The position numbers were made by a program, and so were the translations under genes. A stretch of DNA of 64,000 nt. Origin: Cytophagaceae bacterium (GTDB lineage: Bacteria; Bacteroidota; Bacteroidia; Cytophagales; Flexibacteraceae). The stretch spans positions 1-64,000 of the forward strand of contig JAIXQU010000103.1 in NCBI GenBank assembly GCA_027485575.1, given 5' to 3'. Numbering within the stretch: the first letter of the stretch is position 1; each line of letters begins with the position of its first letter. The notes under the pieces were generated by a model, which saw nothing but the letters and a program-made list of their open reading frames with translations, ran no database searches and was not told the origin of the DNA. Below, one piece after another: positions 1 through 64,000 of this stretch.

Positions 1-110
1 AGCAAGTAAGTGAAATTTTAGAAGAAATCGCCAATGGCGAAAATGGATATCAGCAAATCCTTAAACTCGGCCTTGAAGCAATAATGAGAGCAGAAAGGAG
101 TGAATTCAAT
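1..110 (+). pseudogene. IS256-like transposase N-terminal fragment
   Basis: The third frame is open from the window edge and reads like the N-terminal helical region of mutator/IS256-type transposases: an ILEEIANGENGYQQ stretch followed by an EAIMRAERSEF motif, in place of the family's LEAEREEFL-type segment. The similarity stops near base 110. From there the frame runs into sequence that belongs, on the other strand, to an IS3-like remnant, and it ends at a stop near 213. The upstream part lies outside the window. The family assignment is by eye only; an unrelated helical protein is possible. Confidence 0.35.
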
Positions 111-114
111 CAGA

Positions 115-485
115 TTCAGCCAAATAGCTGTTTTGCTCTTCTGTTTTCATCTGTCTGTCCAGATATTGATGGAATCCCTGCTTACTCATATTCAATGATT
201 TATATATCATATTGAGGATATTGTTCAGCTTTTGCCGGATTTGCCAGAACCAGATAAGCGGTCGGCATCGATTTTTTTTAATGTCAATACCATGTGTTTA
301 TTCGGCCTGCTCGATCATCTTATCCCGGAACTCAATCTTAATTTGTTTCTGGCCGATAATGCGCTCCAGCTCTGCCATTTGCTTTCTGAGTTCTAGAATT
401 TTTCAGGTGTTATTTTCAATTTCTCATGCTTTTTTTCGGTTGAAATTTTCGCTAATTATCCTTCGACGAGACTGGTCAACACTTG
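115..485 (-). pseudogene. IS3-family OrfA/OrfB remnant
   Basis: On the minus strand, about 480-300 reads as the C-terminal coiled coil of an IS3 OrfA (ELRKQMAELERIIGQKQ, then FRDKMIEQAE). A stop follows and then HGIDIKKN, where an intact OrfA would continue. From about 225 down, a second segment reads MIYKSLNMSKQGFHQYLDRQ, the usual start of IS3 OrfB, ending at a stop near 114. Only the OrfA tail and the first few dozen OrfB residues survive; the catalytic DDE region is gone. It is a dead fragment abutting the IS256-like piece, so the left edge of the window is an old insertion graveyard. Confidence 0.6.
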
Positions 486-662
486 TTTTTTATGTCCCTA
501 ATTTTGCCGCTTTTTTTCCAATTATTTAAGTTATTTGTTTTCTCAAAAGGTCAACTTGTTTCAAGCTCTGACAAATTAAATTCCTTGTTCCGGAAATAAT
601 TGTGAACCGAAAATGGTTGACTTGTAAATTGCCGGTTCAATTCAAGTGTAGATTTTAGAAAA

Positions 663-1400
663 ATGAAACAAAAGTTCTGGCTCTTGATTCCGATTTTGGC
701 TTTTGCAGCCCTGGCATCTTGTAAGCCAGATGTACTTGAAGATTGTTTCGTATCCAATGGACCTAAGAGGACCAGGGAAATTGAACTCCCTGTTTCTCCA
801 TACCATCTGTTTCTCCATGACAATTTAAATGTAATCTGGCATTTCTCTGAAAAATCCTGGATTCAAATTGAAGGCGGCAGGAATATGATTTCACAGGTTG
901 AAATTATCCAAAGAAAGGATACCCTTGAATTGCGAAACAAAGCCAGATGCAATTGGGTGAGGGACTATAACAAAAAGATAAATGTAGACCTCTATTGCCC
1001 ATATCCAAAATATATTGAGATTCAGGGTTTTGGAAAGATTTTTGGTGCTGATACTTTGAAAGGATCCGAGGTTACCATCCGGCAACTTGGTGCTGCAGAA
1101 TCTAAATTTTTTGTCGATGTTCATTACACTCACCTGGGCTTTAAGTCCTACGGAAGTCTGGAGGTAACAGGAAAAGCAGATGTTGCATATTATTTTACAC
1201 AAAGTGGAGGAAAGCTTTTGACTGAAAACTTAAAAGTCAAAGAATTACGTGTTTATATGGAACATGCCAATGATTTATTTGTTTGGGCAGAAGACTCACT
1301 TTATGGCGAAATCAGGAATAACAAAAATTTGATTTATAAGGGTAGTCCTGGCTTAAATATTTTTGAGAAGAAACAAGGAAAGGCAGTGAAATATGAATAG
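663..1400 (+). CDS. DUF2807 (GIN-domain) lipoprotein
   Basis: A 245-residue protein with a lipoprotein signal (hydrophobic MKQKFWLLIPILAFAALASC, lipobox LASC, Cys at 20). The body is a chain of short beta strands of the putative auto-transporter adhesin head GIN / DUF2807 type: HDNLNVIWHF, LELRNKARCNW, a central IEIQGFGKIFG and a G-S-LEVTGKADV repeat. Such proteins are common in Bacteroidota, are expected on the outer membrane and form a right-handed beta-helix-like fold; their role is not settled. It stands alone, with IS wreckage upstream and an aminotransferase 36 bp downstream on the same strand. The domain call is from pattern only. Confidence 0.6.
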   Translation: MKQKFWLLIPILAFAALASCKPDVLEDCFVSNGPKRTREIELPVSPYHLFLHDNLNVIWHFSEKSWIQIEGGRNMISQVEIIQRKDTLELRNKARCNWVRDYNKKINVDLYCPYPKYIEIQGFGKIFGADTLKGSEVTIRQLGAAESKFFVDVHYTHLGFKSYGSLEVTGKADVAYYFTQSGGKLLTENLKVKELRVYMEHANDLFVWAEDSLYGEIRNNKNLIYKGSPGLNIFEKKQGKAVKYE

Positions 1401-1435
1401 CCCATTTTTTATTTATTAAATTTAAAACCAAGCAC

Positions 1436-2248
1436 TTGTCTAGTATTCAACACTTATGGATTGATAAATGGGTTGAGCCGCCAATAGTTCCTCTTTCAGA
1501 AAACCGGTCTTTCTTGTTTGGAGATGGTTTTTTTGAAACCATGCGTTGGAGCCCTGAAAAGCAATGCCTTTTGTGGGATTTTCATTGGAATCGAATTCAA
1601 AAAACAGTAAACGCATTGCAATTTCCCTGGCCAACAGTTTGGGAAAAAGGTAGTTTTTTTGAATGGGTTACTTCAAAGATTCCCAATGAAGGAGCGTTTG
1701 ATTTTCGGGTCAAACTAGTTTTTTTCCGGGTTGGAAAAGGTCGATATGCTCCTGAAGTCACAAGTCCTGGCATTTGGATTGAGATTGAACCCATTCTGCT
1801 TCCATGGGTTCAAACCATTTCCAGAATCGGCCAATCAGAAAAAGTAATAATAGCAAAATCTCCATTTTCATGGGTTAAAAGCACTTCTGCTCTGCACTAT
1901 GTTATGGCTGGAATTGAAAAAAAAGAACGGAATCTCGATGATTTGGTTTTGACAGATTCCAATGGGTTTTTGGTTGAAGGAAGCTTTTCTTCCATATTTT
2001 GGTCATGTGGTGGCAAATTGTTTTTGCCTGCAGAAAATCTGGGAGGGCTGGATAGTTGTATGAGAAAGTTTCTGATTCAATACTGGAATCAAAATAAAAT
2101 AGGATTTGAAGAAGTTGAAAAATCATGGCCGGAGGTTGAAAATGCTGATTGGATTGCCTTTGGATCTGGAACTGGAATCAGGTTCTGGCTTAATGGTTTA
2201 CAAAATATCCCCTTTCATATTTTGCCTGAATTTCTTCGATTAGTATGA
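1436..2248 (+). CDS. Class IV (BCAT/ADC-lyase fold) aminotransferase-like protein
   Basis: A 270-residue PLP-dependent class IV enzyme. FGDGFFETMRW is the usual N-terminal motif of the fold. VKSTSALHYVMAG carries the likely PLP-binding lysine at about residue 147, and VEGSFSSIFW carries the conserved glutamate region at about 180. Length and motifs fit either 4-amino-4-deoxychorismate lyase (folate synthesis) or a branched-chain or D-amino-acid transaminase; the sequence does not decide between them. The only plausible start upstream of the conserved motif is TTG at 1436; the next in-frame ATG (about 1541) would cut into the motif. It follows the DUF2807 gene closely and may be co-transcribed. 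Confidence 0.75.
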   Translation: MSSIQHLWIDKWVEPPIVPLSENRSFLFGDGFFETMRWSPEKQCLLWDFHWNRIQKTVNALQFPWPTVWEKGSFFEWVTSKIPNEGAFDFRVKLVFFRVGKGRYAPEVTSPGIWIEIEPILLPWVQTISRIGQSEKVIIAKSPFSWVKSTSALHYVMAGIEKKERNLDDLVLTDSNGFLVEGSFSSIFWSCGGKLFLPAENLGGLDSCMRKFLIQYWNQNKIGFEEVEKSWPEVENADWIAFGSGTGIRFWLNGLQNIPFHILPEFLRLV

Positions 2249-2441
2249 TTTTTTTACATGGGTAGTTACTAAGACAGTTTTATCAAAATCAATTTGAATA
2301 CAACTGCAAGATTTACAAGCAATTGCATAAATTGCGGCCGAATTGGTGATTTTGAATAAATTAGATAGCCCTGTTTTGAATGCCGGAAGGCCTGACTTTT
2401 CTGGTCATATACCTAATAAAGTCTTTTATAACCATCTGGTT

Positions 2442-5411
2442 ATGAATAAGAATTGGGCGTATTTGTGTTTCTTTATTTTTCAGATTTCTTTTCTTTCCTC
2501 CGATTTGTTGGCCCAAAAATCAAAAGCTGCCAATGCCTGGGTCGATTCTGTTTTTCATAGTTTAACGCCAAAACAAAGATTAGGTCAATTGTTTATGGTT
2601 GCTGCATTTAGCAACAAGGGAAAAGAACATCAACAGGAAATTGAGGTCTTGATCAAAGAGTCTGCCATTGGTGGATTGATATTTTTTCAGGGAGGACCTG
2701 GAAGACAAGCCAGGCTAACCAATTATTACCAATCCATTTCAAAAGCACCTTTGTTGATTGGGATGGATGCCGAATGGGGTTTGGGAATGCGGCTTGATTC
2801 AACCATGAATTTCCCAAAACAAATGACTTTGGGGGCGATTCAGGATGTTGAACAAATCAGGAAAATGGGTGAAATTATTGGGCGGCAATGCAAACGCCTG
2901 GGCGTTCATGTTAGTTTTTCCCCTGTGGTTGATATCAACAGCAATCAATCAAATCCAGTAATAGGATACAGAGCATTTAGCGAAAATAAAGAATCCGTTG
3001 CCCAACGCGGATCGGCCTATATGAAGGGACTGCAAAGCCAAAACATTATCGCAGTTGCGAAGCATTTTCCCGGACATGGCGATGCAGATGCCGATTCTCA
3101 TTATTCTCTTCCTTTGATTAGCCGAACCGAAGCACAGCTCAAGGAATTGGAACTCTATCCTTTTAAACAATTGATAAAGGATTCATTGACGGGGATGATG
3201 GTGGCACATTTGAGCATTCCATCTTTGGATGAAACGCCCAATCAGGCAAGTACGCTTTCAAAGAAGATTGTTACCGACCTTTTACGAAAAGACCTTGGAT
3301 TTGACGGGCTCATTTTTACCGATGCCCTGAATATGAAGGGAGTAAGTAAATATTTTGCCCCTGGAGAAGGTGACTTAAAAGCACTACTTGCTGGTAATGA
3401 TGTTTTGCTTTTTCCTGAGAATGTTCCAAAGGCCATTCAAATAATTGAAATGGCCATATCAAAAAAGCAAATCAGATGGAAAGAAGTGGAAAAGAGGATC
3501 CGTAGAATTTTGCATGCCAAATATTGGGTAGGACTTCACCTTCCACAAGTAATTAATACGAATGGTTTGTTTGAAGACCTAAATAAAAAGGAAGACAAAA
3601 TTTTTAATAAAAATCTGTATGCGCAGGCCATTACCATTGTTAAAAATAAACGTAACCTGATACCCTTTCAGGGAATTGATACCAATAGGTTTGTCTCCAT
3701 TCTAATTGGTCAGGAAAATGGAAAAAATCCGTTTCAGAAAGCGCTTTCGAATTATGCAAAATTTACACATTTTCAGATTTCAGAAAAATCTCCGAAAGCA
3801 GGTTTTGAAGAAATTTCTAATCAACTGGAAAAGAAAACCATTGTAATAGGTTTGGCCAGGTTAAGCAATGTTCAAAGTAAAAACTATGGAATCAATCCTC
3901 AGATAGAAGAATTTATCAAGGAATTGAATAGGAAAAATGAAGTTGTGATTGTTCATTTCGGTAATGCATATAGTACCGCAGTTTTCGAGACTTTTCCTCA
4001 ATTGGTTTGTGCGTATGAATGGAATGAAAATACACAGATGTTAGTGCCTGAGGTTTTATTTGGGGCTTTAAAAGCCAGCGGGAAAATGCCGGTTTCGGCT
4101 GGTTTAAGCATCAAGTTTGGCTTTGGTCTTGCTACCCCTGAGTTAGATAGATTTCGTTTTGCAGAACCGGAAGAAGTCGGCATGAATTCAGCACTTCTTT
4201 CCAGGATTGATTCTTTTGCCAATGTTATTATATCCCAGAAAATGACTCCTGGTTGCCAGATTTTGATAGCCAAGGATGGAGCTGTGGTTTACAACAAAGG
4301 TTTTGGATTTCAAACCTATGATTCACTTTCACCTGTTTCTGATGAAACCATTTACGATATTGCAAGCATAACCAAAGTAGCTGCCACGCTTCAGGCCGTG
4401 ATGTATCTTCAGGAGCGCTCGCAAATCAATCTTTTTGACAAGGCATCTGATTATCTTCCGGAGCTTAAAGGAACCAACAAAGAGAACATGTTGATTTCGG
4501 AAATTTTGGTTCACCAGGCTGGCCTTCAGCCATTCATTCCATATTGGAAAAGGACATTGAAAACGCAGGCATTGAGTGAAGTTTTTTATTGTGAAGAAAA
4601 AGACAACAATTGGTTCAATTGTGAAGTGGTGCCGGGTATGTATGGAATGAAATCCATGGAAGATACCATTTGGCAATGGGTTGTGGAGTCAGACCTGATG
4701 GACAGAAACCGAAAAGGAGGCTATGATTATAAATATTCTGACCTTGGCTATTATATTTTAAAACGAATTGTAGAACGGGTTCTGGCTGAACCCATTGATA
4801 TTTTTTTGGACAGAAGATTTTATAATCCACTTGGACTGGAAAAACTCTGTTTTAAACCCAAAAGATATTTTTCAGAATCTGAAATAGCCCCAACTGAAGA
4901 GGATACTTTGTTTAGAAATAGTCTTATCCGAGGCAATGTTCATGATCCCGGAGCAGCTATGTTTGGTGGAGTTGCAGGCCATGCAGGCTTATTTGCCAAT
5001 GCATATTCGCTTGCTGTTTTAATCCAAATGAATTTGAATTATGGTTATTATGGCGGGCGATATTTTCATCTTCCTCAAACTGTCCCTTATTTTTCTCAAA
5101 GGCATTTTCCCCGAAATAGGAGAGGTTTTGGCTGGGACAAGCCCTATTTATGGAGTAAAGATGGCCCCACCTCCCAATATTGCTCTTCTGAAACTTTTGG
5201 TCATACCGGATTTACAGGCACCTGTGTCTGGGCCGATCCAAAGCATAATCTCATTTTTGTTTTTTTATCCAACCGTGTCTATCCAGATGCGGAAAATGGA
5301 AAACTCATCAAAAACAACATCAGGCCCAGAATCCATGATATGGTTTACCAGGCCGTTAATGGCTTTCCTTTTTTAGCCAAAGAGGTGGCTCCGCCAGATA
5401 CTACAGAATAG
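2442..5411 (+). CDS. GH3 beta-N-acetylglucosaminidase / class C beta-lactamase-like fusion
   Basis: A 989-residue secreted two-enzyme fusion. I chose ATG 2442 because it begins a clear signal peptide (hydrophobic core, then SSDLLAQ); a longer TTG start at 2343 adds 33 residues with no signal character. The first half is a NagZ-like glycoside hydrolase family 3 domain: KHFPGHGDADADSH at about 205-218 with the NagZ histidine, and the GLIFTDALNMKG nucleophile Asp near 293. A GH3 C-terminal region follows. The second half, from about 590, is a serine beta-lactamase/transpeptidase-like domain: SITK (SxxK) near 642, YSD (YxN position) near 764 and HTG (KTG position) near 920. Such fusions occur in Bacteroidota; peptidoglycan or muropeptide processing in the periplasm is the likely role. 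The substrate of the second domain (esterase, peptidase or amidase) is unknown. Confidence 0.85.
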   Translation: MNKNWAYLCFFIFQISFLSSDLLAQKSKAANAWVDSVFHSLTPKQRLGQLFMVAAFSNKGKEHQQEIEVLIKESAIGGLIFFQGGPGRQARLTNYYQSISKAPLLIGMDAEWGLGMRLDSTMNFPKQMTLGAIQDVEQIRKMGEIIGRQCKRLGVHVSFSPVVDINSNQSNPVIGYRAFSENKESVAQRGSAYMKGLQSQNIIAVAKHFPGHGDADADSHYSLPLISRTEAQLKELELYPFKQLIKDSLTGMMVAHLSIPSLDETPNQASTLSKKIVTDLLRKDLGFDGLIFTDALNMKGVSKYFAPGEGDLKALLAGNDVLLFPENVPKAIQIIEMAISKKQIRWKEVEKRIRRILHAKYWVGLHLPQVINTNGLFEDLNKKEDKIFNKNLYAQAITIVKNKRNLIPFQGIDTNRFVSILIGQENGKNPFQKALSNYAKFTHFQISEKSPKAGFEEISNQLEKKTIVIGLARLSNVQSKNYGINPQIEEFIKELNRKNEVVIVHFGNAYSTAVFETFPQLVCAYEWNENTQMLVPEVLFGALKASGKMPVSAGLSIKFGFGLATPELDRFRFAEPEEVGMNSALLSRIDSFANVIISQKMTPGCQILIAKDGAVVYNKGFGFQTYDSLSPVSDETIYDIASITKVAATLQAVMYLQERSQINLFDKASDYLPELKGTNKENMLISEILVHQAGLQPFIPYWKRTLKTQALSEVFYCEEKDNNWFNCEVVPGMYGMKSMEDTIWQWVVESDLMDRNRKGGYDYKYSDLGYYILKRIVERVLAEPIDIFLDRRFYNPLGLEKLCFKPKRYFSESEIAPTEEDTLFRNSLIRGNVHDPGAAMFGGVAGHAGLFANAYSLAVLIQMNLNYGYYGGRYFHLPQTVPYFSQRHFPRNRRGFGWDKPYLWSKDGPTSQYCSSETFGHTGFTGTCVWADPKHNLIFVFLSNRVYPDAENGKLIKNNIRPRIHDMVYQAVNGFPFLAKEVAPPDTTE

Positions 5412-5421
5412 AAAAAGGAGG

Positions 5422-6168
5422 CTAAGTTAACATCCCTCCGCAGACCTGTAACACCTGTCCGCTGATGTAGGTGCTCATGTCTGAAGCCAGAAATACAACA
5501 GCATCTGCTACTTCCTCAGCCTTTCCTCCTCTTTTCATCGGAATATTTGCCGCCCATTCAGCAACCACTTTTTCATCAAGTTGGCCTGTCATTTCTGTTT
5601 CTATAAATCCAGGGGCAATGGCATTGCTTCTAATATTTCTTGAACCCAATTCCAGCGCAACAGATTTTGTAAATCCAATAATTCCAGCTTTTGAGGCAGA
5701 ATAATTGGTCTGCCCAGCATTTCCCCGGATTCCTACTACTGAGGTCAGGTTAATAATAGAACCGCTTTTTGCCTTCATCATGGGTTTAATTACGGCCTTG
5801 GTAAGGTTAAAAACAGATTTTAAATTAACCTCAATTACCTTATCCCATTGTTCTTCTGTCATTCGCATGAGCAGTCCATCTTTGGTGATCCCTGCATTGT
5901 TTACAAGAATATCTATTGAACCAAAATCAGCCAAAACGGAGGTAATCAGTGCTTCTGCTTCGTCATATTTTGAGGCATCAGATCGATATCCTCTGGCTTT
6001 CACTCCTTCTGATGAAAGTTCCGCTTCCAGTGCAGTTCCCTGCTCCACGCTCGATAAATAGGTAAAAGCCACCGATGCCCCCTGGGCAGCAAGTTTTTTT
6101 GCTATTGCTCTTCCGATCCCACGGCTGGCACCTGTTACCAGCGCTACTTTTCCTTCAAGTAATTTCAT
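5422..6168 (-). CDS. fabG: 3-oxoacyl-[ACP] reductase
   Basis: A 248-residue classical short-chain dehydrogenase that reduces 3-oxoacyl-ACP with NADPH in fatty acid elongation. The N-terminus has the TGASRGIG cofactor loop and a later NNAG motif. The catalytic Ser lies in NLTSVVG and the YSASK pair near 155-159. It ends ISGQVLQVCGGML, close to the FabG consensus (ISGQTLHVNGGM). The start at 6168 (MKLLEGKVALVTG) is chosen over an upstream ATG that would add 18 atypical residues. The amidohydrolase gene lies 65 bp upstream on the same strand. The 3' end converges on the GH3 fusion gene 11 bp away, with only a short GGAGG/CCTCC stem between. Another SDR function cannot be excluded, but the fit to FabG is good throughout. 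Confidence 0.9.
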   Translation of the reverse strand: MKLLEGKVALVTGASRGIGRAIAKKLAAQGASVAFTYLSSVEQGTALEAELSSEGVKARGYRSDASKYDEAEALITSVLADFGSIDILVNNAGITKDGLLMRMTEEQWDKVIEVNLKSVFNLTKAVIKPMMKAKSGSIINLTSVVGIRGNAGQTNYSASKAGIIGFTKSVALELGSRNIRSNAIAPGFIETEMTGQLDEKVVAEWAANIPMKRGGKAEEVADAVVFLASDMSTYISGQVLQVCGGMLT

Positions 6169-6233
6169 TTTCCTGTTTCTTTTTATGGTTGCAATGTTAG
6201 TGCAGAGATGGGAGGGTTCCAAACCTTAGCCAT

Positions 6234-7091
6234 CTAAACAATGAGTTTATAAAACCCGATGGCGTTTTGGTAGAAAATAAAATCCAATTCAGTCGTGCTC
6301 AAATTCTTTGAAATGATTTGCTCATAGGCTTGCCAACTTTTGGTGTATCCACCACAAAGTTCCACCATAGGCCAATCTCCTCCCATCATGGCTCTGTGGG
6401 TTCCAAACCATTCCAGGCCAAATTCTATAAAGGGCTGAATTTCATCAGGATTCCAATTACTTAAGTTTTTGGTGGTCATTCCCAAGCCAGAAATTTTAAT
6501 GAAAATTTTTGGGTTTTTTGAAAGCTCTTTCATTAGAACACCCCATTTTCCAAAGCGTTCATTTGTTTTTACCGGGGGATTCCCTAAATGGTCAATACAC
6601 CAAAAAATATCCGGAAATTTCTCTGAAAGCCTTAATATACATTCCAGATGCTCCGGTAAAACAGCCACTACATCGAATGAAAGTCTTGCTTTTTCCAACT
6701 TTGAAAAACTCTCTGTAACTGGTTTTTGCAACAACCATTTTGGATTTGGTTCATCATTGATCAAATGCCTGATTCCTTTCATAAATTCCGAAGAATGGAA
6801 TAACAAGCGCTCTTCAACAAGTTCAGGTTGCATTAAGGGAAGCCATCCGACCATACCTTTAAGCCAATCTCTGGTTGAACATTCATGGATCATGGCCGTG
6901 GTATCTTCCAGATTATTGGCCGACTGAACTATAACCCCAAAACCAACTTCTGAAGCCAGCAAAGCAGGCTCCAGTTCATCGAGGGAATAAGTCCTGTTTA
7001 AAATGGAAGCATTTCCTTTTAGCCAATCGTACTCAACTTTTTCAATATTCCAGGCATGTACATGGGTGTCAATTTTCTTTTGCATTGGCAC
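6234..7091 (-). CDS. Amidohydrolase 2 family (fuconolactonase-like) protein
   Basis: A 285-residue TIM-barrel metal hydrolase of the Amidohydro_2 group. The N-terminal IDTHVHAWN gives the HxH metal ligands (His10 and His12). CIDHLGNP in the middle and the GGDWPM loop near 242 carry the other conserved His and Asp positions. Closest known functions are L-fucono- or L-rhamnono-lactonases and related decarboxylase-like enzymes, so sugar lactone hydrolysis in the cytoplasm is a reasonable but unproven guess. No sugar catabolism genes lie nearby. An alternative start at the second Met removes only two residues. It is divergent from the acyltransferase gene starting at 7182; the roughly 90 bp between must hold both promoters. 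Confidence 0.75.
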   Translation of the reverse strand: MPMQKKIDTHVHAWNIEKVEYDWLKGNASILNRTYSLDELEPALLASEVGFGVIVQSANNLEDTTAMIHECSTRDWLKGMVGWLPLMQPELVEERLLFHSSEFMKGIRHLINDEPNPKWLLQKPVTESFSKLEKARLSFDVVAVLPEHLECILRLSEKFPDIFWCIDHLGNPPVKTNERFGKWGVLMKELSKNPKIFIKISGLGMTTKNLSNWNPDEIQPFIEFGLEWFGTHRAMMGGDWPMVELCGGYTKSWQAYEQIISKNLSTTELDFIFYQNAIGFYKLIV

Positions 7092-7181
7092 AAATCTATT
7101 TTTTTGAAATCAAATGGACGGAATCAAAATATAAGTTATGAATTAAACAGGTTTGATATTTCATTTGCATCCAAATTGAAA

Positions 7182-8276
7182 ATGGACCAGCAGCTAAGTA
7201 AAAAACTTAAAAATCTATCTTTTTTACTGATGGTATTGGTAGCCTTTATTCATGGCTATAACATCAACATCCGCCTGGGTGTAGCTGGAAATCCGGAAAT
7301 AAGTTATTGGTTACAGTTTTTGGAGAATTTTATCACAGATGGAATTTGCAGGGTAGCAGTGCCCATGTTTTTTGCTATTTCCGGATATTTTGCTTGCTAT
7401 AAAATCAATGGTAATTTTACCTGGAAGTGGTATAAAGACCTGCAAATCAGGAAATTCTATAGTCTGGTTATTCCTTACCTGGCGGTTAGTTTTTTGGGAA
7501 TTGCGTTGGTCGTAATTCTCCAGCTGATCCCATTTTCAAAACCGTTTTTTAATAATTACAGCACAGAAAAGACCTCTTTTGGTCAATGGATTTTTGTATG
7601 GCTTGTGTCTCCAGTCCCATTCCAGCTATGGTTTATTCGTTTTCTTTGGCAGTATTTTCTTTTGTTTCCTTTTTTCTTTTTCGGGGTCAAATATTTTAAG
7701 GTTCTATTTATTGTTGGGCTTGCATTCCTTTGGGGTTATCATCCACTCCACGCAACGCTTCATTTATCTAAAATTGAAATAGAAGGGGCATTTTTCTTTG
7801 CACTTGGAACCTTCATTTCTATCCATGGAATTAATTTAAACTATAAAATATCTAAAACAAGTTTTTGGCTTATGGCAATAAGTTGGTGCTTTTGGGTGGC
7901 TTTCCGAACCCAACTTCTCCTGGAAATACCAAAAGACCACAACGCAATTCATTACAATATAATCGGAATAACAATATTTGGATTTTTTGTTTTTTGGTTT
8001 GCTTATGATTTGATTGCCAGATATATAGAACCAAATAAATGGTTCATAGCCAATGCAGGTTTCTCTTTTGGCGTATTTTTATTCCACGAGCCTTGCCTTA
8101 CCATCATTAAGAAAATTGCAATAAAATCTATGGGAGTTAACGACCTTTCTTTATTGCTTGCCTACCTGATAACTCCGTTAATAGCCTTCTTGCTGGCACT
8201 TTATTTTTCCAGGTTTCTGGCAAATTATAGCAAGCAATTGTATGGATTTTTAACCGGAAACCGTATACCGTCCTAG
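7182..8276 (+). CDS. Acyltransferase 3 family membrane protein (copy 1)
   Basis: A 364-residue integral membrane protein with about ten hydrophobic helices, typical of the OafA/NodX acyltransferase 3 family that adds acetyl or other acyl groups to surface glycans. The first helix carries the conserved His (VAFIHGYN). RVAVPMFFAISGYF matches the family's arginine plus PLFF-SG block, and FQLWFIRFLWQY the LWF block. ATG 7182 puts the first helix at residues 11-30; a start at 7056 would add 42 polar residues overlapping the divergent gene. It resembles the product at 37111-38202 in length and several motifs, so the two are probable paralogues. The 3' end overlaps the convergent SGNH gene by 4 bp. 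Confidence 0.85.
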   Translation: MDQQLSKKLKNLSFLLMVLVAFIHGYNINIRLGVAGNPEISYWLQFLENFITDGICRVAVPMFFAISGYFACYKINGNFTWKWYKDLQIRKFYSLVIPYLAVSFLGIALVVILQLIPFSKPFFNNYSTEKTSFGQWIFVWLVSPVPFQLWFIRFLWQYFLLFPFFFFGVKYFKVLFIVGLAFLWGYHPLHATLHLSKIEIEGAFFFALGTFISIHGINLNYKISKTSFWLMAISWCFWVAFRTQLLLEIPKDHNAIHYNIIGITIFGFFVFWFAYDLIARYIEPNKWFIANAGFSFGVFLFHEPCLTIIKKIAIKSMGVNDLSLLLAYLITPLIAFLLALYFSRFLANYSKQLYGFLTGNRIPS

Positions 8277-8956
8277 TTTAATCCCGGCTTTTCCAGCTTT
8301 TTATTTATTTCATTTATCCAAATTTGATAGCCATCTGAATTGAGGTGGACACCATCGGAACTGAATTTCATAAGTAATTCTCCATCAGGCGCTAAAACCT
8401 TGTTTAGTTCAATTATCTCAACCTTTTCCTGAAATAAAATTTTAGTTAAATCTACATTCAGCGATTGTAAAATTTTGTTTTTGTCAGGGTAATACCTTGT
8501 AAAAAAGGGCAGGGTGGCAATTATCCGGCATTTCATTTTTTTAAGCGTTTGGATAATCTGCAAATAGTTTTCAGCAACTTCTATGGCCGGTAATCCGGAA
8601 AGGATATCATTTACACCAATTTGTAAAACTACAATCGAAGTTCCTGGTTGAACGGCCGTTTTTATCCGAAGGGTAAGGGCTCCTGTGGTTTCTCCACCTA
8701 TTCCCCGGTTCCCGGTTCGATGGTCTGGAAAAACTTCGTTCCATTCGCATTGTTCTATGTGAGAATCTCCAAGGAATATGATTTGCTTTTTTTCTCGATA
8801 CAATTTGAGTTCTTTTTCAACTTCATTTTTCCAATTCTTTCCTTCTGGTGGTTGAACAATGGCATTAAACAACCTTTCAGGCATTTTTAACCGAAAAATT
8901 AGCCAAAAAGCAATTCCCAGGATGCTAATTCCACCAATCCAAATCCAGCTTTTCAT
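8273..8956 (-). CDS. Membrane-anchored SGNH/GDSL hydrolase
   Basis: A 227-residue SGNH-fold esterase. An N-terminal helix (WIWIGGISILGIAFWLIF) anchors it in the inner membrane with the catalytic part probably periplasmic. Block I is FLGDSHIEQ with the nucleophile Ser, the block III position is GVNDIL, and block V is SDGVHLNSDGY with the Asp-x-x-His pair. The family covers lysophospholipase L1-like, acetyl-xylan and platelet-activating-factor type esterases. Its start overlaps the stop of the upstream GT39-like gene by 4 bp (ATGA), so the two are translationally coupled. De-acylation of a glycan or lipid product in the same pathway is a reasonable inference. Confidence 0.85.
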   Translation of the reverse strand: MKSWIWIGGISILGIAFWLIFRLKMPERLFNAIVQPPEGKNWKNEVEKELKLYREKKQIIFLGDSHIEQCEWNEVFPDHRTGNRGIGGETTGALTLRIKTAVQPGTSIVVLQIGVNDILSGLPAIEVAENYLQIIQTLKKMKCRIIATLPFFTRYYPDKNKILQSLNVDLTKILFQEKVEIIELNKVLAPDGELLMKFSSDGVHLNSDGYQIWINEINKKLEKPGLN

Positions 8957-10458
8957 TTCCGTTTCAATATAACGCCTTCATATCCCCTGGGAAAATAGAA
9001 TCCAACCTGCGCTAAATAAGAGCGGATGGAAATCAGATACTTTGACTCCTTTTGGAATTTAAAAGTATAAATTTTTTCAAGTCTTTGGCCTTCATTGTAG
9101 TAGTCAAATTCGGCTTTACTGGATGGAGGAGATTTTGCAATTACATATTGGTAATCGTATTCATTTTCATGGTATATTCTTCTGTTGGGAGTGTCGGCGC
9201 CGCGGTCAAGATATTGATAATCACTACCTGCTTTTATCACAAAATAATAATAGGCATCATCCCCAATGACTCTGCTGCCCTTTGGGATAATCGTAGAAAT
9301 CTGCGCTTGGATGGTATCAATATTTCTTGAATTAGAATAGATCCACAACAAGCTGTTTTTAAATAAAAATATGCCTCCATTAAGAACCAACAATAAGAAC
9401 AAAATCCGATCAATGGGCATGCCTTTGAATTGAAGTTCCTGAAATTGGTTTAAAGAATAAAGGATAATGCCATAGACAAAAGGCATAAGAAATATGGAGT
9501 AAATTCCAGTATCATTAACCAGAATATAAAAGGACAGAACAATGACCAGAAAAATCCAAAGCAAAGGAGCCTGATTAAGCTTGTTTTTTCTAAAACAAAA
9601 AATTAAACCCACAATTGCCAATCCCAGGGCAGGAATTTGAAATTTTGGAATATAAATTTTAGAGGAAATATATCCTTCTGCAAGACTGTTGAAAGCTATT
9701 TTATGCTTTGGAGGGCCAAAAAAGTAGTTATAGAATTCCTCAATTCCACCAAATCCCCAAAAAATCCATATAGAGTAAAATCCGATGGCCAGGATAAAAA
9801 TAATGAATCCATTTGAAAAATTTTCAACCGATGGACGCATTATGAATGAAAAAGCCAAAAATAAGGAAGGCCCAATCAGGACTACGGCAATTCTTGGGGT
9901 AGTAAGTAGCGCTAAGCCAAATAAAACGCCAGTGTATACAAAATAGATTTTTCCTTGGTTTTGGATCCCTTTGAAAAGGCAAAAGAAGCCAGACAATGCC
10001 AACAGAAGCGTCATCGAGTCCATCCTTCCTGAGTGAATATTTTGTAGAAATATTGGATCAAGCAGAAGTAAAACCGCAAAGGCAGAACAGTATTTTTCTT
10101 TTAAACCATTCAATTTCAATATCTTGAATCCAATAACAGCCACCAGAAATCCAAAAATCAAACCCGGAAGTCTGGTTTGAAACAAACCAAATCCGAAAAT
10201 TTTATAGACAAGTCCAAGAACTAAGAAATAGCCTGGACCATAGGCTTTAGATTGTGGATAGTAGTATTCGAGCATGGGCCCAATTTTTGGCATAAAGACT
10301 CCTTTGTCCATAAAATTAAGCGTCATGCTTGCAAAATAGGTTTCGTCAAACCAGGGAAGAGGGCTTATAGAAAGCACACAAACGTGGTAAACAAAACAGC
10401 AGGCTATAGTTACCCAAAGCCAGGAAGGTAAACTAAGATTAGCTTTCCTGGCCACCAT
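8953..10458 (-). CDS. GT39/ArnT-like membrane glycosyltransferase
   Basis: A 501-residue polytopic protein with about ten to twelve hydrophobic helices, then a soluble C-terminal part from about residue 385. The first extracytoplasmic loop carries WFDETYFA, the Asp-Glu catalytic signature of dolichol- or polyprenyl-phosphate dependent transferases (PMT, ArnT, GT83). It would move a sugar from a lipid-phosphate donor to lipid A, glycan or protein in the periplasm. The upstream neighbour is a GT2 polyprenyl-phosphate sugar synthase-like gene overlapping by 20 bp, the usual donor-making partner, which supports this role. The downstream SGNH gene overlaps by 4 bp. The acceptor is not known. Confidence 0.75.
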   Translation of the reverse strand: MVARKANLSLPSWLWVTIACCFVYHVCVLSISPLPWFDETYFASMTLNFMDKGVFMPKIGPMLEYYYPQSKAYGPGYFLVLGLVYKIFGFGLFQTRLPGLIFGFLVAVIGFKILKLNGLKEKYCSAFAVLLLLDPIFLQNIHSGRMDSMTLLLALSGFFCLFKGIQNQGKIYFVYTGVLFGLALLTTPRIAVVLIGPSLFLAFSFIMRPSVENFSNGFIIFILAIGFYSIWIFWGFGGIEEFYNYFFGPPKHKIAFNSLAEGYISSKIYIPKFQIPALGLAIVGLIFCFRKNKLNQAPLLWIFLVIVLSFYILVNDTGIYSIFLMPFVYGIILYSLNQFQELQFKGMPIDRILFLLLVLNGGIFLFKNSLLWIYSNSRNIDTIQAQISTIIPKGSRVIGDDAYYYFVIKAGSDYQYLDRGADTPNRRIYHENEYDYQYVIAKSPPSSKAEFDYYNEGQRLEKIYTFKFQKESKYLISIRSYLAQVGFYFPRGYEGVILKRK

Positions 10459-11386
10459 TAGAATATACCTTGTCTATTAAATAGTTAGGTCTATTTCTAC
10501 TTGCATCAAGAGTGCGCCATAAATATTCTCCGAGCACTCCGATGGATATCATTTGAAAAGACGACACAAATAAAACGACCATCATCATACTACTCCAGCC
10601 AGAAAGTTGAATCAGACCTGAAACTTTGGCAAATGCCACAAAAAGACCGTAAAACAGGGCCAAAAATCCGAGTAAAAATCCCAGGGTGGTAATTGCTCTG
10701 ATTGGCAAAAACGAAAATGAAACAAAAGAATCAACAAAAAGCTTGACCTTCTTTTTTAAAGTCCAACGGCTTTTTCCAATTTTTCTTTCTGCCCTTTTGT
10801 AAGGAATACCCACATAATCATAACCCAACCAAATCATTAAATATAAACAATTTGTGTTCTTTTCCTTCATTTTAAGAACTTCTTCCCTTATTCTTTTGTC
10901 AAATAAGACATAATCGAATCCTCCATCAGGAAGATTGGGTAGGGCAAAATGCTTCATTAAATACTGAAACGAGCCTGCAAAAAACTTCTTTAATAGGCCC
11001 TCTTCTCTTTCACTTCTATTGGCAATCACAAGTTTAGTTCCCTTTTTCCAGTAGTCATACATCTTCACCATAAGAGATGGTGGGTCTTGTAAATCTGCGG
11101 TAATTACAACATTGCAATCTCCGGTAGCAATTTCCATTCCCGCCACAATGGCATTATATGAGCCAACATTAGAAACAAGTTTTACAACCTTTACTTTGCC
11201 TGGATTTTCTTTTTCAAACTTTTGTAAGGCCTTGATTGTATTGTCCTTAGATCCGTCGTCTACCATGACGTATTCAAATTCTACTTCCTGGGGAAATAGT
11301 TTTTCATTTTCAAGAAGTTCTGCAGTAGTAACCGGAATATTATCCTCATTGTAGTAGCAAGGAATAATGATAGAAAGTTTCGGCAT
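10439..11386 (-). CDS. GT2 polyprenyl-phosphate glycosyltransferase (DPM1/GtrB-like)
   Basis: A 315-residue GT-A enzyme with PKLSIIIPCYYNE at the start, VDDGSKDNT for nucleotide sugar binding and ADLQDPP as the metal-binding region. Two C-terminal membrane helices lie at about 230-255 and 265-290. This layout is that of GtrB, ArnC and bacterial DPM1-like enzymes, which load a sugar onto undecaprenyl phosphate at the cytoplasmic face. I start at 11386 (MPKLSIII) because the 15 extra residues from 11431 precede the first strand and are atypical. It overlaps the GT39-like gene by 20 bp, so both probably act in series and share one transcript. Confidence 0.85.
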   Translation of the reverse strand: MPKLSIIIPCYYNEDNIPVTTAELLENEKLFPQEVEFEYVMVDDGSKDNTIKALQKFEKENPGKVKVVKLVSNVGSYNAIVAGMEIATGDCNVVITADLQDPPSLMVKMYDYWKKGTKLVIANRSEREEGLLKKFFAGSFQYLMKHFALPNLPDGGFDYVLFDKRIREEVLKMKEKNTNCLYLMIWLGYDYVGIPYKRAERKIGKSRWTLKKKVKLFVDSFVSFSFLPIRAITTLGFLLGFLALFYGLFVAFAKVSGLIQLSGWSSMMMVVLFVSSFQMISIGVLGEYLWRTLDASRNRPNYLIDKVYSNGGQES

Positions 11387-11501
11387 TGGTGGGAAAATGG
11401 TTTTTTCGCCTGTTTTTAAGGTGCAAAACAATAAAATTATTCCTTACCTTGTTTGACTACCTGGTTTAAAGGTTAATTGACTTTTGGTTTTTGGAAGTTG
11501 G

Positions 11502-12407
11502 CTAATTGGAAATAAAGTCTTCTAATGCCTTCAGATAGTTATCAAACCCCATTTTGGAAGGCAAATCGTTATGTACGGCTTCTGGGATAATAAATTTTCT
11601 TTTTTCGATGCCCGTATAATTGTCATACACTTTTTGGCCCTGAACTTCACGACTTAAAAAGTCATCCTTCTCTCCGTGAAACCAACAGAAAGGAACTTTT
11701 ACTTTTTTTATTTCTTCGGCATTATTGATTTCAAGATTGACAAAATAGGAACCCGGGATGGAAAGTTTGGCGGCATCCTGAATCATAGTTTCAGCTGAAG
11801 CAAATGGGGCTTCGAGAATAAGTTTTGAGGGAGAAAGAATAGGATTTGCAGCCGTCAATTTTGTGGCTGGGGCACTACCCAGGCTAAAGCCATACATTAT
11901 CAATCTTTGGTTAACCATTCCATTGTCTTTAAGCCACTGGAGGCAGGCAGATACATCCGCATAAAGACCAGATTCAGTAGGTTCTCCCTCGCTTAAACCA
12001 TAACCTCTGTAGTCCATCATAAGGACTCCAAATCTATGTTTTTGACCCACATTGGCCAAAAGTTTGGCTCTGTTCCAATAAAGGTCCATGTGGTTTTTGT
12101 TTCCATGGCAATAGAGTATGACAGTATCTTTCCCTATTCTCGTTTTATCTCCAATGTAGATGGCATATATTTTTGCCTTATTTCCGTTGTTGTCCGATTG
12201 CAAAGTGAAGATGCTCACCAGGTCCTGGTTAACAGAATATGATGAGGGCAAATCTGATATTTCTCTTTCCCCTTTATAGTTATCCAGTTGATAGGATTGA
12301 ATCTTTTCTCCAATATTAAAAAGATTACTGTCCAACCTTAAGCAGGAAAAAAATGCCAAAGGGAGCAAAAAAATCAAATAACCAACTGTTTTTCCTGTGA
12401 CTGCCAT
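11502..12407 (-). CDS. Alpha/beta hydrolase, probable lipoprotein
   Basis: A 301-residue alpha/beta hydrolase of the serine aminopeptidase S33 / BAAT-like type (as in BEM46-like proteins). The N-terminal LIFLLPLAFFSC segment looks like a lipoprotein signal. The nucleophile elbow is GFSLGS near 171. GEKDDF near 245 gives the acid and EAVHND near 285 the catalytic His, and YCHGNK is the oxyanion loop. The substrate is unknown. It begins only 4 bp after the preceding lipoprotein gene and is the last gene of the ccm-containing minus-strand run, with no obvious link to cytochrome c maturation. Confidence 0.75.
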   Translation of the reverse strand: MAVTGKTVGYLIFLLPLAFFSCLRLDSNLFNIGEKIQSYQLDNYKGEREISDLPSSYSVNQDLVSIFTLQSDNNGNKAKIYAIYIGDKTRIGKDTVILYCHGNKNHMDLYWNRAKLLANVGQKHRFGVLMMDYRGYGLSEGEPTESGLYADVSACLQWLKDNGMVNQRLIMYGFSLGSAPATKLTAANPILSPSKLILEAPFASAETMIQDAAKLSIPGSYFVNLEINNAEEIKKVKVPFCWFHGEKDDFLSREVQGQKVYDNYTGIEKRKFIIPEAVHNDLPSKMGFDNYLKALEDFISN

Positions 12408-12411
12408 TAGC

Positions 12412-13083
12412 TTAAAATTTTCGGGTTAGTCCAAAATAAAAGCCAAGAGAACCATTATTGCCAGGACCAATATAATCCACAACAATATTCTGGTTGTTTT
12501 CCTGAGGAGCAATCCACTTTAGCTCATAGGTTAAATTCCATTTCGCCTTAACTCTTTGATATCCAATGTGAATCATGGGAATCCAAATGTTTTTGGCGTT
12601 TCTTTCAGGTTCAGGAAATCTGGTTTCAAACCAGCCCGATCCACCTGAATATAATAAATGCTTTCCCTGTCCGAATTCTTTGAAAACATTTAAGCCAAAT
12701 TCGGGGTAAAATCTGAATTCGCCTTTCCACCTGTCCATGAACAGATGTGCTTTTCCATAGCCACTAAGCCCAACATTATAGTTATTTTCTGAGTTTAATA
12801 TTAATTGCAAAAACCCAAGGTCAAGTTGCCCAACGCCGAATGCCAGGGATGTAATTCCTACATTTGATGTCAAGGTGGTTTTGTCTGATAAACCATAACT
12901 GACTCCTGCACTTGCAAGTGGAATGGGGATAATTAAACCAGAGAATTTAATCAAAGGTCCGCCCAAACTGGCTGAGGCGGCTATTTTTTTCTTTTCCAGT
13001 GGTTTAACCAGTGAAACAGGAGCACAATTTTGAAGAGAAATTATCCCCAGAAAATAGAGTATCAGGTGGAAGAACTTCTTCAT
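12412..13083 (-). CDS. Hypothetical lipoprotein with beta-barrel-like C-terminus
   Basis: A 223-residue protein not recognised as a named family. It has a lipoprotein-like signal (FLGIISLQNC, lipobox near 17-20), then alternating polar and hydrophobic strands with glycines (GVSYGLSDKTTLTSNVGI, YNVGLSGYGKAHLF, GSLGFYFGLTRKF). The terminal Phe and strand pattern suggest an outer-membrane beta barrel or a surface beta protein. It follows ccmE by 17 bp and precedes the hydrolase by 4 bp, so it belongs to the same transcript. I see no catalytic motif. Confidence 0.5.
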   Translation of the reverse strand: MKKFFHLILYFLGIISLQNCAPVSLVKPLEKKKIAASASLGGPLIKFSGLIIPIPLASAGVSYGLSDKTTLTSNVGITSLAFGVGQLDLGFLQLILNSENNYNVGLSGYGKAHLFMDRWKGEFRFYPEFGLNVFKEFGQGKHLLYSGGSGWFETRFPEPERNAKNIWIPMIHIGYQRVKAKWNLTYELKWIAPQENNQNIVVDYIGPGNNGSLGFYFGLTRKF

Positions 13084-13100
13084 TGTAAATTTAGTGGATG

Positions 13101-13541
13101 CTAGATTTTTGCCTGTTTTTCTCCTTCAGATTTCAGTTCTCCTTCCTGGTATTTGGAAGGACATTTCATTAAAATTTTGTCAGCTACAAATTTTCCTTCC
13201 TTCATTCCCCCAACAACCACAATCTTCTCTGATCGTTCAAAATCTGCTGGTTTTGGGTTGAAATAAAGCACTTCTTTCTTTTCCTTTTTTTCATCCACGA
13301 GAATAAACCGGAATAAATTAGGGTCAACCTGAGGGTCATAAAACATGCCTTCTATTTTACCTGCCGGAGATTTTGGCAATTGTCCAACCACATGAACTTT
13401 CGCACTTTCACCATCCTCTGACATTTCAACCGCTTCTGCAAAGCAAACATAACTGCTTGCATCACCGGAGGTAGATACAATTACAGAAATCGCAACCGCT
13501 ATTACCAGTAAGCCACCAAGGTGCAAAGGTTTAATTTTCAT
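13101..13541 (-). CDS. ccmE: Cytochrome c maturation heme chaperone, CxxxY type
   Basis: A 146-residue CcmE with an N-terminal membrane anchor (residues 8-24) and a periplasmic OB-fold with KVHVVGQLP, KIEGMFYDP, FRFILVDEK and IVVVGGMKEGKFVADKILMKC. Classical CcmE binds heme through a His in a HxxxY motif; here that position is Cys127 with Tyr131 (CPSKY). This is the CxxxY variant known from archaea and some Desulfovibrio-type bacteria. I start at 13541 (MKIKPLHLGG); the longer frame from 13622 would overlap ccmD with unlikely sequence. It lies 13 bp after ccmD in the ccmB-C-D-E run. Confidence 0.85.
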   Translation of the reverse strand: MKIKPLHLGGLLVIAVAISVIVSTSGDASSYVCFAEAVEMSEDGESAKVHVVGQLPKSPAGKIEGMFYDPQVDPNLFRFILVDEKKEKKEVLYFNPKPADFERSEKIVVVGGMKEGKFVADKILMKCPSKYQEGELKSEGEKQAKI

Positions 13542-13554
13542 GATCTTATAAATT

Positions 13555-13773
13555 TTATTTTTCCAGTTTGGAAATTTTTCTTTCCAGAAATACCAAAAAC
13601 AGAAACAACCCAACCAATACAATGAGTACCGTGATTAACACCACATAAATCTTGCCATTTGCCCTCATTTGGTCTGCCATTTCAATTTCACCACCCTGAG
13701 CTTTGGAAACCAGGCTAAATATAAGAGAAACTACCAATCCATAGGAGAACCTTTTAATGAAATCTTTACCCAT
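13555..13773 (-). CDS. ccmD: CcmD-like small membrane protein
   Basis: A 72-residue protein with an N-terminal hydrophobic stretch and a second helix (IYVVLITVLIVLVGLFLFLVF), followed by ERKISKLEK. The MADQMRANGKIYVV segment and the closing RKISKLEK are typical of Bacteroidota CcmD-like proteins, though these share little sequence with the proteobacterial CcmD. The first part may be a cleaved signal peptide (LVSKAQG), leaving a single-pass protein. The role would be in the CcmABCD heme-handling complex that releases holo-CcmE. It overlaps ccmC by 8 bp. Confidence 0.7.
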   Translation of the reverse strand: MGKDFIKRFSYGLVVSLIFSLVSKAQGGEIEMADQMRANGKIYVVLITVLIVLVGLFLFLVFLERKISKLEK

Positions 13774-14434
13774 TTTCTATTCTGTTTTTAACGATTAATT
13801 TATACCTGATTATCAAATCTCCAATCCAAAATCCTGTCAATGTCCAACCGAGAACAGCAGGATAAAAGACAGGCCGCATATATCTTGCCTGGTCATAAGG
13901 ATTGAAACCTGGATTTCCACCATTACCCGGATGTAAAGAGTCTGTAAATCTGGGTAATACATATATCAACGGAATTAATATTGCAAATGCGAAAATGCTG
14001 TAAACAGATGAAATCCTTGCTTTATCTCTATCTGAGCTAAGGCTTCCCCTGAGAAGCAGGTAACCAAAATAAATCATCATTCCAATGGCTGATGCGTTCT
14101 GTTTTGGGTCATTGCTCCAATATTCTCCCCAGGTAAATTTGGCCCAAAGCATTCCGGTTAGCAGTCCCAAAATTCCAAATACAATTCCGATATCCACATA
14201 CGATGCGGCTTTTACGTCGTGCTCGATATTACCAGTTCTCAAATATTGGATTGAAAACCAAACAGAGGCTCCGAATAAAAAAATCATACCAAACCACATG
14301 GGAACATGGAAATAGAGATTTCTTACAGTCTCGTTCAATATGGGTAGCCTGGGCACTTTGCCCATCAGACCCATGTAAACCACATAAACCATGAGCGGAA
14401 TGGTTATCCATTTCCACCATTTTAAAGGGGGCAT
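13766..14434 (-). CDS. ccmC: Heme-handling protein CcmC
   Basis: A 222-residue protein with six membrane helices of the cytochrome c assembly family. NLYFHVPMWFG and DSLHPGNGG hold the two heme-ligating His positions. The periplasmic tryptophan-rich loop is a diverged form (WGEYWSNDPKQNASA) of the WWD motif. CcmC presents heme to CcmE in the periplasm. The family also includes CcmF and ResC, but the short length and the position between ccmB and ccmD support CcmC. It lies 22 bp after ccmB. Confidence 0.9.
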   Translation of the reverse strand: MPPLKWWKWITIPLMVYVVYMGLMGKVPRLPILNETVRNLYFHVPMWFGMIFLFGASVWFSIQYLRTGNIEHDVKAASYVDIGIVFGILGLLTGMLWAKFTWGEYWSNDPKQNASAIGMMIYFGYLLLRGSLSSDRDKARISSVYSIFAFAILIPLIYVLPRFTDSLHPGNGGNPGFNPYDQARYMRPVFYPAVLGWTLTGFWIGDLIIRYKLIVKNRIENG

Positions 14435-14456
14435 ATAGTTTGAATTGTTTTATTAA

Positions 14457-15128
14457 TTAACCACGCCAAAGATAAGGAAATAGGATGAAGCTTAGGGCAA
14501 CCATTATACAATCAAGGCTGGCAAGTGTGGCAATATGTGGTAGGGCCAGATCCCATCCAAGTGAATCTAACGCATTGACTGATAGTTTAATTACAAAAAG
14601 CAAAGTAGGAATAATGAGAGGAAAGCCCAATACTGGCAATAGGGAAGAATTTTTTCCGGCTTTAGCAGAAATGGCTGAAATAAGGGTTAATCCTGCTGCA
14701 AGTCCCAAACAGGCCAATTCAATAGCCACAGCAAACAGGCCTACGTCCTGAACTGGATTTGTAAAAAAGACTGAAAGAAAAAACCAGGCCAGCCATGAAG
14801 TAACATTAAGCATCAAAAAATGATAGATTAATTTACTAACAATCAGTAATTCAGACTTTACAATAAACAAGTAATACCAAAATTGCTTGTCTAGTTCTTT
14901 TGCAAAACTTTTTCCAACCACCTGAAAAGAGGAAAAAAGAACAACCATCCAAAATATGGCATTCCAGACCAAAGGGTTGACTCGTGCCTTCCCGGCGAAA
15001 AAAACCTGATATATTGTAAAACAGGCTGATGCTACAAAAAGGAGAATCGTAGCTGTGAGAATCCTCTGCCGGAATTCAACCTTCAGATCTTTTGAAACCA
15101 GAATATAAAGATGGTGGAGCGACGTCAA
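14457..15128 (-). CDS. ccmB: Heme exporter membrane subunit CcmB
   Basis: A 223-residue membrane protein with six helices. It opens with LVSKDLKVEFRQR, the conserved cytoplasmic N-terminal motif of CcmB, and contains VGKSFAKELDKQ and PLIIPTLLFV, both family marks. It forms the permease part of the CcmAB ABC complex that frees holo-CcmE from CcmC. It is the first gene of the minus-strand ccm run. No ccmA ATPase gene is beside it or elsewhere in the window, so the partner must be encoded elsewhere or replaced. Confidence 0.88.
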   Translation of the reverse strand: MTSLHHLYILVSKDLKVEFRQRILTATILLFVASACFTIYQVFFAGKARVNPLVWNAIFWMVVLFSSFQVVGKSFAKELDKQFWYYLFIVKSELLIVSKLIYHFLMLNVTSWLAWFFLSVFFTNPVQDVGLFAVAIELACLGLAAGLTLISAISAKAGKNSSLLPVLGFPLIIPTLLFVIKLSVNALDSLGWDLALPHIATLASLDCIMVALSFILFPYLWRG

Positions 15129-15256
15129 TTTTGAGATTTTGTCAAATTAAATTGAGGCCACAAAATTCAGCTTATTTGTAGAAATTCAGGTAACTATTTT
15201 TTTCACTTAAACTCAACCCGTTTTTTGTGGCTGGGTTTATTTGATTCAATCCGGAT

Positions 15257-15664
15257 TCAGACAATTTCAAGGCAACTGGCCCATGTTTCCATGTAAAGGA
15301 CCACGTCTTCTTTTTTATTTTTCTCCAAATGGGTTACGCCAGCTTTTTTTAGAACTTCCTCGTTGGTAAGTCTTTCCAAATCAATTAAGTCTCTGGTCGT
15401 TAGCCCATAAGAAGTTAACTCGGATATTAACCAATCCATAGACATCCCACTTGTTGGACAAAAATCCAAAACCTGTTCTGCCCAATCCCCATGTTTTTCC
15501 ATGGCATATCTGTGAATTTCCTCTTTTGATTTTTCAGTGAGTTGTTGGGCAAGGTGCCCACAATTACAACTTCCCATATGGCCCCATTGGTAATTTTCTC
15601 CTTTCAAAATAGAGTCTGCTGCAGAGCGAATGGCGGTAATTAGTTTTTCCTTTGAAGAATTCAT
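15257..15664 (-). CDS. Hypothetical protein with CNCGH motif
   Basis: A 135-residue soluble protein that I do not recognise. It is mostly helical and has a Cys/His-rich stretch GSCNCGHLAQQ followed by a His-containing helix (IHRYAMEKHGDWAEQ) and a later FCPTSGM, which together could bind a metal or cofactor. The start at 15664 (MNSSKEKL) is preferred; an upstream ATG at 15694 adds ten residues. It sits between ssb and ccmB. In some relatives gldE and gldD follow mutY-ssb; they are absent here and this gene occupies that place. Function is unknown. Confidence 0.55.
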   Translation of the reverse strand: MNSSKEKLITAIRSAADSILKGENYQWGHMGSCNCGHLAQQLTEKSKEEIHRYAMEKHGDWAEQVLDFCPTSGMSMDWLISELTSYGLTTRDLIDLERLTNEEVLKKAGVTHLEKNKKEDVVLYMETWASCLEIV

Positions 15665-15717
15665 GTCAACCGGTTTTTGTTTATAACCAACCAAATTAAA
15701 AATGGTTTGTATAAATT

Positions 15718-16206
15718 TTAAAATGGAAGGTCATCCTCATCACCTGTTTTTGCAAGTGCTGGTGGAGTTGGAATGGGTGCAGCGGCAGGAACACTAGCCT
15801 GGTTTTGTGCAACAGGAGGTTGAGAGGGCTGGAAGGATTGCGTGTTAGAGGTAGGATTGTTCATTCCTGAATTTACATTATCTTCCTTACTGCCAAGCAA
15901 GACGATCTCATTCGCTGTTACTTCAAGAGAATATCTTTCCTTGCCTTCTTTGTCCACAAAGGTTCTTACAGAAAGTCTTCCTTCAACAAAAACCGGGTTT
16001 CCTTTTCTTACATAATTGGCAGCGATTTCTGCCTTTGCATCCCAAAGACTGACCCTATACCATTCAGTTTTATCGGGTTGTCCATTTCTTCCTTTTTCAT
16101 TAATGGCAAGAGAAAGTTCTGTTACTTTTCTATTATCTCCTACTATTTTTATTTGTGGGTCGTTTCCAACATTTCCCACCAGGGTTATTTTATTATAACT
16201 AGCCAT
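15718..16206 (-). CDS. ssb: Single-stranded DNA-binding protein
   Basis: A 162-residue SSB. The OB-fold spans about residues 4-107, with NKITLVGNVGNDPQI at the start, TEWYRVSLWDAKAE and GNPVFVEGRLSVRTF. A flexible Asn/Gln/Pro/Ala-rich linker follows, and the acidic tip DEDDLPF is the docking site for SSB partner proteins. It coats single-stranded DNA in replication, repair and recombination. It lies 12 bp after mutY on the same strand, an arrangement found in many Bacteroidota and suggesting co-expression of repair functions. Confidence 0.95.
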   Translation of the reverse strand: MASYNKITLVGNVGNDPQIKIVGDNRKVTELSLAINEKGRNGQPDKTEWYRVSLWDAKAEIAANYVRKGNPVFVEGRLSVRTFVDKEGKERYSLEVTANEIVLLGSKEDNVNSGMNNPTSNTQSFQPSQPPVAQNQASVPAAAPIPTPPALAKTGDEDDLPF

Positions 16207-16217
16207 AGAATATTTAA

Positions 16218-17324
16218 TTAAGATTTAAAGTCCAAATGTAATTGTCCTGCTTCTAGCGCAGAAAGTAATTTTGAAATAATTATTGGTTTCGGAGTCGCAT
16301 TTAACTTTTCAGTTTTAACCCAAACACCGGCTAACACCGGCGGTTTTATCTTTAAACGAACCAAACATAGTGTAACCCAAAGCTCCTGATGTGTGAGTAT
16401 GTGTTTTTTAGCAGGTAAAAGGCGCACATTCTCAATTGCATTATTTGGGTCTGATAAAATTTCGTGCCCAATAAAACTGTCAAAACTGTCAAAAGCGGTT
16501 TCAGCCTCTATCAAAAGCGGTTCGTAAAGACCTTCCCAAATATCTCCGGCGCCTCTTTTAATAAACAAAAACTCGTTTTTGGCTTCAATCAGGAGGTAAT
16601 TTAAAAATCTGACCTTTTTGGTTTTTAGTTTGCTTTTAAATGGAATGACCTCTGTTAGATTTTTTTTGCTGGCAACACAATGCGTTTGAATTGGGCATTC
16701 ACCACATTTCGGATTTCTTGGAATGCAAATCAATGCCCCCAATTCCATTATACCCTGATTAAAAAAATAGGATTCTCCTTTGGGTAAAATAGACTCAACA
16801 AAGCTTTTTAATTGGATAACAGTTTTTGCCTGCCTGACATCGGAATCTATGCCCAACAACCTTGATACCACACGGATAACATTTCCATCTACCACCACTT
16901 TATCCTCATGAAAGGCAAACGATGCGATGGCTGAAGCAGTATAGTCTCCAATTCCCTTTAACTGAATTAATCCTTCATAATTTTCAGGAAATTTTCCGTT
17001 GAAATGACTCGAAATATATTTTGCAGAGGCATGTAAATTCCTTGCTCTTGAGTAATATCCCAGTCCTTGCCAATGTTCAAGCACCTGATCTTCACTTGCA
17101 TTGGCTAAAATTTCAACGTTTGGAAAAATTTCTAAAAATTTATTGTAATAGGCCAAACCCTGCGCAATTCTTGTTTGTTGAAGTATGACTTCAGATAGCC
17201 AAATATGGTAAGGGTCAGTGGTTTGTCTCCAGGGAAGGTCCCTTTTAGCAACATGATACCATTGTATAATTGATCCGGAAATTTGGTCCAAATGGGCGGT
17301 TGTTTTAAGTAATTTCGTCGGCAA
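16218..17324 (-). CDS. mutY: A/G-specific adenine glycosylase
   Basis: A 368-residue MutY that removes adenine mispaired with 8-oxoguanine. The catalytic Glu is in SEVILQQTRI. The helix-hairpin-helix motif is LKGIGDYTASAI, followed by VVDGNVIRV with the catalytic Asp. The [4Fe-4S] loop is CIPRNPKCGECPIQTHC (C-x6-C-x2-C-x5-C, about residues 200-216). The C-terminal third is the NUDIX-like 8-oxoG recognition domain (LFIKRGAGDIWEGLYEPLL, then ILTHQELWVTL). It is divergent from the IHF-like gene and followed by ssb. Confidence 0.95.
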   Translation of the reverse strand: MPTKLLKTTAHLDQISGSIIQWYHVAKRDLPWRQTTDPYHIWLSEVILQQTRIAQGLAYYNKFLEIFPNVEILANASEDQVLEHWQGLGYYSRARNLHASAKYISSHFNGKFPENYEGLIQLKGIGDYTASAIASFAFHEDKVVVDGNVIRVVSRLLGIDSDVRQAKTVIQLKSFVESILPKGESYFFNQGIMELGALICIPRNPKCGECPIQTHCVASKKNLTEVIPFKSKLKTKKVRFLNYLLIEAKNEFLFIKRGAGDIWEGLYEPLLIEAETAFDSFDSFIGHEILSDPNNAIENVRLLPAKKHILTHQELWVTLCLVRLKIKPPVLAGVWVKTEKLNATPKPIIISKLLSALEAGQLHLDFKS

Positions 17325-17369
17325 ACCTCTGAATTTGAGATCAAAATTTTAAAATTTAAATTCGCTGAT

Positions 17370-17377
17370 TAACTTTG
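17370..17377 (+). promoter_or_regulatory. Bacteroidota-type -7 box (TAACTTTG) for the IHF-like gene
   Basis: TAACTTTG matches the TAnnTTTG -7 consensus exactly and is followed by GCCGCCC and an A-rich leader. Near-identical arrangements stand before rpsO and the gene at 61122. The site lies in the 109-bp divergent gap between mutY and the IHF-like gene. Confidence 0.6.
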
Positions 17378-17433
17378 CCGCCCAGAAAAATTTGATTTCT
17401 AATCATTTACATAACAATAAAAATAATACTCCG

Positions 17434-17727
17434 GTGACTAAAGCAGAAGTAATCTCTGAGATCGCAGCCAAAACTGGCATCGAGAAAGCTGACGTATCAG
17501 CTACAATCGAAAAATTTTTCGAAGTTGTAAAAAGTTCAATGGCAGATGGTGATAACATCTATGTCAGAGGCTTTGGAAGTTTCGTAAACAAAAGAAGAGC
17601 TGAAAAAATTGCTCGGGACATTAGCAAGAATAAAGCAATTAAAATTCCTGCACATCATGTACCAAGCTTTAAGCCTTCTAAGGAATTTGTTAAACAAATC
17701 AAAGAAAGTAAAAAGCTAAAAGCTTAA
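17434..17727 (+). CDS. HU/IHF family DNA-bending protein
   Basis: A 97-residue histone-like protein. TKAEVISEIAAKTGI is the family's N-terminal helix; GDNIYVRGFGSFVNKRRAEK is the strand and beta-arm base; PAHHVPSFKPSKEFVK closes it, with the conserved intercalating Pro region. I place the start at GTG 17434, where the homologous proteins begin (MTKAEV); a TTG at 17392 would add 14 Asn-rich residues. It bends DNA as a homo- or heterodimer. The TPR gene follows 31 bp later. It is nearer the IHF-beta-like proteins of Bacteroidota than canonical HU. Confidence 0.88.
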   Translation: MTKAEVISEIAAKTGIEKADVSATIEKFFEVVKSSMADGDNIYVRGFGSFVNKRRAEKIARDISKNKAIKIPAHHVPSFKPSKEFVKQIKESKKLKA

Positions 17728-17758
17728 TTTAAAAGTCCCAAAACTAAATCGTCGGTAG

Positions 17759-18586
17759 ATGAGCATCAATCGAAATTTAGTTTTGGGCTTTGTTGTCTTT
17801 GGTGGCCTGGGAATGGCCATTTTTTTTCTCCCCAAAGCGGTAGTAAACAATAAAAAGCTTGCTGCCAGAGATTCTTCAAGTTCCTCATCTGAAACCGTGA
17901 AGCCAGATATGGCACACTCTTCAGATTCAACCCCGGTTGAAGGCATAAGTGAATTATGGAAAGAGGCTCTGACATCAAAGGGAGAAAAAGAAAAGTCTGA
18001 GGTTTTTAGCAAAATGGCAACAACCTATCTGAAGGCAAATCGCTTTGATAGTGCAGGAGCTTATTTTGAAAAAGCTTCCGATTTGACAACAGACTCAAAA
18101 CTTGTATTCAAAGCGGGTTCTGCATATTTTGAAGGAATTACCTATGCTTCTAATCCTTCTAAAATAGAATTTCTGTCTGGCAAGGCCAGGAAGATGTTCG
18201 AAAGGATTCCTGAGAAAGATCCTCTTTCTGTTGAAGCCCAGGCAAAAATAGCTTTAACCTGGGTAAATTCGGAAACTCCAATGAAAGGGATTCTTAAATT
18301 GAGAGAATTGGCAGAAAAAAACCCTGAAAATGAGTTTTTGGCGTATCAGTTGGGAATTCTTTCTTTTCAGAGTGGACAATATGATAAAGCTGTTACCCGA
18401 TTTGAATCTGTTTTATCCTTGAATGGTAAAAATGTGAATGCTTTGTTTTATCTGGCACAATCATTGCACGAATTGGGTAGAAATAAAGAAGCATTAAAGT
18501 TCGTAGATAAGGGTCTTTCCCTTTCAAAAGAGGAAGACACAAAAGCTTCCTTTCAGGAACTTAAAAAAATAGTATCAGAAAATTAA
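17759..18586 (+). CDS. Membrane-anchored TPR protein
   Basis: A 275-residue protein with one N-terminal membrane helix (LVLGFVVFGGLGMAIFFL), a serine-rich linker (about 39-60) and a soluble part made of tetratricopeptide-like helices. The repeats are clearest at NRFDSAGAYFEKASDL, GQYDKAVTRFESVLSL and GRNKEALKFVDKGLSL. The soluble part is probably periplasmic and acts in protein-protein contacts; the partner is unknown. It sits between the IHF-like gene and the COX24-like mini-gene plus RNase G, an order seen in other Bacteroidota as far as I recall. Confidence 0.75.
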   Translation: MSINRNLVLGFVVFGGLGMAIFFLPKAVVNNKKLAARDSSSSSSETVKPDMAHSSDSTPVEGISELWKEALTSKGEKEKSEVFSKMATTYLKANRFDSAGAYFEKASDLTTDSKLVFKAGSAYFEGITYASNPSKIEFLSGKARKMFERIPEKDPLSVEAQAKIALTWVNSETPMKGILKLRELAEKNPENEFLAYQLGILSFQSGQYDKAVTRFESVLSLNGKNVNALFYLAQSLHELGRNKEALKFVDKGLSLSKEEDTKASFQELKKIVSEN

Positions 18587-18611
18587 TTTTTAACAATAAT
18601 ATCTTAAAATT

Positions 18612-18701
18612 ATGCCTTGCGGTAAAAAAAGAAAGAGACATAAAATTGCGACGCACAAGCGCAAAAAAAGACTGAGAAAAAATCGTCATAAGAAAAAGTA
18701 A
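18612..18701 (+). CDS. COX24/AURKAIP1-like basic mini-protein (29 aa)
   Basis: A 29-residue, extremely basic protein: MPCGKKRKRHKI followed by ATHKRKKRLRKNRHKKK, with more than half of residues Lys, Arg or His. The KRKKRLRKNRHK core is that of the AURKAIP1/COX24 domain, shared with mitochondrial ribosomal protein mS38 and with small bacterial ribosome-bound proteins. A role on the ribosome is therefore likely, though not shown here. It lies 25 bp after the TPR gene and 27 bp before the RNase G gene, so all three are probably co-transcribed. The size and exact ATG start agree with Bacteroidota relatives. Confidence 0.8.
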   Translation: MPCGKKRKRHKIATHKRKKRLRKNRHKKK

Positions 18702-18728
18702 TTTGTTCACCGTTAAACATTTGGAATT

Positions 18729-20288
18729 TTGAGTAATGAACTTCTAATCAGTTCAGCTCCCAAAGGTTATCGGATTGCGCTACTCCAGGAAAATCGCCTT
18801 GCTGAATTTCATTATCAGGAAGGCGGTTCTAGTTTTGTGGTGGGAGAAGTGTATCTGGGAGTGGTTAAGAAAGTATCCCCTGGGCTGAATGCTGCTTTTG
18901 TAGACATAGGCTATGAAAAGGATGCTTTTTTGCACTATCTGGATCTGGGTCCTCAGGTAAAATCTTTAAATAAGTTTTCTCAGGCCATCCAGACACAAAA
19001 AAACGCCTCCTACAAACTAAGTAATTTTAGAAATGAACAGGATATTGAAAAACTTGGTAAAATAGACCAGGTTCTGACCAAAGGTCAACAAATCCTTGTT
19101 CAGGTTGTAAAAGAGCCTATTTCCAGCAAAGGCCCACGTTTATCGTGCGAAATTTCATTGCCAGGCCGATATGTAGTTCTGGTTCCCTTTTCGAATGCAA
19201 TCAGCATTTCAAAAAAGATAATTGAAAAGGACGAACGGCACAGACTTTTGAAACTGGTTCAGTCCATTAAGCAAAACAATTTTGGTGTTATCATCAGAAC
19301 TGTGGCTGCCAATAAAGAAACCGAAGAACTTGAAAAGGACTTAAGGACTTTAATCAACAATTGGGAGGAAGGAATGAAAAATCTTCGGATTGCCAATCCA
19401 AAAGATAAGGTGATTGGAGAAATGGGCAAAGCCTCAGCCCTTCTCAGAGATGTATTGAATGAAAATTTTGATTCCATAACAGTAGATTCAAAAGAAATCT
19501 ATGATGAGATCAGAGGTTATATTATGTCTGTTGAGCCAGATAAAGAAAATTTATTAAAGCTTTATCAAGGGAAGGCAAAGCTTTTCGAAACAAGAAACGT
19601 GGAAAAGCAATTAAAATTATCTTTTGGAAAGACAGTTAGCCTTCCGAGCGGTGGCTATCTTGTGGTAGAACATACAGAAGCACTTCATGTAATAGACGTC
19701 AACTCAGGAAGTTCTGCCAACAAATCAGATAATGGGAATCAGGAAACTACAGCCTTAAATGTTAACAAGGAAGCTGCCAAGGAAATAGCAAGGCAAATGC
19801 GGTTAAGAGATTTGGGTGGAATCATTTGTATAGATTTTATCGACATGAAAAGTATAGATAACCGAAAGGTGATATATGATATCATGAAAGATGAAATGGA
19901 AAATGACCGGGCCAAACATACTGTTTTGCCACTTTCCAAATTTGGACTGATGCAGATAACACGTCAAAGGGTTCGGCCTGACATAGCAATCAGCACAAAC
20001 GAGACCTGTCCGACATGTAATGGTTCAGGCGCCATTTCTTCAAGTTTAAATATTGGAGAAACCATAGAGCAAAATCTTGATTTCATAATGAGGAAGCAAA
20101 ATGAAAGTGGACTTTCATTGGCCATTCACCCCTATCTGCACTCCTTTTTCACACAAGGAATTATGTCTAAACGGATGCAGTGGTTTCTAAAATATAAGAA
20201 ATGGGTTAGATTGGAGAAAGACAGCTCACTTGGTATTTTGGATTATCATTTCAAAAACAAAGCAGGAGAAGAGATCGAACTGGAGTAG
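18729..20288 (+). CDS. rng: Ribonuclease G/E family endoribonuclease
   Basis: A 519-residue RNase E/G type enzyme that cleaves single-stranded RNA in mRNA decay and rRNA maturation. An S1 domain lies near the N-terminus (GEVYLGVVKKVSPGLNAAFV). The DNase I-like catalytic part has VIDVNSG and CIDFIDM, which carry the metal-binding Asp residues, with RQMRLRDLGG between them. ETCPTCNGSG is the zinc-link CPxC motif. TTG at 18729 is the start that gives the family N-terminus (MSNELLISS). It lacks the long C-terminal scaffold of RNase E. A strong terminator follows. Confidence 0.93.
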   Translation: MSNELLISSAPKGYRIALLQENRLAEFHYQEGGSSFVVGEVYLGVVKKVSPGLNAAFVDIGYEKDAFLHYLDLGPQVKSLNKFSQAIQTQKNASYKLSNFRNEQDIEKLGKIDQVLTKGQQILVQVVKEPISSKGPRLSCEISLPGRYVVLVPFSNAISISKKIIEKDERHRLLKLVQSIKQNNFGVIIRTVAANKETEELEKDLRTLINNWEEGMKNLRIANPKDKVIGEMGKASALLRDVLNENFDSITVDSKEIYDEIRGYIMSVEPDKENLLKLYQGKAKLFETRNVEKQLKLSFGKTVSLPSGGYLVVEHTEALHVIDVNSGSSANKSDNGNQETTALNVNKEAAKEIARQMRLRDLGGIICIDFIDMKSIDNRKVIYDIMKDEMENDRAKHTVLPLSKFGLMQITRQRVRPDIAISTNETCPTCNGSGAISSSLNIGETIEQNLDFIMRKQNESGLSLAIHPYLHSFFTQGIMSKRMQWFLKYKKWVRLEKDSSLGILDYHFKNKAGEEIELE

Positions 20289-20313
20289 TACAATTCTTTT
20301 CAACCTTTTGGGT

Positions 20314-20356
20314 AAAAAAAGCCCCGTTGCAGGAAGTAACGGGGCTTTTCTTTTTT
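20314..20356 (+). terminator. Rho-independent terminator after rng
   Basis: GCCCCGTT (20321-20328) pairs with AACGGGGC (20338-20345) across a 9-base loop, flanked by an A run and a T-rich tail. It ends the IHF-TPR-COX24-RNase G transcript. Confidence 0.85.
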
Positions 20357-20408
20357 GGTTAACTAAAACCAAATGGTCATGTTTGTTGCTTAAATATGCA
20401 TTTAGTTT

Positions 20409-21374
20409 ATGAATATGACCTTCACCAATAATAAGATTTGCAACCTTTTTGATATTCAATACCCAATTATCCAGGCTGGAATGGTATGGTGTTCTGGTTG
20501 GAAATTAGCAGCTTCCGTTTCAAATTTTGGGGGACTTGGTATCATTGGAGCAGGTTCTATGTATCCCGAAGTTTTTAGAGAGCACATTCAAAAATGCAAA
20601 GCAGCGACTTCAAAACCATTTGGGGTAAACCTGCCTTTGCTGTATTCTGACATTGATCTTTTACTGGACATCATCAAGGAGGAGGAGGTAAAAATCATCA
20701 TAACATCTGCAGGAAATCCCAAAACATATACTTCAAAACTAAAGGAAATGGGATGTACTGTTTTCCATGTTGTCGCAAGTCGAAAATTTGCTCAAAAGGC
20801 CATAGATGCCGGGGTTGATGGTTTGGTGGCAGAAGGATTTGAAGCAGGTGGCCACAATGGTAGGGAGGAAATAACAACTTTTTGCCTTGTTCCAGCCATC
20901 CGGCAAATTACAGATTTGCCCATCCTTGCAGCTGGAGGCGTTTTTTGTGGGCAATCGATGGTCGCAGCCTTTGGCTTAGGAGCTGATGGGGTCCAGATTG
21001 GAAGTTTGCTCGCAGTCAGCAAAGAATCATCTGCCAGTAAAGTCTACAAGGAGATGGTGGTTGGGTCGAAAGAAGGAGATACCAAATTAATGCTGAAGGC
21101 ACTTCACCCTGTGAGATTACTTAGAAGTCCTTTTTTTGATGCTGTAGAAAAGGCAGAAGCCCGGGCTGCAACCGTAGAGGAGTTGGAACACTTGCTTGGG
21201 AGGGCAAGAGCCAAAAAAGGAATTTTTGAAGGAAATGTAGAAGAAGGCGAATTTGAAGTAGGTCAAATTGCAGCGTATCTCGATGAAATTGAGTCTGTTG
21301 AATTTATTTTAAATAAACTTTTGGGCGAATATCAAAAAGCAAAAAATGAAATGTTATCCCGGATGGAAGACTAA
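20409..21374 (+). CDS. Nitronate monooxygenase / FabK-like flavoprotein
   Basis: A 321-residue FMN-binding TIM barrel of the 2-nitropropane dioxygenase family. The N-terminus has YPIIQAGMVWCSG and SNFGGLGIIGAG. EGFEAGGHNGREE near 140-152 is the FMN and catalytic region with the conserved His, and LAAGGVFCGQSM plus GADGVQIGSLLAVSKES bind the FMN phosphate. The family splits into nitronate monooxygenases and FabK enoyl-ACP reductases; without an alignment I cannot place it firmly. It stands between two terminators as a single-gene unit, with fabG far away. Confidence 0.78.
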   Translation: MNMTFTNNKICNLFDIQYPIIQAGMVWCSGWKLAASVSNFGGLGIIGAGSMYPEVFREHIQKCKAATSKPFGVNLPLLYSDIDLLLDIIKEEEVKIIITSAGNPKTYTSKLKEMGCTVFHVVASRKFAQKAIDAGVDGLVAEGFEAGGHNGREEITTFCLVPAIRQITDLPILAAGGVFCGQSMVAAFGLGADGVQIGSLLAVSKESSASKVYKEMVVGSKEGDTKLMLKALHPVRLLRSPFFDAVEKAEARAATVEELEHLLGRARAKKGIFEGNVEEGEFEVGQIAAYLDEIESVEFILNKLLGEYQKAKNEMLSRMED

Positions 21375-21431
21375 CACAATCCGGTTATTTTTTTTTTATT
21401 AAAAGTCTTTTGAAAATAGTGAATAAAACCT

Positions 21432-21439
21432 TTACTTTG
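21432..21439 (+). promoter_or_regulatory. Probable -7 box (TTACTTTG) of rpsO
   Basis: TTACTTTG is followed by CGTCCCGAAAA and lies 22 bp before the rpsO ATG. It has one mismatch to TAnnTTTG and the same downstream pattern (GC..CCC then A-rich) as the promoter of the IHF-like gene. Confidence 0.5.
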
Positions 21440-21461
21440 CGTCCCGAAAAAAAGAAAGACA

Positions 21462-21737
21462 ATGTATCTGACCGCAGAAGTTAAAAAGCAGGTTTTCAAA
21501 GATAAAGGATTCAACAAATCTGAAACCGATACTGGCTCACCAGAATCACAGATTGCCTTATTCACTCATAGAATCAACCATTTAACAGGGCATTTAAAAA
21601 TAAATGCCAAAGATTATAGCACAAAATTGAGCTTGTTAAAATTGGTAGGTAAGCGACGTCGATTTTTAAGCTATTTGCAAAAAGTAGACTTAAATCGATA
21701 TAGAAGTATAATAGCAGAGCTGAATATCAGGAAATAA
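21462..21737 (+). CDS. rpsO: 30S ribosomal protein S15
   Basis: A 91-residue S15, close to the usual 88-90. It has DTGSPESQIALFTHRINHLTGHLK (16S rRNA contact region), DYSTKLSLLKLVGKRRRFLSYL and the closing RYRSIIAELNIRK. It binds the central 16S domain during 30S assembly. As in many bacteria it lies next to pnp; here a terminator stands between the two, so read-through or a separate promoter must drive pnp. Confidence 0.96.
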   Translation: MYLTAEVKKQVFKDKGFNKSETDTGSPESQIALFTHRINHLTGHLKINAKDYSTKLSLLKLVGKRRRFLSYLQKVDLNRYRSIIAELNIRK

Positions 21738-21757
21738 TTCAGTAAAATAACGTTTAC

Positions 21758-21790
21758 AAAGAGGGAGTCGAAAACGGTTCCCTCTTTTTT
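21758..21790 (+). terminator. Rho-independent terminator between rpsO and pnp
   Basis: AAAGAGGGA (21758-21766) pairs with TCCCTCTTT (21779-21787), and a T run follows. It may act as a partial terminator or RNA processing site in the rpsO-pnp region. Confidence 0.8.
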
Positions 21791-21823
21791 TACTTTCTCG
21801 TTGACTTTTTTAATAAATAAAAT

Positions 21824-23977
21824 ATGAAACCTACTCCAATTATACAGACCATTAAACTAAGAGATGGTCGGGAGATAACATTAGAAACAGGGGTCCTTGC
21901 CAAACAAGCCAATGGATCAGTGGTTTTAAGAATGGGCAACTCCATGCTTCTGGCAACTGTAGTGGCCAATAAACAACACAAAGAAGGGACAGACTTTTTA
22001 CCGCTTTCTGTAGACTATCAGGAAAAATTTGCCTCAAATGGAAAAATTCCAGGTGGTTTTCTGAAAAGAGAGGGTCGTCTTTCTGACTATGAAATTTTAG
22101 TTTCCAGACTGGTTGACAGGGCTCTAAGGCCAATTTTTCCAGACGATTTCCACGCAGATGTACAGGTAGCAATTACTTTGATATCAGCAGACTATGACGC
22201 AGTTCCTGACGCTTTGGCTGGTTTGGCCGCTTCAGCTGCAATAATGGTATCAGACATTCCTTTCAATGGACCAATTTCTGAAGTAAGGGTAATTAAACTT
22301 GATGGAAAACTTATCATCAATCCTACCGCAGCCCAGATAGAAAAAGCAACTCTCGAACTTATAGTCGCAGGTACAATCAAAGATGTACTGATGGTGGAAG
22401 GTGAGATGAATGAAGTTTCAGAAGATGAAATGCTTGAAGCAATCATTTTTGGTCATGAAGAAATTCAACTTCAGTGCGCTGGTCAGATTGAATTCATGAA
22501 AAAAGCAGGCAAGGAAGAAAAGTTTGCTTACTGCCATGAAACCCATGATTTGGAATTAAAGGAGGTAATGGAAAAAGCCCTTTATGACAAAGTCTATGCA
22601 ATAGCGAAATCCGGAACCGCCAATAAAAATGAAAGAAAAGTACTTTTTGGTGGTGTAAAGGAAGAATATATAGCCACCCTTGATCCAGAATATGTAACTG
22701 CAAAGGCAAGTTTGATTTCTCATTATTACCATGATATCGAGAAAGATGCAATGAGAAATGCGGTAATGGACGAACGAATCCGACTTGATGGACGAAAGTT
22801 AGATGAGATCAGACCCATTTGGACGGAAGTAGATTACTTGCCTTCTGCGCATGGTTCTGCTATCTTTTCAAGAGGAGAAACACAATCTTTGACAACGGTT
22901 ACTTTAGGTACTAAATTGGATGAACAAATGATTGATTCAGCCATGAAGTCCGGATATAACAAGTTCATGCTTCACTACAATTTTCCAGGATTTTCAACTG
23001 GTGAAGTAAAGCCTAACAGAGGTGTAGGAAGAAGGGAAGTTGGACACGGAAATCTGGCTTTGCGAGGTTTGAAAAAGGTATTACCACCTCAGGATGAAAA
23101 TCCATATACAATAAGAGTTGTTTCAGATATCCTTGAATCCAATGGTTCATCTTCAATGGCAACTGTTTGTGCAGGAAGTCTTGCCTTAATGGATTCTGGT
23201 CTGAAGATTTCAGGACCTGTTTCAGGAATTGCAATGGGGTTAATTACGGATACAAAAACTGGCAGATATGCTGTTTTATCTGATATTCTTGGAGACGAAG
23301 ATCACCTTGGTGATATGGATTTCAAGGTAACTGGTACTGCTAAAGGTATCACTGCCACTCAGATGGATCTTAAAGTTGATGGGTTAAAGTATGAAATAGT
23401 GAAAGAAGCCCTTGAACAAGCAAGAAGAGGCAGACTTCATATTTTACAGGAAATGTCCAAAACATTGGCAGCTCCAAAACCAGACCTTAAGCCATCAGCT
23501 CCTAGAGTTGTTGCCATCAAGATTGAAAGAGAAATGATTGGGGCTGTAATCGGACCCGGAGGAAAAGTGGTTCAAGAGATTCAAAGACAAACGGGTGCTA
23601 CCATCAATATTGAAGAAACACCGGAAGGAGGTTTGGTTTCAATATTTGCTGTAAACAAAGATGTTTTAGATGCAGCTGTTAAATGGGTAAGTGGTATCGT
23701 TGCAGTTCCTACCGTAGGAGATGTTTATGATGGAAAGGTGAAATCTATCCAACCATTTGGTGCCTTTGTTGAGTTTATGCCTGGAAAAGAAGGGCTTTTA
23801 CATATTTCTGAAATCAAATGGGAAAGACTTCCAGACATGGAAGGAGTTCTTGAAATAGGAGAGGAAGTAAAAGTTAAACTTATTGAAGTAGACAAGAAAA
23901 GCGGCAAGTATCGCTTATCAAGAAAAGTATTGTTGCCAAGGGAGCCCAGACCGGTAGCCGAAGGAGCAAATAACTAA
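21824..23977 (+). CDS. pnp: Polyribonucleotide nucleotidyltransferase (PNPase)
   Basis: A 717-residue PNPase that degrades RNA 3'-5' with phosphate. It has two RNase PH-like domains (about 5-230 and 315-545): the first has [14 protein letters not shown] and [11 protein letters not shown], the second [33 protein letters not shown] and [16 protein letters not shown] with catalytic acidic residues. The KH domain is near 565-625 ([15 protein letters not shown]) and the S1 domain near 632-700 ([21 protein letters not shown]). Full family length, no truncation. With RNase G upstream, the region codes for two core RNA-turnover enzymes. Confidence 0.97.
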
Positions 23978-23982
23978 TACAG

Positions 23983-24010
23983 AAAACCCCTGAAAACTCA
24001 GGGGTTTTTT
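23983..24010 (+). terminator. Rho-independent terminator after pnp
   Basis: AAAACCCCTGA (23983-23993) pairs with TCAGGGGTTTT (23998-24008) across a 4-base loop with a T tail. It is compact and strong. Confidence 0.88.
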
Positions 24011-24099
24011 ATTGCCTTAAAATCGAATTTCTAAGTTGCAAAAGTTAAACCTTCTGGTTTATATTAGCCTTTATTTTGTGAACCTCAACCAGATATCAA

Positions 24100-25272
24100 A
24101 TGAATGCATTCATAATTGATGGATATAGAACAGCAGTAGGAAAAGCGCCTCGCGGATTGCTTAGATTTATGCGGCCGGATGATCTGGCAGCCACTGTGAT
24201 CAAACATTTGGTAGCTAAGATCCCAAATTTGGATCCTGCCAGTATTGATGATCTGATTGTTGGCAATGCTGTACCTGAAGCTGAGCAAGGTATGCAAATG
24301 GGAAGAATGATTTCCTTACTTTCACTTCCTATTCAGGTTCCAGGTTTTGTGGTGAACAGGTACTGCGGTTCAGGGTTGGAAGCCATAGCCATAGCCGCCG
24401 CAAGAATTCACTCCGGTCAGGCAGATTGCATCATTGCAGGTGGAACAGAATCTATGTCCATGGTTCCTACTACCGGGTGGAAAACCGCTTTAAACTACCG
24501 TCTGGCAAAAGACCATGCCGATTATTATTTGGGAATGGGATTAACCGCCGAAATGGTTCAAAGAAAATATGGAATTTCACGGGAAGACCAGGATAAATTT
24601 GCTTTTCGCTCTCATCAATTGGCCATTAAGGCAATTTCAGAAGGAAGGTTTAAGGAGCAAATTGTACCCATAGACGTTGAAGAAGTTTTTGTAGATGGAG
24701 ATCAAAAAAGAAGTGTAAAAAAGTACACTTTTTCCCAGGATGAAGGACCGAGAGGAGATACAAACCTGGAAGCTTTGGCAAAATTGAAACCTGCATTTGC
24801 AGCCAATGGAACTGTAACTGCCGGCAATTCTTCTCAGACTTCGGATGGTTCTTCATTCGTGTTGTTAATGAGTGAGAAAAAAATGAAAGAGCTTGGAATC
24901 CAACCAAAAGGAAGGATGTTAAGTTATGCAGTAGCTGGTGTTGAACCCTCTGTTATGGGAATTGGCCCAGTGGAAGCGGTTCCAAAAGCATTGCGCATTT
25001 CAGGTCTCGGACTTGATTCTATAGATCTGATTGAGCTCAATGAAGCCTTTGCTTCCCAGGCCCTTGCTGTAATACAACAACTTAACCTCGATCCTGACAA
25101 AGTAAATGTGAATGGAGGTGCCATTGCACTTGGCCATCCATTGGGTTGTTCTGGTGCCAAACTTACGGTTCAGCTTTTTGATGAACTCAAAAGAACAAAT
25201 AAGAAATATGGAATGGTTACCGCCTGCGTAGGTGGAGGGCAGGGAGTAGCTGGAATTTTCGAGAGGTTTTAA
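24100..25272 (+). CDS. Acetyl-CoA acetyltransferase (thiolase)
   Basis: A 390-residue thiolase. The acyl-accepting Cys is Cys89 in [36 protein letters not shown] (His346) and TACVGGGQG (Cys376) supply the remaining active-site blocks. It either cleaves 3-ketoacyl-CoA in beta-oxidation (FadA type) or joins two acetyl-CoA; the [13 protein letters not shown] loop is more like FadA-type degradative enzymes. No FadB-like gene lies beside it. It is transcribed alone from a TTTATTTTG-like promoter about 20 bp upstream of the ATG. Confidence 0.93.
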
Positions 25273-25423
25273 AATCTGGTTTATTTCATATATTGATTCG
25301 TATTTGTAGAAAATACGGTTTTTTTAGTTTTATAAAATATATCCCATCCATTTATTATTTATTAATGGATTTCAGAAAGACCTTCAAACTTGTATTCAAA
25401 ACATTAAATAACGAATTAAAAAT

Positions 25424-26191
25424 ATGAAGTCACTTTGGAAATATTTGAATGAAAGGGATGATAATTTGCAGTTCCTTTTGCTCAAGCCTAAGAATGTAGT
25501 TACACCTTTGATTTTTCAAAAGGTCTCCGTTGAGATTGAAAAGCTAAATGCATTTTATGGTTTGCTAAAATTTAGTGATTCTAAATTCAGGCGAAAAAAG
25601 ACATTTAAACCTTTTAAAAAACTATCCGGACTGGTTGAGGAAATTTCCTCTCTTCAACAGGAGGAATCCATGTTAAAACAATTGTTTTCTAAGGAGCAAC
25701 TCGTTGGTTATAAACGAGATATTAGAAAACTTAAGGAATCGAAAAGGGAGGATTATTTCTCAATTGTTAATGAAAAATTTGTTTCCATTCTTGCTGAAAA
25801 GAAATCTGAGGTAGAGCCAATTCTTAGAAGTACTGGTAAAAAAATTGTTGCAGAATTTCTTAAAAAGAAGAAGAAAAAGGTTTTAAAAATTATAGGTAAA
25901 TCCGGTCTAAGTGAATCTGGCATTGAGGAATTGAGAACTAAACTGAAGGGATACAATTATCTCAAAACGCTTATCATTAAAGCTAAGCCTAAGAAGGATG
26001 ATTTTGAGCTTGAACTCGATGGCTGGAACCAAAACCAGAACCAAATAGCACATGTAAAAATCCTTATGGAATCTGGCGTTTTTGATAAAAAAGAACTGGT
26101 TTTTATCAAGAAAGTTGAGGCCAAACTGGCTGAAAAAAATGCCGAATTGGTAAATAATATCAAAGCCCGGAGTCCATTATTGACTCTTTAA
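25424..26191 (+). CDS. Hypothetical lysine-rich helical protein (possibly CHAD-like)
   Basis: A 255-residue cytoplasmic-looking protein that I do not recognise. It is highly basic and almost all predicted helix, with KFRRKKTFKPFKKLSGLVEEISSL, VGYKRDIRKLKESKRED and a KKKKKK run near 150. Pairs of long helices separated by short polar loops, with Arg/Lys on one face, recall CHAD domains (polyphosphate-binding helical bundles), but the diagnostic His pairs are not evident. It stands alone 150 bp after the thiolase gene. Low-complexity lysine content makes sequence-based calls risky. Confidence 0.5.
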   Translation: MKSLWKYLNERDDNLQFLLLKPKNVVTPLIFQKVSVEIEKLNAFYGLLKFSDSKFRRKKTFKPFKKLSGLVEEISSLQQEESMLKQLFSKEQLVGYKRDIRKLKESKREDYFSIVNEKFVSILAEKKSEVEPILRSTGKKIVAEFLKKKKKKVLKIIGKSGLSESGIEELRTKLKGYNYLKTLIIKAKPKKDDFELELDGWNQNQNQIAHVKILMESGVFDKKELVFIKKVEAKLAEKNAELVNNIKARSPLLTL

Positions 26192-26360
26192 AAGGTATTT
26201 GAATCTTAATCTGCCAGTAAAAAATCAAGTCAATTCCTAAAACCTGGCTTCTGGTTTGTATCAGGTTGTTTTGCAGCAGGATGGACAAATGACCCTCAGA
26301 AAGTTTTTGAAAATGTAAGGTTTGATTGGGACCGAATTAGGTTCTGGTGTTATCAGCCCA

Positions 26361-27164
26361 TTACTCATTCCTGTAAACTGTTTCATTGTTTTGAGGAAAA
26401 TTTTTCTTAAAAATCGCCCTTCCTTTCAAAGCCTCAACCAGGGTCCAAACTGCCAAAAGTCCATATAAAATGGATACTAAGATAGTGGCTTTTGTATTTT
26501 TTAAAAGGAAAAACGAAAGCAATGGCAAAACCTGAAGGGCATGCATGCCAATGAAATGTGCAATTCTTGGGTCTCCATATTTTGTACTCCAGTTTAGAAT
26601 AGGAATGCCAGGCCCTCCGTCCGGCCCTCCAATGGTGTGAGTTAGTTTAGAACCCATCACAAAGCCCTGGAAGGAGAAAATGACGAAAATGAAAATGCCC
26701 AAACGAATGGCCCAGACGTAGTAATTTGGCAGGTCGGAAAAGTCATTTGTAAAAAAAAGCAAACCCACATAAGCTGTATAAAGAGTGACTACTGAGGCGG
26801 CTATGGCCATCATGGAATACAAAAATGAATAAAAGGGCGCTTCGACATTGTAATGGGAAAGCTGCCCGCGACCAGCCTGAACGGCTATATAAACAATCTC
26901 AAAACCGAGCAGAATGATAACTGTCCAGTTAAAAAGCTGGATATTGAAATTGGGCAAATAGTGGCAGTACCAGGCCATGGCCCAGGAAAAAAGAAATGTA
27001 GAAAAGGCGAATTTAAATGGTTTATAACAAGCACTTACATTATAAACCTGAGTGGTTGTCAGCCTGGAAAGGATAAGGAAAACTATAGAAAATGCCAGAC
27101 AAACCAAACCGTAATAAAATAGGGTTTCGTTTCTGGTTTTGACATTTTGGATAAATTCAATCAT
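26361..27164 (-). CDS. Hypothetical polytopic membrane protein
   Basis: A 267-residue membrane protein with about seven hydrophobic helices, not recognised as a named family. Notable polar spots inside or next to helices are HYNVEAPFYS, GSKLTHTIGGPDGGPG and AHFIGMHALQVLP. The His residues and the glycine-rich loop could hold a cofactor, but that is guesswork. The ATG overlaps the stop of an upstream open frame by 4 bp (ATGA), as in translational coupling. That upstream frame now lacks a start, so the gene may have lost its operon partner. Confidence 0.6.
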   Translation of the reverse strand: MIEFIQNVKTRNETLFYYGLVCLAFSIVFLILSRLTTTQVYNVSACYKPFKFAFSTFLFSWAMAWYCHYLPNFNIQLFNWTVIILLGFEIVYIAVQAGRGQLSHYNVEAPFYSFLYSMMAIAASVVTLYTAYVGLLFFTNDFSDLPNYYVWAIRLGIFIFVIFSFQGFVMGSKLTHTIGGPDGGPGIPILNWSTKYGDPRIAHFIGMHALQVLPLLSFFLLKNTKATILVSILYGLLAVWTLVEALKGRAIFKKNFPQNNETVYRNE

Positions 27165-27338
27165 GCTTGTTTATATTTTACTTCTGCCTTTTTTTTCAAT
27201 TCAGAAAGCCAGACAACATATAGCTTTTTTAACTTTTGCCCTGAAAGATTTTTCAAAAAAGTAAGACAACCGTTATGAGATTCGTCTGTTATCACTTTGC
27301 AACCTGTGTCTGTTGTAACAAATATCCAAAGATGTTAA
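27161..27338 (-). pseudogene. 3' remnant of an upstream coupled gene
   Basis: About 58 codons are open on the minus strand just upstream of the membrane protein gene, reading HLWIFVTTDTGCKVIT and NGCLTFLKNLSGQKLKK and ending VWLSELKKKAEVKYKQA. It ends in a TGA that overlaps the next ATG (ATGA), as in a real operon, but an in-frame stop lies just upstream and no ATG or good alternative start is present. It is probably the tail of a gene whose 5' part was lost or shifted. A short GTG-started gene is the alternative. Confidence 0.35.
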
Positions 27339-27484
27339 GCCTGAGTGCTCTTTTTTTTCGATTCCTATGCCAATAGACCGTTGGTTTCAAATTTCTACTT
27401 TCCTAAATTTATATTCGCTAACTATTCAAAAAAAAATGGAAACAAAAACCTGAATTCAGTAAACAATTTCAAGGATCTATTTTT

Positions 27485-27891
27485 TTGAAAAGTATGGTAA
27501 TTACAGCTGCGACTCTTTTGGCTACCCTTTGTAAGGTTGGCTTAATTTCCTGTTCCAAATCGGAGGTAAACCCTTCCGGTCCCAAATATTCTGTAATAAA
27601 TCTGGAAGAGCCGGCTTATGTTTTTTAAAGATATTAGGCAACTTTTTGGTTGTGCAGGATATGCTTATTGAATATACGGCAGTCAATATCCTTGTTGCAG
27701 GTACCGTGATTTTCAGCTTCGAGGGCCAGAAAAACGTAGCATACAGAAAAGTAAATTAGGGTTTTTATTGCTCGACCTATGGGGCCAATTTTGACATAAA
27801 TGGTAAGGACAAAAACATCCATGGTCAAGGAAGATTGACGATTAAAAAAGCAGCCAGTGTTAACCGGGAGTACTTTGAGTATAACCAGTTA
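27485..27891 (+). pseudogene. Decayed Rieske [2Fe-2S]-like lipoprotein
   Basis: A lipoprotein-type start (VITAATLLATLCKVGLISC, about 27494-27550) runs on as SEVNPSGPKYSVINLEEPAY and stops at 27626. A shift of frame continues the similarity: LKILGNFLVVQDMLIEYTAVNILVA, then GTVIFSFEGQKNVAYRKVN, a TAG stop, then GFYCSTYGANFDINGK. The last part matches the second cluster-binding loop of small Bacteroidota Rieske proteins (FYC-x-x-HG-x-F-x-x-x-G), with His replaced by Tyr. The first Cys-x-His loop is missing. At least one frameshift, one nonsense change and the lost ligands make it a dead gene. The family call is by pattern. Confidence 0.5.
27847..27891 (+). repeat. 45-bp dispersed repeat A, copy 1
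   Basis: The sequence contains GTTAACCGGGAGTACTTTGA followed by ATAACCAGTTA and is almost identical (two substitutions and one indel over about 46 bases) to 30121-30166, in the same orientation. It overlaps the 3' end of the Rieske-like pseudogene. Confidence 0.8.
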
Positions 27892-28280
27892 GGGTTTTGC
27901 TTAACGTATCGGAAAATGCTCCGGATAACTGGAATTGAAAGCCGTTTCGGTGTAATACGAGAGACTGATGAAAAAACAATCTTATAAAAAAGGCTGCTCA
28001 AACTTAGCCGCAAAGCTTTTTTGGACATGATGCTGAAAACCTCCAAGATTTTCCTAAGTAAAAACTCATTGATACTTCTCGGAAAAATCAAATTTCTCGG
28101 CATTTAATTTTAACAAATCAAAACTCTAAATCAGTAAATCACCTGTTAAGAAATCCATTTAATATTAGCCTTGTTGGAAGTCAAAGTTTACAAAGAGATA
28201 ACAAAGGGACAATATCTTCCAAATAGGGTAGGTTTTACTTTGCTGTTGCAAACAACAGTAATCTCCTGGTTCCTGTTAAT
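27892..28280. other. Stretch without a recognisable gene
   Basis: About 390 bases between repeat A copy 1 and the IS1595 insertion. The frame of the pseudogene stays open to about 27987 without family similarity, and a minus-strand open frame (27825-28103) has no ribosome site or recognisable domain. A weak A-tract/T-tract hairpin lies at about 27983-28020. I see no RNA gene or other feature. Confidence 0.5.
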
Positions 28281-28288
28281 TTCTTTTA

Positions 28289-29279
28289 TCGAAACGCCCA
28301 CTTACTTCCAGTAGTTCTTTTTCAAGTTGTTAAGGTAGCAAGGGGATGCCAAAGCCATGCGATTTAGCAAGTTGTCAAAGATAGATTCCTTATGAATTGA
28401 TCTATTGATTCTGTAGCAGAATTCATTCAGATATGCCTGCAAGTATTCTGGACTTACATGGTGGTGGATGCCTCTTATCCAACTCTTCAATTGCTGAATA
28501 CATTGATGCATGGTCTGAAAATTTTCTTTTGGCTGGCTCTTTTCCTGCATAATATTATATGAATTCATTATTGGCAAATAACCCCTCCATTTATCTGTCA
28601 ATACCTTGGCTGTCTTGGAAATATGCTTTTCAAATATGGTCATTAGCTCACTTGTACTTCCATTTTCAATCACCCTGGCATACACTCTCTTTATGCCAAA
28701 TAGGCCTGTTTTTTCAACTGCCAGCACAATTTGGGTTTTACTTTCTGCGCCCCTGCCACGGTTTTCGGATTCCTCCTGTCCTCCTATAAAAGCCTCATCT
28801 ACTTCTACTTCACCTTCCATTGGATATTGTTCTGAACTTTGCATGGCCAGCCGAACCTTATGCTGAAATGCCAATGCTGTTTTTCTATTAACACCTATTG
28901 TTTTGGCCAATTGCTCAGCAGAAATACTTTTAGTGGTTGCACTCATTTTGAAAATGATCAGAAAAGCCTTTTCAATCCCAAATTTGAGTTTGTGAAACAA
29001 AGTATTTGCCATTGGTGAAGCATGATGAAGGCACTTTTTACATCTTTTGTGAAAAGGTTCTGATGTGAAATACTCCTCAGTGCATCCACAGGAAGGGCAA
29101 GTAAATCCATTTTTCCATTTGCGGTCTGCCAGGTATTGGAGGCAAGCTTCTTTAGTGCCAAACTTTTTGTGGAACTCAATTTCGTTTTGCCCTTTAAAAG
29201 CGAATATTTCTTTCATAATTAATTGATTCATAGGGCAATATTACAAAAATTATTGCCTGTAAACAAGTGGGCGTTTCGA
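28289..29279 (-). mobile_element. Intact IS1595-family insertion sequence (991 bp)
   Basis: The ends are perfect 15-bp inverted repeats: TCGAAACGCCCACTT at 28289-28303 and its complement at 29265-29279. They are bounded by an exact 8-bp direct repeat TTCTTTTA (28281-28288 and 29280-29287), the target duplication size known for this family. One full-length transposase fills the element. Perfect ends, duplication and open frame point to a recent insertion that could still be active. It landed in an already decaying region, 61 bp before the ATG of a small membrane protein. Confidence 0.92.
28302..29231 (-). CDS. IS1595-family (ISXO2-like) transposase
   Basis: A 309-residue DDE-type transposase. 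The N-terminal zinc ribbon is CPSCGCTEEYF then RCKKC (about residues 40-62). The middle has a helix-turn-helix-like ISAEQLAKTIGVNRKTA. The ISXO2-like catalytic core has VDEAFIGG with the first acidic residue, LTDKWRGYLP with the second, and HHVSPEYLQAYLNEFCYRINR, the hallmark C-terminal block. The full family length is present with no stop or shift. The start at 29231 has an in-frame ATG alternative five codons later. Confidence 0.92.
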   Translation of the reverse strand: MNQLIMKEIFAFKGQNEIEFHKKFGTKEACLQYLADRKWKNGFTCPSCGCTEEYFTSEPFHKRCKKCLHHASPMANTLFHKLKFGIEKAFLIIFKMSATTKSISAEQLAKTIGVNRKTALAFQHKVRLAMQSSEQYPMEGEVEVDEAFIGGQEESENRGRGAESKTQIVLAVEKTGLFGIKRVYARVIENGSTSELMTIFEKHISKTAKVLTDKWRGYLPIMNSYNIMQEKSQPKENFQTMHQCIQQLKSWIRGIHHHVSPEYLQAYLNEFCYRINRSIHKESIFDNLLNRMALASPCYLNNLKKNYWK

Positions 29280-29348
29280 TTCTTTTATTCTTGCATCTTT
29301 CCTGTGATACTTAATTTTTTACGAATAATTATTCTTTCTAATTATGTC

Positions 29349-29714
29349 ATGGCTCAAAAGACCAATGATTGGAAATCAGAAAGAATTTTGCCTTCAGCTG
29401 TGGGTATTTCCAGCAAACAGGTATATTTTATCTGTATGGCAATTTATTCTTTATTATGCCCAGATCTTACTACCAGAGAAACACTTATGTTTTTTGTTGT
29501 CCTTTTTGGATTAATCACTTATTTTCTCCTGGTGCCATTCCGTAAGGCAATATTTGAATATTTTCAAAACTCGAACGTGATTTTTGAAGCCAAAAAAGAG
29601 ATGGGTAAATTGCCTGGACCTTTGCTGAGTTGGGTTTTATCGGCTTTCACCTTTACCATCTTTGCTTTAAGCTTTGGGTTTAAGATGTATCACACATTCA
29701 GATTTTTGAAATAG
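29349..29714 (+). CDS. Small hypothetical membrane protein
   Basis: A 121-residue protein with two or three hydrophobic helices (VYFICMAIYSLLC, LMFFVVLFGLITYFLLVPF, LLSWVLSAFTFTIFALSF) and a basic N-terminus. The frame is open further upstream to 29223, but that part lies inside the IS element and cannot be native, so ATG 29349 is used. The family is not recognised. The IS insertion 61 bp upstream has probably replaced or displaced its promoter. Confidence 0.55.
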   Translation: MAQKTNDWKSERILPSAVGISSKQVYFICMAIYSLLCPDLTTRETLMFFVVLFGLITYFLLVPFRKAIFEYFQNSNVIFEAKKEMGKLPGPLLSWVLSAFTFTIFALSFGFKMYHTFRFLK

Positions 29715-30338
29715 AGTTTTAACTTGATTTTTCACGGTTAAAACTATTAAAATTGAAGATACCGTATCACCAAATTCTCATCCCACTGTTATACCAAATT
29801 TAAGGTTTCACTGATAACTCAGGGGTAGTTTTAACGGCCTTTGTTTTGGATTCCACTGAGATAAATTTTTATCGAAATATCTTTCCTTTTCACTTTAGTG
29901 CTGGTTTTTATCTGATTTTTCAGGTATTTTGAAACTAAGGTTCGTCTAAATATAACTGGTGAATGTAGAGGCTTTAGGTAAGTTTGGGAATATTCTTCCT
30001 CAGGATTTACAATTGAAATCAAAACCTTTGAAATCATTTAGTTCTCAAATAAAAGTATGGCTGAGAAACTGATTCATCCTCTTTCTACTTTTTACATGTT
30101 CTAAGGGATTGCCGATTAGAAAGCAGACAGTGGTTAACCGGGAGTACTTTGAGGATAACCAGTTAAGTTGTGGGCCTTACCTAATAGGCTAAAGAAGAAG
30201 ATAAATCTGGTATAAATGTCTATTTTCCCATTTGAGTTAAACTTTTGATTCTCGAACAAATCGCTATTGTTTACCTGTTTAAATGGCAATTGCTCAGGCA
30301 ATTTCGTATTGTTGTTTTCGATTTAAAATCAAAGTATT
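29715..30338. other. Non-coding stretch with repeat A copy 2
   Basis: About 620 bases with no convincing gene. Apart from repeat A copy 2 (30121-30166) I see only AT-rich sequence and a 68-codon minus-strand frame (29831-30037) without recognisable features. The promoter of the CotH-like gene should lie in its last 100 bases; no clean TAnnTTTG box is visible. Confidence 0.5.
30121..30166 (+). repeat. 46-bp dispersed repeat A, copy 2
   Basis: The near-identical second copy of the repeat at 27847-27891, in the same orientation. The two copies bracket the IS1595 element and the small membrane protein gene, about 2.3 kb apart. Confidence 0.8.
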
Positions 30339-32621
30339 ATGAGATACTGTAAGGCCTTTTCGATTCTTTGGATCCTTCTTTTACTGTTTCTAAAAACAAA
30401 TGGGCAAAGTAGTTTTTACGATGAATCCAAAATTCAGGAAATCAAAATCATTTTTCCTTTTACCAATTGGGATTACCGGATGGATACTGCAAAAGCTGGG
30501 AAAGAAGATTACATCCTGGCTACTTCCTGCACCATCAATGGTCAGGTATTTGATTCGGTGGGTGTTAAATACAAAGGCAATAGTTCATATCGTGCCACGA
30601 ATGCAAAAAATCCATTGCACATTGAGCTGGATTGGGTAAAGGGCAATCAGGATTACAAAGGATTTTCTGACATAAAATTGGGCAATGGTTTTTCAGATCC
30701 CAGCAGCATCAGGGAAGTGCTGTCTTACAAGATTTTGAGACATTATATGCATGCTCCTCAATCCAATTTTGCTCGAATTTTTATCAATGGCGCATACTAT
30801 GGTTTGATGACCAGTTCAGAACACATTGGTAAGAAATTTGTCGGAGAGCACTTTTACTCCAACGACAATACCTTGGTGAAATGCAACCCAGCAGTGGCAG
30901 GACCAGGAGGAAGTAACAGCAGTCTGGAATATACCGGTGCAGATAGTACAACTTATCTCACCCGCTATGAAATCAAATCTGAAACCGGTTGGCAGGACTT
31001 GATTGACCTTTGCAATACGTTGCAAAACAACAGTTCAGCCATTTCACAGAAGTTGGATGTAGATAGGGCCCTTTGGATGTTGGCTTATAATATTGCTTTG
31101 ATAAATCTGGATAGTTATCAAGGTGCTTTTGCGCAAAACTATTACTTGTACAAGGATAATGAAGGCCTTTTCAATTCCATTGTTTGGGACCTGAATATGA
31201 GTTTTGGTGGATTTAAAAGTCTTGGAACCGGAGGGCCAGGTGGAGGACAACTGACTGTGGCTCAAATGCAGACTTTGAGTCCAACCACCCAAAGCACGAA
31301 TGCGGCCAGGCCATTGGTTAACAAATTACTGGCTGTTCCCAGAAATAAAAAAATATACATCGCCCACATGAAAACCATTATCAATGAGTTTTTTGCCAAT
31401 GGTGCCTACATGCCAATGGCCCAAAGCCTTCAGGCAATTATTGATAGTTCAGTAAATGTGGATCCAAATGATTTTTACACCTATGCTCAATTTCAAAGCA
31501 GCCTTACAACCAATATTGGCAGTGCCCAAAATCAATCGCCGGGCATACAACCTTTAATGGCCGCAAGGGTTACCTATTTGAATTCAACGCCGGAATTTCA
31601 GGCAGTGGCTCCCGTTATTTCCACACCGGTTGTCTTTCCGGCATTGCCCATAATTAATGAAACAACGCATATAACTGCCCAGGTGGGTGGAGCAACGGCA
31701 GTGATTTTGGGGTACAGGAATGAGGCTTCGAGCCATTTTATCAAAATGGATATGTTAGATGATGGCCTGCATCAGGATGGGGCTGCCGGGGATGGTGTTT
31801 ACGGTGCCAGTTTTATTCCGCAAACTGGTCTTCTTCAATATTATGTGTATTCTGAGAATGCTAATGCTGGAATCTTTTCACCTGTCAGGGCTGAACATGA
31901 GTTTTATAGCAAGGTTGTCCGAATTCCTACTGTTGAGCCGGGGCAGGTGGTTATCAATGAATTTTTAGCCATCAATCAAACAGGGGTAATAGATGAACAA
32001 GGGGCAAATGAGGACTGGATAGAGCTATACAATACCACAGATAGTACCCAGAAATTATTTGGATTATTTGCCTCTGACGACAAGTCTCTGCTTACCAAAT
32101 GGGGTTTTCCTGACAATACCAATCTTGCTCCTCATGGTTATCTAACCATCTGGGCTGACAACGATACATCTTCCCAATCTTTGCATGCCAATTTTAAAAT
32201 TTCCGGTAGTGGAGAAACCCTTTATATCTCCAATTCTGAGGGATTAATAATTGATTCTGTAAAGTTTGGCCAGCAAACCGCTGACATTTCTTTTGGCAGA
32301 TGTGGAAATGGGATTGGGCCATTTGTGCAGAATGCCTTCCCAACGTTTGGCACTGAAAACATTTGTTTAATTCCCGTTTCAGGGCTTAAACAAAAACAGG
32401 AAGAAGTTTTGGTTTTTCCTATGCCATCCTCTGGAATAGTAACTGTTCAATATTCACCAGGATTACAATCGGTGGCTATTTATTCAATACTTGGAAAAAA
32501 GGTTTTTGAAGAAGCAATTCCTAATTTAGTGAGAACGAATTTGGATATCACTGGGATCAGATCTGGTCAATATTTGATGGTTGTAAATGGAAATTTGAGA
32601 CGGAAAATCACTTTTGAATAA
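30339..32621 (+). CDS. CotH kinase-like / lamin-tail protein, T9SS-secreted
   Basis: A 760-residue secreted protein. The signal peptide is about residues 1-22 (FSILWILLLLFLKTNGQ). A CotH-type kinase-like domain spans about 30-380, with VGVKYKGNSSYR, KNPLHIELDW, FARIFINGAYYGLM and WDLNMSFGGF, the metal-binding region. A lamin-tail domain begins near 535 (VVINEFLAINQTG, then NEDWIELYNTTD). The last 75 residues are a T9SS type A sorting domain (VFPMPSSGIVTVQYSP, SILGKKVFEE, GIRSGQYLMVVNG). CotH proteins phosphorylate spore coat proteins in Bacillus; in Bacteroidota they are secreted and their target is unknown. It is a single-gene unit at the cell surface. Confidence 0.85.
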   Translation: MRYCKAFSILWILLLLFLKTNGQSSFYDESKIQEIKIIFPFTNWDYRMDTAKAGKEDYILATSCTINGQVFDSVGVKYKGNSSYRATNAKNPLHIELDWVKGNQDYKGFSDIKLGNGFSDPSSIREVLSYKILRHYMHAPQSNFARIFINGAYYGLMTSSEHIGKKFVGEHFYSNDNTLVKCNPAVAGPGGSNSSLEYTGADSTTYLTRYEIKSETGWQDLIDLCNTLQNNSSAISQKLDVDRALWMLAYNIALINLDSYQGAFAQNYYLYKDNEGLFNSIVWDLNMSFGGFKSLGTGGPGGGQLTVAQMQTLSPTTQSTNAARPLVNKLLAVPRNKKIYIAHMKTIINEFFANGAYMPMAQSLQAIIDSSVNVDPNDFYTYAQFQSSLTTNIGSAQNQSPGIQPLMAARVTYLNSTPEFQAVAPVISTPVVFPALPIINETTHITAQVGGATAVILGYRNEASSHFIKMDMLDDGLHQDGAAGDGVYGASFIPQTGLLQYYVYSENANAGIFSPVRAEHEFYSKVVRIPTVEPGQVVINEFLAINQTGVIDEQGANEDWIELYNTTDSTQKLFGLFASDDKSLLTKWGFPDNTNLAPHGYLTIWADNDTSSQSLHANFKISGSGETLYISNSEGLIIDSVKFGQQTADISFGRCGNGIGPFVQNAFPTFGTENICLIPVSGLKQKQEEVLVFPMPSSGIVTVQYSPGLQSVAIYSILGKKVFEEAIPNLVRTNLDITGIRSGQYLMVVNGNLRRKITFE

Positions 32622-32690
32622 TCGCTCGTGGTCTTTTTGAAACTTCGTTTAAGTGAAGGTTATTTTTTTACTCCAGCTTTTTATCTGCAA

Positions 32691-32762
32691 GCTTGCCCCG
32701 TACAGCTTTGCTCCCGGGGTTAGCCTCTCATAACGAGGTACTACGACAAATCCGGGTTTAAT
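32691..32762 (+). repeat. Hairpin plus dispersed repeat B, copy 1
   Basis: TTAGCCTCTCATAACGA starts a 43-base element (32720-32762) ending CCGGGTTTAAT. A related copy is at 38351-38393; the first 17 bases are identical. Just before it, GCTtgCCCCG and CGGGGttAGC (about 32691-32724) can pair. The element runs into the last codons of the minus-strand RND gene, so it may also mark that gene's 3' end. Confidence 0.65.
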
Positions 32763-35700
32763 TTTCCTTCCTGCTCCCTCCCCTCGAGATAAAACTATAC
32801 ATAGCTGGAATCACAAAAAGGGTAAGCACAAGAGAAAAAATGAGCCCACCAATAATAACCACACCCAAAGGGATCCTGCTGGTTGCACCTGCTCCCAATG
32901 CAAAAGCAATGGGAACTGCACCCAAAGCCGTAGCCAGACTTGTCATTAAAATGGGCCTGAGTCTGGAGGAGGCAGCATCTAAAACAGCCTGAATTTTGCC
33001 CAGACCTTGTTCCCGTTTCTGGTTGGCAAATTCCACAATCAGAATCCCGTTTTTGGTAACCAATCCAATGAGCATAATGATGCCAATCTGGGAAAAAATA
33101 TTCATGGTCTGGCCAAACATAAACAATGAGAAAACAGCTCCGGCAATGGCAAGCGGAACTGTAATCATGATGATAACCGGATCCACAAAACTCTCGAACT
33201 GAGCGGCTAAGACCAGATAGATAAGCACCAAGGCCAAAATAAAAGCAAACTGTGTATTGCCAGAACTTTCTGCAAAATCACGGCTTGGGCCATTCAAATC
33301 GGTGGTAAAAGTTGGGTCCAGCACCTTGGCCGCTATTTCTTTCATGGCTTTTATGCCATCGCCCATGGTTTTGCCAGGCGCCAGTCCTGCTGAAACGGTG
33401 GCTGATTTGAACCTGTTGAAATGGTAAATCTGTGGTGGGGAGCTTAGTTCATCCATTTTCACAAGATTATCCAGTTGAATCAACTCGCCTTTGTTGCTGC
33501 GCACATAAAAAGATTTCAGGTCCAGAGGTTCATCCCGATTGGCTCTATCTACCTGACCAATAATCTGATACTGCTTTCCATTCATGATAAAATAGCCCAA
33601 TCGCCTGCCACTTAAAGCCAGCTGCAAGGTATTGGCCACATCAAAAACGGAAATGCCCAGTTCGGCTGCTTTTAACCTGTCAATACTGACTTGCAGTTCT
33701 GGTTTGTTGAATTTAAGATTGACGTCAACGCCTTGAAAAACAGGATTTTTGTTGGCTTCTTCCAGAAAAAGTGGCAGTTTTTCTCTTAGTTTTTCAAAGT
33801 TCAGATTTTGAAGCACAAACTGAACCGGCAATCCAAATCGTCCGGAACCACCTACAGAAATGGTTTGTTCCTGCAACATAAAAAGCTTGCCATCAGGGAA
33901 TTTACCCAGCTTTTTATTCAAACCTTCCACAATTAGTTTTTGTGACTTGAACCGTTTATCAGGGTCTTTCAGCACCATGCTGATGATGCCGGAATTGACA
34001 GCGCCAGTTCCTGCAAAAGATGGCGCAATCAGACTCACTACAATTCTTTGTTCAGGCACAGAGTCAATCATAAACTGGCTCACTTTGTCCATATAACTTT
34101 CAAAATAATCGTAGCTGGTTCCTTCCGGCATGATGGTTGAAATCCGGAATAAACTCCTGTCTTCCAATGGAGAAAGTTCTGAAGGCAGCATTTTGCCAAC
34201 GAAAAAAATCATCCCGAAACAGAAAACCAGAATCACCCATGCCAGCCATCTTTGCGACATAAAAGATTCCAAACCACGGCGATATCCGGCATCCATTCCC
34301 ACAAAAAACGGCTCTGAAAAAGTGTAAAACCATGACCGTTTGTGGTCATTTTTGGAAAGCATCACATTTAAAACGGGTGTTAATGAAAGGGAAACAAAGG
34401 CGGAAATGAGCACCGCACCGGCTACAACGATTCCAAATTCCCGAAACAAACTACCCACAAATCCTTGCAGAAAAACAATGGGTAAAAACACTACGGCCAG
34501 GGTGATGGAAGTAGAAATAACCGCAAAATAGATTTCATCGGAACCTTCCTGGGCCGCGGTTTTCCGGTCTTTGCCTTCCTCCATTTTTTTGAAAATGTTT
34601 TCCGTAACCACAATTCCATCATCTACCACCAGTCCTGTTGCCAGGACAATGCCCAAAAGTGTCAGAACATTGATGCTAAAATCCATCACATACATGATGA
34701 AAAAAGTACCAATCAGGGAAACCGGAATGTCTATCAACGGTCGAAAGGCAATCATCCAATCCCTGAAAAACAGGTAGATAATGAGTACAACCAGGATAAA
34801 AGCGATGATTAAAGTTTCCTCTACTTCGGTGATTGATTTTTTTACGAACTTGGTTTTATCTACAGAAACATCGATTATAAAATCTTTCGGCAGCTCTTTT
34901 TTGATTTGGTCATACCGTTTGTAAAACTCATCTGCAATTTCAACATAGTTGGCCCCGGGAAGCGGCACCAAGGCCAATCCAACAGAATTAATATTGTTTT
35001 TTTTGATGGCCGTTTCCTCATTTTCGGCCCCCAAACCTACTTCAGCCACATCGCTTAGTCGAACGGTTTGTCCATTGGTTTGGCGTAGAATCAGGTTCTG
35101 AAAATCTTCCTCTTTTGTAAGCCTTCCATAACTTTTGACCGTTAGTTCAGTTGAATTTCCGGCAATTTTTCCGCCTGGCAACTCCACATTCTCGCGGTCT
35201 ATGGCAGTTTTGATATCCGTGGCAGTGATTTTAAAAGCGGCCATTTTAGCAGGATCCAGCCAAATGCGCATAGAATATTTCTTATCCCCAAAAATATTTA
35301 CACGGCTCACTCCGGGAATGGTTTGCAGTTTTTCCTGAATCACATTGGTGGCGTAGTCGGTTACTTCCAGCATGTTGCGGGTCCGGCTTTGCACAGGCAT
35401 AATGATGAGAAAATCACCTGAAGCATCTGCTTTTGAAATTACCGGTGGCGCATCTATGTCCTGCGGCAATTGTCGAATGGCCTGGGCAACTTTGTCCCGA
35501 ACATCGGCAGCGGCCTGCTCCATTTTTACAGAAAGATTAAACTCAATCGTAATGGTACTGGAGCCCAAATTGCTTGAAGAAGAAATGGTTTTAACTCCGG
35601 CAATACCGTTTACCGCTTTTTCGAGTGGCTCAGTTATTTGGTTTTCAATGATTTCTGCATTGGCACCGGTATAACTTGTGGATACAGTGATAATTGGCGG

Positions 35701-35823
35701 GTCAATGGCAGGATATTCCCTGACGCCCAAAAAAGTATAACCCAAAGCACCAAAAAGCACAATGATGATGGACATCACAATTGCCAAAACAGGACGACGA
35801 AGGCTGATCGAGGAGAGGCTCAT
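32758..35823 (-). CDS. RND efflux transporter (HAE1/AcrB type)
   Basis: A 1021-residue inner-membrane RND pump with twelve helices in two repeats. The start RRPVLAIVMSIIIVLFGALGY is typical. GLVVDDGIVVTENIFKKME in TM4 holds the Asp pair of the proton relay. VFLPIVFLQGFVGSLFREF and IGIIMLIGLVTKNGILIVEFAN belong to the two membrane halves. It expels drugs, detergents or similar compounds with proton uptake. It lies 3 bp after its adaptor gene on the same strand. An outer-membrane TolC-like partner is not in the window. Confidence 0.94.
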   Translation of the reverse strand: MSLSSISLRRPVLAIVMSIIIVLFGALGYTFLGVREYPAIDPPIITVSTSYTGANAEIIENQITEPLEKAVNGIAGVKTISSSSNLGSSTITIEFNLSVKMEQAAADVRDKVAQAIRQLPQDIDAPPVISKADASGDFLIIMPVQSRTRNMLEVTDYATNVIQEKLQTIPGVSRVNIFGDKKYSMRIWLDPAKMAAFKITATDIKTAIDRENVELPGGKIAGNSTELTVKSYGRLTKEEDFQNLILRQTNGQTVRLSDVAEVGLGAENEETAIKKNNINSVGLALVPLPGANYVEIADEFYKRYDQIKKELPKDFIIDVSVDKTKFVKKSITEVEETLIIAFILVVLIIYLFFRDWMIAFRPLIDIPVSLIGTFFIMYVMDFSINVLTLLGIVLATGLVVDDGIVVTENIFKKMEEGKDRKTAAQEGSDEIYFAVISTSITLAVVFLPIVFLQGFVGSLFREFGIVVAGAVLISAFVSLSLTPVLNVMLSKNDHKRSWFYTFSEPFFVGMDAGYRRGLESFMSQRWLAWVILVFCFGMIFFVGKMLPSELSPLEDRSLFRISTIMPEGTSYDYFESYMDKVSQFMIDSVPEQRIVVSLIAPSFAGTGAVNSGIISMVLKDPDKRFKSQKLIVEGLNKKLGKFPDGKLFMLQEQTISVGGSGRFGLPVQFVLQNLNFEKLREKLPLFLEEANKNPVFQGVDVNLKFNKPELQVSIDRLKAAELGISVFDVANTLQLALSGRRLGYFIMNGKQYQIIGQVDRANRDEPLDLKSFYVRSNKGELIQLDNLVKMDELSSPPQIYHFNRFKSATVSAGLAPGKTMGDGIKAMKEIAAKVLDPTFTTDLNGPSRDFAESSGNTQFAFILALVLIYLVLAAQFESFVDPVIIMITVPLAIAGAVFSLFMFGQTMNIFSQIGIIMLIGLVTKNGILIVEFANQKREQGLGKIQAVLDAASSRLRPILMTSLATALGAVPIAFALGAGATSRIPLGVVIIGGLIFSLVLTLFVIPAMYSFISRGGSRKEN

Positions 35824-35826
35824 GAA

Positions 35827-36921
35827 CTAGTGAATATTCGTCAAAATAATCTCTGCACCTGGCTTTACAAACATCAAACCGCTGGTTAGGACGGTATCTC
35901 CAGCTGAAATCCCTTTTACAATCTGTACTTTGTCTTTGTTCCGGATTCCAGTTTCCACAGAAACAAATTCGCCAATTCCATTTCGGGAAACAATCACTTT
36001 TTTGTCCCTTGTGCCTGGAATGATGGATTGGGTAGGTATCAAAACTGCATTCTTAATTTCCCGGAGTCTGAGCAATGCCTTTGCAAAAGTTCCGGGTAAC
36101 AACTTTGCATTTCGGTTGTCGAACTTCGCTCTTACTTTTAGAGTTCGGGTGGCAGGGTCAATTTTTGGTTCGAAGGCATACACCAAAGAATTGAAAGTAT
36201 CCGCCTGACTTTCAGTGGTAAAGGCAACCTTGTCGCCCATTCCCAATAAATGGCTATATTTTTCAGGAATGGAAAATTCAAGTTTTAAAACATCCATTTC
36301 CTGCAAACTGGCTACCGGGTTTCCTGGATTTACATAGGTTCCTGCGGAGGCATTGGTAAGTCCGATTGTGCCTGAAAATGGTGCCAGAATTTTGGTTTTT
36401 TTCAAATTTACCTGAATCAGATTCAAATCCGAGACGATATTATTAACCTGATTTTCAGCATTGTCTAATTCCTGTTGACTGGCAGCATTTATTTTCACCA
36501 GTTCACTGAGGCGTTCCACATTCTTTTTGGCTATGGTTTGCTGAAGTTCTTGTTTTTTGGCCTGGGCTTTTAAGTCCTCGTCAAAAAGAGCAACCAAAAC
36601 CTGACCCTGGGTAACTTTTGCGCCTTCGGTGATATTGATTTGCACAATTTTTCCAGCCGATTCTGCCATCAGCTGCACTTCGTTCCATGCCAATAAAGTT
36701 CCGCTGCTTTCCAGATTCATTGGAATACTTTCTGTTCCTGCAATATATCCTGTCACTTTTTGAGGCGGTGGTTTTGCACCAGGGCCACCCATTCCCGGAG
36801 GTCCGCCCCCTGGTTTTGGCTGGTTCATTTTCCAGAATATAAGTGCAGCCAATCCAATCAAAAAGAAAAGAATGACAAAGACAGATGTATAAGAACGTTT
36901 TTTTGGAATAGTATTTTCCAT
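35827..36921 (-). CDS. RND periplasmic adaptor (membrane fusion protein)
   Basis: A 364-residue HlyD/AcrA-type adaptor. It has an N-terminal membrane helix (SVFVILFFLIGLAALIFW), a Gly/Pro-rich linker (about 34-53), and a split biotinyl-lipoyl domain (ITEGAKVTQGQVLVALFDEDL, then ILAPFSGTIGLTNASAG). The alpha-helical hairpin lies between the two halves (about 110-165), followed by beta-barrel and membrane-proximal domains. It links the RND pump encoded 3 bp downstream to an outer-membrane channel. No regulator gene is adjacent. Confidence 0.93.
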   Translation of the reverse strand: MENTIPKKRSYTSVFVILFFLIGLAALIFWKMNQPKPGGGPPGMGGPGAKPPPQKVTGYIAGTESIPMNLESSGTLLAWNEVQLMAESAGKIVQINITEGAKVTQGQVLVALFDEDLKAQAKKQELQQTIAKKNVERLSELVKINAASQQELDNAENQVNNIVSDLNLIQVNLKKTKILAPFSGTIGLTNASAGTYVNPGNPVASLQEMDVLKLEFSIPEKYSHLLGMGDKVAFTTESQADTFNSLVYAFEPKIDPATRTLKVRAKFDNRNAKLLPGTFAKALLRLREIKNAVLIPTQSIIPGTRDKKVIVSRNGIGEFVSVETGIRNKDKVQIVKGISAGDTVLTSGLMFVKPGAEIILTNIH

Positions 36922-37110
36922 ATTTGGTTAACCCGAAGCCAAAATCAGGCCAGTAGTTTTGAAGGTGGAAAATTGAGGATTAATTGTAGTTACAGCAAAT
37001 CAAAAATGAATTGCAGCCATTCATCCTTCTAAAAGTAAAATTCACCTTTCGCGATTTGGAAATGAAATTGCTTTACACGCAATTTGGAAATATTTAAACG
37101 CAAGTCGTCC

Positions 37111-38202
37111 ATGGCATTAAACCTTTTCATGAGTCAGAAATTTCGGAGGCTTTCCTTCCTGGGAATGATAACCGTTGTTTATGTACATGCCTTCAATTTT
37201 GATGATAGGTACCTTTGGCCGGGAAGGCCAATTCTTGAAGATTTGAATTTTGAAAATTTCTTTCAGGTCTTCATCACCAATGGTTTGCTTCGGTTTGGTG
37301 TGCCACTTTTCTTTTTCAGAGCTGGTTTTTTGATGGCCGAAACTGATGACCATTATACGTTTGGCTCAAGGGCATTGAAAAAATTAAAAACGCTGGTAAT
37401 GCCTTATGTGGCCTGGGGATTAATTGCTGTTTTGGTTACCTATTTTTTTGAAAGTCAAGGGTTTTTAAACCAGTTTGTGATTTCTGCCCAACTCGGAAAG
37501 TTTGGTGTTTCTGTGCATGAATGGGATTTTGGACAATGGATGAGTGGACTCTTGGGAGACCAGATTTCCTTTCAACTTTGGTTTTTAAGGTCATTGTTTA
37601 TCTACTCCCTTCTTTACCCATTATTGGTTAAAGGCACCCAAAAATTACCCTGGATTTTAATTTCGATTGCCACAGTTTTCTGGCTTACCGGGTTGGGACT
37701 TTTTATCATAGAAGGTGAGGGCCTGCTTTTCTTTACACTTGGTCTTGTGGCCTGGAAAAAGCAATGGGACCTTCGCAAAATTTCAGATTTTGCCAATAAG
37801 TATCAAATATTATTTTTGGGAATATTGGTGGCTGGCGTGAAGACCTGGCTCGCTTTTGAAGATGATTACGTAGCCACAGGATGGTGGCTTCACAGGCTTC
37901 AGCAGCCTCTTTTATTGGTGGGATTTTGGGCCCTTTATGATGTTAGTTTTGGTAAAATCACAACCCATACCTGGGTGGATAAGGCAAGTCGGTACAATTT
38001 TTTCATTTATGGTTTTCACGTGCCTATTCTGTACTATCTCACCGATTTAAGTTTTTATTTTTTGGGTAGAGAATCCATGACAAGGTTAGAGGTTTTTATT
38101 TTTCTGCCGTTGTTATTAATTGCCTTTTCTATGCTTTGCGGATGGATTATTGACAAGATTTTCCCCAAGTTGTTTTGGGTATTAACAGGCGGAAGAAGTT
38201 AA
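37111..38202 (+). CDS. Acyltransferase 3 family membrane protein (copy 2)
   Basis: A 363-residue polytopic protein of the acyltransferase 3 family. The first helix has VVYVHAFNF with the conserved His. LLRFGVPLFFFRAGFLM and DFGQWMSGLLGDQISFQLWFLR match blocks in the 7182-8276 product (FGQW then FQLWFIR), so the two are paralogues about 30 kb apart. It probably acylates a surface polysaccharide or lipid. ATG 37111 is chosen; a TTG at 37084 adds nine residues, and ATG 37129 would also be possible. It is divergent from the RND adaptor gene. Confidence 0.83.
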   Translation: MALNLFMSQKFRRLSFLGMITVVYVHAFNFDDRYLWPGRPILEDLNFENFFQVFITNGLLRFGVPLFFFRAGFLMAETDDHYTFGSRALKKLKTLVMPYVAWGLIAVLVTYFFESQGFLNQFVISAQLGKFGVSVHEWDFGQWMSGLLGDQISFQLWFLRSLFIYSLLYPLLVKGTQKLPWILISIATVFWLTGLGLFIIEGEGLLFFTLGLVAWKKQWDLRKISDFANKYQILFLGILVAGVKTWLAFEDDYVATGWWLHRLQQPLLLVGFWALYDVSFGKITTHTWVDKASRYNFFIYGFHVPILYYLTDLSFYFLGRESMTRLEVFIFLPLLLIAFSMLCGWIIDKIFPKLFWVLTGGRS

Positions 38203-38219
38203 TCTCAGAATAGTCATCA

Positions 38220-38252
38220 GGAATTCCCTGTCTGCCGACAGGTAGGTATTCC
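38220..38252. repeat. Nested palindrome (CCTGTC/GACAGG)
   Basis: GGAAT (38220-38224) pairs with ATTCC (38248-38252) around CCTGTC (38227-38232) and GACAGG (38237-38242). There is no T tail, so it is not a standard terminator. It lies 18 bp after the acyltransferase gene and may be a REP-like element or an RNA 3'-end stabiliser. Confidence 0.6.
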
Positions 38253-38350
38253 GATGCTAAACTGCTTCAAATCAGAAACTTCGTCACCTTTTCTTCTGTA
38301 TCCGTAGCGCTGCCACGAATCTCGAATAAAAGGTGCTGATTTTTTGCTTT

Positions 38351-38393
38351 TTAGCCTCTCATAACGAAGTGCTAATAACCAATCTGGGTTAAT
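38351..38393 (+). repeat. Dispersed repeat B, copy 2
   Basis: A 43-base element starting TTAGCCTCTCATAACGA and ending CTGGGTTAAT, related to 32720-32762 in the same orientation. It is intergenic, between the acyltransferase and pentapeptide-repeat genes. Confidence 0.65.
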
Positions 38394-38421
38394 TCTTACA
38401 AAGTTTGAGGGCAAAATCAAT

Positions 38422-38429
38422 TAGCTTTG
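38422..38429 (+). promoter_or_regulatory. -7 box (TAGCTTTG) for the pentapeptide gene
   Basis: An exact TAnnTTTG match 21 bp before the ATG at 38451, with TTTG at 38404-38407 as a possible -33 element (spacer 14, shorter than usual). Confidence 0.55.
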
Positions 38430-38450
38430 ACCTCAACTTGAAAAAATACC

Positions 38451-39026
38451 ATGCCAAGAGAAATCGTTGAGGATCAGGTTTTTGAAAAGAAGGATTTTAC
38501 CATCCATCCACTTCCAAAAGGGGAGTATGAGTTCTGTTCTTTTTTAAATTGTAATTTTTCGGATTCTGATTTAAAGGGTATTTCCTTTTCTGAATGTGAA
38601 TTTAATGCGTGCAATTTAACCCTTGCCAAAACTTTGGGTACCGCCTTTAAAGAAGTTAAATTCCGGGATTGCAAGCTGGTAGGAATTCATTTTGAAATCT
38701 GCAGCCCCCTTTTGTTTGAGGTGAATTTTGAGAATTGCATTCTCGATTTTTCATCCTTTTTTAGGTTGAAACTCAAAAAAACCAGGTTTCTCAATTGTAG
38801 CCTCAAAGAAGTCGATTTTGTTGAAGCAGATTTGATGGGTTCTTCATTTGATGGTTCAGATTTAACCCATGCAAAGTTTGAAAAAACCAATCTCGAAAAT
38901 GCAGATTTCAGATATGCCTTTGGTTTTCAAATCAATCCGGCAGGCAATTCCATAAAAAAGGCGAAATTCTCTTTGGTAGGTTTAGAAGGTCTTTTATCCA
39001 CATTTGGTATTGAAATTTCGCCTTAA
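38451..39026 (+). CDS. Pentapeptide repeat protein (Qnr/MfpA-like)
   Basis: A 191-residue protein made of A(D/N)LxF-type pentapeptides forming a right-handed square beta-helix: CSFLNCNFSDSDLKGISFSE near 30-48, then CNLTLAK, ADLMGSSFDGSDLTHAKFE and TNLENADFRYA. The middle has a less regular stretch (about 85-112), as in Qnr proteins. Qnr/MfpA proteins mimic DNA and protect gyrase from quinolones; chromosomal relatives have unknown natural roles, so resistance should not be assumed. It has its own promoter and shares a two-way terminator with the metalloprotease gene. Confidence 0.82.
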   Translation: MPREIVEDQVFEKKDFTIHPLPKGEYEFCSFLNCNFSDSDLKGISFSECEFNACNLTLAKTLGTAFKEVKFRDCKLVGIHFEICSPLLFEVNFENCILDFSSFFRLKLKKTRFLNCSLKEVDFVEADLMGSSFDGSDLTHAKFEKTNLENADFRYAFGFQINPAGNSIKKAKFSLVGLEGLLSTFGIEISP

Positions 39027-39043
39027 ATTATGGCGATATTCAT

Positions 39044-39080
39044 AAAAAAACCCTAGCCTTTTTTGAGGATAGGGTTTTTT
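39044..39080. terminator. Bidirectional terminator
   Basis: AAAAAACCCTA (39045-39055) pairs with TAGGGTTTTTT (39070-39080). The A run on one side and T run on the other allow it to end both the pentapeptide gene and the convergent metalloprotease gene. Confidence 0.85.
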
Positions 39081-39097
39081 ATATGACTTCCTTGAGG

Positions 39098-42000
39098 TTA
39101 TTCCTTAACTATTGATTTAGAAATCCGATTCCCGTTACTGGTTAATCCGATTACATGGTAAATACCTTTTGGATAGTTTTTCAACTCCAGAGAAATTGAA
39201 GTTTGGTCAGGAGAAACTTTAAATTGGGAAACCAGTTGTCCGATTTGATTCAGAATCTGGAAGTCTTTTATTTGATTATCAATGTTCCAGGAAATCTCTA
39301 CCTGATTGTGGGTAGGATTTGGAAAAACACCAATTGCATCATCTCTGGTAGATTTTAATCCACTTGCTGAATTGACCAACAAACAAGTGCTTTTGTTTTT
39401 ACAGCCATTCGGAAAGGTGGCCTCAACACAATACAATCCAGTTTCAGAAATTGTAATGCTGGAAGAATTTGATCCAGGAATTGGATTGTCGTTCAACAAC
39501 CAGACATAGGTAACAGCACCTTGAGCCGTTGCAGTCAGTGTAAGTCCGTCTACCTGAAATGAAACTGCAGGCACAGAAAAGACATTAATGAGCCTTGTAT
39601 CCGTCCTTATACATCCATATTTATTGATGGTATAAGTAACATTACTTCCGGCAGTTCCTGTGAAAACGCCGCCTGGGGCGATCGAAGCTCCGGTCCAGCT
39701 TCCACCTGCCGGTTTCCCGGGGATGTTGGTGGGTACGCCCGGGCAAACTGTTGTATCAGGTCCTGCATTTGCAGTCAGGTTTATTATCGCTGTTATCTTT
39801 CCCGGAGAAAAAACTGAATTGGCTGTAAGGCATGAACCTACAACAGTAAGTCTTAGTCGGATTGAATCTGTTGAAACCAGATTGCTGATAACCAGTGTGT
39901 TGGTTGTTTGATTAGGAATTTGGGTCAGATTTTTAAACCAGGCATAAGATGCATTGGTTCCACCAGCATTGTTATTTAGAGAAGTAAATGTTAAGGTTTC
40001 TCCAGTGCAGGAAGTATCATTTAGTGCATTGGATTCAATTGCAGAAGTCGGTGTCCTTTTTTGATTTACGGTCATTGTAACCTGTGTAGAAGTATCAATA
40101 TTTTCGGAACCACAGCTTAAGGAAGAAATAAGAATACAAGAGAATTTATCTCCGGTAGAAACAGTTGATGTCGTGTAGGTTACAGATGTTGCTCCAGAAA
40201 TTTCTATATTATTTTTTAGCCATTTATAAGCCGGCGTTTGTCCACCATTTGTTGGATTTGCAGTAAATGTAACCGGACTTCCAACACATATTGAAGAGGC
40301 AGTAGGGGTTACCGTTACCAATGCGGGTTGGACAACATTCAATACTACAGGAAGAGTTGATTCAGGACCTGTTCCGCAGGAATTTATACCCTTAATCGTA
40401 ATATTGCCTCCAGTAGATCCAAATCTTACAGAAATGGAATTACCTGTTGAATTTCCCTGAATAGAAGCACCGGCTGGCAAAGTCCAGGAATAACCGGTTA
40501 GTCCAGGAACAGCAGTAACCTGAAAAATCTTGTTGCTATCATTGGCGCAAAATGTCGAAACACCACTTATCGCAGATAGTTGAGGGGGAAGCCCTTTAAT
40601 TTTTGGTGCGTTAATGATATTAGTTCCTGTCCTTACTGGGTTTGAGCTTATAATTCTTAATTTGTAACCTGTTCCAGAGGCAGTTGAGAGTGGAATGGTT
40701 CCGGTAATCGCGGCACTTGTTGTTCCTGTGACATTTCCTAGTGAAACAGGGCTGGCAAATGAACCTGTGGCATCAGAAAGTTGAAGCGTAAATACATTTC
40801 CAGCATTATAAACGGTTCCGGTTGGGGCGATAGAAGCACTAAAACTTGTTCCAACACAAAGAGCCGTATCGGTTACAGTTAAAGGAATATTCGCGGTGGA
40901 TGGGGCGGTAAGTCTAAAATTGAAATTATTAATATCAAAAAATACATTCTTCAATGGCTCAACCAGAATTCTACACGTGGAGGAAACTATTATTGGCATA
41001 ACTACCTGGGCTGTACCATCATTTTCTGTTGAATCTAAAAGTATGGTATTGAAGTTGTTTCCACCGTCTGATGAAAATTTAATTCTGACTTTTGGAACAT
41101 TGAAAGGCGCTGAAGCTGTGGAACCCGCGTTCCAGGTTATGGTTTGACTACTACCTCCTTCATAAACCAACCCGTTTGTATTTGGGGAGGTTATGGCAAA
41201 TGCACCTCCGGTTGCATTCACAGTCATGGTCATTGAAGAGGAATTTACACCACCTGCACCTCCATTGTTGTCTCTTACCGTGAGCTTAAACTTTAATCCA
41301 CGGGCATAAGAGGGAAGCCGCTCACCTATGTTAGCGGAATTGGCAAGTAGATTGATTGGTCTTGGGAAAATTCTTTCCCTTGAAGTTACCGGGCTAAATG
41401 ATCTTAGAATTGGGGCATTTCCAGTAGCAGATGAAGGTATTCCGGATGGACCAAGGTCAAATTGCTCCCAACAAAATGTCAGTGTATCCCCATCAGGGTC
41501 TGTGGCCTGAGGAGCTGTTAGCTTAAAAGGGGTATTAATCGGAATCGTAAATCCGGTACCTAGAGCTGGAATGGTTGGTGCTGTATTTCCTGTATTTTGT
41601 TTAACCGGACAAGAATTACCACCATTAAAGTTTGTAAATTGTGCTATTTGTTCATAGCTTTTGAATACAAAATAGGCATTTGAATTTGTTTGCAAATCCT
41701 CTGGAGAACAAATACCGGCATAAGCCATGATTGTAGTTCCGCTGCCTGGTTCATATGCGCATGTCGAGGACCTGTTACCTGAACAACTGCCTGCTTCAGA
41801 GTTAAAAGTATGCTCTCCGGCAAACTGATGCCCCATTTCATGGGCCACATAATCAATGTTAAATGGGTCTCCAACAGGAGAATTAGAACCAGTAACTCCC
41901 CTTGCTTTCTGGCTGGATGAACAAACAACGCCCAAGCCAGCAATTCCACCACCACCTGTGCTGAAAACGTGTCCAATATCAAAATTGGCTGTACCAATTG

Positions 42001-42865
42001 TAGTGGTAATATAGGTTTGATTTTGTCCTAACATGGCTGGACCTGAACTGTTGGTAAATGGGTCCCCATTCACACTAGTATTGATTAAGAGATTGTTATT
42101 CGCAACTAAAATCAACCGTACGCTTAATTCTTTTTCATAAACACCATTTACCCTGTTCAGCGAAGTAACCACAGCAGATGCCGCCTGGGTTGCTCCACCA
42201 TGAAAAGAAGTATATTCAGCAGTGGTTGCAATGGCAGTTCTATAAACTCTGCGAATATCTCCGGTTGCCTGTACCTGAACCGGACCTCCGGATTTGTTTT
42301 GGTCATTGGACTGGTCAGAAGATTCAACTTCACATCGAAAGGCTTGCTCAGGAGTTTTTATCAAATCCTCTTTGTTATAAACCTGGTAATATTCTGAATT
42401 GCCATGAAAAATAGGATCGATATAAAAATCACCATTGGCACTTAATATCTGGCTGTGAAAACCAAAACTGGTAAAATCGATTTTACAGGTTGCAGTTGGG
42501 TCATCAATGCCCTGCCCGGTATAGGTTCTTGCAAAATCCCATTTTCCTTTCAGACCTTCCTCCATCATATCGTAAGAACAAAACGCGAATTTTTGTTCAG
42601 TACCGTTTGGCATAGGAAGGCTTATTATTTTCCCATATTTTCTTAATTTTTCTGGTCTTTCCTTGGGTGATAAGGCAAATTCTGCCTTAAGTTGAGATAG
42701 GTCAAGCTTTAGATATTCAGCCTTTTTGGTTTTAATGTAATTGGGATAAGGAACCTGAAGTTTCGAAATTGAAACTTTCGTCCAATCTTTTGATGAGGCA
42801 AAGGCTAAATTGCCCAAACCTAAAAATAGAAATAATAAAGCTGGTAGAGTAGTTGTTGTTTTCAT
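39098..42865 (-). CDS. Reprolysin-like metalloprotease with T9SS sorting domain
   Basis: A 1255-residue secreted protein. The signal peptide is residues 1-23 (LLFLFLGLGNLAFA). A propeptide-like region spans about 30-200. The M12B-type catalytic domain has HEMGHQFAGEH near 340-350 (HExxHxxxxxH zinc site) and TTIMAYAGIC downstream, the Met-turn. Several beta-sandwich domains follow: a cadherin-like one with ATDPDGDTLTFCWEQFD, then Ig/PKD-like repeats with CAN, CVG and CPG cysteines. The tail is a T9SS type A domain (VFPNPTHNQVEISW, LKNYPKGIYHVIG). It is exported to the surface or medium and probably digests proteins. Confidence 0.9.
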   Translation of the reverse strand: MKTTTTLPALLFLFLGLGNLAFASSKDWTKVSISKLQVPYPNYIKTKKAEYLKLDLSQLKAEFALSPKERPEKLRKYGKIISLPMPNGTEQKFAFCSYDMMEEGLKGKWDFARTYTGQGIDDPTATCKIDFTSFGFHSQILSANGDFYIDPIFHGNSEYYQVYNKEDLIKTPEQAFRCEVESSDQSNDQNKSGGPVQVQATGDIRRVYRTAIATTAEYTSFHGGATQAASAVVTSLNRVNGVYEKELSVRLILVANNNLLINTSVNGDPFTNSSGPAMLGQNQTYITTTIGTANFDIGHVFSTGGGGIAGLGVVCSSSQKARGVTGSNSPVGDPFNIDYVAHEMGHQFAGEHTFNSEAGSCSGNRSSTCAYEPGSGTTIMAYAGICSPEDLQTNSNAYFVFKSYEQIAQFTNFNGGNSCPVKQNTGNTAPTIPALGTGFTIPINTPFKLTAPQATDPDGDTLTFCWEQFDLGPSGIPSSATGNAPILRSFSPVTSRERIFPRPINLLANSANIGERLPSYARGLKFKLTVRDNNGGAGGVNSSSMTMTVNATGGAFAITSPNTNGLVYEGGSSQTITWNAGSTASAPFNVPKVRIKFSSDGGNNFNTILLDSTENDGTAQVVMPIIVSSTCRILVEPLKNVFFDINNFNFRLTAPSTANIPLTVTDTALCVGTSFSASIAPTGTVYNAGNVFTLQLSDATGSFASPVSLGNVTGTTSAAITGTIPLSTASGTGYKLRIISSNPVRTGTNIINAPKIKGLPPQLSAISGVSTFCANDSNKIFQVTAVPGLTGYSWTLPAGASIQGNSTGNSISVRFGSTGGNITIKGINSCGTGPESTLPVVLNVVQPALVTVTPTASSICVGSPVTFTANPTNGGQTPAYKWLKNNIEISGATSVTYTTSTVSTGDKFSCILISSLSCGSENIDTSTQVTMTVNQKRTPTSAIESNALNDTSCTGETLTFTSLNNNAGGTNASYAWFKNLTQIPNQTTNTLVISNLVSTDSIRLRLTVVGSCLTANSVFSPGKITAIINLTANAGPDTTVCPGVPTNIPGKPAGGSWTGASIAPGGVFTGTAGSNVTYTINKYGCIRTDTRLINVFSVPAVSFQVDGLTLTATAQGAVTYVWLLNDNPIPGSNSSSITISETGLYCVEATFPNGCKNKSTCLLVNSASGLKSTRDDAIGVFPNPTHNQVEISWNIDNQIKDFQILNQIGQLVSQFKVSPDQTSISLELKNYPKGIYHVIGLTSNGNRISKSIVKE

Positions 42866-43019
42866 TACTAAGAAAATAATCAGATAGAATATTTGGTGAA
42901 AGGCAAAATTAAAAAAATAAAAACTGGTTTTGGCTCAATATTTGGCAAAATTAGACTTTTAATTGGCTAACGACTGGATCCAGAGATACACCATTCTGTA
43001 AAATATATGCGCATTCAGA

Positions 43020-44018
43020 TTATTCCCGCAGTAGTTTCCAAAGGTCTGGAAATAGCTGAAGCCCTGCAGCTAAATCCATAAGAAAGGCCACACATGAGTG
43101 AATAAAAATTCCGCCCCAAATATTCCTGTTTTGAAAAGCAAGAACAGCCAAAATATATCCTCCAAAAACTGAACTTATGGATTCTCCCAACGGTTTTCCA
43201 AAGTGAAGAAACATATAAGTACTGACCATTGGAAGCACCGCTTTTTTTCCCAGAATTCCTGACATCCCGATTACAAGGGCGCCCCGAAACATAAGTTCTG
43301 TTGTCATAAAACTCATCAGATAGGAAATCTCATAAGTAGCCAAAGCAATAATTTTGACGAATAATTCTGAGCCAGGAAGGTAAGGCAGAACATTTTTAAA
43401 AGTAGGGTATTGTTTTTGAAAATCGGGTAGAAATGAGGCTGCTGCAATCAGAGGAATCATCACCCAAAGCATTACTGTATAGGGTTTTAAATCTTCATAT
43501 CGCATTCTGATTCCATACAATCCATCGTTAAGTTTTGGGTCAGAAAGTTTAAGAAAAACGAAATAAACCGGCAGCCAAACCACTATGCTTTCCAATTGGC
43601 GAATCGTTTTTCTGGCCCAGTATCCACTTTCTTCAAAACCAAGACTTTGCACCCACTCATAGGAAATGGCTGTTCCACCTTCGATTCCTATAAAGGCAAT
43701 AAATACCACAGAACGAATCCAAAAACCGGGATTTTTAAGCTTTTCCTTTGAATCCGACCACAACAACAATGGAATGGCAACCGAAAAATATGAAAATCCA
43801 TAAAACAAAAAGTAAAGAAACATTCCCCGGATGCTACCAGTTAAGGGTTCCAGGTAATCATCGTCAATAGAAAAATAATAATTTACAGACGCTGATAAGG
43901 TGAGAAAACTTGCTGTATAAGCATAGATTTTCAGGTTAAAATCCTGGCGGGCAAAGTCAATAATTTTTTTTATCAGAATTTTTAATTCTGATAATCCAGG
44001 GGCCAAATTGAAAGGCAT
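43020..44018 (-). CDS. CPBP family intramembrane metalloprotease-like protein
   Basis: A 332-residue protein with about eight membrane helices. The CPBP (Rce1/Abi) signature lies in the C-terminal third: TELMFRGAL near 239 (family EExxxR, here with the first Glu replaced by Thr), MFLHFGKP near 270 (FxxxH) and HSCVAFLMD near 308 (HxxxN/D). Members cleave prenylated proteins in eukaryotes and have mixed roles in bacteria. The loss of one Glu leaves activity uncertain. It starts immediately after the stop of panB and so is probably cotranscribed with it. Confidence 0.75.
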   Translation of the reverse strand: MPFNLAPGLSELKILIKKIIDFARQDFNLKIYAYTASFLTLSASVNYYFSIDDDYLEPLTGSIRGMFLYFLFYGFSYFSVAIPLLLWSDSKEKLKNPGFWIRSVVFIAFIGIEGGTAISYEWVQSLGFEESGYWARKTIRQLESIVVWLPVYFVFLKLSDPKLNDGLYGIRMRYEDLKPYTVMLWVMIPLIAAASFLPDFQKQYPTFKNVLPYLPGSELFVKIIALATYEISYLMSFMTTELMFRGALVIGMSGILGKKAVLPMVSTYMFLHFGKPLGESISSVFGGYILAVLAFQNRNIWGGIFIHSCVAFLMDLAAGLQLFPDLWKLLRE

Positions 44019-44837
44019 TTAATAGGCTTCGGATGGAGATGGAAAATCTTTTCTTTTCACATCCTCTACATAATGGTGAACAGCCTCTGTGATAATACCA
44101 TGGAGGTCAGCATACTTTCTTAAAAATCTAGGCTTAAACTGATTCGTTATGCCAAGCAGGTCATGGGTGACCAAAACCTGGCCGTCCACAAAGGGTCCGG
44201 CACCAATTCCTATTACCGGAATAGACAGATTTTCTGAAACTTGTTTGGCAAGGCTTGAAGGAATTTTTTCAAGCACGATGGCGAAACAACCACATTGTTC
44301 CAAAAGTCGGGCATCTTCAATGAGCTTTTGCGCTTCTTCCTCTTCTTTGGCCCTGACAGTGTAGGTGCCAAATTTATAAATAGATTGGGGAGTCAATCCC
44401 AAATGGCCCATTACAGGAACACCCGCACTTAATATTCTGACAATGGAGTCTTTAATTTCGGCTCCACCTTCCATTTTTACTGCATGGGCCCCCGTCTCTT
44501 TCATTATTCTGATGGCAGATCTCAAAGCTTCGGAACTGTTGCCCTGGTAAGAACCAAAAGGTAAATCTACAATAACCAAAGATCGCTTGATTGCCCTCAC
44601 CACAGATGAACCATGGTAAATCATTTGGTCCAACGTAATTGGTAAGGTGGTTTCATGCCCGGCCATTACATTGGAAGCAGAATCTCCAACAAGCAAAACG
44701 TCTACCCCAGCCTCATCCAAAATGCCTGCCATTGAAAAATCATAAGCCGTAAGCATGGTTATTTTTTCACCTTTTGACTTCATCTCCTGAAGGGTATGGG
44801 TGGTTATTCTTTTTGAGTCATTTCTGGCTGCTGACAT
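44019..44837 (-). CDS. panB: 3-methyl-2-oxobutanoate hydroxymethyltransferase
   Basis: A 272-residue PanB that makes ketopantoate from 2-oxoisovalerate and methylene-THF, the first step of pantothenate synthesis. It has [40 protein letters not shown] (metal-binding Asp), [16 protein letters not shown] and [10 protein letters not shown], all strongly conserved. Family length is about 264. CoaX, which phosphorylates pantothenate, is encoded 14 kb away in the same window. The CPBP protease gene directly follows. Confidence 0.96.
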
Positions 44838-44971
44838 ATGGTTTTAAACTTAGGTGAATTCAGCCGGAACTGAAATTGGATAGATGTTAGATATCAGGCT
44901 TCAAAACTGCATCTCTGGTATGGATTTGACAAATTTTAAGGCCTGAAAAGATAAAGTCTTTATTTTGAACC

Positions 44972-45730
44972 ATGGAAAAAAATAAAATCAATATTTCACT
45001 GGTTCAGGCAAATACAACGGGTGATACCATTTCTGGCAATTTGGCAATGTTGGAGGAACTGCTGGAAGGGATTGATTATCAAACCGATATTATTCTTTTA
45101 CCAGAACTATTTAACACGGGTTATCAAAAGGCATTTACCACAAAACCCGAAACGATGGGAATGCTTACCCATCGCTGGATGCGTCAAATGGCAGAAAGGA
45201 GACAATCCGCGATTTGTGGTTCTGCGTCCATTATTGAACAGGGGAAAACATACAACAGAATGTTGTTTGTCCAACCGGATGGAAATACCCAATATTATGA
45301 TAAGGTAAATGTTTTTAAATTTTCCGGTGAGGACAAAGTTTTTACAGCCGGACAAAGCCTACCTCTTTTTGACTATCTGGGTTGGAAAATTAAACCTATG
45401 ATTTGTTTTGACCTCAGGTTTCCGGAAACAATAAGAAATAATGCGCCTTACTATGATTTGATTTTATGCTCGGCCCATTGGCCAGCCCCCCGAATCATGG
45501 CCTGGGATAAACTTTTAGAAGCCAGAGCCATTGAAAACCAGGCTTTTTTTGCTGCTGTAAACCGGTTTGGGAAAGAAGGGGAATCAACCTACTACCCAGG
45601 TCATTCCAAAATAATTGACTTTACCGGCCAGGTTTTAGTTCAACCCTCAGAAAGCCAGGAAATTGCCAATTTTGAAATATCTAAAGAGGAGCAAAATCAG
45701 TTTAGGTTAAAATTTCCATTCCTGAATTGA
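44972..45730 (+). CDS. Nitrilase-family omega-amidase (YafV-like)
   Basis: A 252-residue carbon-nitrogen hydrolase. The Glu-Lys-Cys triad is Glu45 (LLPELFNTGY), Lys111 (YYDKVNVF) and Cys145 (MICFDLRFPE). FKFSGEDKVFTAG and the N-terminal NTTGD resemble YafV/Nit2-type omega-amidases, which hydrolyse 2-oxoglutaramate or 2-oxosuccinamate, often in methionine salvage or metabolite repair. It is a single gene with a terminator, divergent from panB. Confidence 0.85.
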   Translation: MEKNKINISLVQANTTGDTISGNLAMLEELLEGIDYQTDIILLPELFNTGYQKAFTTKPETMGMLTHRWMRQMAERRQSAICGSASIIEQGKTYNRMLFVQPDGNTQYYDKVNVFKFSGEDKVFTAGQSLPLFDYLGWKIKPMICFDLRFPETIRNNAPYYDLILCSAHWPAPRIMAWDKLLEARAIENQAFFAAVNRFGKEGESTYYPGHSKIIDFTGQVLVQPSESQEIANFEISKEEQNQFRLKFPFLN

Positions 45731-45733
45731 AAT

Positions 45734-45775
45734 AAAAAAAGCCTTTCCAAATTTGAATCTGGAAAGGCTTTTTTT
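45734..45775. terminator. Terminator between convergent genes
   Basis: GCCTTTCCA (45741-45749) pairs with TGGAAAGGC (45760-45768), with an A run before and a T run after. It can end both the nitrilase gene and the convergent gene at 45792. Confidence 0.87.
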
Positions 45776-45791
45776 GGTGACTTATTATAAG

Positions 45792-47231
45792 TTATACCAG
45801 TTTTGAAATGAATCTTTCGTCCATTCTCAAATGCTTTATTCCAGAAAAATGAGGAATTTCCAAAAACCTTAGTTTATCTATCAGACTCTTGATTTTCCCT
45901 GGTTTGGTTTTTTTGTTGTCTCCCAAAGCTGTTTTCATAATTTTGATGAAAATCTGAACATGCTCCATGGTTTCTTTTTCTGAGATCCGGATTGATCTTT
46001 GAATTGAATTAACACATTGGTTAAACAAGTCGTAATCGTTAAGGATACAATATTGCAAAGCCAAAAGAAGTTTGATTTCGATTTGTGCTTGAGGATATTT
46101 TTTCAGACTTAGATCGTTGAGAAGGTTATTCAAATATCGGGCAGCCTCATCATATTTTTCAGAATAAAAACATGAAATAGACCTGTAGAATATATAAATG
46201 ATGTGCCTTGGAACATCATTCATATCCACCTCATAATCACCAAAAAGAACCTTGTTTTCTTCGTATAAATCGCCCTCGGTTTCCATCCTGACATTCCTGT
46301 CTAGCTTGGACAAAAGAAATTGTGGCGAAAAAGTATAAAGATTATAATTCGACAACAGCAGCGATGCATTAAAATTAACTTCATCAAAATACCTTTCTGC
46401 TTTGCGATAAACTTTATAGAAGTTATAATACTCTAGCTTTAAGAATTCGAAAACAATATTGAGGTTAAAGTAAATCGAGTCTCTGTTGTAGTCTTCAAAT
46501 ATCTTTTCAACATTTAACAAGATATCCTCAATAGGCTCCTCATCTACGTTGTCGTTTTCTTTGGTATCTACAAAAAGGCGATGGTAAATGTTTACCAGAC
46601 TGAAATACACATATAACCGGTGTGATTTGTAGAGGTTACACACATTGGAAATCTCTTTGTAAAGCATTTCCAATCCAAATTTTTCAACCTCAGAGCCACT
46701 CATGAAGTAGTGACCGAACTTTTTGAAATATTCAGCCACAAGGTCTTCGGCTTTGTCCATGGCCAGCATATAAGCCACATGCCTGTTGTATTGCTGGCTG
46801 TAGGCAAAATTGTCTGGCGTATTCAAATGGAGTTTTTTCAGTGTCTTGTAAACAATGGTTAACTCATTTGCCAAATCGTAGTCTAAAAGTTCTTTTTCAA
46901 GTTTTTTGAGTGTTGCAGAAGCAATAGCCCTTTTTTTGGTAAAAACTACGTCATTGATATTGGCTACTTTTTTCAAAAGGTCAGTTCTTGGACTTTCCAT
47001 TTGTGCCAATAAGTACTCCTCAATTTTTTGATTTAATCTGGAGCGTAGTGTGTAATAAGCATTGGTATTTACATCAAGTTCTTCCATTACCTTGGCATCG
47101 CTCATTTGGCGCTCCCTGATAAATTTTAAAAGATGTGCTGATTTTTCTGCATTGCTATGCATCAGGGAATCATGAATAGCCTGATAATCAGCTGCGGAAA
47201 GTTGCTTAATAATATTTTTAAGCTTGGCCAT
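45792..47231 (-). CDS. Hypothetical helical-repeat protein
   Basis: A 479-residue cytoplasmic protein that I do not recognise as a named family. The N-terminal 75 residues (KNIIKQLSAADYQAIHDSL, RQMSDAKVMEELDVNTNAYY) look like a small helical, possibly winged-helix-like, domain. The rest is a regular series of amphipathic helices (SIYFNLNIVFEFLKLEYYNF, YSEKYDEAARYLNNLLND, YPQAQIEIKLLLALQYCI), as in TPR-like solenoids. Large proteins of this type recur in Bacteroidota with no known function. It stands alone between two convergent or divergent genes. Confidence 0.65.
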   Translation of the reverse strand: MAKLKNIIKQLSAADYQAIHDSLMHSNAEKSAHLLKFIRERQMSDAKVMEELDVNTNAYYTLRSRLNQKIEEYLLAQMESPRTDLLKKVANINDVVFTKKRAIASATLKKLEKELLDYDLANELTIVYKTLKKLHLNTPDNFAYSQQYNRHVAYMLAMDKAEDLVAEYFKKFGHYFMSGSEVEKFGLEMLYKEISNVCNLYKSHRLYVYFSLVNIYHRLFVDTKENDNVDEEPIEDILLNVEKIFEDYNRDSIYFNLNIVFEFLKLEYYNFYKVYRKAERYFDEVNFNASLLLSNYNLYTFSPQFLLSKLDRNVRMETEGDLYEENKVLFGDYEVDMNDVPRHIIYIFYRSISCFYSEKYDEAARYLNNLLNDLSLKKYPQAQIEIKLLLALQYCILNDYDLFNQCVNSIQRSIRISEKETMEHVQIFIKIMKTALGDNKKTKPGKIKSLIDKLRFLEIPHFSGIKHLRMDERFISKLV

Positions 47232-47467
47232 AAATTTGAAGAAGAGTAAAGGTTAAAATCTGCTAAATGTCTCTTAAAAAAGTTGCGGCAATATAGAACA
47301 ATTCTGAATTTCTAGTAAAGAAGAAAAAAGAAGAAAACTGTACAATGTTATTACTGAAAATCAGGTGTTTAACTGTTTGAGGTCAAAAAAAAATAATTTA
47401 TACCTGGTCAAAATTATGTCAAAAAAGACCAGTTTTTGGTTATCATTGCCCTTTCAAAACAGCCTTC

Positions 47468-47986
47468 ATGTATAAAAAAATACTATTTGTTTGCCTTGGA
47501 AATATTTGTCGTTCCCCTTTGGCGGAAGCAATATTTAATAAGCAACTTCAATTGAGAGCACTTACCGAAAAATATAGTTGCGACTCCTGCGGGACTTCCA
47601 ATTATCATATTGGAGACAAAGCAGACCCAAGGACAATAAGAAATGCCAGGCACCATGAAGTAGAAATCAATCACATTGGCCGCCAACTGGCTTTTAAAGA
47701 TTTTATGGAGTTTGATTTAATCCTGACTATGGATCGTTCTAATTTTCAGAATACCATGGAAATGGCCAATCGGCTCGACAATAAAAATGCAGAGGTTAAA
47801 ATGATTCGAAGTTTTGACCCTGAATCTTTGGGCATTCAAGATGTTCCTGACCCCTGGTATGGAAATGAGGAGGGATTTGAAGAAATTTTTCAAATGCTTT
47901 GGCGCACCTGCGAAGAAATAATTAATCAACTTGAGCTTCAAAAGGCTGATACGGTTGTTAAAAAAGTAGGAACTTCAGCCCTTTAA
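47468..47986 (+). CDS. Low-molecular-weight protein-tyrosine phosphatase
   Basis: A 172-residue LMW-PTP. The P-loop is CLGNICRS (Cys9 to Arg15, C-x5-R) and the general acid is in VPDPWYG (near 125). It removes phosphate from protein tyrosines; in many bacteria it works with Wzc-type kinases of exopolysaccharide export. A glycosyltransferase gene follows 11 bp later and a CpsB-like PHP phosphatase is encoded at 54572. The C-terminus (KADTVVKKVGTSAL) is slightly longer than usual. Confidence 0.92.
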   Translation: MYKKILFVCLGNICRSPLAEAIFNKQLQLRALTEKYSCDSCGTSNYHIGDKADPRTIRNARHHEVEINHIGRQLAFKDFMEFDLILTMDRSNFQNTMEMANRLDNKNAEVKMIRSFDPESLGIQDVPDPWYGNEEGFEEIFQMLWRTCEEIINQLELQKADTVVKKVGTSAL

Positions 47987-47997
47987 TATAAAATATT

Positions 47998-49092
47998 TTG
48001 GTCGAAAATCTTATTCACCAACCTTTTGGAAATGTCCTTTTGGTTTGGGATAGGATTGGTGATTATCATTCAGCGAGATTTCTGGCCCTTGAAAAAATTG
48101 TGGGTCACGGGAAAATTTTTATTTCTGATTTGGGCGGAGCCGATTCTCTATACAAATGGAATAATCCATTATCAGGCCATGAAAACTATATCCCATTATC
48201 CGAAAAATCTGTGGAGAAAAGGGCTTTTTGGCAGCGTTTGTTCAATTTTGTTTCCCTGATCAAAAAGAAAAACATCAAAATTGTGGGTTTGGCAGGTTAT
48301 GGTCGTACGGAGTACCTGGCATTTTTAGTAGTTTCTAAGTTTTTGGGTGTCAACGTTGTTTTGTTTGCCGAGTCATGGTATGGAGAAAACAAATTGGTAA
48401 ATAAAATCAAATCGGTTTTTCTCAAATTCTTTTGTGATGGTTTTCTCGTTTCTGGAAATAGGGCTAAATCTCATTTTGAAAATAACCTTCAAATAGACTC
48501 AAGTAAAATTGAAATCGGCTATTCTGTGGTTGACAATCAACACTTTAAAAACCAGATGGATGTAGAGAAGGAAAATATTTTATTGTGTGTTGCCAGATTT
48601 AGTCCGGAAAAAAACCTTAAAAAGTTGATTTCAGCCTTCAAAAATTCTCAATTGTCCCAAAGTTGGAAACTTCAAATTGTTGGAGGAGGGCCACTAAAAA
48701 ATGAATTGGAAAAAGAGATAGGAGGGAGAACCAATATCATTCTTTCTGATTGGTTGTCCTATCAGGCTTTACCGCTTTTGTATGCCCATGCCAGATTTTT
48801 TATTTTACCAAGTTCTTTTGAACCCTGGGGTTTGGTTGTAAACGAGGCCATGGCTGCTGGTTTGCCAGTTGCCCTTTCAGACCAATGCGGATGTGCAGAT
48901 GATTTTGCCGAGCCAGGTTCTCCATTTTTGTTCGATGCTTCTGATGAAAAATCAATTGCAATTGTTTTAAATAAAATTTCTAAGCTAAGTCCTATGGAAA
49001 TCAAAGAATTGGGAAAGAAAAGTCAACTAAAAGTAGAAAACTTTTCCCCCCAACTTTGGGCAAAGAATTTTTTAAATCTTGCTTTTGGGTAA
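47998..49092 (+). CDS. GT4 family glycosyltransferase
   Basis: A 364-residue GT-B enzyme. The N-terminal Rossmann domain has a LLVWDRIGDYH start, and GLAGYGRTEYLAF lies in the acceptor half. The C-terminal half has FSPEKNLKKLISAF and SSFEPWGLVVNEAMAAGLPVA, the E-x7-E type nucleotide-sugar-binding motif of GT4. The sugar and acceptor are unknown; a surface glycan is probable. The only upstream start is TTG 47998, 11 bp after the phosphatase gene, so the two form a short operon. Confidence 0.85.
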   Translation: MVENLIHQPFGNVLLVWDRIGDYHSARFLALEKIVGHGKIFISDLGGADSLYKWNNPLSGHENYIPLSEKSVEKRAFWQRLFNFVSLIKKKNIKIVGLAGYGRTEYLAFLVVSKFLGVNVVLFAESWYGENKLVNKIKSVFLKFFCDGFLVSGNRAKSHFENNLQIDSSKIEIGYSVVDNQHFKNQMDVEKENILLCVARFSPEKNLKKLISAFKNSQLSQSWKLQIVGGGPLKNELEKEIGGRTNIILSDWLSYQALPLLYAHARFFILPSSFEPWGLVVNEAMAAGLPVALSDQCGCADDFAEPGSPFLFDASDEKSIAIVLNKISKLSPMEIKELGKKSQLKVENFSPQLWAKNFLNLAFG

Positions 49093-49298
49093 TTGAATTT
49101 AAAAAAGCTCAAAATCCGTTCTCCATTTTAAGCCTGATAGACTTTTGTCGGACCTTAAAATTTAAGACAAAATTCTGACTTTCAAGCATCTATTTTCCCA
49201 ATTATGCTTCAGAAACCTCGATTTTCTTGGGCCTCTATTCAAAATTCATGGTTTACCCAGGGCTCAAATTCTCAAAACATACTTTCATAATTGTTGGT

Positions 49299-49306
49299 TA
49301 AATTTG
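49299..49306 (+). promoter_or_regulatory. -7 box (TAAATTTG) of ispG
   Basis: An exact TAnnTTTG match, followed by CAGCG and the ATG at 49312. The leader would be very short, or the transcript nearly leaderless. Confidence 0.55.
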
Positions 49307-49311
49307 CAGCG

Positions 49312-51294
49312 ATGTTTTCAAAAATTTATTGTCCAAGCCTGGTATCTTACCAGAGAAGAGAAACTGTTGAGGTAAAAATTGGCGACCTGTACATGGGTTC
49401 TGATCATCCCATTAGAGTTCAATCCATGACAACAGTAGACACAATGGATACACTTGGTTCTGTCAATCAATCTATTAGAATGATTGAAGCAGGTTGCGAA
49501 CTGGTTAGAATTACCGCTCCCAGTGTGAAAGAAGCTGAAAATCTCGATGCCATAAAAAGGGAACTTAGGAAGAAAGGATATCTGACCCCATTGGTGGCTG
49601 ACATCCATTTTACCCCCAATGCCGCAGAAATCGCAGCCCGGATTGTTGAGAAAGTCAGAATTAATCCGGGCAACTATGCCGATAAGAAAAAATTTGAAAC
49701 CATCGAATATACGGATTCAAGTTATGAAGCGGAATTGGATAGGATTAGGCAAAAATTTTTGCCATTGGTAAAAATCTGCAAAGACTATGGAACAGCCATG
49801 CGGATTGGAACCAACCATGGGTCACTTTCAGATAGAATATTAAGCAGATATGGCGATACTCCTTTAGGAATGGTGGAATCAGCCCTTGAATTTTTACGGA
49901 TTTGTGAGGCAGAAAATTACTACAACATTGTAATTTCTATGAAAGCCAGCAATACACAGGTAATGGTGCAAGCCTACCGGTTATTGGTTCAAAAGTTGGA
50001 CGAGGAAGGGCTGAAGCCGTATCCGTTACATCTTGGTGTTACTGAGGCGGGTGAAGCTGAAGATGGACGAATAAAATCTGCAGTAGGAATCGGAACCTTG
50101 TTGGAAGATGGTTTGGGCGATACTGTAAGGGTTTCTTTGACAGAGGAGCCAGAATTTGAAATACCAGTGGCCAAAGCTTTGGTGGACAGATATTTAAAAA
50201 GGGCTGGGCACGAAGAAATAAGACCAATTTCAATCAATCCGATCAATCCGTTTCAATACCAAAAAAGAAAATCTGATGAGGTATTCAACATAGGTGGGAA
50301 AAATGTACCCAGAGTTTTTGCAGACTTTTCAGGTGTATCGGTCTTAGAAAAAAAACAATTAAAGGCAATAGGTCATCACTATTTACCGGAACTTGATAAG
50401 TGGCATTTGGATGACCAGGGAGCAGATTATATATATGCAGGTGATACATTGATTCCATTCATGCTGGCAAACGGGTCAAGGGTGGTTTACAATTATGAAA
50501 CCTGGAAAAATGCAGAAGACAAGAAAAATAGTTTTCCTGCTTTTTCTATGGACCAAATCAATGCCGGAATTTCAGAGTTTCATGAAGAGGCAAATTTTCT
50601 GTTTTTTCCTGCAAATGAAATTGGTGAACATCAAATTTCAATACTTAGTTCAATTCCCAAATTGGTAGTGATTCTTTCTTCAGAAAATGCACACAAATTG
50701 TCTGAGATGAGGAGGTTTTTTATCGAAATTTTGAATAAAGAAATTCATTGTCCGGTAATACTTTCCGGGTTTTATTCTGATGAAAATGAATCTAACCTTC
50801 AGTTATTTGGAGCAACTGATCTCGGTGGTTTATTAATAGAGGGACTTGGGGACGGAATTATGATTGGTTGGGACAAAGCTGCTGATATTGACGGGAATAA
50901 AGCAGAACTAAAAATTGTTAACCAGCTTTCATTTGGCATACTTCAGGCAGCAAGGACAAGAATGTCAAAAACGGAATATATTTCATGCCCAAGCTGCGGA
51001 AGAACCCTTTTTGATTTGCAGGAAACTACTGCCATGATTCGAAAAAGGACTGACCACCTCAAAGGTGTAAAAATTGGCATCATGGGTTGCATAGTAAATG
51101 GACCCGGAGAAATGGCTGATGCCGATTATGGTTACGTAGGCGTAGGAAAAGATAAAATAGCGCTTTACAGGGGCCAAAACGTTGTTAAAAAAGCAGTTCC
51201 AGCCCTCAATGCGGTGGATGAACTGATTGAGCTAATTAAAGAAGATGGAGTTTGGCTTGAACCTTCAGATGTTCTGTCATTTGCCACAAATTAG
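49312..51294 (+). CDS. ispG: 4-hydroxy-3-methylbut-2-enyl-diphosphate synthase
   Basis: A 660-residue IspG of the three-domain type (plant-like and Bacteroidota), compared with about 370 residues in E. coli. The TIM barrel spans about 1-290 (IRVQSMTTVDTMDTL, LVADIHFTPNAA, KVRINPGN, GTNHGSLSDRI). An insertion domain lies at about 300-540. The [4Fe-4S] domain has CPSCGRT near 559-562 and MGCIVNGPGEMADADYGYVG near 591. It reductively opens MEcPP in the MEP isoprenoid pathway. ATG 49312 gives the normal N-terminus; an earlier frame at 49291 lies in the promoter. IspH, the next enzyme, is encoded at 63046. Confidence 0.96.
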   Translation: MFSKIYCPSLVSYQRRETVEVKIGDLYMGSDHPIRVQSMTTVDTMDTLGSVNQSIRMIEAGCELVRITAPSVKEAENLDAIKRELRKKGYLTPLVADIHFTPNAAEIAARIVEKVRINPGNYADKKKFETIEYTDSSYEAELDRIRQKFLPLVKICKDYGTAMRIGTNHGSLSDRILSRYGDTPLGMVESALEFLRICEAENYYNIVISMKASNTQVMVQAYRLLVQKLDEEGLKPYPLHLGVTEAGEAEDGRIKSAVGIGTLLEDGLGDTVRVSLTEEPEFEIPVAKALVDRYLKRAGHEEIRPISINPINPFQYQKRKSDEVFNIGGKNVPRVFADFSGVSVLEKKQLKAIGHHYLPELDKWHLDDQGADYIYAGDTLIPFMLANGSRVVYNYETWKNAEDKKNSFPAFSMDQINAGISEFHEEANFLFFPANEIGEHQISILSSIPKLVVILSSENAHKLSEMRRFFIEILNKEIHCPVILSGFYSDENESNLQLFGATDLGGLLIEGLGDGIMIGWDKAADIDGNKAELKIVNQLSFGILQAARTRMSKTEYISCPSCGRTLFDLQETTAMIRKRTDHLKGVKIGIMGCIVNGPGEMADADYGYVGVGKDKIALYRGQNVVKKAVPALNAVDELIELIKEDGVWLEPSDVLSFATN

Positions 51295-51442
51295 GGTGAT
51301 TTTTTATTTGCACCTGAGGTTGATTTTTTAGGTTTGTCAAAATATCCACCAAAATTTATAGTTAAAACTTGTTTCTTTCGAAAGTGAAATCAATCCCAAT
51401 GAGTGGAATTGTGGTTTGGTCTTACTTTCTTTGCAGTTCAAA

Positions 51443-52246
51443 ATGATTAGAAAGGCTGTTTTTTTTCTGGGGCTTATCCTGGTTGCTTCCTGTAGTAAAT
51501 TTTCTAAACTCCAAAAGTCTGATGACCTGGAATTAAAAAAACAAGGGGCATACAACTATTACGATAAAAAGGATTATTTCAGGGCTTCACAGCTTTTTGA
51601 AGAACTGGTTCCCCTTCTGAAAGGAACCCAGGATGCTGAAAAATCGGAGTTTTTTTATGCCATGTGCCAGTATGAATTACGGTTACTTGAGTCAGCAACT
51701 TTTTATTTCAATTATTTTTTAGAGACCTATCCCAGAAGCATTTACTCAGAGGAGGCAACGTATATGGAAGCCATTTCCCAATATGAAAATTCTCCCGGTT
51801 TTTACCTGGATCAGGGTAACACAGACAAGGCCATTGTAGGGCTTGAATCTTTTATTGACAAATATCCTGAATCAGAGAAAAGGGCAAAATGTCAGAAAAT
51901 GATAGACAATCTCAACATAAAATTAGAAATAAAAGCTTTTGAGAATGCCAGGCTGTTTTACCAGATTATGGAATATAAAGCAGCCATTATCGCTTTAGGT
52001 AATTTTATCAAAGACTTTCCCAATTCTGAAAACAGGGAAGATGCAATGAAATTCAGGGTTTTATCTTCGTTCAAGCTTGCCAAAATAAGCACCGATGCTA
52101 AAAAGTCAGAACGATTTCAACAAACAATAGATTTTTATACTATTTTTGTCGATTCATATCCGAAGAGCAATAAGTTGGGTGATTTGGAAAGTGTTTATGA
52201 CTATTCCACTTTTCAACTGGCTCTGGCGAAGAAAAATACAAAATGA
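51443..52246 (+). CDS. bamD: Outer membrane assembly lipoprotein BamD
   Basis: A 267-residue lipoprotein with signal and lipobox (LILVASC, Cys near 18) and about five TPR-like helix pairs: KKDYFRASQLFEELV, YFLETYPRSIYSEEATYMEA, VGLESFIDKYPESEKRAKC, IALGNFIKDFPNSENREDAM. It is the essential TPR partner of BamA in outer-membrane protein insertion. ATG 51443 is used, since the frame from 51416 covers a TTTCTTTGC promoter-like box. The rpoZ-like gene overlaps its end by 4 bp (ATGA), the usual Bacteroidota pairing. Confidence 0.9.
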   Translation: MIRKAVFFLGLILVASCSKFSKLQKSDDLELKKQGAYNYYDKKDYFRASQLFEELVPLLKGTQDAEKSEFFYAMCQYELRLLESATFYFNYFLETYPRSIYSEEATYMEAISQYENSPGFYLDQGNTDKAIVGLESFIDKYPESEKRAKCQKMIDNLNIKLEIKAFENARLFYQIMEYKAAIIALGNFIKDFPNSENREDAMKFRVLSSFKLAKISTDAKKSERFQQTIDFYTIFVDSYPKSNKLGDLESVYDYSTFQLALAKKNTK

Positions 52247-52605
52247 AAAAGCAAAAAGTTGATCCTACCAAGCAGCTTCGTTCTGCAAGTCCAAAAATAC
52301 CTGTTTCGGCAATTACAAGAGATTTAGAGCCAATCATAGAAGGTACCGGTAATCTTTATGAATCTATTGTGGTGATTGGAAGAAGGGCTAGACAAATAGG
52401 TGTTAAAGAAAAAACAGAGCTTAATGAAAAATTGGCCGAGTTTGCCGTAGGAATTGACAATCTTGAAGAAATTTTCGAAAACAGAGAGCAAATTGAAATT
52501 TCGAGGCATTTTGAAAGACAACCAAAACCAACTGCAACTGCGATCGATGAGTTTCTGGATAACAAATTATTTTTCAGAAAAGCAGACGAAACCAGCCAGG
52601 ATTAG
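52243..52605 (+). CDS. rpoZ: RNA polymerase omega subunit (Bacteroidota type)
   Basis: A 120-residue omega/Rpb6-like protein: SAITRDLEPIIEGTGNLYESIVVIGRRARQI holds the conserved NLYE and RRARQI elements, followed by KTELNEKLAEFA. It binds the beta-prime subunit and aids RNA polymerase assembly. The start codon overlaps the bamD stop by 4 bp. In many Bacteroidota coaBC follows this pair; here a terminator and the convergent nrdB gene do. Confidence 0.9.
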   Translation: MKKQKVDPTKQLRSASPKIPVSAITRDLEPIIEGTGNLYESIVVIGRRARQIGVKEKTELNEKLAEFAVGIDNLEEIFENREQIEISRHFERQPKPTATAIDEFLDNKLFFRKADETSQD

Positions 52606-52627
52606 GTTAATATAACACTACATCTTT

Positions 52628-52660
52628 GCCCTTTATCTAACCAGATAAAGGGCTTTTTTT
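52628..52660 (+). terminator. Terminator after bamD-rpoZ
   Basis: GCCCTTTATCT (52628-52638) pairs with AGATAAAGGGC (52643-52653) across a 4-base loop, followed by a run of eight T. Confidence 0.92.
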
Positions 52661-52661
52661 T

Positions 52662-52695
52662 GCAAAAAAAAGCAGAACCTTTTTGGGGTTCTGCT
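52662..52695 (-). terminator. Terminator after nrdB (minus strand)
   Basis: AGCAGAACC (52671-52679) pairs with GGTTCTGCT (52687-52695). The A run at 52664-52670 is the T tail on the minus strand. It is back-to-back with the rpoZ terminator. Confidence 0.85.
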
Positions 52696-52716
52696 CAAAT
52701 AAAAAATCTAAGTGCT

Positions 52717-53700
52717 TTAAAAATCTTCCTCCATAGAAAACTTGTGGTGGTCCTTTTCAGACATTACACCCGCTTTCTGGTATTCAGCTACCCTTTTCTC
52801 AAAGAAGTTGGTTTTCCCTTGCAATGAAATCATTTCCATAAAGTCAAACGGATTGGTTGAATTATAGTATTTCGGATAGCCCAAAGAAACCAGAAGTCTG
52901 TCAGCCACAAATTCAATATATTGATTCATAAGCTTTGCATTCATTCCAATAAGATTGACCGGCAATGCATCTGTCACAAACTCTTGCTCTATTCTTACAG
53001 CATCGGTTATGATTTCATAAACCCTGTCCTTGCTGAGTTTTTGAACAAGGTATTTGGTGTAAAGCAAACAAGCGAAATCACAATGTAAACCTTCATCTCT
53101 GGAAATCAGCTCATTCGAAAAGGTTAAGCCAGGCATTAAACCCCTCTTTTTTAGCCAGAAAAGAGAACAGAAAGAACCGGAAAAGAAAATACCTTCAACC
53201 GCTGCAAAAGCAACCAGTCTTTCAGCAAAATTTTCGGAATTGATCCACTTTATGGCCCATTCTCCTTTTTTTGCAACACAAGGAACGGTTTCCAGAGCAT
53301 TAAAAAGTCTGTTCTTTTCTTTTGGATCCTTAATATAGGTATCTATTAAAAGGGAATAAGTTTCGGCATGGATGTTTTCCATCATTATCTGGAAACCATA
53401 AAAACATTTGGCTTCAGGAAGCTGCACCTCGTTAAAAAAGTTTGCCCCCAGGTTTTCATTCACAATTCCATCTGAAGCTGCGAAGAAGGCCAGGATGTGA
53501 GAAACAAAATGCCGCTCCCCATCATTTAAACCCTCCCAGTTGGCCTGGTCCTGTGATAAGTCAATTTCTTCGGCAGTCCAAAAACTTGCCTCAGCCTGTT
53601 TGTACATCTGCCAGATGTCAGAATGTTGAATTGGAAAAAGGACAAACCTGTTTTTGTTTTCGGTTAATAAAGGTTCGTTTTCTGCTGGAAAATTTCGCAT
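52717..53700 (-). CDS. nrdB: Class Ia ribonucleotide reductase, beta subunit
   Basis: A 327-residue R2 protein carrying the diiron-tyrosyl radical centre. Iron ligands are visible in [12 protein letters not shown] (Asp77) and [11 protein letters not shown] (Glu108, His111), with the radical Tyr115 in the same helix. EGIFFSGSF and [11 protein letters not shown] give the second ligand set. It ends KFSMEEDF, the tail that docks to the alpha subunit. ATG 53700 ([12 protein letters not shown]) is chosen over a frame extended to 53802. The alpha subunit gene nrdA is not in the window, which is common in this phylum but worth noting. Confidence 0.95.
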
Positions 53701-54008
53701 GAATAAATTGTAAATATTTGTGTGCCAGTAACTTAAAATTATAAATTTAATATCAATGTTTTGTTTTTTCCGGAAGTACAAATCAAAGTACAAAGGGGGC
53801 AAATCAAAAAATCTATTTTGAAATTGTTTTATATCTCTTTTGAAAATGGCTCATTACCATAACAATTCACATAGATTTTTTATTCGCCTGACTGCCAAAT
53901 AAATCGAAAATTTTTGAGGATTTTCGATGTCTTGGTTTTGTTCTTTTTTTAAATTTTTGATTTATTTTTTCATATTAAACCAATTGTTCATTTAAAGGTT
54001 TTTGATTT
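53701..54008. other. Non-coding divergent region with palindrome
   Basis: 308 bases between nrdB and the flavin reductase-like gene, so both promoters lie here. It contains a 9-bp palindrome, ATCGAAAAT (53903-53911) with ATTTTCGAT (53920-53928) and an 8-base spacer. It could be an operator or stem-loop for either gene. I do not see a typical NrdR box. Confidence 0.5.
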
Positions 54009-54482
54009 ATGGCAAAGTCTCTGTTGAAATTAAAAAACTATGAATTACATGCAATCGGTTCCTCTTTCGAAGGAAGATTTAATTGTAACATTGCCACTTG
54101 GCTAATGCAAACCTCGATGGATTCAAAAACCATTGCAGTTGCACTTTTTAAATCAGATTTGACTATTGAATGGGTTAAAAGCTCGAATCGACTTTCCGTT
54201 AACTTTTTATCCCAACCTCAGGCAAGATTGATAAATGTTTTGGGTAGAAAATCTGGAAGAGACACAGACAAGCTAAAAAAAATCGGATTTGGAATCAGTC
54301 ATGGAGGATGTCCTTTTCTTTTGGAGTCAATTGGTTACCTGGACTGCGAGGTTAGCCACTGGGCGGAGGCAGGAGATCATGAAATTGCCATTTGTAAAGT
54401 ACAAAAGGTTGTAGTTTTAAATCCTGAAAAAGAGCCTCTTAGGCTGAATTATCTTAGAGAAAAGGGTCTGGTAAGAGGCTAA
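54009..54482 (+). CDS. Flavin reductase-like FMN-binding protein
   Basis: A 157-residue protein with the split-barrel fold of the flavin reductase domain. NIATWLMQTSMDSKTIAVALFK near the N-terminus is the FMN-binding strand set; LSVNFLSQPQARLINVLGRKSGRDTDK is the usual phosphate-contacting stretch; the C-terminal half is LLESIGYLDCEVSHWAEAGDHEIAIC, with the family's D-H pair. It would pass electrons from NAD(P)H to free flavin or act as a small oxidoreductase; the partner is unknown. It stands alone, divergent from nrdB. Confidence 0.78.
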   Translation: MAKSLLKLKNYELHAIGSSFEGRFNCNIATWLMQTSMDSKTIAVALFKSDLTIEWVKSSNRLSVNFLSQPQARLINVLGRKSGRDTDKLKKIGFGISHGGCPFLLESIGYLDCEVSHWAEAGDHEIAICKVQKVVVLNPEKEPLRLNYLREKGLVRG

Positions 54483-54547
54483 ATTACTTTTTGATTCGGT
54501 TTTTCTTATTCTGTCAAATCAGAAAAGAATTGGAAAAACAATATAAC

Positions 54548-54555
54548 TACCTTTG
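54548..54555 (+). promoter_or_regulatory. -7 box (TACCTTTG) for the CpsB-like gene
   Basis: An exact TAnnTTTG match 17 bp before ATG 54572, with TTG at 54530-54532 as a possible -33 element (spacer 15). It lies inside the longer open frame and so supports the shorter start. Confidence 0.6.
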
Positions 54556-54571
54556 CATAAAAATCAGTTAC

Positions 54572-55318
54572 ATGGGGTTTTTCTCCTTTCTTTTTAAGTC
54601 TGAAAAAAATGAAGTTCCTTTATCGGAGCCAATTGAAGTGGATATGCATAGTCACTTCTTGCCCGGAATAGATGATGGAGCTACCAATCTGGAGGAGTCT
54701 CTGGCTTTACTCAAGAAATTTGAGGAGAGAGGATATAAAAAAATAATTACCACGCCCCATATTATTCAGGATTTGTACCAAAATACCCCTGAGACAATTT
54801 TGCCGGTTTTGGCAAAAGTACAAGAGGCATTGGCCGAATCTGGTTCCAAATTAATTCTCCAGGCTGCGGCAGAGTATTTTATTGATGATACTTTTATCGC
54901 CATGCTGGATAATGATGAAAAACTTCTGACTTTGAAGGACAATTATGTGCTTGTGGAAACTGGTTTTATTAATGAACCCGCCTATTTGAGGGAGGTTCTT
55001 TTTAAAATGAGACTAAAAGGTTATCAGCCCGTTTTTGCACATCCGGAGCGGTATCTTTATCTTCAGACCAAAAAAGAGAAAGTGGAAGAAATTTTCCACA
55101 GCGGAGTTTTACTCCAACTAAATACCATGTCTTTAGGTGGATATTATGGTTTGCCAGCCCTAAAACTGGCGGAGTGGATGATTGAACAGGAGTTTGTTCA
55201 TTTTCTTGGCTCAGATTGCCATAGAGTAAGGCACCTTGAACCTTTGGAAAAGGCCTATCAATCCAAAGCTTTCAAAAAGCTAAGAGACTATCCACTTTTG
55301 AACAATACGCTTCTTTAG
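54572..55318 (+). CDS. PHP-family tyrosine phosphatase (CpsB/YwqE-like)
   Basis: A 248-residue PHP-fold metal phosphatase. DMHSHFLPGIDDG at residues 24-36 holds the metal ligands (Asp24, His26, His28), TTPHI the next His, AHPERYLYL the central histidine and SDCHR the last Asp-x-His pair. It removes phosphate from tyrosine-rich tails of exopolysaccharide co-polymerases. ATG 54572 (MGFFSFLF) is used because the promoter box lies inside the frame starting at 54491. It shares the strand with the HAD-type yjjG gene 18 bp downstream. Confidence 0.9.
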   Translation: MGFFSFLFKSEKNEVPLSEPIEVDMHSHFLPGIDDGATNLEESLALLKKFEERGYKKIITTPHIIQDLYQNTPETILPVLAKVQEALAESGSKLILQAAAEYFIDDTFIAMLDNDEKLLTLKDNYVLVETGFINEPAYLREVLFKMRLKGYQPVFAHPERYLYLQTKKEKVEEIFHSGVLLQLNTMSLGGYYGLPALKLAEWMIEQEFVHFLGSDCHRVRHLEPLEKAYQSKAFKKLRDYPLLNNTLL

Positions 55319-55336
55319 TTTTTGAGATTTAAGTAA

Positions 55337-56056
55337 ATGGATTTCAGCAAGGTCGAACATATTTTTTTTGATTTAGACCATACCCTATGGGATTATGATT
55401 TGAATTCTAAAATTGCATTGACCAGGCTTTATGAAGTTTATTCTCTTCAAAGTCTGGGGATATATCCTCTTGAGAAATTTATTTCTTCCTTCCACAAAGC
55501 CAACCTGGTGGTTTGGGATTTGTTTGAAGAAAGCAGTTTAAACCGGGACCAACTTCGAAATAAAAGGATGGAATTGGTTTTTGAGGATTTTGATTTAGAC
55601 CATCAGGTTTTGGAAGGATTTCATGAGGATTACTATCTTATGTGTAGCCAATCGCCCAATTTGATACATGGTGCCATTGAGTTGCTTGAGACCTTGAATA
55701 AAAATTATGCCTTGCATATCATCACCAATGGCTTTGATGATGCCCAATTTAACAAATTGAAAAACTCGGGTTTGAAACCTTATTTCAAAACAGTGACCAC
55801 ATCTGAAATGGCAAAAAGTAAGAAGCCGGAAAAGGCATATTTTGAATATGCACTAAATCGGGCCAATGCCAGCCCCGAAAACTCTCTTGTAATAGGAGAT
55901 GGATGGAGAACAGATGTTGCAGGCGCTATTTCCTATGGGTTAAAAGTAATCTGGTTTAACCAATCCGGCAAGCCTGGTCCAGACCCTAAAATTCTTCAAA
56001 TCAATCATTTGCCGGAGATAATCACCCTTATTTCTTCCTCCGGAGGTAATCTTTAA
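55337..56056 (+). CDS. yjjG: YjjG-type HAD nucleotidase
   Basis: A 239-residue HAD hydrolase. DLDHTLWDY near 12-20 has the nucleophile Asp12 and Asp14. HIITNGFDDAQFNKLKNSGL is motif II (Thr/Ser) with the YjjG-type FDDAQ. KSKKPEKAYFEYAL gives the Lys of motif III, and VIGDGWRTDVAGA motif IV. The family dephosphorylates noncanonical pyrimidine nucleotides as a house-cleaning enzyme. It is 18 bp after the CpsB-like gene. Confidence 0.88.
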   Translation: MDFSKVEHIFFDLDHTLWDYDLNSKIALTRLYEVYSLQSLGIYPLEKFISSFHKANLVVWDLFEESSLNRDQLRNKRMELVFEDFDLDHQVLEGFHEDYYLMCSQSPNLIHGAIELLETLNKNYALHIITNGFDDAQFNKLKNSGLKPYFKTVTTSEMAKSKKPEKAYFEYALNRANASPENSLVIGDGWRTDVAGAISYGLKVIWFNQSGKPGPDPKILQINHLPEIITLISSSGGNL

Positions 56057-56126
56057 TTTTTGTCTTTTAAGGATCCATTTCAGACCATTTACTTATTAAC
56101 TTGCAGCCTTAAATTTTTCTCTGAAT

Positions 56127-57422
56127 ATGACCGCAACTGGAACCTCCATAACCCGCGACAAGGTTATCTTTGACTTAATAGATAAAGAATACCATAGACA
56201 GGAATTTGGAATAGAATTAATTGCATCAGAAAATTTTACCTCTCAACAGGTGATGGATGCAATGGGCTCAGTATTAACCAATAAATATGCTGAAGGCTTG
56301 CCCGGAAAGCGATATTATGGTGGATGTGAAATTGTGGATCAGGTCGAGCAGCTGGCAATAGACAGAGCAAAAGAACTTTTTGGATCGGCATGGGCAAACG
56401 TTCAACCCCATTCTGGCGCACAGGCCAATGCAGCAGTGATGCTTGCCGTTCTGAATCCGGGTGACAAAATCCTCGGCTTTGACCTTTCTCACGGCGGACA
56501 CCTGACACATGGTTCACCGGTTAATTTTTCCGGAAAGCTTTATGAACCTCATTTTTATGGCGTTGAGGCAGATTCAGGATTAATTGATTGGGACAAAGTC
56601 GAACAAAAAGCCCTTGAAGTTAAACCTAAACTAATAATTTGTGGTGCTTCTGCATACAGCCGCGACTGGGATTATGTGCGACTAAGAAAAGTTGCAGATC
56701 AGATTGGTGCGCTGCTGTTGGCTGATATTTCACATCCTTCTGCTATGATAGCCAAAGGCTTGTTAAACAATCCGATTCCTCATTGTCATATCATTACAAC
56801 TACAACCCACAAAACACTGAGAGGTCCAAGAGGTGGTTTGATTTTGATGGGAAAAGATTTTGAAAATCCGTTTGGTCTTAAAACACCAAAGGGTGAATTG
56901 AAAATGATGTCTACACTATTAGACATGGCCGTATTTCCTGGAACCCAGGGTGGACCGTTAGAACATGTAATCGCAGCCAAGGCAATCGCTTTTGGTGAAT
57001 GTCTGACAGATGAGTTTGGTGAATATGTTCAACAAGTACGGTCAAATGCGCAAGCTATGGCCAGGGCATTTGTTGCCAAAGGGTATAAAATTATATCCGG
57101 AGGTACCGACAATCATTTGATGCTAATTGATTTAAGGAGTAAAAATTTAACAGGAAAAATTGCTGAGAACACCTTGATCAAAGCAGATATTACCATCAAT
57201 AAAAACATGGTTCCTTTTGATGATAAGTCCCCTTTTGTTACTTCTGGAATGAGGATAGGAACTGCTGCCATGACAACAAGAGGATTGAAAGAAGCAGATT
57301 TTGAACGAATTGTGGAACTGATTGACCGGGTTTTAATGGACCCTGAAAACGAAGAGAAGATTCTGAATACCAGGAATGAAATCAACCATTGGATGAAATC
57401 GTTTCCGTTGTATAAGAATTAG
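56127..57422 (+). CDS. glyA: Serine hydroxymethyltransferase
   Basis: A 431-residue PLP enzyme that interconverts serine and glycine with methylene-THF. It has [11 protein letters not shown] near 29-39, [38 protein letters not shown], and the PLP lysine in [14 protein letters not shown] near 228. [17 protein letters not shown] and [15 protein letters not shown] are also conserved. Full length. It supplies one-carbon units, including the methylene-THF used by PanB. A hairpin terminator follows. Confidence 0.97.
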
Positions 57423-57446
57423 AAGACTGGAAAACAGATAAAGAAT

Positions 57447-57472
57447 GAGGCCTACGAAATGGGCCTCTTTTC
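57447..57472. terminator. Short terminator after glyA
   Basis: GAGGCC (57447-57452) pairs with GGCCTC (57462-57467), followed by TTTTC. It is shorter than the other terminators here and lies just outside the end of the convergent OMP gene. Confidence 0.65.
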
Positions 57473-57474
57473 AT

Positions 57475-58752
57475 TTAGTCCACCCTGTAGCGATTAAACC
57501 AAAGGAAATCATTTAGTGTGAATCCAAGGGTCACCTGCCAGTATTTGTCAACACCGACGTTGCTGTTTTCCAAACCTCGGATACCATATGCTAAACCAAT
57601 ATTTATAAGTGGTCTGCTGAATTTTGCTTCCTTTCTGATGATTGGGAATGATGCACCCAGGCTAAGCTTTCTATCTGTTAAAAATTTTCCATCCTGCTGT
57701 AAAGGAAGTTGACCGTAACTTAATCCACCTCTGAAAGTGATAATGTTCAGATACCGGGTTGATTTTTTAGTACCAATTGTATATTCCCCTCCCAATCTAA
57801 AGCCGAATGCATCTTTAGGAGTTACAATTGTATTTTCCTCGTTTGCATTTGGCGCCTTAATCCAGTCAATTTCAAAGCTGAGTGAGCCTTTTTCGAAATC
57901 AAAAAATGAAATTCCTGCCGTGTAGATTATAGGCCTCTCAAGACTTTCTTTAGTTCCAGAATCTAAGGTATCTCTTTGGTCTCCGGTTCCTTGAATTGCA
58001 AATGTTCTGTATTTTTTAAATTTAACTCTGTTACCCAGGTCAGCAGTAAGGCCCAAAGCCAAAAACGATTTACGTTCTTTATTTACAGGCAGCCGAAAAT
58101 GCAGACCTGGCTTAAAAATAAATTGGCTGACCTTTCGTCTGTAAATGGAAATAAAACTATAATTGGACGATTTGGGCAGAACTCCGAAACTGACAGAGTC
58201 TTCAAGTGTACCAAATAGATAACTTGCTTCAATTCCAAGACTTAAAAAGCGATTTAGTTCATAGCCAGAAGATACCCAAACCTGGGAGATTCCGCCCAAA
58301 CCTCTGGTTCTTGTACCGATAGTATCTACGTTTACCTGGCGTTTGTCAAAAAAAACAAAGTCTCTGGATGAAAATGGTCTAATACCAAATCCAGAGCTCA
58401 ATCTTGTGCTGATTGGAATAATAAATGAAAGTTGGGCAGGTCCACCCGAACCCGATTGAAAGTCTCCTGACCCTGGTCCTTTTTGATTTCTGAAAAGGTA
58501 TCTGATGTCAAAATCAAGATTTACTTTTCGGTTAAAGGAAAGTAATGCAGGGTTTGAAATATTTGGCTGGTCGGAATTAGGAGCTGCCATGCCACAACCT
58601 GCCATGCCCTCATTCCTACTGAGCCCAATACCTGCGGATTGCCCCAGACCAAATCTGGATATTGGAGAATGTCCCAAATTGGACTGACCAAAAACTAGGT
58701 TTTGAGGGAGGAGCTGGAGGCAAAATGCCGTTAGAAAAATTAGGTATCGCAA
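57475..58752 (-). CDS. Outer membrane beta-barrel protein (FadL/OMPP1-like)
   Basis: A 425-residue protein with a signal peptide (residues about 1-22, ending FGQ). The mature N-terminus (SPISRFGLGQSAGIGLSRNEGMAGCGMA) and NPALLSFNRK resemble the start of FadL/OMPP1 transporters. The rest is alternating strands (SSGFGIRPFS, FRLGGEYTIGTKKSTRYLNIITFRGGLSYGQ), ending in aromatic-rich NDFLWFNRYRVD. It is 13 bp after coaX. In many Bacteroidota an OMP of this kind follows coaX ahead of lptC-type genes. Function is unproven. Confidence 0.7.
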   Translation of the reverse strand: MRYLIFLTAFCLQLLPQNLVFGQSNLGHSPISRFGLGQSAGIGLSRNEGMAGCGMAAPNSDQPNISNPALLSFNRKVNLDFDIRYLFRNQKGPGSGDFQSGSGGPAQLSFIIPISTRLSSGFGIRPFSSRDFVFFDKRQVNVDTIGTRTRGLGGISQVWVSSGYELNRFLSLGIEASYLFGTLEDSVSFGVLPKSSNYSFISIYRRKVSQFIFKPGLHFRLPVNKERKSFLALGLTADLGNRVKFKKYRTFAIQGTGDQRDTLDSGTKESLERPIIYTAGISFFDFEKGSLSFEIDWIKAPNANEENTIVTPKDAFGFRLGGEYTIGTKKSTRYLNIITFRGGLSYGQLPLQQDGKFLTDRKLSLGASFPIIRKEAKFSRPLINIGLAYGIRGLENSNVGVDKYWQVTLGFTLNDFLWFNRYRVD

Positions 58753-58765
58753 TTTTTTTTTGTAT

Positions 58766-59506
58766 TCAAATCTTGTTTTTCAGAATGCTTTTCATTCCAA
58801 TAAAAACCAGATCAGGGGCTACAAAATTGTAAGTATTAATCCGATGTGACAAATAATTAACATCTCCGCCTGTTAAAACCAGTTTTACCCCTCCTTTCAC
58901 TTCTTTTATGAACTCAGAATAATGGTATTCTATTTCTGCTTTCATTCCCATTAAAACCCCTGAGGCCAAACAAGAAAGTGTAGAGGTGCCAAATCTCCCA
59001 AGTAATTCACTTTCAGAGGATAATGGGAGATTTTCAGTATATTGGTGCATGGCTTTGAATCTCATTGACATTCCGGGTGAAATTATTCCTCCTTTATGGT
59101 TTTTATCTATGTCTATAAAATCAATGGTCATACAAGTGCCCAATTGTACCACACAAATATTTTCATTTTTGAATAATTCTATGGCCCCCTTAATTGAAGC
59201 TACTCTGTCTTTTCCCATATTTTCCGGATTATCATACGACCATTTTATTCCTTCTGCATCTTTATAATGGAGATCAGAAATCCAGATTTTTGGGTACAAC
59301 CTGGTAAGGACCTCTTTTGAGGCAGATTTTCCGGAAGATGATATTAAAGCAGCTTTGAAATCTTTGTTTTCGAACCAGGAATAAAGTTGATTTTCATTTT
59401 CTTTATTAAATATCTCTTTTTCCATCAGATTTTCACCCTGAAAAACCGCAGCTTTGAATTGTGTATTGCCAATATCAAGTAAAAGATATGACTCAGTATT
59501 GTCCAT
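58766..59506 (-). CDS. coaX: Type III pantothenate kinase
   Basis: A 246-residue ASKHA-fold kinase that phosphorylates pantothenate, the first committed step to CoA. The phosphate-1 loop is LLLDIGNTQFK (Asp11), GKDRVAS carries the pantothenate-contacting Arg region, and VQLGTCMTIDFID is the second acidic block. GGIISPGMSMRFKAMHQYTENLP and LTGGDV complete the family pattern. It is first in the coaX-OMP transcript and divergent from the binding-protein gene. It complements PanB upstream in the window. Confidence 0.94.
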   Translation of the reverse strand: MDNTESYLLLDIGNTQFKAAVFQGENLMEKEIFNKENENQLYSWFENKDFKAALISSSGKSASKEVLTRLYPKIWISDLHYKDAEGIKWSYDNPENMGKDRVASIKGAIELFKNENICVVQLGTCMTIDFIDIDKNHKGGIISPGMSMRFKAMHQYTENLPLSSESELLGRFGTSTLSCLASGVLMGMKAEIEYHYSEFIKEVKGGVKLVLTGGDVNYLSHRINTYNFVAPDLVFIGMKSILKNKI

Positions 59507-59544
59507 TATGTTTTTCTAATAATTTGAAATAGGAAGGATTGACA

Positions 59545-59552
59545 TATTTTTG
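59545..59552 (+). promoter_or_regulatory. Full Bacteroidota promoter (TTTG-N18-TATTTTTG)
   Basis: TTTG at 59523-59526, an 18-base spacer and TATTTTTG form the best -33/-7 pair in the window. The ATG at 59557 follows 4 bases after the box, so the mRNA would be almost leaderless. Confidence 0.6.
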
Positions 59553-59556
59553 CCCA

Positions 59557-60390
59557 ATGCAATTCAAAAGTACCATTTCCCTTGGAGGTGTTCCAGAACA
59601 TTTTAATTTCCCCTGGAAGATTTGGATTAATCAAATGGATGTAAAACAGGAAGAATTCAATTGGGTTTGGAATGACTTTCCTGGAGGTTCCGGAGCTATG
59701 ATTCAATCTTTGGAATATGGTGAAATTGATGTTGCCATAGTACTGACCGAAGCACTAGCCAATGCAAAGATAAAAGGCTTGGATCTCATTCCATTGTCAA
59801 CTTTTGTAAAAAGTCCTTTGGTATGGGGTATTTTTACATCTGCTGACAATCCAACAAATAAAATAGGACCAATGGAAAACATGAAAATTGCCATTTCCAG
59901 ATTTGGTTCAGGTTCAGAACTTATGGCCAAAGTGTTTGCCAGAGAAAGAAGCGAAATCCTCAATGAGTCAAATTTTGTTATCGTCAATAATTTAGAAGGA
60001 GGAAGGTTAGCCCTTCTGAATGGTGATGCGGATTTGTTTTTTTGGGAAAAATGGATGACCAAACCTTTGGTTGACTCATCTGAGCTAAAGATGATTGGCG
60101 AAATTCCTACACCGTGGCCGTGTTTTTTGGCAGTTTGTAAGCCTAAATTTTATAACAATGAATTGAAAATGAAGGCCTTTATGAATAATTATCTTAAAGT
60201 ATTGGAAATTGCAAAAAGTCTTAAACAGGGTGAAGCTACCCATCGGGAATTGTCAAGAAATTATGGTTTGAAACCGGATGACGCTAAAGAATGGCTTAGC
60301 AAAGTTGAATGGGCAAATGGTTGGGAAACACCTGCCCAACCCCTGGATTTGGCAACAGCTACCCTGCAGGAAATCTATTCTTTAAATTGA
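59557..60390 (+). CDS. Periplasmic-binding-fold protein without signal (NMT1/SsuA-like)
   Basis: A 277-residue protein of the substrate-binding fold. It has ISLGGVPEHFNFPWKIW, GGSGAMIQSLEYGEIDVAIVLTEA, a second-lobe MENMKIAISRFGSGSELMAKVFARE and GRLALLNGDADLFFWEKWM, as in NMT1/SsuA/TauA-like proteins. No signal peptide or lipobox is visible, so it may act in the cytoplasm, unlike ABC transporter binding proteins; no ABC genes are nearby. The frame is preceded by a TATTTTTG promoter. Its last 16 bp overlap the convergent LysR-like gene, whose missing effector half would have this same fold. Confidence 0.75.
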   Translation: MQFKSTISLGGVPEHFNFPWKIWINQMDVKQEEFNWVWNDFPGGSGAMIQSLEYGEIDVAIVLTEALANAKIKGLDLIPLSTFVKSPLVWGIFTSADNPTNKIGPMENMKIAISRFGSGSELMAKVFARERSEILNESNFVIVNNLEGGRLALLNGDADLFFWEKWMTKPLVDSSELKMIGEIPTPWPCFLAVCKPKFYNNELKMKAFMNNYLKVLEIAKSLKQGEATHRELSRNYGLKPDDAKEWLSKVEWANGWETPAQPLDLATATLQEIYSLN

Positions 60391-60680
60391 AAATGGTTTT
60401 TTCTTGATTTTGGGTCAACCGGATTTTTAAAAGGCGCAATTAATTCATTGACTTTAGCCAGAATATATTTGGCTTGGTTAATAACTTCTTTTCCCTGTTT
60501 GGTAGGAGTGATAGGTATGGAACCCTTAATAAATATTTCTACACCCAATTTCTCTTCAACCAATTTGATTTGGTGACTAAGTGTACTTTGTTCTGCATGG
60601 CAGGATTCTGCACCTTTTGAATAGCTGCCATTTTCCGATACCGCTACTAAATATTCCAATTGCCTTAGTGTGACGATCAT
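60375..60680 (-). CDS. LysR-type DNA-binding domain protein (no effector domain)
   Basis: A 101-residue protein. It begins VTLRQLEYLVAVSENGSYSKGAESCH and continues EQSTLSHQIKLVEEKLGVEIF, the winged helix-turn-helix of LysR/OxyR-type regulators. A linker helix (GKEVINQAKYILAKVNELI) follows, then about 20 residues and a stop. Full-length relatives have about 200 more residues with the ligand-binding domain, and none follows here. It may be a natural stand-alone regulator or a truncated one. Its 3' end overlaps the convergent binding-protein gene by 16 bp. Confidence 0.82.
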   Translation of the reverse strand: MIVTLRQLEYLVAVSENGSYSKGAESCHAEQSTLSHQIKLVEEKLGVEIFIKGSIPITPTKQGKEVINQAKYILAKVNELIAPFKNPVDPKSRKNHFQFKE

Positions 60681-60773
60681 GTATTTGATTTCGGCTTAAA
60701 AAATGGATACATCAACGATTCAAGGAATAGTCCTAAATAAAATAAAAAATCTATAATCTTAACTTAATTATTT

Positions 60774-60995
60774 CTACCTATCCCAAAAAGGGCTAACTTT
60801 TTTTCTATGGTAGCTTTTGATATTTAACCAGAAAGCAAGGGCAAGATAAATAACAATCGGGGAACCAATTGTTAAGAAGGAAATATAAATAAAATAAAGT
60901 CTAATACTACTGGTGCTCAACCCCATAGCATCGCCCAGCCATGTGCAAACCCCAAATGCTTTCCTTTCGATGAACGATTTAAACTGAATAACCAT
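60774..60995 (-). CDS. PspC domain small membrane protein
   Basis: A 73-residue protein with the PspC motif: ERKAFGVCTWLGDAMGLSTSSIRLYFIYISF, then a hydrophobic helix (GSPIVIYLALAFWLN) and a basic tail. PspC-like proteins respond to membrane stress or help sense it. It is alone between the LysR-like gene and a divergent lipoprotein gene, with about 130 bp of shared upstream region. Confidence 0.8.
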   Translation of the reverse strand: MVIQFKSFIERKAFGVCTWLGDAMGLSTSSIRLYFIYISFLTIGSPIVIYLALAFWLNIKSYHRKKVSPFWDR

Positions 60996-61062
60996 GGCTT
61001 AAATTTTTAATTAATATTGTTAGTTGATTAATAGCAAATTAGGTCATAAAGAATTGATGTTC

Positions 61063-61070
61063 TATTTTTG
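61063..61070 (+). promoter_or_regulatory. -7 box (TATTTTTG) for the TPR lipoprotein gene
   Basis: An exact TAnnTTTG match followed by CCGCACTTTC, with the ATG at 61122. The 50-base leader is longer than for the other genes here. Confidence 0.5.
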
Positions 61071-61121
61071 CCGCACTTTCAAACGTAAGAACAAAAAGTA
61101 AATTTACTGTAAACTCGCATT

Positions 61122-62960
61122 ATGTTTAACAAAAATATTTTGGCCCCTTCCATTTTAGCATTGTTTTTACTTCAAGGATGTGCCTTGAACTCGATGTTAA
61201 AAAAAGCACAACAACAAAAACTAACCCTGGAACCAAGCCCTTTGGAATTGCATGGTGATTCTGTGAAATTTAGTTTTTCAGCAGAGTTACCCATCAAAAT
61301 GTTAAAAAAAGGTAAAGCATATACGCTAAGTTTTAATTACAAATATTCAGACCAGAAATTACCTGTTGGTAACCTGAAATTCAATTATCTTGATTTTCCT
61401 GAACAAAAAACCCAGGCTCCAAAAATGAGTCGGAAATTTGCTTTTTCATACAAAAGCAATTCGATGGATAAAGGCGATTTAATTCTCCAGGGTTCAGCCT
61501 CAAATCAAAATGATAAGGCAAAAATGTCGCCTGAGGTTAATTTTGCAAAAGGATTGATTTTGACTTCTCAACTGGTTCAGAATGAATTTTTAACCAGTCT
61601 GGCAGGACATGGATATAATCCACTTCCTGAGTACTATCCGGTTAACGTAAATTTTTATTTCGATCAAGGAAGTGCTGTTCTTAAGGTAAAGGGTCAGGAA
61701 GAAGATAAAAAGGGTAAGTCTAAAGCAAAGAAGTCTAAGAAAGTTGAGAAAAAGCCAATGAATCAAATGGCTTTGGATGCTTACATTGCTTCCAGGAATG
61801 CTACAAAGACAGTGACAATTACAGGTATGCACTCACCGGAAGGTAGGGAAGTGAAAAACACTGAACTTTCTGACATGCGGGCAAAGGCCATTGAAAAATA
61901 CTATAGAAGTATGATGAAAAGGCTAAATTATGGTACCAAAGCCGACTCAATTGAGTTTGTAACTAAAGCGTTGGTTCAGAACTGGCTTCCAATGAAAGAT
62001 ACTTTGGTTTCAGATACCTCTCTTACGAAAGATGAAAAAGCCGCAGTACTTGCAGTTATTGATGGTCCCGGATCTTATGTAGAACAGGAGCAGGCATTGG
62101 AAAAACTTCCATGTTTTCCAAAGTTGTTGTTCAATATATATCCAAAATTACGATTGGGCCAAACCGAAATATTGACACTCAAACCAAAGAAAACTGAATC
62201 TCAGATTTCTGCTTTGGCAAAAGCAATATCTGAAGGAGGAAATGCGAGCGATACATTGAGCGACAAAGAGCTAAGCTTTGCCGCTACACTAACTCCGATT
62301 TTGTCTGAAAAGGAAGCCATTTATACCGCAGCAACCAAGAAAAATGATAGCTGGCAGGCCCACAACAATCTGGGAGCTGTAAGATTAGAAATGGCTAAAA
62401 AATCAACTGGTGAACAAAGAACAGCCTTAGTTGACAAAGCAATAACAAATCTTGAAATATCACGGGCAAGAATGGAAACCCCGGAAGTATATGCCAATCT
62501 GGCCACAGCCTATCTTATGAAAGGAAATATGGAAAAAATTGACGAATGTTTTTCCAAATCACAAGGCTTGAGTGGTAATAGCGAGGCAAAAAGAATTACG
62601 AATTCAGTGAAAGGAATAGTTGACATGAAAAGAGGAAATTATACATCTTCTTTAAATATGTTTGCAAATGGAGTTGATGAGCCAACGACCAATTTTAATA
62701 AAGGCTTAGCTCAAATCCTGAAGAAAGATTGGTCTGGAGGGTATTCTACCCTTGAGGAATTGGCCGCAACAGGATCAACCAATGCACTGGTATTTTATGT
62801 TCAGGCTGTAGCGGCTGCAAGACAAAACAAAGAAACTGAGCTAGGTGCAAAATTAAAGAAAGCAGTTACTCTTGATTCTTCTCTGAAATCCAAAGCGCTG
62901 AATGATTTGGAGTTTCTTAATTTTTATTCAAAAGCCTCCTTTAAAGGAGCGATTGAATAA
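61122..62960 (+). CDS. Large lipoprotein with OmpA-like and TPR parts
   Basis: A 612-residue lipoprotein (signal LALFLLQGC, Cys near 22). The first 170 residues are beta-rich (VKFSFSAELPIKMLKKGKAYTLSFNY). A Lys-rich linker (about 196-214) follows. Then ATKTVTITGMHSPEGREVKNTELSDMRAKAIEKYY recalls the OmpA-type peptidoglycan-binding motif, but weakly. The C-terminal half has TPR-like helices (NDSWQAHNNLGAVRLEMAKK, TPEVYANLATAYLMKGNMEKI, RGNYTSSLNMFANG). It is probably on the inner leaflet of the outer membrane or at the surface; a scaffold role is likely. I do not recognise a named family. Confidence 0.68.
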   Translation: MFNKNILAPSILALFLLQGCALNSMLKKAQQQKLTLEPSPLELHGDSVKFSFSAELPIKMLKKGKAYTLSFNYKYSDQKLPVGNLKFNYLDFPEQKTQAPKMSRKFAFSYKSNSMDKGDLILQGSASNQNDKAKMSPEVNFAKGLILTSQLVQNEFLTSLAGHGYNPLPEYYPVNVNFYFDQGSAVLKVKGQEEDKKGKSKAKKSKKVEKKPMNQMALDAYIASRNATKTVTITGMHSPEGREVKNTELSDMRAKAIEKYYRSMMKRLNYGTKADSIEFVTKALVQNWLPMKDTLVSDTSLTKDEKAAVLAVIDGPGSYVEQEQALEKLPCFPKLLFNIYPKLRLGQTEILTLKPKKTESQISALAKAISEGGNASDTLSDKELSFAATLTPILSEKEAIYTAATKKNDSWQAHNNLGAVRLEMAKKSTGEQRTALVDKAITNLEISRARMETPEVYANLATAYLMKGNMEKIDECFSKSQGLSGNSEAKRITNSVKGIVDMKRGNYTSSLNMFANGVDEPTTNFNKGLAQILKKDWSGGYSTLEELAATGSTNALVFYVQAVAAARQNKETELGAKLKKAVTLDSSLKSKALNDLEFLNFYSKASFKGAIE

Positions 62961-62983
62961 TTCTCTGGTAAATGGCTTTAATC

Positions 62984-63028
62984 CAGGATATTCTTGAAAA
63001 ACTTTTTAAGAATATCCTGATTTTATTT
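62984..63028 (+). terminator. Terminator between TPR lipoprotein and ispH
   Basis: A 12-bp perfect stem, CAGGATATTCTT (62984-62995) with AAGAATATCCTG (63008-63019), followed by ATTTTATTT. The ispH start lies only 18 bp beyond, so some read-through is possible. Confidence 0.75.
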
Positions 63029-63045
63029 AAAATGTAGTGTGTTTT

Positions 63046-63942
63046 ATGAATGTAGTCATAGACAAAAATTCTGGTTATTGTTTTGGTGTTGAATATGCCA
63101 TTGAAATGGCTGAGAATGAGTTGAACCAAAGTGGTCAACTATATTGTCTTGGTGACATAGTTCATAACTCAATGGAGGTTAACCGACTTGAAGAGAAGGG
63201 TTTAGAGGTCATTGACCACGAGAAACTAAAGAACTTGCATGATTGCAAAGTCTTGATTCGGGCACATGGTGAGCCTCCGGATACCTATAAAATAGCCATT
63301 GAAAACAATATTGAACTTATTGATGCTTCTTGTCCTGTTGTGTTAAAACTGCAGAATCGGGTAAAAAATGAATTTGATAAGGTGGAGGCAAAAGGAGGGC
63401 AAATGATAATTTATGGACAAAAAGGCCATGCAGAAATAATTGGACTTAATGGCCAAATTGGAAATAAAGCAACCATCATTACAACTGAAGAGGAACTGAA
63501 TGCAATAGATTTTTCAAAGCCAATTTCCTTGTTTAGCCAAACCACAAAAAGCACAGCTGGTTTTCAAAGAATTAAATCCAACATCGAGCAGAAAATTTTA
63601 GAGGCAAATTCAGAGGCAGAACTTGGTGAAATTTTTGATGCCAATGATAGTATATGCAGGCAGGTTAGCAATAGAGAACCTCAACTAACAGTTTTTGCCC
63701 GGAATTTTGATGTAGTTCTTTTTGTGAGTGGAAAAAAAAGTTCCAATGGAAAAGCTCTTTTTTCGGTTTGTAAGAATCTCAATGAAAATAGCTATTTTAT
63801 TGAAAATGAGACTGAAATAGATCCAGAATGGTTAAAAGGATTTTCCTCAGTTGGGATTTGTGGAGCAACTTCAACACCTATGTGGCTTATGGAACAGGTA
63901 GCCAGAAAAGTTGAGGATTTAAGTTTGACCACGTCTTTATAG
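63046..63942 (+). CDS. ispH: 4-hydroxy-3-methylbut-2-enyl diphosphate reductase
   Basis: A 298-residue IspH. The three [4Fe-4S] Cys are in SGYCFGVE near residue 12, DASCPVV near 97 and DSICRQVSNR near 206. LGDIVHN and RAHGEPP supply the substrate-binding His residues, and GHAEIIGLNGQ the catalytic Glu region. It makes IPP and DMAPP in the last MEP step. ATG 63046 (MNVVIDKN) is used rather than GTG 63037, which adds three residues. The tsaD gene begins 18 bp after the stop. Confidence 0.95.
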   Translation: MNVVIDKNSGYCFGVEYAIEMAENELNQSGQLYCLGDIVHNSMEVNRLEEKGLEVIDHEKLKNLHDCKVLIRAHGEPPDTYKIAIENNIELIDASCPVVLKLQNRVKNEFDKVEAKGGQMIIYGQKGHAEIIGLNGQIGNKATIITTEEELNAIDFSKPISLFSQTTKSTAGFQRIKSNIEQKILEANSEAELGEIFDANDSICRQVSNREPQLTVFARNFDVVLFVSGKKSSNGKALFSVCKNLNENSYFIENETEIDPEWLKGFSSVGICGATSTPMWLMEQVARKVEDLSLTTSL

Positions 63943-63960
63943 ACACTTTCTCAAAATCAG

Positions 63961-64000
63961 GTGAATTTATTGGCAATTGAATCCTCTTGTGATGATACTT
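63961..64000 (+). CDS. tsaD: tRNA threonylcarbamoyladenosine synthase TsaD, 5' end
   Basis: Only the first 13 codons are in the window, from GTG 63961: MNLLAIESSCDDT. LAIESSCDDT is the signature start of TsaD (Kae1/YgjD), which adds the threonylcarbamoyl group to A37 of ANN-decoding tRNAs together with TsaB and TsaE. It follows ispH by 18 bp on the same strand. The rest is cut off by the window edge. Confidence 0.85.
   Translation, partial: MNLLAIESSCDDT

Follow-up and report, generated by a model that had tools for sequence, protein, structure and literature searches.

A ccmBCDE locus with a Cys-type heme chaperone and an unlinked CcmA-like ATPase in Bacteroidota

The closest described counterparts of the locus reported here belong to System I* of cytochrome c maturation, in which the heme chaperone CcmE carries a cysteine at the position of His130 of the E. 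coli protein and a tyrosine four residues on, no HxxxY CcmE is found, CcmB, CcmC, CcmD and CcmF are present and CcmH is usually absent. In a 2011 review Cys-type CcmE is attributed to delta-proteobacteria, Chloroflexi and Firmicutes, and the motif CPSKY is given for 25 of 36 such proteins (PMC3601427, section 8). According to the same text about one third of the bacteria with Cys-type CcmE keep CcmH (PMC3601427), and the ccm operon of Desulfovibrio required neither CcmH nor CcmG to give holocytochrome in E. coli (PMC3601427, section 8); the string 'bacteroid' is absent from the accessible text of this review. In Methanosarcina the heme attachment needs the CXXXY motif, and the H130C variant of E. 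coli CcmE is described as binding heme and failing to hand it over (both PMC9084895, accessible part). Thus, a Cys-type chaperone needs matching machinery. For the E. coli System I, Tyr134 of CcmE has been identified as an iron ligand (PMC9616876), and it is debated whether ATP hydrolysis by CcmA flops heme or releases holo-CcmE (PMC10457321). Among the papers listed by our literature searches, none stood out as dealing with the CcmE type of Bacteroidota or with the CcmA replacements reported below.

The window, by which we mean the whole stretch of 64,000 nucleotides that was analysed, lies on a contig of 103,959 bases (C99) of a 3.9 Mb draft genome (198 contigs, 100% complete). Between positions 13101 and 15128 the genes ccmB, ccmC, ccmD and ccmE follow each other contiguously in this reading order on the minus strand:

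13101..13541, minus strand: ccmE, Cys-type heme chaperone, 146 aa from ATG, with an N-terminal membrane helix and an OB-type domain
13149..13163, minus strand: codons TGT CCT TCC AAA TAC, encoding C127-P-S-K-Y131 of CcmE
13555..13773, minus strand: ccmD, 72 aa (CcmD_alt, PF20077, 66.9 bits, cut-off 23.5)
13766..14434, minus strand: ccmC, heme-handling permease with P-His1 and P-His2 present (Cytochrom_C_asm, PF01578, 64.7 bits)
14457..15128, minus strand: ccmB, ABC permease partner, TTG start as listed (PF03379, 39.9 bits, cut-off 24.9)

The Pfam matches of CcmB, CcmC, CcmD_alt and CcmE (PF03100, 40.9 bits) are all above cut-off, and the NCBIfam matches for CcmE and CcmC are below theirs. The list of open reading frames puts the start of ccmE at an upstream TTG (13622), the ATG being located at 13541. 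Upstream of ccmB there is also a 145-aa open reading frame (15257-15694) without a Pfam or NCBIfam match. The initial annotation had described the four genes as adjoining, with neither ccmA nor ccmF nearby, and both observations were borne out by the Pfam matches and by model searches of the whole genome. None of the 42 matches to the CcmA model (TIGR01189) in the genome is on C99, and the sole PF01578 match on this contig is CcmC, so that ccmA and ccmF are truly not located beside ccmBCDE.

In order to place the cysteine motif we aligned the CcmE of the window with CcmE from E. coli (NC_000913.3), three sequences from Desulfovibrio and relatives and five from other Bacteroidota. Cys127 falls into the column of His130 and Tyr131 into that of Tyr134, confirming that CPSKY occupies the classical HxxxY position, as had been proposed, and that the cysteine does not sit outside the heme-binding position. 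The stretch from Cys127 to Tyr131 is unvaried in 19 rows comprising the window and Desulfovibrio-type CcmE. A second ccmE of the HxxxY type is not present, as PF03100 matches only the window CcmE across the 3.9 Mb of the genome. An AlphaFold2 model of CcmE was of mediocre quality (mean pLDDT 66.7). Foldseek with this model gave CcmE chains at ranks 1, 2 and 5 with a probability of 1.00 and E-values of only 0.003-0.013, the first two ranks being E. coli and D. vulgaris CcmE, and the protein is thus predicted to contain the OB-type chaperone domain. VIA-align returned only common OB-fold matches with Z around 6, including the CcmE chains 8ce8_E (6.0) and 1lm0 (5.6), and a sequence search of the PDB gave D. 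vulgaris CcmE as best hit with an E-value of 0.28. An extra cysteine near the start of the soluble domain (SYVCF, around residue 33) is found in the genus of the window and is missing in the other genera of the family.

The initial annotation had framed the locus as that of a single odd member of the Bacteroidota, which turned out to be too narrow, as the trait is phylum-wide. From an evenly drawn sample of 247 genomes of the phylum, 161 have a PF03100 match and 86 are without CcmE. Scanning of 151 loci, eight of them repeats of genomes already counted, allowed the motif to be read in 143 genomes (134 of the 161 PF03100-positive ones and nine more from the window's own family), and all 143 show CPS[KR]Y and none HxxxY. 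In a second table, which lists 150 distinct CcmE-like open reading frames of Bacteroidota, 141 carry the motif and the other nine are paralogues without it. At eight loci (L064, L073, L076, L082, L091, L094, L095 and L104) a gene near ccmE encodes a further CcmE-like protein that is shorter and lacks C/HxxxY, and several of these proteins end in a conserved GHVHG...YFHA[ST]Q; in addition, a second PF03100 copy without the heme-binding motif was seen on another contig of one genome (L202 in G072). Cys-type CcmE is thus ordinary for Bacteroidota, and System I* itself is already known.

The initial annotation had also assumed that the remaining subunits are encoded elsewhere or replaced. For CcmF and the ATPase the first part was correct, as they were located on the contigs C177 and C194, respectively, and CcmH was not found in the genome. 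The C177 protein (840 aa) matches the CcmF/NrfE models as well as the Pfam CcmF C-terminal domain. The histidines aligned to H173, H261, H303 and H491 of E. coli CcmF, which by their numbering we take to be P-His1, TM-His1, P-His2 and TM-His2, are all four retained throughout the 81 Bacteroidota rows. These classes of CcmF histidines (P-His, TM-His) are described in the accessible part of PMC10746174. The P-His of CcmC are kept in 130/130 and 129/130 rows from Bacteroidota, and apart from the ATPase the pathway is orthodox. CcmF of Bacteroidota is 677-943 aa long in 81 of 85 rows (472-514 aa in the four shorter ones), compared with 647 aa in E. coli and 626-672 aa in the 17 sequences from Desulfovibrio and relatives, the surplus being mainly an insertion of about 190 residues in the last periplasmic domain (e.g. 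L016:5131-7653 and relatives). The CcmH model (PF03918) gave no match in the own genome and matches in 7 of the 247 phylum genomes, two of them above cut-off. These seven weak matches (L084-L090) lie in open frames of 253-326 aa, mostly from the families f17 and f35. The genome encodes a DsbD-type protein. That it also encodes cytochrome clients is suggested by PF13442, a cytochrome c model with seven matches, of which five exceed the cut-off.

The ATPase is encoded by a solo gene (C194:2064-2681, 206 aa) and escapes the curated model. In the own genome TIGR01189 matches 42 ABC stretches, none above the cut-off of 131.6 bits, and the C194 protein reaches 83.9 bits, less than drrA with 93.4 bits. 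The cut-off is passed in only six of the 247 phylum genomes and by at most four of five CcmE-holding control genomes, so that missing it is no proof of the absence of CcmA. A route to the ATPase was offered by 16 loci of relatives in which an ABC gene directly precedes the ccm genes. Among 20 ABC open reading frames of the own genome, a smaller set than the 42 TIGR01189 stretches, the C194 protein is the best match for 14 of the 16 adjacent ATPases; the one at L185 scores 0.9 bits higher with a different ABC protein of the own genome. A maximum-likelihood tree of 54 rows, which were not selected on the switch residue discussed below, contains a clade of 31 rows (support 97/100) that unites the C194 protein, although on a long branch (3.22 changes per column), with 15 of the 16 adjacent ATPases and with solo ATPases from further families. 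At L093 the ABC gene preceding the ccm genes lies outside this clade and was rejected as CcmA.

A profile built from 20 clade members (A1) gave a best E-value of about 1e-47 or lower in 153 of the 161 CcmE-positive genomes and in none of the 86 CcmE-negative ones, the eight CcmE-positive genomes without a clade-level match being G011, G032, G055, G095, G125, G188, G206 and G249. As the curated CcmA model passes in 6/247 genomes and the clade profile in 153/161 CcmE-positive ones, annotation misses the Bacteroidota ATPase. We therefore rejected absence or loss of CcmA, since the clade search recovers the ATPase although the curated model has no match above cut-off. All eleven genomes of the own family have an ATPase match, one of them being without a CcmE match. 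The gene neighbours at C194, presumably FtsB-like and PurM-like genes, are identical in G001 and G004. In G005 ccmE and the ATPase gene (weaker match, 153.7 bits) are about 841 kb apart on the same contig, and G008 and G010 have the two genes on separate contigs. The GC contents of C194 (0.379) and C177 (0.403) are in keeping with that of the window (0.384). With CcmF on C177 and the ATPase on C194 the core pathway is complete in the genome.

A closer look at the nucleotide site was taken in an alignment that set 84 distinct clade members from Bacteroidota against E. coli CcmA, 17 CcmA from Desulfovibrio and relatives and a further 11 ABC proteins encoded in the own genome. The switch column holds Asn in 84/84 Bacteroidota rows and His in all 29 others; in the lid column all 84 have Pro, the 18 classical CcmA have His, and the remainder Gln (9) or Glu (2). 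A second reading by regular expression gave the same replacements (84/84), a count that refers to distinct open reading frames and not to genomes, with rows cut at 165 bits and all 20 sequences of profile A1 carrying Asn, and outside of which the eight CcmE-positive exceptions could differ. Asn at the switch is also read in each of the 11 own-family genomes, including G005, G006 and G007 with matches of 146-154 bits. Thus, the Bacteroidota clade lacks both the lid and the switch histidine of CcmA, while Walker A is retained and the Walker B glutamate and the signature Ser and Gly are present in 84/84. Because of Pro and Asn where CcmA has two histidines, we call the clade CcmA-like, that is to say one that would do the work of CcmA. 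Six rows, which we take to be LivF-like, read EQN near the switch loop and resemble the Bacteroidota ATPase in this respect. LivF pairs with LivG, and LivG keeps the histidine. E. coli CcmA dimerises with itself, its switch I region ends in TTHQP, and H83 in its lid loop coordinates Mg2+ when ATP is bound (PMC10457321, accessible part). In a homodimer of this kind, as opposed to a pair of different subunits, both nucleotide sites of the CcmA-like ATPase would be affected. We rejected the idea that the change is a consequence of the Cys-type chaperone: Desulfovibrio and relatives manage Cys-type CcmE with an ordinary CcmA, which makes the change a trait of the Bacteroidota lineage rather than something that the Cys chemistry demands.

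Loss of the switch His to Asn and of the Mg2+-coordinating lid residue to Pro in 84/84 rows would fit an ATP-binding clamp or scaffold without productive hydrolysis, with nucleotide binding or CcmC/CcmF then driving the release of holo-CcmE. We regard this as rather doubtful, since the retained Walker B Glu and signature Ser/Gly are not expected of a dead site and the co-occurrence with CcmE is strict. Judged from these retained residues, the Bacteroidota ATPase probably still cycles ATP with modified catalysis. That the C194 protein belongs to an unrelated transporter, with CcmB using another ABC protein or none, might be argued from its score under the curated CcmA cut-off and from the missing linkage to ccmB, here (C194 is a separate contig) and in three checked relatives with longer contigs. 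It is nevertheless improbable in view of the clade shared with 15 ATPases that are adjacent to the ccm genes in relatives and of the distribution among CcmE-positive and CcmE-negative genomes. Least credible of all, and rejected for this genome, is maturation of the cytochromes by System II (CcsBA) with the ccm genes as relics. The 86 of 247 phylum genomes without CcmE indicate that other routes may operate in the phylum, but PF01578 detects just two proteins here, the window CcmC and CcmF, and no CcsA, and ccmBCDE is intact and conserved.

Very probably, then, ccmBCDE forms the heme-loading half of a System I* pathway that also includes CcmF from C177 and the CcmA-like ATPase from C194. In the order of steps that we infer, CcmC would hold heme in its tryptophan-rich site between two histidines, and Cys127 of CcmE would accept it through a covalent bond, as in studied relatives and presumably a thioether; by analogy with Tyr134, the axial iron ligand would be Tyr131. 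CcmB and the C194 ATPase as its putative partner would drive the release of holo-CcmE, from which CcmF would take the heme and attach it to CxxCH apocytochromes, with no recognisable CcmH taking part. More tentatively, and with somewhat less than even confidence, the pathway might be a distinct, gene-scattered System I* in which an ATPase without both histidines leads to altered hydrolysis or to release by binding only, and in which the CcmF insertion may replace CcmH. A phylum with an altered CcmA-like nucleotide site but intact CcmB, CcmC and CcmE represents a natural test of the debate on hydrolysis by CcmA. Furthermore, System I* is widened to a major phylum that is not named in the accessible text of the review cited above (PMC3601427).

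Compared with the known systems, the own genome shows each of the System I* features given at the outset, including the absence of CcmH, and by sequence the machinery appears to be System I*, a known kind, with an ATPase variant. As in Desulfovibrio, CcmE carries CPSKY, CcmH is not needed and the core is of the CcmABCDEF type. On the other hand, the Desulfovibrio-type ccmA lies beside ccmB (gene order ccmE-ccmF-ccmA-ccmB-ccmC at L311), both histidines are present in 17 of 17 rows, and CcmF is shorter than the mostly 746-943 aa seen in Bacteroidota. With the archaeal Ccm of Methanosarcina the locus shares the CXXXY CcmE, the lack of CcmH and ccm genes outside a single operon, whereas archaeal Ccm is without CcmD and the CcmF of M. 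acetivorans is split in two (PMC9084895, accessible part), CcmD being present and CcmF a single long protein here. E. coli System I has homologous CcmB, CcmC, CcmE and CcmF with the same heme-ligand histidines in CcmC and CcmF, but differs in its His130-type CcmE, the presence of CcmG and CcmH, genes that lie together, and ordinary lid and switch residues in CcmA. What is new in the Bacteroidota pathway is thus the CcmA-like ATPase, relocated and with two residues of its nucleotide site exchanged.
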